Origin: Sphingobacteriales bacterium
GTDB taxonomy: Bacteria; Bacteroidota; Bacteroidia; Chitinophagales; JADIYW01
Assembly: GCA_947460245.1 (NCBI GenBank)
Contig: CANHGL010000018.1
Coordinates: 1-34,867, forward strand
DNA length: 34,867 nt
Direction: 5' to 3'
In this document: piece after piece, positions 1-34,867 of the stretch
How positions within the stretch are numbered: the stretch's first letter is position 1
How the letters are laid out: each line of letters starts with the position of its first letter
Notes under the pieces: model-generated
What the model was told of the DNA's origin: nothing
Seen by the model: the letters and a program-made list of their open reading frames with translations, nothing else
The model's database searches: none
Made by a program: the position numbers and the translations under genes

Positions 1-3000
1 CATGATGGCGCAGCTGGTGGAACAGGAGGTAGTGGAAGTACTACAGATACTGGAACTAAATCCGGTGGCGGTGGCGGAAGTGGAAATTCAAATATCTGGG
101 GAGCAAATGGAGGTAATGGAGGCGCTGGAGGTGGAACTTGTGGGAATAGCTGCGGAAATGCAGGCATTGCTGGTTCTACAGGGGGTAACTCCGGTGGAGC
201 GGGTGGTAATTCAGGTGCTGGGACAAGTACAGGATCCAATTGTAGCAGGGGGAACGGAACAAATGGTTCAGCAGGAACTGGTTATACAACTACCACTATA
301 AATACTCCAGGCGTGAATGGAGGAACCTCTACGCTGACTCCATCATATAGCACATATTTTACCCCAGCTGGTCAAGGTGCCCAAGGTGGACATGGCAGAG
401 CTGGCGGCGGCGGTGGCGGCGGCGGTGCAAGTAGGGGTGAGAGTAGAGGTACATTTTCTCTTTGTCTTGCAAATTCAGGTAATGGCGGTGGCGGTGGCGG
501 GCAAGGTGGCGGTGGCGGCCAAGGTGGCTTTGGTGGTAATGGCGGTGGCGGTACATTTGCTATTTATATAAACAATTCTAATACTGGTGCTGTAATTTCA
601 AATACTGCTTTAAGTGCAGGTACTGCAGGAGTTGGAGGTACGGGTGGAAATGGTGGAAACGGTGGAACCGGTGGTGCAGGTGGAAATGGCCCCAATACCA
701 ATTCTGGAGATAGAGGAGATGCAGGTGATGGCGGAGCAGGTGGTAATGGTGCAAAAGGTGGTACTGGTGAAAATGGTGCAAATGGGGTGTCTGCCCAAAT
801 GGCTAAAGATGGTGTTACCTCTTCCCCAAGCGTAGCAATACCTTCCACACCGGTGGTTGCAATTACCTATAATAACAACATGAAGATTTGTAAAAATTCA
901 GTAGTGCAAATCGATAAAATATCAGGAACAGGAAACTGGACTTTGCCGGGTAATTTCGATTATGTAAAATTTGAAAATTCAGCAATAGCTTCTGAATATA
1001 GCTCTACATCTACCAAGGCATTAATTTATGCTACGAACAACAATAATGCATATTATGATTTAGTTTCTGGTGCAGTTACTTATCCTAAATATTTGGAATT
1101 AACCGCTGATAGTCGTCCATTGCCTGTTGCTTCTATTACTGCAACAGATGGTTCTGCTTTACCGGATTCCAATAGAATTTGCGTTGGTGCTTCTGTTAAA
1201 GGATCAAATAGTGTTTCTTTTGGAACAAAAGTAGAATATAAATGGGAAGTGTATAGCGGCTTATCTGCGCCAACTAATGAAACTTCACCAGGAAGTACAG
1301 TGTTTACATCAAGTTTGGCAACTCCAATCTTTGGTGCATTCAATACACCCGGAAGGTATACCGTTCGTTATCAGGAACGAGATTTATGCTGTGGCTGGTC
1401 TATTCCTGTATTTAATGTTATAGTGGTAGAGCCTCAGCCGGGAACACCAACAGCAACAAAGAATCCGAATATAGATTCTTTATGTGAGGGAGAAACACTA
1501 ACGCTGAATTCGCCAACATCACCAAGTGGTGGTGCTGGTACATGTAATGTAGAATATAGATATACTACGAATAATGGTGGCGCATGGACAAGTTGGGGAA
1601 CGACCGTTCCAAGCTTTACTTCTGCTCCGGGTATTAACGTGATTGAAATGCGTACGAATTGCTCAGGTTTAGGTTGTGATATAAGTCCTAGCTCATCTTA
1701 TTCTTGGTATGTGGCGCAAGATCCACAAACTCCATCTGCAACAAAATCACCGGATGCGGGTGTGGTTTGTGCCGGAGCAAAACTTGAATTAATTGATTCA
1801 ACCATTGCACCTGGTGGTGTTGGTGGTTGTAACATCGAATATAGATATACCAAAGACAGTGGTGCAACCTGGTCTGCTTGGAGTATTATCGTTCCAAGAT
1901 TTGAAGCAATTATTGGTACGAGTATTATTGAGATGCGTACGAATTGTGGAGGCTTTGGTTGTGATATCAGCGGAACTGCTTCATTCTCTTGGCTGGTCGT
2001 AGCTGATCCGGTGATTTCTATTGCTTCAAATGAGGTGATATGTTATGGAAATACTGCTACAATAACCGCAACAGTTTCAGGAGGAACTGGAACCAATAGC
2101 ATTCAATGGCAGTCGAGTCTAACAGGCCTGGCGCCGTGGTCGAATGTTGGTACGGATAGTTCTTTTTATACTACTGATTCTTTAACACAAACTACCTATT
2201 ATAGAGCTTTATATTCTTCTACCGGAATCGAATGTGGTCTTGCTACTTCTAATACTATCGTAAAAGAGGTAAATGATATTACAGCCGGTATAGTTGCAGG
2301 AGATCAAAGTATATGTTCCGGTGGTGATCCTGTAGCCTTTACAGAAGTGGTAACACCTTCTGCCAGTTTAGGTACAGTTAGCTATCAGTGGCAGAGCTCA
2401 ACGGATTCTGGTTGTACTATAGGATTCACAGATATCGCAGGTGCTACATCCGCTACTTATGATGTGCCGGCAGGTTTAACAACAACAACTTATTTCAGAA
2501 GAATAGATACCTCTAACTATAGCGGATCGTCATGTACGTCCACTACTAATTGTATCACGGTTACAGTAGTTCCGGACCCTACCTGGGCAACGGATACGGT
2601 ATATCCAACTATAGTTTGTTTGGGTGGAAGTATTTCTTTCTCTGCTTCAGTCTCTGGCGGATTAGGAGGCTCGGTGAGCTGGATACGTGCTACTGCCCCT
2701 GGTGGGGTTGGTGATACGGTTACTTCGGCAGATACGCCTACTGCTTTGGGAACTTATTATTACAGACCAGTTTATATTCCGTCTGTATCAGGTTGTGATT
2801 TGGTAGATGGTTTGGAGACTTCAGTTTTAGTAGGGGATACCCTGGCTCCGGTATTCATTACGGTGGCAGATACTGTTGTAGAATGCTCGGTGACAGTAAT
2901 CGCGCCAACTACAACAGATAATTGTGCAGGTACTTTAACAGCTACTACAACAGATTCTACAACGTATACAACACAAGGTACACGAACGATTACCTGGGTA

Positions 3001-5502
3001 TTTGATGACAGCAGTGGTAATACAACTTCGGTTACGCAAAATGTAATTGTGAAAGATACCACAGCGCCGGTTAAACCGGTACTTGCTGATGTATATGGTG
3101 AGTGTTCTGCAACTGTAACAGCACCGACTACAACAGATAACTGTTCGGGTACATTAACAGGTACAACGTCAGATTCTACTTCCTATACTACACAAGGAAC
3201 ACGGGTAATAACATGGACTTTTGATGATGGAAACGGTAATACAACCACAGCCACACAAAATGTAATTGTAAAAGATACCACATTGCCGACGGTTATATCT
3301 GTTCCGGATGTGCTTGCTGCTTGTTCTACAACGGTGATTACTCCGGTAGCTTCAGATAACTGTATAGGTTTAGTAATAGGAACTACCACAAACCCTACAA
3401 CATATAATACACAAGGTACTTTTGTGATTACATGGACATTCAATGATGGACATGGAAATATCAAAACAGTTAATCAGAATGTAACGATAAAAGATAGTAT
3501 TGCACCGGTATTGCCTGTTATAACAGATACTATTGGCGGGTGCGTTGTAACGATAACACCTCCAGTTGCACAAGATAATTGTGCAGGACCGGTTACGGCT
3601 ACTACTACAGATTCAACTACCTATACGGTGGAGGGAACATATACTATTCACTGGACCTTTAATGATGGTAATGGCAATATTGCTATTGATTCACAAACTG
3701 TTACAGTAAGATATACGCAGCCTCCAACAGGGTTAGCTAACCAAGTGAGATGCGGTGATGGTAACGTTACCTTCACTGTAAACGATCCAGGTGTTGGATT
3801 AACTGTAGAGTGGTCTACAGATGGTATTACCAATAATGACGGTACAGGGATCAGTAAAACTAAATTTGTTGCGGTAGGTGCTCCTATTACAGAGTACGTT
3901 AGAATTGTAACTGATGCTACAGGTTGTAAGAGTGATTTCATTTCTGCAACGGGAACAGCCAATGTTATTCCTGTATTGCCAACTGGCTTGACTGATCAGG
4001 CAAGATGTGGGGATGGCAATGTTACTTTTACGGTAAATGATCCGGGTGCAGGCTATACAATTGAGTGGTCTACAAATGGCGTAACGAATAATGATGGTAC
4101 CGGATTGTCAAAAATTAAGCTGGTGAGAGTAGGTTCTCCGGTTACGGTATATGCCAGAGTGAGTGATAACATTACGGGATGTAAGAGTGCATTTGTTTCT
4201 GCAAGTGGAACTGCGAATGAGATTCCTGCTACACCTGTGGTGACCAATAATCAGACTACCTGTGGTGCGGGAGATATCACCTTTACGGTGGCTGATCCTG
4301 GACCGGGTTATACTGTAGAGTGGTCAACAGATGGAGTAACGAATAATGACGGAACCGGATTAACTAAGGTAAAGACCATTGTTGCTGGTGCTACGATTGT
4401 TGAGTATGTGCGGATTAGAAATAATATTACAGGATGTACAACTGCGTTTATTTTGGTAACAGGATCATCCAGGCTTACTCCTCCACTTCCAACGGGTTTA
4501 ACAGACCAGTTCAGGTGTGGTGATGGTAATGTAAGATTCTTTGTTTATGATACAGTTTCCAGATTCACTATGGAATGGTCTACAGATGGCATCACCAATA
4601 ATGATGGTACCGGTGCAACTGCCACTAAGTTTGTTGCTGTAGGTTCTCCTATAACAGAATATGTTCGGGTAAGAGATAATAGAACCGGATGTTACAGTGC
4701 ATTTATTTCAGCTATAGGTACAGCTGTAGGAACACCGGCATTCCCTACAGGACTTACAGATCAGGTGATTTGTAGAAGTGGAAGGGTAACCTTCTCTGTC
4801 AATGATCCTGGTCCTGGATTTACCGTGCAGTGGTCTACGGATGGCAGAAGAAATAATGACGGAACCGGATTGCAGAAAATCAAGTGGGTAAACGCTGGTT
4901 CACCAATTGTTGAGTATGTAAGAATAGTAAATGATAACGCAGGATGTAATAGTGAGTATGTTTCAGCAATCGGAAGAGTAAAAGATTCCCTTGCTCCTCA
5001 AACACCAGTGCTTGCAGATATTTCAGTAGAATGTTCTGCTGTCGTTCCGGTGCCTACAACATCAGATGATTGCATTGCTTCAGTGAGTGGAACTACAATA
5101 GATTCTACGGTTTACACCAGTGAAGGTGTTCGTGTTATTCATTGGAATTTCGATGATGGAAGCGGTAATACCACTTCTGCGAATCAAAATGTAAATGTTA
5201 TTAACTGTACGGTAACAGCTATTATTAACAGCACTACTTTTGAAGATGAATTGTATCAGAATATTCCAAATCCGTTCAATGGAACTTCTAAAATCACCTT
5301 TAAACTGAAAAGCAAAGGTGTTATCAAGTTAGCCTTGTATAACAGTACCGGTCAGGTTGTTAAGGTATTAGCAGAGGGTTACTATACTCCGGGTACATAC
5401 AATGTATTTTTAGATGCATCTGTTTATCCGGCTGGAAGTTATTATTATACCCTTCAGTTATCTTCTAAACTATTGGTTAAGAAGATGCAGATTATTAAGT
5501 AA
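1..5502 (+). CDS. Giant T9SS-secreted repetitive surface protein (5' end outside window)
   Basis: The frame is open from base 1, so the start lies left of the window; 1833 residues are visible. Domains in order: a Gly/Asn/Ala-rich low-complexity region (about residues 1-275); Ig/PKD-like modules, including two related copies with a conserved IEMRTNC motif (about 480-670); four tandem 73-residue HYR-like units (bases 2836-3711, each with a DNC and a W-x-F-D/N-D-G/S-x-GN motif); five tandem 85-residue units (3724-4983, most starting PTGL-x-x-Q and carrying NNDGTG); a fifth HYR-like unit (4984-5202); and a type A T9SS sorting domain (about 5240-5499, NIPNPFN, then a terminal KKMQIIK). Such proteins cross the outer membrane through the type IX system and are anchored or released at the surface. 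An adhesin or matrix role is inferred from architecture only. An intrinsic terminator follows. The C-terminal domain is clear; the function is not. Confidence 0.85.
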   Translation, partial: HDGAAGGTGGSGSTTDTGTKSGGGGGSGNSNIWGANGGNGGAGGGTCGNSCGNAGIAGSTGGNSGGAGGNSGAGTSTGSNCSRGNGTNGSAGTGYTTTTINTPGVNGGTSTLTPSYSTYFTPAGQGAQGGHGRAGGGGGGGGASRGESRGTFSLCLANSGNGGGGGGQGGGGGQGGFGGNGGGGTFAIYINNSNTGAVISNTALSAGTAGVGGTGGNGGNGGTGGAGGNGPNTNSGDRGDAGDGGAGGNGAKGGTGENGANGVSAQMAKDGVTSSPSVAIPSTPVVAITYNNNMKICKNSVVQIDKISGTGNWTLPGNFDYVKFENSAIASEYSSTSTKALIYATNNNNAYYDLVSGAVTYPKYLELTADSRPLPVASITATDGSALPDSNRICVGASVKGSNSVSFGTKVEYKWEVYSGLSAPTNETSPGSTVFTSSLATPIFGAFNTPGRYTVRYQERDLCCGWSIPVFNVIVVEPQPGTPTATKNPNIDSLCEGETLTLNSPTSPSGGAGTCNVEYRYTTNNGGAWTSWGTTVPSFTSAPGINVIEMRTNCSGLGCDISPSSSYSWYVAQDPQTPSATKSPDAGVVCAGAKLELIDSTIAPGGVGGCNIEYRYTKDSGATWSAWSIIVPRFEAIIGTSIIEMRTNCGGFGCDISGTASFSWLVVADPVISIASNEVICYGNTATITATVSGGTGTNSIQWQSSLTGLAPWSNVGTDSSFYTTDSLTQTTYYRALYSSTGIECGLATSNTIVKEVNDITAGIVAGDQSICSGGDPVAFTEVVTPSASLGTVSYQWQSSTDSGCTIGFTDIAGATSATYDVPAGLTTTTYFRRIDTSNYSGSSCTSTTNCITVTVVPDPTWATDTVYPTIVCLGGSISFSASVSGGLGGSVSWIRATAPGGVGDTVTSADTPTALGTYYYRPVYIPSVSGCDLVDGLETSVLVGDTLAPVFITVADTVVECSVTVIAPTTTDNCAGTLTATTTDSTTYTTQGTRTITWVFDDSSGNTTSVTQNVIVKDTTAPVKPVLADVYGECSATVTAPTTTDNCSGTLTGTTSDSTSYTTQGTRVITWTFDDGNGNTTTATQNVIVKDTTLPTVISVPDVLAACSTTVITPVASDNCIGLVIGTTTNPTTYNTQGTFVITWTFNDGHGNIKTVNQNVTIKDSIAPVLPVITDTIGGCVVTITPPVAQDNCAGPVTATTTDSTTYTVEGTYTIHWTFNDGNGNIAIDSQTVTVRYTQPPTGLANQVRCGDGNVTFTVNDPGVGLTVEWSTDGITNNDGTGISKTKFVAVGAPITEYVRIVTDATGCKSDFISATGTANVIPVLPTGLTDQARCGDGNVTFTVNDPGAGYTIEWSTNGVTNNDGTGLSKIKLVRVGSPVTVYARVSDNITGCKSAFVSASGTANEIPATPVVTNNQTTCGAGDITFTVADPGPGYTVEWSTDGVTNNDGTGLTKVKTIVAGATIVEYVRIRNNITGCTTAFILVTGSSRLTPPLPTGLTDQFRCGDGNVRFFVYDTVSRFTMEWSTDGITNNDGTGATATKFVAVGSPITEYVRVRDNRTGCYSAFISAIGTAVGTPAFPTGLTDQVICRSGRVTFSVNDPGPGFTVQWSTDGRRNNDGTGLQKIKWVNAGSPIVEYVRIVNDNAGCNSEYVSAIGRVKDSLAPQTPVLADISVECSAVVPVPTTSDDCIASVSGTTIDSTVYTSEGVRVIHWNFDDGSGNTTSANQNVNVINCTVTAIINSTTFEDELYQNIPNPFNGTSKITFKLKSKGVIKLALYNSTGQVVKVLAEGYYTPGTYNVFLDASVYPAGSYYYTLQLSSKLLVKKMQIIK

Positions 5503-5520
5503 GATTTAATTACTTATTGA

Positions 5521-5552
5521 AAAAAGCCCCTATGGAACCATAGGGGCTTTTT
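5521..5552 (+). terminator. Intrinsic terminator of the giant surface-protein gene
   Basis: A perfect 10-bp stem (GCCCCTATGG / CCATAGGGGC) with a minimal AA loop is flanked by an A-run on the left and a T-run on the right, about 17 bases after the stop codon. The A/T flanks make it potentially bidirectional, but only the plus-strand gene reads into it. Confidence 0.9.
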
Positions 5553-5915
5553 TATTTATCCTTCATCCACTTTTTAAAATGGCATTCTAGAGGTCAATTT
5601 TGCTTAAAAAATACTACAAAAGACAGCTGTCACAAAAATTAAGGTAAAATAATTATAAAATAATGATAATCAATACTTAATGTTTTTAATTATAGGTATA
5701 GCATGTCACATAAATACGTCTATAGTTTATATAAGTGACAGATAAAAACTACAAATTTGAATTACCCTATTGAAACATAATTTATGAAACCCGAAAATAC
5801 ACCCTTTGATTTGCTTACATCGTTGCCATCTGGCAACTCAATTGGTATAACTATTACTCTTCCTCCAACAGGCTTAAGTTTAGTATTCATTAAAAACAAT
5901 TTAAACCCATTTATT
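5553..5915. promoter_or_regulatory. Long AT-rich leader with TGTCAC sites and inverted repeats, no gene
   Basis: This 363-bp stretch before the small T9SS-tail gene has no convincing gene. TGTCAC occurs at 5628-5633 and 5704-5709, the latter facing an inverted GTGACA at 5735-5740 (26-bp spacer). A short perfect hairpin, GTTGCC-atct-GGCAAC, lies at 5822-5837. No exact TAnnTTTG -7 box was found; the closest is CAAATTTG near 5752. The reading frame of the next gene is open from an ATG at 5784, but its signal peptide starts at 5916, so this part is more likely untranslated leader. Confidence 0.35.
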
Positions 5916-6320
5916 ATGAGAACAAAACTATTAAAAGCCTTTTTTGCTTTCTTGTTAATCAATTCTTTTGGAAATGTGCATGCGCAAAGTGATCTTATCG
6001 CTATGAACACTGTATCCGGTAAAAGCAGTACCGTTGATTTGTACAGTTCCAATGAAAAAATCCTTATCAGTGATTTTAAGAGAGCCATTGGTTCAGAAGA
6101 AGTTGCATCGGTGATTTCTGTAAAAGCAGAAGATCCAATTATGATGAATGTCAGGGTCTTTAATACAGCAGGAGATTTGGCTAAAGAAGAAATTCATTCA
6201 TTGCAGAGCGGACTAACCGATCTTAATGTTGATTTAAGTAATCTTTCTCAAGGAGTGTACATGATCCAGTTTTATACCAAGGATGGTAGCGCATTGAGAA
6301 GATTTATAAAGTATAACTAA
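5916..6320 (+). CDS. Small exported protein made almost only of a T9SS sorting-domain-like module
   Basis: 134 residues. The start at 5916 is chosen because a textbook signal peptide begins there (MRTKLLKAFFAFLLINSF..HAQ, cleavage after about residue 24); an in-frame ATG at 5784 would bury it behind 44 residues. The last ~65 residues look like a type A T9SS C-terminal domain: beta-rich, with FNTAGDLAKEE, then LSQGVYMIQFYTKDG and a basic RRFIKYN end. Between signal and tail there are only about 45 residues, so no room for a normal cargo domain. It could be a truncated cargo, a minimal surface-displayed peptide, or a free CTD-like protein working near the T9SS or the large cargo encoded upstream. 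The gene stands alone, with its own leader and a terminator. Confidence 0.75.
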   Translation: MRTKLLKAFFAFLLINSFGNVHAQSDLIAMNTVSGKSSTVDLYSSNEKILISDFKRAIGSEEVASVISVKAEDPIMMNVRVFNTAGDLAKEEIHSLQSGLTDLNVDLSNLSQGVYMIQFYTKDGSALRRFIKYN

Positions 6321-6448
6321 GAACCCGATAGAACCTAAGCTACAGAAACAAACCCCAAGAAACAAACCCTTTTTAAGTCAACTTTAGAGTTGCAATAACA
6401 TACATACTTTATAACCTAATCACTTCTTATATTTAAAAGAGAAGCAAT

Positions 6449-6480
6449 AAAAAAAGCCCCGAGTATTCGGGGCTTTTTTT
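6449..6480. terminator. Bidirectional terminator between convergent genes
   Basis: An A7 run, stem GCCCCGA / TCGGGGC with loop GTAT, then a T7 run. It sits between the plus-strand small T9SS-tail gene and the minus-strand peptidase stop at 6499, so it can serve both transcripts. Confidence 0.88.
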
Positions 6481-6498
6481 ATTAGAGATTATGGCGTT

Positions 6499-8571
6499 TT
6501 ACCACATCTTTGCTCTTTCTTCTTCCTTGTTATACATGATATCTCCGGTCTTTACATTAAATGCATTATGGAAATCCGGAAGGTTGCTTAACACACCATT
6601 CACTCTATATTTAGCAGGAGAGTGTTCATTAGAAAGGATCTGCATACGCATAGACTCCGGTCTCATATTGGTTCTCCAGATAATAGCATAGTTAATAAAG
6701 AAACGCTGTTCAGGGGTTAAACCACTGATTAATTTAGCATCCTTACCAACAGCCTTCTTAAGTGCATTTAAGCTGATAATCATTCCGCCTAAGTCTGCAA
6801 TGTTCTCACCAAGGGTTAGTTCTCCATTTACGTAGATGCTATCTTCCGGAAAAGGAGAATATTTATTGTACTGCTTTACAAACTTATCTGTATATCCTTC
6901 GTAATTCTTTTTGTCTTCTTCTGTCCACCAGTTTTTTAAATTACCTTCTGCATCGTACTGACTGCCCTGGTCGTCAAATCCATGTGTGATTTCATGACCG
7001 ATAACCATTCCGATTCCTCCGTAATTTACAGCATCATCTCCATTTTCATAGAAGAAAGGTGGCTGTAAGATTGCAGCAGGGAAAACGATTTCATTGATTA
7101 AAGGATTATAATACGCATTAACAGTTTGAGGAGCCATTCCCCACTCTGTTCTGTCTATTTTATCTTTACCTAGTCGTGCTAGTGTTCTTAAATTTTCTGC
7201 GTAAGAGCAGTTTAATACATTGGAAACATAAGGCTGATTGCTTACATCTGTATTTTCATACGTCCACCATTTATCAGGGTAGCCAATTTTTACATCTATT
7301 TTTTCTAATTTTTCTAAAGCCTTTGCTTTAGTAGCATCGCCCATCCAGGTTAAACTCTTTAAGCGTTCTGCTAAAGACGCTCTGATATTTTCCACTAAAT
7401 CCAGAGCACGTTTTTTTGCAACAGAGGAGAATTTAGTTTTTACATATTCTTGTCCAATCAAGTCTCTAAGTAAGTCTTCAGAAACACCTGATACCCTTTT
7501 CCACCTGGCTTCCATGGTCTTTGCACCACTTAGCATTTTACCAAAGAAGTTGAATCTGGTATTTACAATGCTGTTGTTCAAGTATCTTGCATTGCTGTTA
7601 ATGATATGGAATTGCTGATAAGATACCCATTTGTCGTGTGGGATGGCCGCTAAAAGACTGTCTAGTGCCTTAAAGAATGATGGCTGGCCAACTACCACTT
7701 CTTTAGGTGTTGCTTTCATCTCCCCGAAAAATGCATCCCAATCAAAGTTGGTATATTCAGCTTTTAATTTTTCAATAGTGTAGAGATTGTAATTCTTTTC
7801 AGGATCTCTTAATTCAACTCTTGAGAACGATGCATTAGCAATAGCCATTTCTACTTCCATTACATTATCTGCTTGTCTTTCTGCAGAAATTCCATTATTA
7901 AGAGAGGTGATTTGGAATATATTAGTGATATATTTTTTATACCCTTCTAATGTCTTCTTGGATTTCTCATCTGTACGGAAATAAAAGTCTTTATCAGGTA
8001 ATCCTAATCCACCTTGCCCAATGTACATAATATAACGGGAGGAGTTTTTAGCATCCACGTCCACATAATAACCAATTGGTGTATTGATATTGCGAAGTTG
8101 TAATACAGCCATAGTCTTTGCTATATCTTTTGATGTTGCTGCATCTTGTACGGCATTCAAAAAAGGAAGCAAGGGTTTTATTCCAGCTTTCTCAATCATA
8201 ACGGTATCCATAGCACTTCTGTAAAAATCTCCCAAAATTTGAAGATTAGAACCTTTTGCCGCTGTTTTTTGGCGGGTAGCATTTTCTAGAATTTTCTTTA
8301 CAGTGATTTTACTCTGCTCATTCAAAACATCAAACATTCCGTAATTAGATTTATCAGAAGGTATTGGGTTGGCTTTGCTCCACTTTTGATTTACATATTC
8401 GTAAAAATCTTCTGAAGCTTTAATGGTACTGCTGAATTCTGCTGTCTTGATGGCAACGTCTTTAGCTGGAGCACTTGACTTTGAATTTGCAACAGAAGTG
8501 TTGCTTGCTGCATGACTATTACATACAGCTGCCGATAGTATTACCGGTAAAAAGAAATATTTAAGATGCAT
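6499..8571 (-). CDS. M13 family zinc metallopeptidase (neprilysin/PepO type), exported
   Basis: 690 residues, the usual length for bacterial M13 enzymes, which cut peptides in the cell envelope. A hydrophobic signal peptide (about residues 1-21, ending NSHA) is followed by a short Ser/Lys/Ala-rich linker and then the M13 N-terminal domain (starting near FYEYVNQKW at 56-64). The catalytic half has the substrate-binding motif NAYYNP (485-490), the zinc motif HEITH (526-530) and ENIAD (589-593), whose Glu is the third zinc ligand. It ends in MW, matching the family's conserved terminal Trp. A TAATTTTG -7 box lies just upstream. It is probably monocistronic: the next minus-strand gene ends 83 bp upstream. 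A Cys in the signal peptide lacks a normal lipobox context, so a soluble periplasmic protein is more likely than a lipoprotein. Confidence 0.95.
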   Translation of the reverse strand: MHLKYFFLPVILSAAVCNSHAASNTSVANSKSSAPAKDVAIKTAEFSSTIKASEDFYEYVNQKWSKANPIPSDKSNYGMFDVLNEQSKITVKKILENATRQKTAAKGSNLQILGDFYRSAMDTVMIEKAGIKPLLPFLNAVQDAATSKDIAKTMAVLQLRNINTPIGYYVDVDAKNSSRYIMYIGQGGLGLPDKDFYFRTDEKSKKTLEGYKKYITNIFQITSLNNGISAERQADNVMEVEMAIANASFSRVELRDPEKNYNLYTIEKLKAEYTNFDWDAFFGEMKATPKEVVVGQPSFFKALDSLLAAIPHDKWVSYQQFHIINSNARYLNNSIVNTRFNFFGKMLSGAKTMEARWKRVSGVSEDLLRDLIGQEYVKTKFSSVAKKRALDLVENIRASLAERLKSLTWMGDATKAKALEKLEKIDVKIGYPDKWWTYENTDVSNQPYVSNVLNCSYAENLRTLARLGKDKIDRTEWGMAPQTVNAYYNPLINEIVFPAAILQPPFFYENGDDAVNYGGIGMVIGHEITHGFDDQGSQYDAEGNLKNWWTEEDKKNYEGYTDKFVKQYNKYSPFPEDSIYVNGELTLGENIADLGGMIISLNALKKAVGKDAKLISGLTPEQRFFINYAIIWRTNMRPESMRMQILSNEHSPAKYRVNGVLSNLPDFHNAFNVKTGDIMYNKEEERAKMW

Positions 8572-8588
8572 ATTGATTTTTTATGGCA

Positions 8589-8596
8589 CAAAATTA
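8589..8596 (-). promoter_or_regulatory. Bacteroidota -7 box for the M13 peptidase gene
   Basis: On the minus strand this reads TAATTTTG, an exact TAnnTTTG match, 17 bases upstream of the ATG. Transcription would start around 8582, giving a leader of about 10 bases. No clear -33 TTG was located. Confidence 0.5.
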
Positions 8597-8654
8597 GCAG
8601 AAAGAACGGATTTGACCATATCATTCCGCTATTAATTTGGTCTTTTAACCTTTG

Positions 8655-9128
8655 TTATCCGTTTTTTCTGGCATAACGCATCCATAAACGTTCATGCAGG
8701 TAATACAAGAATACTTTGGTGATAACTTCTGTGAATCCAATTTTCAGTGCCTTGGAATAGTCGCCTGTCCAGAATAGGGCAATTATTATGGTGTCGAGTG
8801 TGCCGATGATACGCCAGCTAATCCCTTTGATCACGCTGCGTGCGTGTGATTCTTGCCATAAAATATCCTTCTGCTGATAATCTTCTAATGCGGTGGTTGA
8901 CACCTCAGCCTGTGTAGATTTTCTGTGCAGGCCCCATTTGATTCTAAACCAAGCTCTTTCATGCAGGTAATAAAGTATAACTTTTGTAAAAACTTCAGTG
9001 CCTCCAATTTTCAGTGCGCTTCCAATACTACCCGAAAAGAGATAGGATAGCATCATGGTGTCCAAAGTGCCAATGATCCTCCAGGTAACACCTTTTGTTA
9101 GGCTGATAAAGTGTTTATCTTTTTGCAT
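8655..9128 (-). CDS. DUF2061 membrane protein with two tandem copies of the domain
   Basis: 157 residues holding two copies of the same module. Copy 1 (about 9-65) and copy 2 (about 96-152) share the pattern KG(V/I)(T/S)WRIIGTLDT...ALKIG-TEV-TKV-LYYLHER-W, the hallmark of DUF2061 integral membrane proteins. Each copy carries about two hydrophobic segments, suggesting four transmembrane helices in all, joined by a polar linker (66-95) rich in charged residues. Single-domain members are about 60-80 residues, so this is an internal duplication or fusion. The biochemical role of the family is not known to me. In some genomes DUF2061 genes sit near sulfur-assimilation genes, but nothing of that kind is visible here. 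The gene stands alone between the peptidase and the lipoprotein. Confidence 0.85.
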   Translation of the reverse strand: MQKDKHFISLTKGVTWRIIGTLDTMMLSYLFSGSIGSALKIGGTEVFTKVILYYLHERAWFRIKWGLHRKSTQAEVSTTALEDYQQKDILWQESHARSVIKGISWRIIGTLDTIIIALFWTGDYSKALKIGFTEVITKVFLYYLHERLWMRYARKNG

Positions 9129-9201
9129 TTGATCAAAGTTCGGATAGAATTAGACTACCCGAAGTTATTAATAAAAACAGAATACTTTAACCAACATTTT
9201 T

Positions 9202-9777
9202 TTATGGAAGAATTCTTACAGGAAACTCTACCTCTATGTCAGTTTCACCTCCGGCATTGGTAATATTTCCGGTTGCAACATTGGGCGCATTTTTATCTAG
9301 TAAGTGTCGGAGTATAATACTTAAGTAACCATTGCCTGGAGATGTACTTACCCTAAAAGAGAAATTATTGCCGAGTGGCTGCAGATTGCTGTCGGTATCT
9401 AAATAGTTAAAGTCAGACAAAAGCCCTGTGGGTATTCCCTGATAGAAGAACTGATGTTCAGTACTGAGTTCATTAATTTCGAGAGTTGTAGTATCCGCCG
9501 GATAATTTCGCTCATCCAGTAGTAGTAAGCTCGCATGATAAACGCTCCCGGATAGGAGGTAGACAGAATCAATAGCGGGTGCTAATCCTCCCACTCCATC
9601 AATGTCACTGAAAACATAGGTGTATTGAATCAGTGGTGCAGCTGTATCTGTAAGGGTTAGTTTTAACGTAGTAATCAGCTCTTGTTCAGATATTGGTGTT
9701 TTAGGTAGCTTCTGGCATCTTGTAAAAAAAAGAATAGTTATGCAATATAAGAGTCGGAGTGCTATCGAAGGTTTCAT
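9202..9777 (-). CDS. Outer-membrane-associated lipoprotein paired with a TonB-dependent receptor
   Basis: 191 residues. It has an N-terminal hydrophobic segment ending in Cys21 (FFTRC), a relaxed lipobox with an unusual Arg before the Cys. The mature part starts with a Pro/Glu-rich stretch, then ISEQELITTLKLTLTD, a DIDGVGG loop, an internal region containing INELSTEHQFFYQG, and a C-terminal beta-rich end. This matches a Bacteroidota family often labelled 'type 1 periplasmic binding fold superfamily', whose genes commonly sit beside a TonB receptor. Only two bases separate its start from the stop of the upstream receptor gene, so the two are almost certainly co-transcribed. A role as surface or periplasmic partner that helps capture the receptor's ligand is inferred. 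Confidence 0.75.
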   Translation of the reverse strand: MKPSIALRLLYCITILFFTRCQKLPKTPISEQELITTLKLTLTDTAAPLIQYTYVFSDIDGVGGLAPAIDSVYLLSGSVYHASLLLLDERNYPADTTTLEINELSTEHQFFYQGIPTGLLSDFNYLDTDSNLQPLGNNFSFRVSTSPGNGYLSIILRHLLDKNAPNVATGNITNAGGETDIEVEFPVRILP

Positions 9778-9779
9778 GA

Positions 9780-12110
9780 TTAATTATTGAAGGTGTATTT
9801 GATTCTTGCTGTTAAATTCCATCCCAATGCATCAGCATAATATCGAAATCGATCGAGATAATCCCGGTAGCTGGAGTTGGTAATATTTTCACCACAAATA
9901 GAAAATGTAAACTGATGTTTAGGGGTGATAGCATATTCAAATCCTATTGTCGTATTTAATGTAGTATATGCTTTTGGAACTTCTTTATAATCTGTGATAC
10001 CTGTAGGTGTGTGGTTTTGACGGAAAATATGATCTAGTTGTACGTTTAAGAATAATTTTTTTATTCTTTTAAAATCATGATGTATATCTGCTGCTGCACT
10101 AATTCTATTAGAGGGCATGTAAATTAAATTATCATTCACTGTTGTATTTCTTCCTCGTAGTATACTGCTTTTTAGGAGTAAAGACAGAAACTGAACTGGG
10201 TTACTTTTTAGTGTAAGATCCAGTCCAATTAGTCTTGCGTTAGTCTGGTAATATTGAAATGCCGGAAATGCACCTCTTATGGTTAATATAGGTTCTGGTA
10301 ATGGCGCTAAGTAAATGAAATTATAAATTTTAGACACATAGAATGTGGCCTCTGCCTCAATATATGCTTGATGTTTCAAAGTTATTGTATTTATCCATTT
10401 TACTCCTGATTCCGGCTTTAGATTTGCATTACCAAACTCCAAAGCAGCAATACCATGATGCAATCCTTCGCTGAATAATTCACTGGCATTAGGAAAACGT
10501 GCGCTAATCGATATGTTACTTTGCGTTTGAATGATATTTTCTTTAGCTGCCCAGTTAAATCCGAAAGAGCCTGCGTAAGTATGGAAATTATATTTTGGTT
10601 GAAGCAGATTGTTTTGCCGGTCAAATCGGTATACTTGAAAATGAGTATAGTCATACCGAATTCCTGCTTCGATTAGAAATTCTTTTACGCTAAGTTTTTC
10701 CATAGCAAAGATGCCTAATTGGTATTGATGGTAATCCGGTATCAGCGGTCGTATTCCGGTTTGAGGATTATTTGCATTATGTTTACTTAGAAAATTGAAT
10801 CCAACTTTGGTTTCCAGCGTACTGTTCTTTTTTACAAATGGTTTTAAGTGTTCATAGGTTCCTAATAAGGTATTGGAGCTTAATTGCATATCAAGAGCAG
10901 GAATGTTTGATCGTCCGCCACGTCGTATATCATATTCCTTTCTATTGTTGACTTGTATGGAATAGGTGAGATGAAGTTGTTGTTGGTTTTTTAAATACTT
11001 ACTGATATGGAGCTTACCTAGATGGTGTTCTACTTGTTGTTTAGGATTATCCAGATTATAACTAAATGGATTTACAATTAATGGTCTGTCGCTAGAGATA
11101 GCATTTTGCAGATCTGTAAGATTGCCTATGTGAGCACTTCTTAAAATAGCGAGTTCCTGATGGTATAATGCATAGTAAGCACTGATATCCCAACCTTTTA
11201 GCATGATTCCTATGCCCGTTGATAGATTACCTTCCTGGATGCCTGTATTGGTTAAATTATATTTCGGCGTTTGTTGATCGCCTATTCGTTTATAAGTACC
11301 TTGAATAAAATAGGCTATTGGTTTTTTAAAACCCTGTTCAATTTTTGCTGAGGTAGTTGTGCCTCTGCCGTTGCTTTGTTCTATCAGGCTGATGCCTACA
11401 TTAAAGTGTTTTGATTTTTGTAATACGGGAGGTTCCATAATTACCATACCTCCCATAGCATCGCTACCATATTCGAGATTGCCTACACCCTTTATCACTT
11501 TAATAGTAGCAGATGCGAATGGATCCACTTCAGGGGCATGTTCAGATCCCCAGTCTTGTGTTTCCAGTTTTACGCCACTACTGATGATGGCTATTCTATC
11601 TCCATATAATCCATGAATAATCGGTTTATTAATATTACTTCCGGTTTTGAGTTGATTAACACCAGATATTGTAGATAAAATATTTCCAAGGTCTTTCCCT
11701 TCCAGGTAGGTCAGTGATTTTTTATTGATTTCACTAATAGTCTGACTGCTTTCTTTGTCTTCTTTTTTAGCAGTTGCGATTACTTCTTCTAATTCCTCAG
11801 TATGGTGTTCCAGGTAGAAGTCCCTGTTTATACTTTTGGTGAGCAGTAGTTTTAAGGTATCGGGTGTGCATCCGATGTGTTCAACGATGAAATGATACGT
11901 TCCTGGGCAGATATCTGTTAACTCAAAGTATCCATTGGAGTCTGCTGCATTGCCTTTATCTAGTTCCTGAATAAAAACAGTAGCATAATCCAAGATTGAT
12001 TTATCATGTCTATCCAGTATTCTTCCGGATATTTTAAGGGTACAGTCTTCAGCAATAGAAGTTTTACCAACTAAATTAACAAGTCCAATAAATATCCATT
12101 TATGCAACAT
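9780..12110 (-). CDS. TonB-dependent outer membrane receptor with carboxypeptidase-regulatory-like N-terminus
   Basis: 776 residues. Signal peptide (about 1-20, MLHKWIFIGLVNLVG..), then a CarboxypepD_reg-like domain (about 25-105: ISGRILDRHDKSILDYATVFI.., DSNGYFEL), a plug domain (about 125-230, with IHGLYGDRIAII and LEYGSDAMGG), and a 22-strand-type barrel ending in Y-T-F-N-N. It would import a ligand into the periplasm using TonB/ExbBD energy. The segment SELFSEGLHHGIAALEFGN-NLKPE resembles the ZnuD-like branch of receptors linked to zinc or other metals, but this is only a hint. The downstream lipoprotein gene is two bases away. A TATATTTG box lies so close to the start codon that the mRNA may be almost leaderless. 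The promoter region is shared, divergently, with tRNA-Val. Confidence 0.92.
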   Translation of the reverse strand: MLHKWIFIGLVNLVGKTSIAEDCTLKISGRILDRHDKSILDYATVFIQELDKGNAADSNGYFELTDICPGTYHFIVEHIGCTPDTLKLLLTKSINRDFYLEHHTEELEEVIATAKKEDKESSQTISEINKKSLTYLEGKDLGNILSTISGVNQLKTGSNINKPIIHGLYGDRIAIISSGVKLETQDWGSEHAPEVDPFASATIKVIKGVGNLEYGSDAMGGMVIMEPPVLQKSKHFNVGISLIEQSNGRGTTTSAKIEQGFKKPIAYFIQGTYKRIGDQQTPKYNLTNTGIQEGNLSTGIGIMLKGWDISAYYALYHQELAILRSAHIGNLTDLQNAISSDRPLIVNPFSYNLDNPKQQVEHHLGKLHISKYLKNQQQLHLTYSIQVNNRKEYDIRRGGRSNIPALDMQLSSNTLLGTYEHLKPFVKKNSTLETKVGFNFLSKHNANNPQTGIRPLIPDYHQYQLGIFAMEKLSVKEFLIEAGIRYDYTHFQVYRFDRQNNLLQPKYNFHTYAGSFGFNWAAKENIIQTQSNISISARFPNASELFSEGLHHGIAALEFGNANLKPESGVKWINTITLKHQAYIEAEATFYVSKIYNFIYLAPLPEPILTIRGAFPAFQYYQTNARLIGLDLTLKSNPVQFLSLLLKSSILRGRNTTVNDNLIYMPSNRISAAADIHHDFKRIKKLFLNVQLDHIFRQNHTPTGITDYKEVPKAYTTLNTTIGFEYAITPKHQFTFSICGENITNSSYRDYLDRFRYYADALGWNLTARIKYTFNN

Positions 12111-12115
12111 AATTG

Positions 12116-12123
12116 CAAATATA
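12116..12123 (-). promoter_or_regulatory. -7 box of the TonB receptor operon, abutting the start codon
   Basis: The minus strand reads TATATTTG, an exact TAnnTTTG match, ending 5 bases before the ATG at 12110. At the usual distance from -7 box to transcription start, the mRNA would begin at or within a few bases of the ATG. Confidence 0.5.
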
Positions 12124-12206
12124 AATATTTTAGACTAAATTATCATCTGTTTATTGGTGAAAACAGAATTATTGGAGTGTGGCTTTTATCCTTTTTTAAT
12201 GTAGCT

Positions 12207-12237
12207 ATTGTTTGATAAGAACTATTTTATATCTTTG
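12207..12237 (+). promoter_or_regulatory. Bacteroidota promoter of tRNA-Val
   Basis: -33 element ATTG (12207-12210), a 19-bp spacer, and -7 box TATCTTTG (12230-12237) followed by CAC. The tRNA starts 17 bases after the -7 box. The same arrangement (ATTG, 19 bp, TATATTTG, CAC) precedes tRNA-Glu elsewhere in the window, which supports the call. Confidence 0.75.
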
Positions 12238-12250
12238 CACTTCCTTGTAA

Positions 12251-12690
<440 letters not shown>

Positions 12691-12691
<1 letters not shown>

Positions 12692-12718
12692 AGTCCCGAC
12701 GATAGTCGGGACTTTTTT
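12691..12718 (+). terminator. Second copy of the tRNA-Val terminator, after the GIY-YIG gene
   Basis: AAGTCCCGAC / GTCGGGACTT with loop GATA and a T-run. It is the same stem as the terminator behind tRNA-Val, carried along with the duplicated tRNA 3' end. Confidence 0.88.
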
Positions 12719-12780
12719 ATTGCTTGCGCGGGTGTTCCGCAGGGTCACCCGTGTGTATTAAATCAGGCGGTCTGTGACCG
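12705..12780 (+). repeat. 76-bp direct repeat, copy 1 (two internal hairpins)
   Basis: Matches 12893-12968 at 74 of 76 positions. It starts with the right arm and T-run of the terminator, then holds an inverted repeat CGGGTG/CACCCG (11-base loop) and a tight hairpin CGGTC-TGT-GACCG. It contains GTTCCGCAG, also found in the insert of the mosaic tRNA copy. It is non-coding. Confidence 0.9.
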
Positions 12781-12814
12781 CAATAACAAATAGCATAAAC
12801 TGGAAAATTTAGTA

Positions 12815-12881
12815 CTCGCTGTTGTTGGTGACGCATATCTGTTCTGTAACCCACACGATGCTAAACACCAACAAGGGCGAG
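12815..12881 (+). repeat. TTGTTGGTG...CACCAACAA inverted-repeat element, copy 1
   Basis: The core at 12822-12874 (53 bp) has perfect 9-bp terminal inverted repeats. The pairing extends outward through CTCGC (12815-12819) and GCGAG (12877-12881) after a two-base interruption. The inner ends read GACGCAT on the left and CTAAA on the right, and the middle is variable compared with the other copies. Confidence 0.85.
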
Positions 12882-12892
12882 GGGCGACTATT

Positions 12893-12968
12893 GTCGGGAC
12901 TTTTTTATTGCTCGCGCGGGTGTTCCGCAGGGTCACCCGTGTGTATTAAATCAGTCGGTCTGTGACCG
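12893..12968 (+). repeat. 76-bp direct repeat, copy 2
   Basis: It differs from copy 1 only at two positions (T/C near the start of the G+C-rich part and G/T before CGGTCTG). It lies 188 bp downstream of copy 1 and is again followed by a TTGTTGGTG element, so the larger pattern [76-bp unit + hairpin element] is itself duplicated. Confidence 0.9.
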
Positions 12969-12996
12969 GTAGAATAAATATCTGAAACTCTCGCCG

Positions 12997-13046
12997 TTGT
13001 TGGTGTTTAGTTTGCGGAGCTAAAGCGGAGTAAATGTCACCAACAA
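12997..13046 (-). repeat. TTGTTGGTG element, copy 2, inverted orientation
   Basis: 50 bp with perfect TTGTTGGTG/CACCAACAA ends. Here TTTAG follows the left arm and GT precedes the right arm. That is the reverse complement of the inner ends of copies 1 and 3, so this copy is inverted. A CTCGCCG flank on the left matches the outer arm of copy 1. The core sequence differs. Confidence 0.8.
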
Positions 13047-13171
13047 CTATTTTACCAACAAAATAACTTATAAAAATATTTTATTTTAGCCAAGTGAAAA
13101 ACAGAGTTAATGGAGGAATATCATTCTGATTTTATAACTATAACATGTTATGAATAAATATGGATAGTGGT

Positions 13172-13224
13172 TTGTTGGTGACGCATTCCTGCGCTTTTAG
13201 CCTTGCTAAATTAAACACCAACAA
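13172..13224 (+). repeat. TTGTTGGTG element, copy 3
   Basis: 53 bp, the same length and orientation as copy 1. It shares TTGTTGGTGACGCAT at the left end and AAACACCAACAA at the right end, with an unrelated core of about 26 bp. It lies just past the 3' end of the DUF3050 gene. Apart from these repeats, 12719-13242 holds no gene that I can support. Confidence 0.82.
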
Positions 13225-13242
13225 AGGCGCAAGGAGGTATAT

Positions 13243-14028
13243 CTAAATTGATTCTTTCCTCTGCATAATTTCTTCATAAACGCCATCCCATAAAGCAATC
13301 CTTCTCTCTAGCGATGCGATAGTTGCAGCTTCAGCTTCCTTCCATAATACTTCATCATCTCCGCAAAGATTGGCTGTCATCTGCAAAGCTAAGTGGCTGT
13401 GGTGGTCACCATCGATTTCTATGTGCCGGTCGAGGTAGTATTTAAAAAGAGAAATACTATCCGGCAGCTTTTGATATAGATCATTTATGATAGATAAAAA
13501 CATTCCTGGTATTAAATCTTCTCTACCGAATGTAAAAATAGCCGCCTGAAGATAATCCTTACGACTATGGATAATTTTAAAGGTGAAGTCAACAAACGCT
13601 CTGGCAGCATTGGGTGTATTAGCTGTGCTGTATGCAGTATTGAAATCAGAAGTTTCAGAAAGCGTTTTTGTAAAAGTTTTAATGGACGCTGTATCTGCTC
13701 CACATTGCTCCATCGCTGTTAAGTAAAGTTCAAAATGGCTGATTCGGTTGCCATCGGCGTCAACATCTGATTCCTCACCCACTACAATTTCATTAATCAG
13801 GTGTCTTGTTGCTGCAGATCCTTTTGGAAACCATGGAACACTTGTACACGTCAGGTTATTTTGTAATGTTTTTAAGATGGACATAAAATCCCAAACGGCA
13901 TATATATGATATTGCATAAAGCTATTGAGGTCCTCTAAGCTATTAATGTGCTGGTATACTTTATGGTGAATAATTGCATCTCTGTAGGGTGCTATACTTT
14001 GTTGTAATTTTTGGATGTGTGGATTCAT
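13243..14028 (-). CDS. DUF3050 family protein (heme-oxygenase-like fold)
   Basis: 261 residues, the normal full length for DUF3050. The start is typical (MNPHIQKLQQSIAPYRDAIIHHKVYQ), followed by YHIYAVWDFMSILKTLQ and FPKGSAATRHLINEIVVGEESD-D, with His and Glu residues spaced as in helical heme-oxygenase-like proteins. Later come EDLIPGMFLSIIN and YYLDRHIEIDGDHHSHLAL, which adds further candidate metal-binding His/Asp residues. There is no signal peptide or membrane segment, so it is cytoplasmic. Family members often occur near biosynthetic genes, and a di-iron or cofactor-dependent oxygenase activity is possible but unproven. It is monocistronic, divergent from the TPR genes, and ends next to the hairpin repeats. 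I recognise the family but not the reaction. Confidence 0.85.
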   Translation of the reverse strand: MNPHIQKLQQSIAPYRDAIIHHKVYQHINSLEDLNSFMQYHIYAVWDFMSILKTLQNNLTCTSVPWFPKGSAATRHLINEIVVGEESDVDADGNRISHFELYLTAMEQCGADTASIKTFTKTLSETSDFNTAYSTANTPNAARAFVDFTFKIIHSRKDYLQAAIFTFGREDLIPGMFLSIINDLYQKLPDSISLFKYYLDRHIEIDGDHHSHLALQMTANLCGDDEVLWKEAEAATIASLERRIALWDGVYEEIMQRKESI

Positions 14029-14151
14029 GTTAAATAGTATTTTGCTGTTTCAAGTAGTAAAATTTGTACAATAGAATATTTAACAAGCTTTTTACCATAA
14101 AGTTTGAACGAAATTGAAACAAGCATTCGTATTTAAAATCTTTTTAATTTG

Positions 14152-14159
14152 TATATTTG
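14152..14159 (+). promoter_or_regulatory. -7 box for the TPR gene pair
   Basis: TATATTTG, an exact TAnnTTTG match, 31 bases upstream of the ATG at 14191. No TTG at the expected -33 distance was found. Confidence 0.45.
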
Positions 14160-14190
14160 TTTTATTAGTCAAGCTTAATTTGATCAGGGT

Positions 14191-14940
14191 ATGAAAAATC
14201 TACAATCTGTCTTTTTGTTGAGCATTTCCATAGTATTTTATACTATTTCTTATGCTCAGACAGCAGAAGATTTTTATAAGAGTGGAATAGATAAAGTAAA
14301 TGCTGGAAACAAAACAGAGGCTTTGTCCGATTTCAATTTCGCTATACTCAAAGATCCTAACCTTACCGATGCCTATGTGCATCGTGCAGAGTTATTATTG
14401 GAAGTAGGAGAATATACTGGTATGATCCGTGATTATACTAAAGTGATTGAGTTACAAGATGGAAATAAAACCGCTTTTTTGAAGCGAGGTAAAGCATATC
14501 TCATCATTGGAGATAATAAGAATGCCTTTAAAGATTTTAATACGACCATAGAGATAGATTCTATTTATGCTTTAGGCTATACCTACAGGGGGATTTCTCA
14601 TAATGTATCTAAGGATTATTTTTCTGCGCTCAAAGATTTGGATAGGGCAATTTTGTTGGATTCAACTCTGGCACTGGCTTATACTAGTAGAGGTAACACT
14701 AAATATTTTCTGTCTTACGAAGATAATGCCCCCAAGTCCTATGAACAGGAAGCTTTGTTGGATTATAATAAATCAATAGCCTTGGATCCTAATCTCGCAG
14801 AGGCTTATTATAACAGAGCAAATTTCTATTTCTATCTTCAGGATAATTTGCCTTTAGCTTGTTCGGATTGGTTAAAAGCTGCCGAATTAGGAAATATAGA
14901 TGCAAAAGTAATAGGCGAGAAAAATTGTTCTGTAAAATAA
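14191..14940 (+). CDS. Exported TPR-repeat protein
   Basis: 249 residues: a signal peptide (MKNLQSVFLLSISIVFYTISYAQ, cleaved after residue ~23), then about six tetratricopeptide-like units from residue 25 to the end. The characteristic spacing is seen in AEDFYKSGIDKVNAGNKTEALSDF, DAYVHRAELLLEVGEY, AFLKRGKAYLIIGDN, ALGYTYRGISHNVSKDY, ALAYTSRGNTK and LAEAYYNRANFYFYL. It ends with the ACSDWLKAAELGN cap common in Bacteroidota TPR proteins. TPR arrays bind other proteins; no catalytic domain is present. The next gene, 50 bp downstream, encodes a shorter relative with the same cap, so they are probably paralogues in one operon. The partner is unknown. Confidence 0.85.
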   Translation: MKNLQSVFLLSISIVFYTISYAQTAEDFYKSGIDKVNAGNKTEALSDFNFAILKDPNLTDAYVHRAELLLEVGEYTGMIRDYTKVIELQDGNKTAFLKRGKAYLIIGDNKNAFKDFNTTIEIDSIYALGYTYRGISHNVSKDYFSALKDLDRAILLDSTLALAYTSRGNTKYFLSYEDNAPKSYEQEALLDYNKSIALDPNLAEAYYNRANFYFYLQDNLPLACSDWLKAAELGNIDAKVIGEKNCSVK

Positions 14941-14990
14941 GTCTGTCTTAATGCTATTCTATTCTTTTATCTGTAACTTCCGTAGTAAAT

Positions 14991-15611
14991 ATGGGTACAA
15001 TTTCTTTTTTCAGGTTTTTAATACTATTCTTCTTTATTGTAAGCTCTTTTGACATTCAAGCGCAATCCGCTAAGGATTATTTTATCAGCGGAATAAAAAA
15101 AGATGCGTCGGGCAATCACGCAGATGCAATAATTGATTTTGATAAGTCCATTGCGCTAGACTCTTCCAGGTCAGGTACTTATATTAATAGAGGGGTTGCA
15201 AAGGCTGCCATGGGTAATCATGTTGCAGCAATCAGGGATTACAACAAAGCTATTCAACTCAACCCTAAGATTATGGATGTGTATGTGGATAGGGGCGTTG
15301 CCAGAGTGAAGTTAAAAGAGTTCAGATCAGCTGTTGCTGATTTTAATATAGCCATAGCGCTACAGCCAAAAAACACCTATGCCTATTATAATAGGGCGCT
15401 GGCCTATCAGAATCTAGGTGATTTTAAGGAGGCTATTAAGGATTACAGCATTTCTATAGCTCTTGATTCAAAAAATGCCCTAGCTTACCTTAATAGAGGG
15501 ATTTTACAACATGATATGGGTAGTAAAACCGCAGCTTGTTCTGATTGGAAGTCAGCTGCTCAGTTAAATTTGAAGAAAGCCAAGGATCTTTTAAAAAAAT
15601 ATTGCAAATAA
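14991..15611 (+). CDS. Exported TPR-repeat protein, paralogue of the upstream gene
   Basis: 206 residues. Signal peptide MGTISFFRFLILFFFIVSSF..QAQ (about 25 residues), then five TPR-like units, for example AKDYFISGIKKDASGNHADAI, GTYINRGVAKAAMGNHVAAI, DVYVDRGVARVKLKEFRSAV, YAYYNRALAYQNLGDFKEAI and LAYLNRGILQHDMGSK. The C-terminal ACSDWKSAAQL cap matches the upstream protein. It probably arose by tandem duplication and is likely co-transcribed with its neighbour. No terminator was seen after it; instead there is a very AT-rich stretch of repeated ATTAAT/ATTAATATT before the response-regulator promoter. Confidence 0.85.
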   Translation: MGTISFFRFLILFFFIVSSFDIQAQSAKDYFISGIKKDASGNHADAIIDFDKSIALDSSRSGTYINRGVAKAAMGNHVAAIRDYNKAIQLNPKIMDVYVDRGVARVKLKEFRSAVADFNIAIALQPKNTYAYYNRALAYQNLGDFKEAIKDYSISIALDSKNALAYLNRGILQHDMGSKTAACSDWKSAAQLNLKKAKDLLKKYCK

Positions 15612-15638
15612 TTAATATTAATTAATATTAATATTAAT

Positions 15639-15646
15639 TATATTTG
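15639..15646 (+). promoter_or_regulatory. -7 box for the response regulator/histidine kinase operon
   Basis: TATATTTG, an exact TAnnTTTG match, 31 bases before the ATG at 15678. It lies at the end of an AT-only repeat tract (15608-15641). No -33 TTG is at the usual spacing. Confidence 0.45.
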
Positions 15647-15677
15647 TTCTATTCCTTAAGGGTTAGCAGTTTTGTAT

Positions 15678-16157
15678 ATGACAATAAGTTGGAGTAATCT
15701 TTTAGGTATGCTAAATTTCCGTAAACGTCCATTTACAATTTTATTGGCAGATGACGATGAGGGAGACCGTTTGTTATTTCATGAAGCCGTAGAGGAAAGT
15801 AATGATGTAAAGCTCATAGCCGTAAAAAATGGCGATGAGCTCCTCAAAACACTAGATAAAATGATTCCTAACTTACCCCATGCGGTTTTCTTAGATTTGA
15901 ATATGCCTGTAAAAGATGGGCATGAGTGCCTGAGGACTATCAAAAATAATGAAGCTGTAAAAAGAGTTCCTGTAATTATTTATTCTACATCTAATAGTAG
16001 CGACCATTTAGAATCTACCTATGCGGATGGTGCGAATCTGTTTGTTGTAAAACCGGATAGCTATAGCGGATTAAAAACTATCATTGAAAAGGTAGCATTA
16101 CTTCCATGGAAAGAATATATACCTCAACCCTCCAAAGATAAATTCTTATTGGAATAA
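15678..16157 (+). CDS. Single-domain response regulator
   Basis: 159 residues from the ATG at 15678. An internal ATG at 15708 would start closer to the domain (MLNFRKRPFTILLADDDE) and may be the true start. Receiver-domain residues are all present: acidic pocket Asp25-Asp26-Asp27, phospho-acceptor Asp73 in FLDLNMPVKDG, Ser103/Thr104 in IIYSTS, and Lys125 in VVKPDSY. There is no output domain, so it works by protein contact, as do CheY-like regulators and the Rcp family paired with bacteriophytochromes. The multi-PAS kinase starts nine bases after its stop, making a cognate pair very likely. Confidence 0.92.
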   Translation: MTISWSNLLGMLNFRKRPFTILLADDDEGDRLLFHEAVEESNDVKLIAVKNGDELLKTLDKMIPNLPHAVFLDLNMPVKDGHECLRTIKNNEAVKRVPVIIYSTSNSSDHLESTYADGANLFVVKPDSYSGLKTIIEKVALLPWKEYIPQPSKDKFLLE

Positions 16158-16166
16158 AAATTAGAA

Positions 16167-18962
16167 ATGGAAATTAATAGCAGTTTCGAGTCTTCTGAAA
16201 AGAAGTATGAAAATTATAATTTTAAGTATTTCCCTGATTATGCTAAGTATATATCAAATGAAAAATTTGAATCTTTTGCGCATAATTTTTTACAGCTTAC
16301 GGAGAGGACAGAGATTCCACTGCGGTCTTTCATAGGACAATCTATTGTAGATGAATTCCTCAAGTCTTTTTCTCAGGAGTCTAAAAAAATTATTAATTAT
16401 ATAGAAGAAAATAGGGTAGGAGAATTCTTTGACTACATTTCAGAAAAATGTCAGCAAAATCCCTTACTCATTTCTCAGGTTAATAATATCTCTAATAAGG
16501 ATATTTTATTAATAGGTTTTTTGTCTAAAAATTTATTCTATAGTTTCTTAAAGGAATATACTTCTGATAATGATATTATTTTAAATATTATTGAAGAGAT
16601 AGATTTTTTTACTTTTAAGCTACAGGAGTTGTGCAATAAAATAATTATTGACTTAGAACAGCGAAGAAGGTATACTACAATGCCTACTGATGTTCTGAAA
16701 GATAATTTGCATGGTATCATTTATATATTCAGTCTAAAGGAAAGAAAGGAGCTATATGCTACATCTCAAAGAGAAGATCTATTGGGATATAAAGATATAG
16801 ATGTTGAAAGAATGGGGAGCAGTTTTTTACAGGAAATAGTGCATCCGGACGACTACGATAAATTAGATACTGCATTAAGTAGATTTGAAACCTTATCAGA
16901 TAATGAAATTCTTATCAATGAATATCGTTTAAAACATAAAGAAGGATATTATATTCCGATGAGGTCGCATGAGAGTATTCTCAAGAGGGGTATAGATGGA
17001 AAACCAACAGAAATTATAGGTATTTCTATTGATGTCAGAAAAGAAAATCAGTTAGAAGATGAATTATTATTTTTAAAGAACCAATTGCTGGAATCACAGG
17101 AAGTAGCCATGGTAGGCAGTTTTGATTGGAATTTGATAACTGGAAATTCAACGAATAGTCCTCAATTAATGAAAATATTGGGACTTAAAGATGAAATCCT
17201 GGATCCTGACAACTTCTACAAGTACGTGCATGCTTCAGATATAGATAAGTTGAAAAATGCTTTGAACAGTGCAATACATAATGGTACTAATTATGAATGT
17301 GAATATAGGTTTTGTAATAATGACTATAAAGTTCTTTGGTCGAGAGGTAAATTAGTTTATAAGGATGGTGAGCCTGTTAGGTTAATTGGAACGGTAACAG
17401 ATGTCACGCATCGGTATGGTCATAATTCACATTTAGAACGTATTGAAGAAATGTATGATCAGCTGCAATTGCTTGCTAAAATAGGCACATGGAGTTGGTA
17501 TGTTTCAGATAATATAATTATTTGCAGCGATGAAATGTATCGTATTATTGGTCTATTACCACAATCTGAATTAATGACTTTTGATAGATTCTTAGAATTT
17601 ATTCATCCGGAAGACAGGGAGAAAAGAATTAAGACTTTAGAGGCTGTAAAATATAATGGTAAGGAGATGGATTCTGTTATTAGGGTTATCGATAATCATG
17701 GGGATTTGAAATTTCTTAAAATTACGGATAGTGCCATTCTTGATGAGCACCAAAAAACTATTAAGCTATCTGGTGTCGCTCAGGATATTACATTGCAATA
17801 TTTATTAGATGAGAAGTTAAAACAAAGCGAAGAAGAATTGCGTATATTATTAAATAATGCTCCGGATGCAGTAGTAGCTATAGATGATGATAGTAAGATT
17901 ACGTTTTGGAATCCTAAAGCAGAAAAGCTTTTTGGATGGTCTGAGGAAGAAGCTTTGGGTCTCACTTTAATGGAAACGATAATGCCACCTGTGCATAAGG
18001 ATGCCCATATAAAAGGGATGCATAGAATGCATATTACCGGAGAACATATAATGTTGGGTAAGAATTTGAAAACTACAGCAATTAAAAAGTCTGGTGTTGA
18101 ATTCGATATTGCCCTTTCTATTTCCATTCATGAAAATGGAAATAAAGGATTTATTGCTTTTATTCGGGATATTTCAGAAGAAAAACAGGCTGGAGCTGAA
18201 CTAATTAATAGTAAAGAAGAGCTTATTCAAAAAAACAAAGAGCTAGAAGCGAGAAACGAGCAGCTCTCTTCTTTTAGCTATGTAGCTAGTCATGATATGC
18301 AGGAACCTCTTCGCAAAATAAGAATTTATACGAGTAGGCTTATAGAGAAGAATTACGATACACTATCTGATGATACGAAAGACTTTGTTTATCGTATTAT
18401 GAACTCAGCAGAACACATGCAGCTGCTGATTGATGATTTACTGGCTTTCTCCCATACGATGGAGTCTGCTCTGGTTTTTGAAAAAATAAATCTCAGCACA
18501 CTTTTATTTGATGTCAAACATGCTCTAAAATACTCCCTGGAAGAAAAAAATATTAAACTGGAGATAGGGATAATGCCAACCCTTATGATTATACCTTTCC
18601 AGTTTAGTCAGTTGCTTCAGAATATGTTGAGCAATGCTATAAAATATAGCAATACTTCAGTGCAATCTTTTATAAAAATTAGTGCCACTGTGGTAAACGG
18701 GAGTGAGATTAGTCATGCATCTGCTAATGCGAATATGCGATATCACGAAATCGTTATTCAGGATAATGGAATAGGATTTGATCAGCAATATGCAGAACGC
18801 ATATTTATCCTGTTTCAGCGCTTACATGGTAAGGGTGTTTTTAGAGGTACTGGAATCGGACTGAGTATATGTAAGAAAGTAGCAGAGAATCATAAGGGCT
18901 TCATCGTTGCCAAAGGCGAGTTGGGCGTTGGAGCAACTTTTCTGATTTATATACCTGTATAA
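16167..18962 (+). CDS. Cytoplasmic multi-PAS sensor histidine kinase
   Basis: 931 residues, no signal peptide or membrane helix. Residues 1-170 form an all-helical N-terminal domain I cannot name confidently; it may be a globin-like or RsbR-N-like sensor. Four PAS/PAC units follow: about 178-292, 310-415, 432-545 and 553-672, the last a typical PAS (LLNNAPDAVVAIDDDSKITFWNPKAEKLFGW is split by its usual helix). Then comes a coiled coil (672-700) and a HisKA domain with phospho-acceptor His709 in SHDMQEPLRKI. The HATPase has an N box (NMLSNAIKYS, 819-828), G1 DNGIGF (866-871) and G2 GTGIGLSI (894-901). It should phosphorylate the regulator encoded just upstream. The HisKA type resembles that of phytochrome-like kinases. 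The signals sensed are unknown. Confidence 0.93.
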   Translation: MEINSSFESSEKKYENYNFKYFPDYAKYISNEKFESFAHNFLQLTERTEIPLRSFIGQSIVDEFLKSFSQESKKIINYIEENRVGEFFDYISEKCQQNPLLISQVNNISNKDILLIGFLSKNLFYSFLKEYTSDNDIILNIIEEIDFFTFKLQELCNKIIIDLEQRRRYTTMPTDVLKDNLHGIIYIFSLKERKELYATSQREDLLGYKDIDVERMGSSFLQEIVHPDDYDKLDTALSRFETLSDNEILINEYRLKHKEGYYIPMRSHESILKRGIDGKPTEIIGISIDVRKENQLEDELLFLKNQLLESQEVAMVGSFDWNLITGNSTNSPQLMKILGLKDEILDPDNFYKYVHASDIDKLKNALNSAIHNGTNYECEYRFCNNDYKVLWSRGKLVYKDGEPVRLIGTVTDVTHRYGHNSHLERIEEMYDQLQLLAKIGTWSWYVSDNIIICSDEMYRIIGLLPQSELMTFDRFLEFIHPEDREKRIKTLEAVKYNGKEMDSVIRVIDNHGDLKFLKITDSAILDEHQKTIKLSGVAQDITLQYLLDEKLKQSEEELRILLNNAPDAVVAIDDDSKITFWNPKAEKLFGWSEEEALGLTLMETIMPPVHKDAHIKGMHRMHITGEHIMLGKNLKTTAIKKSGVEFDIALSISIHENGNKGFIAFIRDISEEKQAGAELINSKEELIQKNKELEARNEQLSSFSYVASHDMQEPLRKIRIYTSRLIEKNYDTLSDDTKDFVYRIMNSAEHMQLLIDDLLAFSHTMESALVFEKINLSTLLFDVKHALKYSLEEKNIKLEIGIMPTLMIIPFQFSQLLQNMLSNAIKYSNTSVQSFIKISATVVNGSEISHASANANMRYHEIVIQDNGIGFDQQYAERIFILFQRLHGKGVFRGTGIGLSICKKVAENHKGFIVAKGELGVGATFLIYIPV

Positions 18963-19325
18963 TTATTTTAGATTAATGAGTGTAATTTCTTCTATTTTAT
19001 ACCTTCCGGTTTGTACGCAAAAATGCATTTCATCAATATAGGGCAATAAATTTTTTATGTAAAGGTTATTTAAGGAGAATTGCTTAACAGGTAATTTTCC
19101 ATTACTATATTCTCCCTTTCCTAAATATTCTTTATCAATTGCATAAACGACAATGTCTATCATACTCCCATAGGAGACACTTAGGGCTATCGCCTCGTAT
19201 CGATTATTTTGATAACCCGATATGTGATTGGCACAGAACTCATCAACCGGACTCGCTTCTGCAAATTTTATACTTCCCGGCGATATCCATTCATTGAAGT
19301 TTACAGGTGCTTCATGCATTTTCAT
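18963..19325 (-). CDS. Hypothetical protein, 120 residues
   Basis: I do not recognise this family. The protein is soluble and mixed alpha/beta, with no signal peptide. It begins MKMHEAPVNFNEWISPGSIKF and has a central GSMIDIVVYAIDKEYLGKGEY and a C-terminal MHFCVQTGRYKIEEITLINLK. It converges on the histidine kinase gene: the two stop codons touch with no base between and no terminator, so the transcripts probably overlap. Codon use and base composition are like the neighbours. Coding status is supported by a clean frame, a start next to AT-rich DNA, and no competing frame, but no motif confirms it. Confidence 0.6.
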   Translation of the reverse strand: MKMHEAPVNFNEWISPGSIKFAEASPVDEFCANHISGYQNNRYEAIALSVSYGSMIDIVVYAIDKEYLGKGEYSNGKLPVKQFSLNNLYIKNLLPYIDEMHFCVQTGRYKIEEITLINLK

Positions 19326-19679
19326 AATAACATACTTGTATTACAAATCTGCTTTTTTATTTGTTGATTATCTTAATTCTGCTTCCTATAATGTTTCAAC
19401 TTCGCCATCTCGAGCTGCCATTTTATAAGGCAGCAGTTGTATTATGGAAATTTTATAATAAATGTAATCAATCTTATAACACAAAGGGGTAACAGATTTA
19501 ACACCTTTGTAATAATTGAAATTATATGATACAGTTATTCTTGAATCGCATCTATTTTCTAAAGCTATACTTTCAGTGTTTGTTCACGCTTTTGATATTT
19601 AGTGTAATATATGGTTTTAGGAAGTGGATGTAATTCGGTTTTAGCAGGGGTGTTTTTTATTAAATCTTAAACTATTTTT
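19326..19679. promoter_or_regulatory. Divergent intergenic region with two inverted repeats
   Basis: 354 bp between a minus-strand and a plus-strand gene, with no gene of its own. GCTGCC/GGCAGC with a 9-base loop lies at 19414-19434. ACAAAGG (19481-19487) is mirrored by CCTTTGT (19504-19510), and the right arm overlaps CACCTTTG, one base off a TAnnTTTG -7 box. The second repeat could be an operator for the stress-gene cluster that starts at 19680. The rest is AT-rich and unremarkable. Confidence 0.4.
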
Positions 19680-20087
19680 ATGAGTATCACAATCGACAAT
19701 ACCAATAGCATTGGACAGGTTCAGAAAGCTTTCATGGCTTTATTCCCTTTTTTGAGAATTGAATTCTATTCCAGAGGACATGGTTTTGGTAAGGGGACTT
19801 GGAAAAAAGAAATCCTGCCTAAAGACATACACATGGGCGATTTTGTTGTAGATAATAACCTTAAAAGTATTACTATTCATGGGCAAATGAAGGTGTCTGA
19901 ATTAGAGCGTGCATTTGCAACAAACTTTGGACTCCCCGTGCAGGTTTTTAGAAAAGTCAATGATGGTTGGTTACAAACTATCACTACAGATTACTGGTCT
20001 TTGGATGAGCAAAATCAGTCCGCGAAAGGTAGAAGCGCTAAAAATATTTATGTAAGAGAGGAGTTTGATTATCATGAACAATTGTAA
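19680..20087 (+). CDS. Conserved-looking unknown protein at the head of a stress-type cluster
   Basis: 135 residues, soluble, with no signal peptide. It begins MSITIDNTNSIGQVQKAFMALF and carries KVSELERAFATNFGLPVQVFRK at about 76-97, followed by WLQTITTDYWSLDEQN. I have the impression that similar small proteins sit beside universal-stress and eRF1-like genes in other Bacteroidota, but I cannot assign a domain name or function. The short spacing to the next gene (21 bp) and the shared strand suggest one operon. The last ~20 residues (AKNIYVREEFDYHEQL) are strongly polar. Confidence 0.7.
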   Translation: MSITIDNTNSIGQVQKAFMALFPFLRIEFYSRGHGFGKGTWKKEILPKDIHMGDFVVDNNLKSITIHGQMKVSELERAFATNFGLPVQVFRKVNDGWLQTITTDYWSLDEQNQSAKGRSAKNIYVREEFDYHEQL

Positions 20088-20108
20088 GATACATTATAGT
20101 AAAAAGTA

Positions 20109-20543
20109 ATGATGAAAGAGGAGCATAGTTCTGGTATTTGGATGGACAGTAAGCAGGCAATTATTGTTCAGTTGGAAAATGGCAGTGTAAAAGAAACTAC
20201 CATACATTCTGGTATTGAAAGTAGGATTCGTTTTAACGGAGAAACAAGACAATACACGAGGATGGGTAAGCAATATTTTACATTCGAGAAGAAAAAAGAT
20301 GCGATACATCATCATGAACTGAGTGCGTATTTTAAGAAAATTACAGATGTTTTGAAAGGCTCAGATACATTAATGATTATGGGGCCTGCAGAAGTTAAGT
20401 TAGAATTTAATAAGTATCTCCGCAATATAAAAAATGGAGTTCCTAAGGTCGTAGCTGTAGAAACTGAAGATCAGTTGACACATAAGCAGGTGATTGCAAA
20501 GGTAAAAGCTTATTATGGCGAAATTGCAAAACCTGGCATATGA
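20109..20543 (+). CDS. eRF1-domain-like (baeRF/host-attachment-type) small protein
   Basis: 144 residues. GIWMDSKQAIIVQLENG near the N-terminus and ELSAYFKKITDVLKGSDTLMIMGPAEVKLEFNKYLRN in the middle follow the pattern of the bacterial/archaeal eRF1-like domain (strand-helix, then a GPAE-x-K-x-x-F signature). Such proteins are thought to act on or near ribosomes, but most are uncharacterised. A HHHE run near residue 62 precedes the core helix. Its stop codon overlaps the start of the universal stress protein gene (ATGA), which implies translational coupling and joint expression. The family assignment is by pattern memory and moderate. A role in ribosome rescue or hibernation under stress is inference. 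Confidence 0.6.
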   Translation: MMKEEHSSGIWMDSKQAIIVQLENGSVKETTIHSGIESRIRFNGETRQYTRMGKQYFTFEKKKDAIHHHELSAYFKKITDVLKGSDTLMIMGPAEVKLEFNKYLRNIKNGVPKVVAVETEDQLTHKQVIAKVKAYYGEIAKPGI

Positions 20544-21394
20544 AAACAATTCTCGTTCCTGTTGATTTTTCGCCTTCTTCGAATAATGCTTTGAGATACG
20601 CTATTCATTTATCAGATCTGACACATTGCAGACTAATTGTTTATCATGCTGCTTTTTTTCCTCGCTTTCCGGCTATTCTTCCTGAAAAGGAATACCAAAA
20701 ACTATTACGTAAAGACGAACGCAGGAAATTAGAAAAGCTCCAAAAAATGGTGGTGCTTTATTGCGATAAAATAAATAAGAATATACCGGAAGATAGAATA
20801 AAATATATAGTCGAAAACCGTTCCATGGTGGTACAGGATATCGTAGATGCTGCCAAAACACATAAGGCAGATTTAATTGTTATGGGTACACATATTGCAA
20901 AAGGAATTCGTAAGGTTTTGCTCGGTAGTATCACTGTTGAGACGATATTTAATACATCGGTTCCTGTACTTGCTATTCCGCCACGTTTTAAGTTTAGAAA
21001 GATAAATACCTTGTTATACGCTTCAGATTTTAAGCAGCTTCATTCTGAATTAAAAATTGTTTTACCTATTGCAAAGGCATTGGATACAGAAATAAAGGTG
21101 CTTTATCTTGATTATGCCATAGATAAAGATCTTGAAATTGAAAAGATGTTCAAGAAGGTAGTTGGCAGAATTACTTTTAATAAATTATATTTAGTACAAA
21201 AAAAGGTTTGGATAGGAGAGTCTATTCCTGATTTCCTGAGGAAGTTTAGTGTAGGGAACAAAGATGCTGTATGTATCATGTTTCCGGAAGAGAAGAGTTG
21301 GCTGGATAAGTTATTTATGGCCAGTAAAACAGAAGATCTTGCTTATGATTTAAAAATACCACTGATTGCCATAAGAAAGGAGTTGGTCACATGA
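20540..21394 (+). CDS. Universal stress protein, tandem UspA domains
   Basis: 284 residues, about twice a single UspA domain. The first domain (1-150) is clear: MKTILVPVDFSPSSNNALRYAIHLS at the N-terminus and MGTHIAKGIRKVLLGSITVETI at about 115-136. The nucleotide motif G-2x-G-9x-G-[ST] is nearly kept: Gly116, Gly129 and Ser130 are present but the second Gly is Ile119, so ATP binding may be altered. The second domain (about 153-284) is diverged, with LLYASDFKQLHSELKIVLPIAKAL but no glycine motif. USPs help cells endure stasis, low energy or oxygen changes. The start overlaps the preceding stop by four bases, and the ATP-cone nuclease follows 35 bp on. Confidence 0.9.
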   Translation: MKTILVPVDFSPSSNNALRYAIHLSDLTHCRLIVYHAAFFPRFPAILPEKEYQKLLRKDERRKLEKLQKMVVLYCDKINKNIPEDRIKYIVENRSMVVQDIVDAAKTHKADLIVMGTHIAKGIRKVLLGSITVETIFNTSVPVLAIPPRFKFRKINTLLYASDFKQLHSELKIVLPIAKALDTEIKVLYLDYAIDKDLEIEKMFKKVVGRITFNKLYLVQKKVWIGESIPDFLRKFSVGNKDAVCIMFPEEKSWLDKLFMASKTEDLAYDLKIPLIAIRKELVT

Positions 21395-21429
21395 AGTGAC
21401 ATAAGAAATATAAAATACGTAAAGACCGA

Positions 21430-22263
21430 ATGAGTACACTAATCATAAAAGCATCCGGTGAAAAAGTACCCTTTTCCGCAGAAAAACTTAGACAATCTCT
21501 GAAACGATCCGGTGCCGATGAGGCATACATAGATAAAGTAGTTCAGGAAATACAGGACAATCTTTATGAAGGGATTTCAACGCACGAAATTTTTAAGAAT
21601 GCCTTCGCGCATTTGGGAAAGTATTCAAAACATTTTGCCTCTCGCTATAAACTTAAACAAGCTATTATGGAATTGGGGCCAACCGGTTTCCCTTTCGAAG
21701 TATTTGTAAGTGAATTGCTAAAGGCTCAGGGATTTAAAACTACAGTAGGTAGTATTCTGCAAGGGCATTGTGTTACTCATGAAGTTGATATCATCGCAGA
21801 GGAAGCCGATAAGCTTTTTATGGTTGAGTGTAAATTTCATAACCTGAGAGGGGTGAAGTGTGATGTAAAGGTTCCCTTGTATATCAAATCTCGTTTCGAT
21901 GATATCGTAAAACGATGGATTACCCATCCTGAGCATGGGGCAAAGTTTCATCAGGGATGGGTGGTGACCAATACACATTTCTCAGATGATGCTATACAGT
22001 ACGGTACTTGTGCAGGCTTAAACTTATTAGGCTGGGATTATCCCAAAGGCAAGGGTGTTAAAGATTGGATTGATAGCCTTACTCTCTATCCTATAACCTG
22101 TTTAACCTCATTAACAAAAGGAGAAAGAGAGTTGTTACTTAGTAAGAAGATAATACTGTGCACGGATTTGCTTCATAATAAATCGATACTCACATCTATG
22201 GGTATTAGCCCCGATAGGGTAGATATTATTATAAAGGATTGTACTTCTATTCTAAAAAGATAA
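21430..22263 (+). CDS. ATP-cone domain fused to Mrr-type PD-(D/E)xK nuclease
   Basis: 277 residues. Residues 1-85 form an ATP-cone (LIIKASGEKVPFSAEKLRQSLKRSGA.., ending near FASRYKLKQAIMELG), the allosteric nucleotide-sensing module known from ribonucleotide reductase and NrdR. Residues 86-200 are an Mrr-like endonuclease fold: FEVFVSELLKAQGF, then Asp120 in HEVDII and the Glu133-x-Lys135 pair in VECKFH, the expected metal-binding active site, followed by the WVVTNTHFSDDAI strand. The last ~60 residues (GISPDRVDIIIKD near the end) may be helix-hairpin-helix-like. The architecture implies a nuclease switched by ATP/dATP-type nucleotides. No methyltransferase is nearby, so it is not an obvious restriction system. 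Its stop lies 10 bp before the next gene's ATG. Confidence 0.88.
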   Translation: MSTLIIKASGEKVPFSAEKLRQSLKRSGADEAYIDKVVQEIQDNLYEGISTHEIFKNAFAHLGKYSKHFASRYKLKQAIMELGPTGFPFEVFVSELLKAQGFKTTVGSILQGHCVTHEVDIIAEEADKLFMVECKFHNLRGVKCDVKVPLYIKSRFDDIVKRWITHPEHGAKFHQGWVVTNTHFSDDAIQYGTCAGLNLLGWDYPKGKGVKDWIDSLTLYPITCLTSLTKGERELLLSKKIILCTDLLHNKSILTSMGISPDRVDIIIKDCTSILKR

Positions 22264-22273
22264 ATTGTCAATA

Positions 22274-23902
22274 ATGAAGTTTTCTGAATGGAGTCAGCTT
22301 TTTGCAGGTATAGCACTTTTTATCTTTGCTATGTCCTTACTGGAGGATGCATTAAAGCAACTTTCAGGACGTCCGTTTAAGAAATTTTTGCAGCAGCAAA
22401 CTAATCATAAATTTCGTGCATTATTGGGTGGTACTATTGTTACTGCTGTTCTTCAAAGCAGCTCCGTAGTATTGCTGATGGTGTTATCATTTGTGGGTGC
22501 CGGGGTGATGTCTATGCGCAACGCATTAGCCGTAACGTTAGGAGCCAACCTCGGTACAACGCTGGATAGTTGGCTATTGGCTACGCTGGGGTTTAAAGTC
22601 GAGTTAGAGCTGTTGGCTTATCCGATGCTGATTCTCTCTTTAGTATTGAGATTGCTATTCTCCAGGAATTACAAATTCAGGCAGTTGTGTAATTTTCTTT
22701 TGGGTTTTTCATTACTGTTTGTGGCATTAGAATGGATGAAGCTTAGTGTTCATGGATTGGTAGCTTCAGTAGATATGAGTCGATATGCATCGCTCTCACC
22801 TTATTTGCTTATTTTATTCGGTATAGTATTTACTGCGATTATACAGTCGAGTTATGCCACATTTGCCATCACACTTACGGCATTATATAATGGGGTTATT
22901 ACATTCCCGGGTGCTGCCGGTATAGTTATTGGTGCCGAGATAGGTACTACATTGAAGATTCTCTTAGGCTCTTTGGATAGTTCTGCAGATAAAAAAAGAG
23001 TAGCGTTGGGAAATTTTATGTTTAATATTTTTCTTTCTGTAGGTGCTACAATTTTACTTTATCCTATCATCTATTGTATACAGCACATTTTACAGGTGAA
23101 AGATCCTTTAATCGGACTGGTAATATTTCAGTCGGGGATAAATTTATTATCTATTATTGTGGTATATCCATTTATCGGAAAATTTGCAGATGTTTTAGAG
23201 CATTTATACAAGGGTGACGAGGAGTATAAAATCACCCGATATATCCATGAGGGTGAAAAACAGTTTTCCGACGATGCACTTAAAACAGTAGAAAAAGAGG
23301 TTGCTCGGTTGGTGATGCACACCATAAGATTTAATAAAATATTATTTGAAATCAAATATGCTACGAGAGATAAAACCTGGATAGAGAGTCTGAAAGAATT
23401 GCCATTTTTTAATCTTCCTACGGTAGATCACTACAAATCATTGAAGCAGTTGCAAGGGAAAATTTTAGAGTATATATTGGATATTAGAAAAGAAGAGATG
23501 GCTCCCGAAGAATTAGAGCAAGCCGGCAAACTGATTACAGTATCGAGGAATACTATACATGCTGCCAAAAAAATTAAAGATATAGAACATAACCTTCAGG
23601 AGTTGAAGGTTACTGTTAACGATGCACTGCATGGTCTTTTTAAAAGTATGCAGCAATCAGAAATGCATTTTTATGATCAGTTACAGGAGGTGTTATTCGG
23701 AAATAAAACGGAGCAACCCTTTGAGTTATGGAAGCAGCAAGATGGTTCATATTTTGAAAAGTCTGAAGAAGAAGTACTGCGCTTGTTAAATCAGGATAAG
23801 ATTGAGGAGTTGGATGCTTCTACTATGTTAAATGTTTTCAGAGAAATACAATCCTCACATAAATCACTCTTTGCAGTACTTGAAGATTTGAAGTTGTTGT
23901 AA
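22274..23902 (+). CDS. Na/Pi-cotransporter family protein with PhoU-like C-terminal domain
   Basis: 542 residues from the ATG at 22274; an in-frame TTG at 22265 is a less likely start. Two inverted Na_Pi_cotrans modules are visible: GGTIVTAVLQSSSVVLLMVLSFVGAGVM (about 52-80) with GANLGTTLDSWLLA, and TAIIQSSYATFAITLTALYNG (about 190-212) with GAEIGTTLKILLGS. The QSSS/QSS and G-A-N/E-x-GTT motifs are the substrate-site signatures. About eight to nine transmembrane helices end near residue 305. The soluble tail (310-542) is helical with a PhoU-like pattern. Substrate (phosphate or another anion) is by family only. It follows the ATP-cone nuclease by 10 bp, so it belongs to the same transcription unit. 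Confidence 0.88.
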   Translation: MKFSEWSQLFAGIALFIFAMSLLEDALKQLSGRPFKKFLQQQTNHKFRALLGGTIVTAVLQSSSVVLLMVLSFVGAGVMSMRNALAVTLGANLGTTLDSWLLATLGFKVELELLAYPMLILSLVLRLLFSRNYKFRQLCNFLLGFSLLFVALEWMKLSVHGLVASVDMSRYASLSPYLLILFGIVFTAIIQSSYATFAITLTALYNGVITFPGAAGIVIGAEIGTTLKILLGSLDSSADKKRVALGNFMFNIFLSVGATILLYPIIYCIQHILQVKDPLIGLVIFQSGINLLSIIVVYPFIGKFADVLEHLYKGDEEYKITRYIHEGEKQFSDDALKTVEKEVARLVMHTIRFNKILFEIKYATRDKTWIESLKELPFFNLPTVDHYKSLKQLQGKILEYILDIRKEEMAPEELEQAGKLITVSRNTIHAAKKIKDIEHNLQELKVTVNDALHGLFKSMQQSEMHFYDQLQEVLFGNKTEQPFELWKQQDGSYFEKSEEEVLRLLNQDKIEELDASTMLNVFREIQSSHKSLFAVLEDLKLL

Positions 23903-23950
23903 AAAATTAATCTCTATATATTGTCATTTTTTAAAAATTAAATTAATCAT

Positions 23951-25027
23951 ATGAAGTATTCTCTTTCGTTGGGTAAATTTTTTGGAATTAAAGTGCAGAT
24001 ACATTGGACTTTTCTGATTTTACTCATTTGGATTGTAATCAGCAATATGCTTTCCGCAGTTGGCGTAGTTCAGACATTATGGGTATTACTATTTGTATTA
24101 TCTGTTTTTCTCTGTGTGGTGTTACATGAGTTTGGACATGCGCTAGTAGCCAAACGATTTGGAATCAAAACCATCGATATTACGCTCCTGCCTATTGGTG
24201 GTGTAGCGCGACTGGAAACTATTCCTGAAAAACCCAAAGAAGAATTGTTGGTGGCGCTGGCGGGTCCACTGGTAAATGTATTGATAGCACTTTTATTATT
24301 TGCATTAATGCATGCTCCATTGGATATAAATACAATCAAACAATTGTCTTCTATAACATCTATTAATTTTGTAGCTAATTTATTCTATGTAAACCTTACG
24401 CTGACGCTGTTTAACCTTATCCCTGCATTTCCTATGGATGGTGGTAGAATATTAAGGGCACTACTGAGTTTTAAGATGGATAGAACTTTTGCTACGCGAG
24501 TAGCCGCAACTATCGGACAAGTACTTGCTATTGGCTTTGCTATTTTGGGTTTCTTTGGCAATCCATTTCTGATATTCATTGGCTTTTTTGTGTTTCTCGG
24601 CGCACAGGCAGAAGTAGAATATACGCAGGCTAAGTCTATGCTGAAGGGGTTTACGGTAAATGATGTATTGATGAAGAAATATCAGGTTATTGATGTAGAA
24701 GATTCCATAAAATCAGCGGTGGAATTGCTGCTCGATGGACAAGCTAATAATTTCCTTGTCATGAAAAATAGTCATCCATTTGGAACACTTAACCGAGATG
24801 AAATTATCAAAGCACTAACAGAGAGGGGAGAGAGTGCGCTGGTACTCTATGCGATGAATACAGAAATGATGACACTGCATCCGGATATGCCTTTAGAGGA
24901 AGCGTGGGGCCTGATTCAACGCAAGAAATCACTAATGCCTGTGTTAAAGAATGACGTGCTTTTAGGGGTAGTTGATACAGAAAATATACTGGAGTTTATT
25001 TTAGTTCAATCGGCACTCAAAGCATGA
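23951..25027 (+). CDS. Site-2 protease family (M50) membrane metalloprotease with CBS domains
   Basis: 358 residues. Typical start MKYSLSLGKFFGIKVQIHWTFLILLIWIVI. The zinc motif HEFGH is at 59-63 in a transmembrane helix, and the second motif NLIPAFPMDGGRILRALL begins at 155, with Asp163 as third ligand. GPLVN (105-109) marks the family. About six transmembrane helices end near residue 225, followed by a pair of CBS modules (about 233-350; DVLMKKYQVIDVEDSIKSAVELL and MTLHPDMPLEEAWGLI). CBS pairs often bind adenosyl ligands, so activity may follow cell energy status. This SpoIVFB/Rip-like type cuts membrane-bound anti-sigma factors or other membrane substrates; the target is unknown. It starts 48 bp after the transporter. 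Confidence 0.92.
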   Translation: MKYSLSLGKFFGIKVQIHWTFLILLIWIVISNMLSAVGVVQTLWVLLFVLSVFLCVVLHEFGHALVAKRFGIKTIDITLLPIGGVARLETIPEKPKEELLVALAGPLVNVLIALLLFALMHAPLDINTIKQLSSITSINFVANLFYVNLTLTLFNLIPAFPMDGGRILRALLSFKMDRTFATRVAATIGQVLAIGFAILGFFGNPFLIFIGFFVFLGAQAEVEYTQAKSMLKGFTVNDVLMKKYQVIDVEDSIKSAVELLLDGQANNFLVMKNSHPFGTLNRDEIIKALTERGESALVLYAMNTEMMTLHPDMPLEEAWGLIQRKKSLMPVLKNDVLLGVVDTENILEFILVQSALKA

Positions 25028-25091
25028 GAGCAATGTGCGGTCCTTTTTGGTATCTAACTATTTAGACGTATTTTGTGCTTAAATCAGTACT

Positions 25092-26156
25092 ATGTCGGCG
25101 CAAAATTGTTCTCCTGTGGCACAACGTAAGCAACTGGGTTTTCTGGATAGATTTCTTACGCTATGGATTTTTCTTGCTATGGCTATTGGAGTTGCCATAG
25201 GATATTTCTTTCCCAATTCGGCTTCATTAGTTAATACTTTTTCTTACGGCACTACGAATATTCCTATCGCTGTAGGCTTAATCTTAATGATGTATCCGCC
25301 ATTTACAAAAGTGCGCTATGAGCAATTGCATACTGTTTTTCGAAATATTAAAATTCTGGTCATATCATTACTGCTAAATTGGGTGATTGGTCCTGTATTG
25401 ATGTTTTCTTTAGCACTACTTTTTTTACATAATCATCCAGATTATATGGTGGGCTTAATTTTAATCGGATTGGCCCGCTGTATCGCTATGGTAATTGTTT
25501 GGAATGAACTTGCAGATGGCAGCCGGGAATATGCAGCCGGACTTGTGGCGCTCAATAGTATCTTTCAGGTATTTCTATATAGTATTTATGCCTATGTATT
25601 CATTACGCTCCTGCCTCCGTTTTTTGGAGTAGCTTCCGTTGGGGTTCATATTTCAATAGCACAGATTGCAGAAAGTGTAGCCATATATCTAGGTATCCCC
25701 TTCCTTGCTGGTTTTGTTTCGCGGTATATTTTATTGAAGCGCAAAGGGGAGGATTGGTATGAGCATACTTTTATTCCCTTCGTATCGCCGCTTACGCTTA
25801 TTGCCTTACTTTTTACCATAGTAGTTATGTTTAGCCTGAAAGGAGCGATGATTGTTCAGATTCCTTTGGATGTATTGCGTATAGCCCTGCCTTTGGTGCT
25901 GTACTTTGGTATTATGTTCTGTTGTAGCTTCCTGATAGGCAAACGTATGGGCGCAGATTATGCTACTACTACCTCCATCGCATTTACGGCAGCGGGTAAT
26001 AATTTTGAATTGGCTATAGCTGTAGCGATCGGTGTTTTTGGTATTAACAGCGGAGCAGCCTTTGTGGGAGTTATCGGTCCTCTGGTAGAGGTGCCCGCGC
26101 TAATTGCATTAGTGAATGTAGCCTTTTGGCTCAGAAAACGGTATTATGCTGTTTAG
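25092..26156 (+). CDS. ACR3-family arsenite efflux permease
   Basis: 354 residues with about ten transmembrane helices. ACR3 signatures are clear: [34 protein letters not shown] (split in two helices; the Cys in ARC is the conserved thiol needed for arsenite transport) and [39 protein letters not shown]. It exports arsenite (and possibly antimonite) across the inner membrane, driven by the proton gradient. Unusually, no arsR, arsC, arsM or arsA gene lies nearby. It follows the M50 protease gene by 64 bp on the same strand, at the end of the stress-type run. The Bile acid:Na symporter superfamily is the broader alternative, but the motifs are specific. Confidence 0.93.
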
Positions 26157-26231
26157 ACCGTTAAAATCTTTGCCGCAGTGAATTAAACTCGGAATTCTTT
26201 TTCTAATTTTACTGCCGTTAAACTAAACGTT

Positions 26232-27158
26232 ATGAAGTATAAATTTTTATCAATATGCTCCTTCTTGTTGTGCATCAGTACAGCGTTAGCACAGCCTCAG
26301 CCAACAGGTGCTCTTACTATTTTTTCGGAAGATGGAGATAAATTTTTTCTGATTCTCAACGGCGAACGCCAGAATGATATTGCACAAACTAATATGCGTG
26401 TGGAAGATTTGAATCAGCCATACTATTCTGCTAAAATTATTTTTGAGAATAAGGTGCTTCCTGAAATCTCCAAGAAGAATCTGATGATTGCAGATGTTGA
26501 CGGACAGTTCATGGATGTTACGTATAAAATAAAGCACGATAAGTCGGGTATGCCAAAAATGGGATCTATGCCTTTTTCCTTTATTCCAATGCAACAGGGC
26601 TTCAGAGCGCCTGCCAATGTGTACGTTACGCATTACGGAGTAGCGCCTGCGCCCGCACCTGTAAATACAGTAACCACCACCACTACCACTACCAATGTGG
26701 GCGGTGGTGCCAGCATGAATGTAAATGCAATGGGGATTAATATGAATGTCAATATTTCTGATCCATTCATGAATGGAACGGTACAGACGACCACTACTGA
26801 AACCACTACTGTTTCTGTACCGCCTACACATACACCGCCGCCGCCAGCGCCAAGAGGTTGCAGCAATAATTTTGCAATGTCTTCCGGTAATTTTGCCTCC
26901 GCATTGTCTACCGTAAAGAACCAGTCGTTTGAATCTTCTAAATTGAGTACAGCAAAACAAATCGCGGGGTCCAATTGTCTTAGCGCCAATCAAATCAGCG
27001 ATATTTGCAAAGTCTTCGGGTATGAAGAGTCTAAGCTGGATTTTGCTAAGTTCGCTTTTGAACGCTGTACAGAACCCAATAATTATTTTAAACTCAATAA
27101 TGTATTCAACTTCAGTACGAGCGTAGATGAGTTGAATGAATATATTCAGGGAAGATAA
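26232..27158 (+). CDS. Exported DUF4476 protein with Thr-rich linker
   Basis: 308 residues. Signal peptide about 1-20 (..LLCISTALAQ). An N-terminal beta-rich domain (about 25-135, with LTIFSEDGDKFFLILNGERQN) is followed by a low-complexity linker (about 145-205) with runs of Thr, an NVNAMGINMNVNI segment and a PPTHTPPPPAP stretch. The C-terminal DUF4476 domain (about 208-308) starts CSNNFAMSSGNFASALSTV and holds three Cys. The family is common in Bacteroidota envelopes and its function is unknown. A strong terminator follows. A 300-codon open frame exists on the opposite strand, but it is a by-product of the repetitive Thr/Pro codons. Confidence 0.85.
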   Translation: MKYKFLSICSFLLCISTALAQPQPTGALTIFSEDGDKFFLILNGERQNDIAQTNMRVEDLNQPYYSAKIIFENKVLPEISKKNLMIADVDGQFMDVTYKIKHDKSGMPKMGSMPFSFIPMQQGFRAPANVYVTHYGVAPAPAPVNTVTTTTTTTNVGGGASMNVNAMGINMNVNISDPFMNGTVQTTTTETTTVSVPPTHTPPPPAPRGCSNNFAMSSGNFASALSTVKNQSFESSKLSTAKQIAGSNCLSANQISDICKVFGYEESKLDFAKFAFERCTEPNNYFKLNNVFNFSTSVDELNEYIQGR

Positions 27159-27179
27159 ATAAGCTAACTTCAAATTTAT

Positions 27180-27206
27180 ATCCCGCATTTATTGCGGGAT
27201 TTTTTA
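27180..27206 (+). terminator. Intrinsic terminator after the DUF4476 gene
   Basis: Stem ATCCCGCA / TGCGGGAT, loop of five bases, followed by a T-run, 21 bases after the stop codon. Confidence 0.88.
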
Positions 27207-27388
27207 TTTTATATCCGATTATTTATGCAGGAATAGTGAATTAATATAGGTTTTAAACTACAAAAAATAGTATTAGAATCTATAAAAAAACACAGGACGG
27301 GTTAAGCGGGCCAGGTATGACTTTGTCTTTTGGTTTATCTGAAAATATTATGTAGGTCTGCTCAATTAAATTCAATAAATTTATAAGG

Positions 27389-28255
27389 ATGAAAAAAATA
27401 GGGATACTCCATTTATTACTTCTGCTTAATGGGTTTAGTTTATTTGCTCAGGAAATAAAGGTAATGACCTGGAATATTTTCATGGTTCCACCAGTTGTTT
27501 TTAAATCCTGTCAGTTAGAGAGGGCATATTTAATTGCTGATTATGTAAAAAATATCAATCCGGATATTATCGCATTTAATGAAACGTTTATGTCTAGTAC
27601 CAGAAGTGTCATATATGAGAAATTGAAATCGAATTATCCATATCAATCTGATATTACGAAGTCGGGTATTTTAAAGTCAAACAGTGGCGTGTGGATTTTT
27701 AGTAAATTCCCAATAGAAAAGCAGGACTTTATCATCTATAAAAAGAAAAAAGGCTCTGATATATTTGCCAACAAAGGTGCTACGTTTATAGAAGTTAAAA
27801 TAAACAATAAAAAAATGCAGCTGATAAGTACACATATGCAGAGTTTGATAAAATTTAAACCTACCAGGGCAGTGCAATATCGTCAGTTAAAAAGTGAACT
27901 GGTTGATAAGCATTTTGACGATGCTGTTCCTCAGTTTATTGTTGGGGATTTGAATTGTAATTATTATGATACTGTTGAATATAAGTTGATGCATCAGTTA
28001 CTGGATGTTGCACCATTTTATTATACTGGCGAAAAATACAGCTGGAATGGAATGCAAAATGATTTAGCTTACAAATTCTCTGAACATAGCTTAGAAACGC
28101 TAGATTATATCTTACTGCGTAATTCATCCAGTAAAATTGCTAACATTACTTCTACTCAGATTTTAAAACCTTTTAGCGATTCCTGTGTCTGCAATAAAAA
28201 TTTCCATAATTTATCAGATCATCATCCAGTCATTTCTACTATAGAATTGAAGTAA
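27389..28255 (+). CDS. Secreted endonuclease/exonuclease/phosphatase-family phosphodiesterase (sphingomyelinase-like)
   Basis: 288 residues. Signal peptide MKKIGILHLLLLLNGFSLFAQ (about 21). EEP-fold motifs in order: MTWNIFMVPP (Asn, strand 1), IIAFNETF (metal-binding Glu), STHMQS (catalytic-loop His), VGDLNCN (Asp/Asn pair), LETLDYILLR and SDHHPV (general-base His near the C-terminus). The overall order and the NIFMVPP start resemble bacterial neutral sphingomyelinases more than DNase I, but the substrate could be a phospholipid, a nucleic acid or a phosphoinositide. Two Cys near the C-terminus (CVC) are unusual. An AAGG purine run lies just before the ATG. It is monocistronic, between two terminators. 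Confidence 0.85.
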   Translation: MKKIGILHLLLLLNGFSLFAQEIKVMTWNIFMVPPVVFKSCQLERAYLIADYVKNINPDIIAFNETFMSSTRSVIYEKLKSNYPYQSDITKSGILKSNSGVWIFSKFPIEKQDFIIYKKKKGSDIFANKGATFIEVKINNKKMQLISTHMQSLIKFKPTRAVQYRQLKSELVDKHFDDAVPQFIVGDLNCNYYDTVEYKLMHQLLDVAPFYYTGEKYSWNGMQNDLAYKFSEHSLETLDYILLRNSSSKIANITSTQILKPFSDSCVCNKNFHNLSDHHPVISTIELK

Positions 28256-28369
28256 TTCTATTTTTCTATAAAAATGCGCAATTTGCTTAACTGTGTCCGA
28301 TAGTTATTTAGGAAACTAATTCTTTTCACGTTGTATCTTAAATTGTATTTCCAGTGATTCTGGTAGAAA

Positions 28370-28411
28370 TAAAAAAAGAGGAATTTTCATATTTTATGAA
28401 AATTCCTCTTT
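28370..28411 (-). terminator. Intrinsic terminator of tRNA-Glu
   Basis: On the minus strand: AAAGAGGAATTTTCATA, an A-rich loop, then the complementary arm and a T7 run. It is a long, nearly perfect, AT-rich stem starting 3 bases after the tRNA. Confidence 0.8.
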
Positions 28412-28413
28412 CG

Positions 28414-28485
28414 TAGCCCGTACGGGAATCGAACCCGTGTTTGAAGAATGAAAATCTCCTGTCCTAACCCCTAGACGAACGGGCC
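28414..28485 (-). tRNA. tRNA-Glu(UUC), CCA not encoded
   Basis: On the minus strand, acceptor GGCCCGT pairs with ACGGGCT. The D-arm contains TCTAGGGGTTAGGA, the anticodon loop is TTTTCAT (anticodon TTC, glutamate), and the T-arm is CGGGTTCGATTCCCG. The discriminator A at 28414 is followed by CG, so CCA must be added by the nucleotidyltransferase, unlike tRNA-Val in this window. Confidence 0.96.
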
Positions 28486-28512
28486 ATGTTTGGCTATCCG
28501 CAAAAGCGAGTG

Positions 28513-28543
28513 CAAATATAGGAACTTTTATCTTTTTAACAAT
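28513..28543 (-). promoter_or_regulatory. Bacteroidota promoter of tRNA-Glu
   Basis: The minus strand reads ATTG (28543-28540), a 19-bp spacer, and TATATTTG (28520-28513) followed by CAC. This is the same elements and spacing as the tRNA-Val promoter. The tRNA starts 27 bases downstream. Confidence 0.75.
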
Positions 28544-28560
28544 ACCACGCCAAACATTTC

Positions 28561-28593
28561 TTTTGCCAAATCATTAATTCTGATGTACTTTTA
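28561..28593 (+). promoter_or_regulatory. Possible promoter of the gap gene
   Basis: TTTTG (28561-28565), a 20-bp spacer, and TACTTTTA (28586-28593), one mismatch from TAnnTTTG, 21 bases before the ATG at 28615. It is divergent from the tRNA-Glu promoter. Confidence 0.35.
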
Positions 28594-28614
28594 GGTACTC
28601 TAAAGCGTAAAACT

Positions 28615-29616
28615 ATGTCAAAACCAAGAATTGCTATTAACGGATTGGGTCGAATTGGTCGATTAGTTTTTCAGATATTGTTTGATAAGGCTAATGTGGA
28701 TATAATAGCTATAAACGATCTTGCGCCTGCTGAGGCATTGGTTTATTTGCTTAAACACGATACTGCACAGGGAAAGTGGAATCATATAATTTCCGTACAA
28801 AACGACCGTTTGCTGATAGATGACCGGCAAATCATTTGTACTGCGCACGCCGAAACCAAAGATCTATCCTGGAAGGAATTGAACATAGATATCGTTATTG
28901 AATGTACAGGTAGATATAGAAGCAAGGAAAAGCTGCAAGAGCATATTTCCGCGGGTGCCAAAAAAGTGATTCTTTCAGCTCCTGCAGGTAAAGATATTAA
29001 AACCATTGTGTTAGGTATTAATGAGGAGCTTTTATTAAATGAGGATGTTATCCTTTCTAATGCTTCTTGCACTACGAACTGCCTGGCACCGATGGTTAAG
29101 GTTATGCTGGATAATTTTGGAATAGAGCAGGCTATTATGAGCACCATACATGCCTATACCAGCGATCAAAAACTCCATGATAGCATTCACGCCACAGATT
29201 TCAGAAGAGCACGCGCAGCAGCGCAGAATATAGTACCTACCTCTACCAATGCGAATAAGGCACTAGAATGGGTGCTGCCAGAGATAAAGGGTAAGATTCA
29301 AGGGGGAGCAGTTAGGGTTCCGGTTATTGCCGGCTCTTTAACAGAGTTGTATTGCACCGTAGAAAAGGAGACTACCATAGAGGATGTCAATAAGGCTTTC
29401 AAAAAAGCCGCTTCCGAGCAGTTTACAGGTATTCTGGATTATACAGAGGATCCAATCGTTTCTTCGGATATCATCCACTCTCCATATTCCTGCACTTTTG
29501 ATGCAGGACTCACTATACAAGTGGGAAAACTCGTTAAAATTGTAGGTTGGTACGACAATGAGTATGGCTATGCCAACCGTCTCGCAGAGTTGGTGGAAAA
29601 AGTAGCTTGGATGTAG
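28615..29616 (+). CDS. gap: Glyceraldehyde-3-phosphate dehydrogenase, type I
   Basis: 333 residues, the standard length. The NAD-binding Rossmann start INGLGRIGRL (about 9-17) is followed by INDL (33-36), the Asp typical of NAD preference. The catalytic Cys152 lies in SNASCTTNCLAP, and the His in STIHAYTSDQ is the activating base. RRARAAAQNIVPTSTNA and WYDNEYGYANR near the C-terminus are family signatures. It converts glyceraldehyde-3-phosphate to 1,3-bisphosphoglycerate in the cytoplasm. The pgk gene follows 68 bp on and takes the next glycolytic step, so the pair is likely co-regulated, although pgk may also have its own promoter. Confidence 0.97.
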   Translation: MSKPRIAINGLGRIGRLVFQILFDKANVDIIAINDLAPAEALVYLLKHDTAQGKWNHIISVQNDRLLIDDRQIICTAHAETKDLSWKELNIDIVIECTGRYRSKEKLQEHISAGAKKVILSAPAGKDIKTIVLGINEELLLNEDVILSNASCTTNCLAPMVKVMLDNFGIEQAIMSTIHAYTSDQKLHDSIHATDFRRARAAAQNIVPTSTNANKALEWVLPEIKGKIQGGAVRVPVIAGSLTELYCTVEKETTIEDVNKAFKKAASEQFTGILDYTEDPIVSSDIIHSPYSCTFDAGLTIQVGKLVKIVGWYDNEYGYANRLAELVEKVAWM

Positions 29617-29649
29617 AAAATACGCCACACCTTACTCTTACTTTATCCT

Positions 29650-29657
29650 TATTTTTG
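29650..29657 (+). promoter_or_regulatory. Possible internal -7 box for pgk
   Basis: TATTTTTG, an exact TAnnTTTG match, 27 bases before the pgk ATG in the 68-bp gap between gap and pgk. No -33 element was seen. Confidence 0.35.
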
Positions 29658-29684
29658 TTTTGAACGCTTTAAATCAATTAATTT

Positions 29685-30896
29685 ATGCAAACCGTTAATT
29701 CGATAGATTTCAAAAATAAACGCGCCCTGGTGCGCGTCGATTTTAATGTTCCCTTCGATAAAGAATTTCGTATCACCGACGATACCCGCATCAAAGCGGC
29801 ACTTCCAACTATAGAAAAAATATTGAGCGATGGCGGTAGCGTTGTTTTGATGTCGCACCTCGGCAGACCGCTAAAGAAATTAAAGGAAGATGGTTCTATA
29901 GATAAGGAAAAGTTTTCACTAAAGCATGTTGTTGGCCATCTTGCTGAACTTCTAAATAGGGAAGTAGCGTTTGCAGAAGATTGTATAGGCGGACAAACAG
30001 AAAAGCTAACGAACGCTCTACAACCTGGTCAGGTTTTATTATTGGAGAACACACGTTTTCACAAGGAAGAGGAAAAGGGTGAGGAAGGATTTGCTTTGAA
30101 GTTAGCACAGCATGGCGATGTGTATGTTAATGATGCTTTCGGCTCCGCACACCGTGCCCATGCGAGCACTACAATAGTAGCTAAATTCTTCGCCGCGGAT
30201 AGTCGTTGTGCAGGATTTTTGATGGCTGGTGAAGTAGAAAATGCAGAGCGTGTTTTACATAATGCGGAGCATCCATTCACTGCAATTTTAGGAGGCGCAA
30301 AGGTTTCCGATAAAATTCTGATTATAGAAAATCTGCTTAATATAGCTAATACTATTATTATTGGAGGAGGAATGGCTTATACCTTTTTTAAAGCGCAGGG
30401 TGGAAATGTGGGTACTTCATTAGTAGAAGAAGACAAGCTGGAACTTGCCAATGAGATCTTGAAACGTGCCAAAGAAAAAGGTGTCCATTTGTTATTGCCT
30501 ATTGACTCTGTTATTGCCGATAAGTTTGATAAAGATGCTCATACGCAATTGGCAGAAAATAAAAATATACCGGATGGCTGGATGGGACTGGATATCGGAC
30601 ATGATGCGATAAAAGCCTTCGAAGATGTTATCAAAGATTCCAAAACGATTTTATGGAATGGTCCTATGGGTGTTTTTGAAATGGAAAAGTTTCAAAACGG
30701 TACCAAAAGTATAGCTGTAGCTGTAGCTCACGCTACAAAAAATGGGGCCTTCTCACTGGTTGGAGGAGGTGATAGCGTTGCTGCTATAAACCAATTCCAA
30801 CTCGCAGATCAGGTGAGTTTTGTTTCCACCGGTGGCGGAGCATTATTGGAATTCTTTGAAGGCAAAGAGTTGCCGGGTGTCGCTGCGCTGAAATAA
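29685..30896 (+). CDS. pgk: Phosphoglycerate kinase
   Basis: 403 residues, slightly longer than the usual ~395. Motifs: RVDFNVPFD (about 17-25), MSHLGRP (substrate-binding His/Arg), ENTRFHKEEEKG, VYVNDAFGSAHRAHAS, the Lys in LGGAKVSDKI, the hinge IIGGGMAYTF, LWNGPMGVFE, and the ATP-binding SLVGGGDSVAA near the C-terminus. It makes ATP from 1,3-bisphosphoglycerate. It lies directly downstream of gap. Its stop codon touches the stop of the convergent small lipoprotein gene, with no terminator between. Confidence 0.97.
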   Translation: MQTVNSIDFKNKRALVRVDFNVPFDKEFRITDDTRIKAALPTIEKILSDGGSVVLMSHLGRPLKKLKEDGSIDKEKFSLKHVVGHLAELLNREVAFAEDCIGGQTEKLTNALQPGQVLLLENTRFHKEEEKGEEGFALKLAQHGDVYVNDAFGSAHRAHASTTIVAKFFAADSRCAGFLMAGEVENAERVLHNAEHPFTAILGGAKVSDKILIIENLLNIANTIIIGGGMAYTFFKAQGGNVGTSLVEEDKLELANEILKRAKEKGVHLLLPIDSVIADKFDKDAHTQLAENKNIPDGWMGLDIGHDAIKAFEDVIKDSKTILWNGPMGVFEMEKFQNGTKSIAVAVAHATKNGAFSLVGGGDSVAAINQFQLADQVSFVSTGGGALLEFFEGKELPGVAALK

Positions 30897-31091
30897 TTAG
30901 ATACGCTTCCCTGCATTCCGGGTAGAGTCATACACTACCATGGTATTATCCTTCTTCTTATCCTTTGTTTGCGGTACAGAATCTGCACGCTCAATTCTGC
31001 TGACGACCACTTCGTCTCTTTGTCTAAACCAGTTGCATCCGGCAAACAATATTACTGCGCCAACGCTCACTACCACTACTACTCTTTTCAT
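30897..31091 (-). CDS. Small lipoprotein, 64 residues
   Basis: The start at 31091 is chosen because it begins a clean lipoprotein signal (MKRVVVVVSVGAVILFAGC, lipobox FAGC, Cys19); an in-frame upstream ATG would add 12 polar residues. The mature part (about 45 residues) is charged and apparently disordered (RQRDEVVVSRIERADSV, KDKKKD). The family is unknown to me. It converges on pgk with touching stop codons. Such tiny lipoproteins are often missed. The signal peptide makes it credible, but no other motif supports a function. Confidence 0.65.
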   Translation of the reverse strand: MKRVVVVVSVGAVILFAGCNWFRQRDEVVVSRIERADSVPQTKDKKKDNTMVVYDSTRNAGKRI

Positions 31092-31110
31092 ATCCTCTAT
31101 TTTTTCTAAC

Positions 31111-31220
31111 GTCATCCTCTCATCCACTTGTCATCCTGTCCCGTCCCGATAATTATCGGGATCGGGATCTATCTAAATCATTGTCATCCCAAATCTATAT
31201 CATCATCCTGCCCCGATAGT
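31111..31220. repeat. GTCATCC short repeats and CCCGATAATTATCGGG palindrome
   Basis: GTCATCC occurs at 31111, 31130 and 31183, with a further TCATCCTG at 31204. A perfect 16-bp palindrome lies at 31145-31160, flanked by more CCCGAT/ATCGGG pieces. It sits between two minus-strand genes and has no coding signal. It resembles a decayed intergenic repeat; no T-run follows, so it is not an obvious terminator. Confidence 0.5.
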
Positions 31221-31265
31221 GTTTGGGGGCATTTAAGGGTTCAAAAAAACTTGGGGAATGGAGCA

Positions 31266-31676
31266 CTAAGCCGGATACTCTACGATATTCTTTTCTGTCT
31301 CGAAGAGTTTGATGAACAAATCATACTTACTGTCGAGCTTCGCACGAATCAGATTATAAATTACTACCGCAATATTTTCTGCCGTAGGATTGAGGTCCTT
31401 AAACTCAGCAGTGTCTAAGTTTAAGTTTCGGTGGTCGAAACGCTCTTCCACCTCATCGCGGATAATATCCTTTACAATTTTTAAGTCGATAACATAGCCT
31501 GTTTCAGGATTAATATCGCCAATTACTTTTACTTCAAGGGTATAATTATGTCCATGGAAATTTTCATTGGCACATAATCCAAACACCTCTTTATTTTTTT
31601 CTGCGCTCCAATCCTTATTCCATAGCTTATGGGCAGAGTTAAATTGCGCTTTACGAATAACAGCTACTCTTGGCAT
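31266..31676 (-). CDS. queD: 6-pyruvoyl-tetrahydropterin synthase / QueD family enzyme
   Basis: 136 residues. Zinc ligands are His16 (FNSAHKL) and His41/His43 (FHGHNY). The catalytic Cys35 lies in LCANENFHGH, and the Asp81-His82 pair in FDHRNLN and Glu126 in LFETEKN complete the active site. In QueD this enzyme converts dihydroneopterin triphosphate to 6-carboxy-tetrahydropterin on the way to queuosine/7-deazaguanine. Some relatives instead make pyruvoyl-tetrahydropterin or act in folate synthesis. No other queuosine gene is in the window, so the exact reaction is by family. It is a single-gene unit, divergent from the delta' gene. Confidence 0.88.
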   Translation of the reverse strand: MPRVAVIRKAQFNSAHKLWNKDWSAEKNKEVFGLCANENFHGHNYTLEVKVIGDINPETGYVIDLKIVKDIIRDEVEERFDHRNLNLDTAEFKDLNPTAENIAVVIYNLIRAKLDSKYDLFIKLFETEKNIVEYPA

Positions 31677-31788
31677 GCCGTAAAGTTATAGTTTATTTAT
31701 TAAACGTGCCGGCAAAATATAAGCTTGGGTGTTTATAAATTTCAGCGTTGTAAATCCATATTCCATTATATCTTCTTTATTTTCGGGC

Positions 31789-32910
31789 ATGCTTTTTAAG
31801 GAGGTCATCGGACAAACATCGGTTAAGCAGCATCTGCTGGATATAGTGCAGCAGGGAAAGATTCCGCATGCGCAACTATTCCTGGCAAAGCCGGGATCCG
31901 GAGGGTTGGCCGTGGCGCTGGCATTTGCGCAATATGTAGTTTGTGAAAACAGACAAGAGGAAGATAGCTGTGGGGTTTGTCCGGCGTGTATAAAAGCGCA
32001 TAAGATGATTCATCCCGATATTCATTACACCTATCCTGTTATCGCTAAAAAGCCCTCTCCGCATCCCAGCTTAAGTACAGATTATATTCAGGAGTGGCGT
32101 ACGGCTATCACACAGAACCCATATATCAATGAACTGGAGTGGCTGCAAAGTATTGGTGCAGAAAATAAACAAGGTAATATTACCGCAGATGAGGCCAGAA
32201 ATATTTTAAATGGCTTGAAACTCACCACGTTTGAATCTCCTTATAAGATTCAGATTATCTGGATGGCAGAGGCCTTAGCCAAAGTGGGCAATATTTTACT
32301 AAAGCTCATCGAAGAGCCACCTGCCAATACTTTATTGATTTTAATTGCAGAAAACCAGGAAGAAATTCTGCCCACTATTTTATCGCGCTGTCAGCTCATT
32401 AAAATCAATAAACTGGACGACGAATCGGTAGCGAAAGCTTTACTCAAAAAAGGAGTGCCGCAAGGTGATATACAGCCGATTGCCTACCTCGCCGACGGAA
32501 ATTTTAATGAGGCCCTGAGGCTGAAGGACAGTGAAACACAGGAAAATATTCGTGTACTCACGCAATGGCTGGAGTATGCCATTAATATGAAGGCCGGACA
32601 GCTATTACGGTGGACAGAAGAAACCGGGAAAATAGGTCGTGAAAACCTGAAATCGTTTCTGGAATATACCACGCACATCTTCAGAGAGTCGCTGATGCTA
32701 CTTTATGTAAAGAACTACAGTCCAAGACTGGCGCAGGAGGAAATAAAACTGGCTATGCGTATCAATAAGTTTATGACGTATGAGAAGCTGTCTTTACTGC
32801 TGGAGCTCATCAGTAAAAAACATTATGAGATAGAACGCAACGTAAGTCCAAAGATGGTGCTGATGGATATGTCGCTCCAGATGCACAAGGTAATTCGCGG
32901 TAAAGGGTAG
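31789..32910 (+). CDS. holB: DNA polymerase III delta' subunit (clamp loader)
   Basis: 373 residues from the ATG at 31789, where the family's usual start MLFKEVIGQTSVKQHLL begins; the frame stays open for 20 more codons upstream. The P-loop region is degenerate (AKPGSGGLA, about 33-41, lacking the Walker Lys), as expected for a delta' that does not hydrolyse ATP. A zinc module uses Cys52, Cys61, Cys64 and Cys67 (SCGVCPAC). LLKLIEEPPANTLLILI and ILSRCQ carry the sensor/SRC motifs. The C-terminal helical collar spans ~250-373. It stabilises the clamp-loading complex at the replication fork. It has no obvious operon partner. Confidence 0.9.
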   Translation: MLFKEVIGQTSVKQHLLDIVQQGKIPHAQLFLAKPGSGGLAVALAFAQYVVCENRQEEDSCGVCPACIKAHKMIHPDIHYTYPVIAKKPSPHPSLSTDYIQEWRTAITQNPYINELEWLQSIGAENKQGNITADEARNILNGLKLTTFESPYKIQIIWMAEALAKVGNILLKLIEEPPANTLLILIAENQEEILPTILSRCQLIKINKLDDESVAKALLKKGVPQGDIQPIAYLADGNFNEALRLKDSETQENIRVLTQWLEYAINMKAGQLLRWTEETGKIGRENLKSFLEYTTHIFRESLMLLYVKNYSPRLAQEEIKLAMRINKFMTYEKLSLLLELISKKHYEIERNVSPKMVLMDMSLQMHKVIRGKG

Positions 32911-32945
32911 GCGTATTTAAACTATATTTTCTCAGAGTAATAAAT

Positions 32946-32977
32946 AAAAAAAGGCGGAAGTGATTCACTTCCGCCTT
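32946..32977 (-). terminator. Terminator of the rhodopsin gene
   Basis: Arms AAGGCGGAAGTGA / TCACTTCCGCCTT are almost contiguous. On the minus strand the stem is followed by a T7 run, so it ends the rhodopsin transcript. On the plus strand there is no T-run, but it may also stall transcripts from the delta' gene. Confidence 0.85.
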
Positions 32978-33009
32978 GCTATTTATTAGCTTTTTAATTT
33001 GACTTTTTA

Positions 33010-33726
33010 TTAGTCTTCGCTTCTGCTTAGAGAATAGATAACTAAACCAAATCCAATTTTATTGATTGCATCTGCAATATTATAAACGATATCCATAGCC
33101 TTAGATGCAGCAGCAGGATCAGCAACTAACTGAATGCCTGCAAATCCACCAGGAGTACCTAATACATATCCTAAAGGATAGATTGCCCAGCCTACTAACA
33201 CAAACCAAGCCAATATTCTTGTAGCCTTAGCTACTTGAGGACCTGCATTTTGAGCTAATTTAGCTACTTCACCGAACCAGATTAGGTATGCGATGTAGAA
33301 ATAAGCAACACCTGAGATTGCTCCCCAGATTGCGCTACTTCCAACGTAAATAGTTTCTCCAAGATAACCGGTTACTAACATTACTAATGAAGCTAAAATC
33401 AACTTGTACAATAAGCCAATTTTTGCACCAGCTTTCTTAGTAATGAGGTAGAATTCTACACACATTAAAGGTACAGTAAGAATCCAGTCAACATATCTAA
33501 AGAATGTTGGAGATTCACCTGTTTCTAGATTGTAACCTCTCATGTAGTAGTAGTGTACTGCTGCGATGAAGGTGATTAATCCAGATACTAAAACAGATGT
33601 TCTCCATTTTTGAGGTGTATTGTTTAACTCAAAGAAGAAGAACACAGATGCGGCCATCATAGCCATTGTTCCGATAAAAAACGTGAACGCCACGTAATTA
33701 TCACTTGCAATTTTTAAATGTTCCAT
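33010..33726 (-). CDS. Proteorhodopsin-type light-driven proton pump with Gly at the antenna-fenestration site
   Basis: 238 residues, seven transmembrane helices. Helix B carries His58 in VHYYYMRGYNLETG, the PR-type counterion partner. Helix C reads RYVDWILTVPLMCVEF: Asp80 (proton acceptor), Thr84 and Glu91 (proton donor) give the DTE motif of outward proton pumps. The tuning residue is Met88, as in green-absorbing flavobacterial forms. Lys223 in DAINKIGFG binds retinal, with Asp219 four residues before. Aligning helix E to bacteriorhodopsin (WWAIS vs WGAIS) puts Gly135 at the Trp138 site. In xanthorhodopsin a Gly there opens a window for a carotenoid antenna. It follows the Blh gene on the same strand and ends in a strong terminator. 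It pumps protons in light to supplement respiration. Confidence 0.95.
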   Translation of the reverse strand: MEHLKIASDNYVAFTFFIGTMAMMAASVFFFFELNNTPQKWRTSVLVSGLITFIAAVHYYYMRGYNLETGESPTFFRYVDWILTVPLMCVEFYLITKKAGAKIGLLYKLILASLVMLVTGYLGETIYVGSSAIWGAISGVAYFYIAYLIWFGEVAKLAQNAGPQVAKATRILAWFVLVGWAIYPLGYVLGTPGGFAGIQLVADPAAASKAMDIVYNIADAINKIGFGLVIYSLSRSED

Positions 33727-33837
33727 TATGGTTTGTTTTTATTTACCCTACTCTTATGGATTTTCAGTTACTCCCCGTTTTTAGTTAATTGGTTTCGGCT
33801 CCAATACATAGTTAACACTAATACTGTTAAAAATGTT
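33727..33837 (-). promoter_or_regulatory. Blh-rhodopsin intergenic leader
   Basis: 111 bases upstream of the rhodopsin ATG. TTAACA/TGTTAA arms (33812-33817 and 33825-33830) form a possible operator or hairpin. No exact TAnnTTTG box was found. Whether rhodopsin has its own promoter or is read from the Blh transcript cannot be settled from sequence. Confidence 0.3.
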
Positions 33838-34866
33838 TTAATTATTATGATTTTTTTCAAAGTGTTGATTTTTAGCATGTTTTCTGTAGAAAACATGCAT
33901 GGAAAGCACGTGTGGGAAGCTGATACAGGAGATAAATACGAAAAATAAGGCCATTTTTTGTTGATTGAAGGCGTCTAACCATCCTCTTTCCATGCAAATC
34001 AGGGTTATTGTAAAGAGTAAAAATGCTCCAAAAGTAAAGGGAAGTGCCTTTTTAAATAAAGTTAGGTTATCCGTTTTGAACCCTTTTTTGAGATGCGACC
34101 AGCCGTTTAAGCTGTGCTGACCAATAAAGTATAAGCCAAATGCGGTAAGAAGGGGCAGTTCAATGCCTATGGCGAGCATTAAAGCACTCAGTACCATTGC
34201 AGGGCGCCGCTCTGCTATTCCCCATACCAATGCTGATAAGGAGAGGAGTATGGCCAGTAGCTTACCCTGCGCGCTATTTAAGGGTAGTGTATGTGTACCC
34301 ATATTACTGATAAGCTCATTAGTAGCGGCTATATGTCCATGTAGAATAATTCCAAAGAGTAAAATCCCCCAAGCCCAATTTTTATAAGGACGTTTTTGCT
34401 CGGGTTGCCATTGCTGCATATCGCATTGTCCGAAATGCCAGATGGAGTACAAAAGAAAAAAGAGTAAAGCTGCACTCGGTAGTGCCAGCCAGACAAAGAG
34501 ATAAGCTACGCCCATACCGAGGTAACGCAGTATAAAACGGATATCGCCCCGCCATTCCAGATGGCCACTTTCCAAAAGATGGTCTATCGCACCATGAGGT
34601 ATTCCTATGCTAAACAGTCCAAGTGTAAAGAGTATTCCTTGAGTCCAGTTGAATATATTTTCAGAGCTATTCTGCACTACACAAAGTATGGTGGCTAACA
34701 GCAATAAGGCAACGGGTGCCAGCAGTTGCTGATACCTCACTTTCGTATCGTACCACCAGGTGCGAATAAACGGCAGTATTGGTAAGCTGAATAATATGCT
34801 TAAATCCTGATATAAGGATGTCTTTTCATCCAGGAAGCGCAGCACATCAATGGTTTTATTTTTCTG
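33838..34866 (-). CDS. blh: Brp/Blh beta-carotene 15,15'-dioxygenase, possibly fused to a lycopene cyclase tail (5' end outside window)
   Basis: At least 343 codons: the frame is open to the right edge, and the only in-window start is a GTG at 34845, so the true start is probably outside. The Blh part begins near residue 35 of the GTG-numbered protein: several membrane helices and the iron-binding motifs GIPHGAIDH (81-89), WHFGQCD, YFIGQHSLNGWSHL and FPHVLSMHVFYR. It splits beta-carotene into two retinals for the rhodopsin encoded next. The residues before it (IDVLRFLDEKTSLYQDLSIL.., then LPFIRTWW) look like the C-terminal end of bacterial lycopene beta-cyclases (..FLDE-TS...DL-I---P--PF---). 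I therefore infer a CrtY-Blh fusion. A perfect 10-bp hairpin lies inside the 3' coding end. Confidence 0.88.
   Translation of the reverse strand, partial: QKNKTIDVLRFLDEKTSLYQDLSILFSLPILPFIRTWWYDTKVRYQQLLAPVALLLLATILCVVQNSSENIFNWTQGILFTLGLFSIGIPHGAIDHLLESGHLEWRGDIRFILRYLGMGVAYLFVWLALPSAALLFFLLYSIWHFGQCDMQQWQPEQKRPYKNWAWGILLFGIILHGHIAATNELISNMGTHTLPLNSAQGKLLAILLSLSALVWGIAERRPAMVLSALMLAIGIELPLLTAFGLYFIGQHSLNGWSHLKKGFKTDNLTLFKKALPFTFGAFLLFTITLICMERGWLDAFNQQKMALFFVFISCISFPHVLSMHVFYRKHAKNQHFEKNHNN
33875..33898 (-). promoter_or_regulatory. Perfect hairpin inside the 3' end of blh
   Basis: Arms GCATGTTTTC and GAAAACATGC with a 4-base loop, wholly within the coding sequence for MHVFYRKHA and about 37 bases before the stop. 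No T-run follows on the minus strand, so it is not a standard terminator. It could mark an mRNA processing or stability site between blh and the rhodopsin gene. Confidence 0.5.
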
Positions 34867-34867
34867 A

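Follow-up and report, generated by a model that had tools for sequence, protein, structure and literature searches.

A candidate CrtY-Blh fusion gene beside proteorhodopsin in a Sphingobacteriales bacterium and its complete relatives in Bacteroidota

What does a retinal-forming gene encode when its reading frame runs off the end of a contig with the tail of another enzyme ahead of it? The question is raised by a stretch of 34,867 nucleotides (hereafter the window), which is the entire contig C18 in the draft genome (2.21 Mb, 85 contigs) of a Sphingobacteriales bacterium. On its minus strand, a frame of 342 codons and a stop is open throughout, from the contig edge at 34866 to a TAA codon at 33838-33840. 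A sequence-only reading had proposed that this frame lacks a good start and joins the C-terminus of lycopene beta-cyclase (CrtY) to the dioxygenase Blh, directly upstream of a rhodopsin gene. Start-like codons ahead of the Blh core are limited to three GTGs (codons 8, 43 and 64) and one TTG (codon 55), and ATG first appears at codon 118. At the opposite contig edge lies another open-ended frame (1-5502, plus strand), encoding a very long, repeat-rich protein of surface type, which begins with a glycine-rich stretch and has a sorting-like domain at its C-terminus.

The first 37 residues of the minus-strand frame (34756..34866) represent the end of the cyclase half, as judged from a CrtY profile and from identity to the 97 fusion proteins described below. 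The residues 'QKNK..DVLRFLDEKTSLYQDLSILFSLPILPF' at the frame's first codons align with the final residues of CrtY proteins that stand alone. Searching the proteins of 60 related genomes returned, in addition to Blhs, the ends of two such CrtYs, with 53% identity over 36 residues (G056, E 6.8e-5) and 46% identity (G031, E 3.1e-4). A hidden Markov model of CrtY, derived from 15 frames that lack Blh, gave window residues 1-45 a score of 31.3 bits and matched residues 1-38 to its positions 359-396 (of 401); the best score of shuffled residues was 7.0 (1210 scored among 2000 shuffles), and stand-alone Blh proteins scored about 0 bits or below. Among these 15 frames, L089 and L184 are probably the CrtY halves of frame-shifted fusions, which leaves the test unchanged because both are likewise CrtY sequence. 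In L089, CrtY and Blh occupy two overlapping frames (3529-4767 and 4545-5666), possibly a fusion split by a frameshift that reflects sequencing error or decay. Only the last ~38 CrtY residues of the cyclase family PF05834 are present in the window, the rest lying beyond the contig, and since the homology starts at the contig's first codon the gene clearly continues outwards. The earlier assignment of the first ~35 residues to a cyclase C-terminus thus holds. The span proposed for the feature, 34700-34867, does contain the tail, but its limits have to be redrawn: the tail ends at 34756, and Blh begins only near residue 80 (~34629).

Residues 80-327 (33885..34629, minus strand) form the Blh half, a beta-carotene 15,15'-dioxygenase by its family matches: PF15461 covers residues 83-326 with E 5.7e-36 and TIGR03753 scores above its cut-off. 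His91, Asp95, His144, His178, His251 and His319 are all kept, and the five histidines, invariant or nearly so across the 97 fusions, are presumably iron ligands. The intervening junction (residues 38-79; 34630..34755, minus strand) carries the first membrane helix of the Blh half at residues 46-64, predicted to be continuous with the CrtY end. Within the window, one frame joins the C-terminal end of CrtY to a complete Blh core beside a proteorhodopsin, and the window's part of the gene (33838..34866, minus strand; 5′ end missing) has both domains in frame with CrtY first, as in the fusions of about 650-720 aa collected here.

The nature of the missing part is best judged from complete relatives. 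A search for proteins combining Lycopene_cycl and Brp/Blh domains, recommended by the sequence-only reading, was successful. In a genome of the same order (G348), a 687-aa protein contains PF05834 (E 2.9e-38; 1.7e-46 in a further complete relative) followed by PF15461 (E 1.2e-36); it is 48% identical to the window frame in an alignment unbroken at the junction, and a near-identical rhodopsin adjoins it. After removal of duplicate sequences, the collection comprised 97 distinct CrtY-Blh proteins, each complete or nearly so; in 95, the alignment with the window frame starts no later than residue 8 and spans tail, linker and Blh. Identity across the whole window frame is 48-51% in the complete fusions L117, L057, L046 and L118, the best match being L117 with 51% over 334 residues. 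CrtY occupies approximately residues 1-395 and Blh approximately 400-690 in all fetched fusions; a GxG flavin motif and TxCFW are invariant in nearly all 97, and the invariant cyclase residues are kept.

Such proteins are not confined to a few genomes. When Blh searches were read together with the open frame around each match, frames of 650-720 aa emerged in three genomes of the same order, a class-wide draw yielded fusions in 32 of 72 Blh-bearing genomes, and three genomes from another class of the phylum carry them as well. A scan of GTDB species genomes with the fusion alignment returned 80 loci, mostly from MAGs of Chitinophagaceae, Flavobacteriales, Crocinitomicaceae, Cryomorphaceae and Schleiferiaceae; an earlier scan of these genomes with the window protein as query gave no match. 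No fusion relative was found among viral contigs and phages, plasmids gave only separate CrtY-like matches, all ending at residue 375-379 and spanning less than 80% of the query, and a PDB sequence search returned no relative of Blh or CrtY. NCBIfam cyclase models reach complete fusions only below their cut-offs, so that NCBIfam rules name these proteins by Blh alone and the fusion is easily missed. By these sequence comparisons, full-length homologous fusions are common in (aquatic) Bacteroidota. The relatives argue strongly that roughly the first 340 residues of the window protein would lie beyond the contig edge, and we infer that the gene of the source organism has an intact cyclase half too. 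The missing N-terminal part of CrtY was not found elsewhere in the source assembly. A separate crtY elsewhere in the genome, considered as the origin of the tail, was rejected, none being found in the assembly. With tail and Blh sharing one frame and 97 complete or nearly complete relatives at hand, the original proposal of a CrtY-Blh fusion is supported. None of the refuting outcomes that accompanied this proposal was encountered.

The location at the edge of a contig in a draft assembly could raise the suspicion that the CrtY and Blh parts form an assembly or binning chimera. That explanation has a negligible chance of being correct here and is already refuted for the fusion family. Across 97 distinct sequences, produced by many studies and assemblers, the junction has an identical register; two of them (L164, AH-273-B07; L166, AG-919-D03) look single-cell derived, their names being presumably of the single-cell-genome type, and the linker is nearly constant at 47-58 residues.

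The same edge hides the N-terminus, and the gene might be a decayed or truncated fusion in the source organism, with Blh working from an internal GTG or TTG and the cyclase tail left as a relic. Losses of the CrtY half have apparently happened before. In the Blh tree, one supported group unites the fused Blhs with the window, itself placed among the fused sequences, and with five stand-alone Blhs; three stand-alone Blhs of the same order (L054, L111 and L112) are nested among fused ones, a tree position best taken to mean that the cyclase half was lost. Two of these three genomes retain a separate CrtY, and the fusion is therefore not essential. A rhodopsin directly adjoins each of the three stand-alone Blhs. 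Decay in the source organism is nevertheless improbable, given how the tail has been kept. Median identity to the 97 fusions is 43% in the tail and 37% in Blh, as opposed to 13% in the 42-residue stretch between them, and every fusion-invariant residue within the stretch covered by the window, tail included, is also found in the window. No ATG precedes codon 118, and in the two loss cases read (L054 and L112) the CrtY tail is wholly absent. An intact fusion remains the preferred reading.

As for its origin, a branch of the CrtY tree has 13 true stand-alone CrtYs all to one side; its SH-aLRT of 83-90 is not decisive, and the topology allows a single fusion event. L092, L093 and L103 have crtY and blh in the same order but as two frames overlapping by 7-29 bases, plausibly a step before fusion. 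Blh was not found in the 12 family-level relatives searched, and the locus may thus have been acquired by transfer. A different frame in the same phylum (G962, L195:3643-6519) encodes 958 aa with Blh at 657-929 and ~650 N-terminal residues without a Pfam match; it is perhaps another type of Blh fusion, or an unrelated frame joined by chance.

How the two halves might be arranged in space was modelled on a complete relative of 679 aa (L182), using AlphaFold2 and a 40-row alignment that included the window (pLDDT 92.5, pTM 0.85). The N-terminal half adopts an alpha/beta fold, for which Foldseek returned geranylgeranyl reductases and other flavoproteins; for the Blh half there was none among the matches listed. 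A single helix (371-408, corresponding to approximately window residues 30-67) spans the boundary, beginning at the cyclase end and continuing as the first membrane helix of Blh. The model agrees with the fusion being one membrane protein.

As the sequence-only reading had it, a rhodopsin gene lies directly downstream of the Blh frame, on the same strand and after 111 bases. It encodes a proteorhodopsin of 238 aa (33010..33726, minus strand; PF01036 E 7e-41; best PDB matches proteorhodopsins) with a DTE motif, read from the sequence as the proton pump type. A terminator-like hairpin with a T-run follows (32934..32980, minus strand; fold of 32921-33012, -26.1 kcal/mol), between the rhodopsin gene and a convergent DNA polymerase III delta'-like gene. 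Among 104 fusion loci, 7 duplicates counted, a rhodopsin was near 65 within the fetched flanks: directly upstream on the same strand in 49, downstream as in the window in 7 and on the opposite strand in 9, while the remaining 39 had none within the fetched stretch. In G348 (L046:2876-8113), the fusion and rhodopsin adjoin three photolyase/cryptochrome-like genes, possibly a light-related island.

The best overall explanation, and a highly probable one, is that the window gene is a CrtY-Blh fusion that makes retinal from lycopene for the adjoining proteorhodopsin. Lycopene would be supplied by the carotenoid pathway of the cell, for which crtI, crtB and the gene of a CrtYcd cyclase lie next to one another on contig C1. 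The CrtY half would close both lycopene rings to give beta-carotene, which would pass within the membrane to the Blh half and be cleaved there into two retinals for the neighbouring proteorhodopsin. Because a separate CrtYcd is already present in the general carotenoid cluster, the fused cyclase could act as a private branch, reserving lycopene for retinal against competing carotenoids. On C1 (L051:5601-8646, 14792-19425) the order is crtI-crtB-crtYcd, then nearby a carotenoid biosynthesis protein of PF04240, a second desaturase-like protein, a Rieske oxygenase and another flavin oxidoreductase. The cluster looks like one for synthesis of a monocyclic or hydroxylated carotenoid.

A second lycopene cyclase occurs in 32 of 35 fusion genomes (CrtYcd in 27, a second CrtY in 5 more), the three without one being an estimated 77%, 82% and 92% complete. 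Together with the source genome, this distribution is the reason for reading the fusion as a private lycopene-to-retinal enzyme. As proof of a private branch, the association is weakened by a control: CrtYcd is present in 26 of 47 genomes with a stand-alone Blh, and a second cyclase is thus not specific to fusions, CrtYcd being simply common in the phylum. The architecture is what the sequences show; enzyme activity, channelling and insulation are predictions. The broader proposal, that CrtY-Blh constitutes a widespread and insulated lycopene-to-retinal branch with direct transfer of beta-carotene between rigidly joined active sites, is tentative, with a chance somewhat below even. Fusion without channelling is a real possibility, although we would not quite call it probable: the joint protein might provide only equal amounts and co-location, or its cyclase half might also feed general beta-carotene. 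Equal expression is already favoured by the overlapping crtY and blh of the unfused loci. The presence of another cyclase in nearly all fusion genomes speaks for a private branch instead, and the continuous helix for a fixed geometry, both short of proof.

Rhodopsin function hinges on the supply of retinal. If the private-branch reading is true, the fusion shows how aquatic Bacteroidota separate chromophore synthesis from pigment synthesis. The protein also opens substrate channelling in the carotenoid metabolism of membranes to direct testing and provides a natural component for the production of retinal and vitamin A.

A search of the open-access literature, with subscription papers outside its scope, found no bacterial CrtY-Blh fusion, and such a protein seems undescribed. 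The nearest precedent is a protist CrtI-CrtB-CrtYcd-Blh protein (PMC10016063), which likewise unites a lycopene cyclase and a C-terminal Blh in a single polypeptide. It differs in being eukaryotic, in having four domains and in using the unrelated membrane-type CrtYc/d in place of the flavoprotein CrtY, and its Blh groups with haloarchaeal Blhs. Separate crtY and blh genes beside proteorhodopsin, known from marine flavobacteria and verrucomicrobial clusters (PMC10284914), share the activities, locus type and purpose, but distribute over two polypeptides what CrtY-Blh holds in one. A verrucomicrobial CrtIB fusion, reported as new in 2023 (PMC10284914), also joins two carotenoid enzymes within a rhodopsin gene cluster, whereas the steps that it combines both precede cyclisation. 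Fungal CrtYB and thraustochytrid CrtIBY are, like CrtY-Blh, natural multi-enzyme carotenoid proteins; they differ from it in employing a CrtYc/d-type cyclase and in being without Blh.
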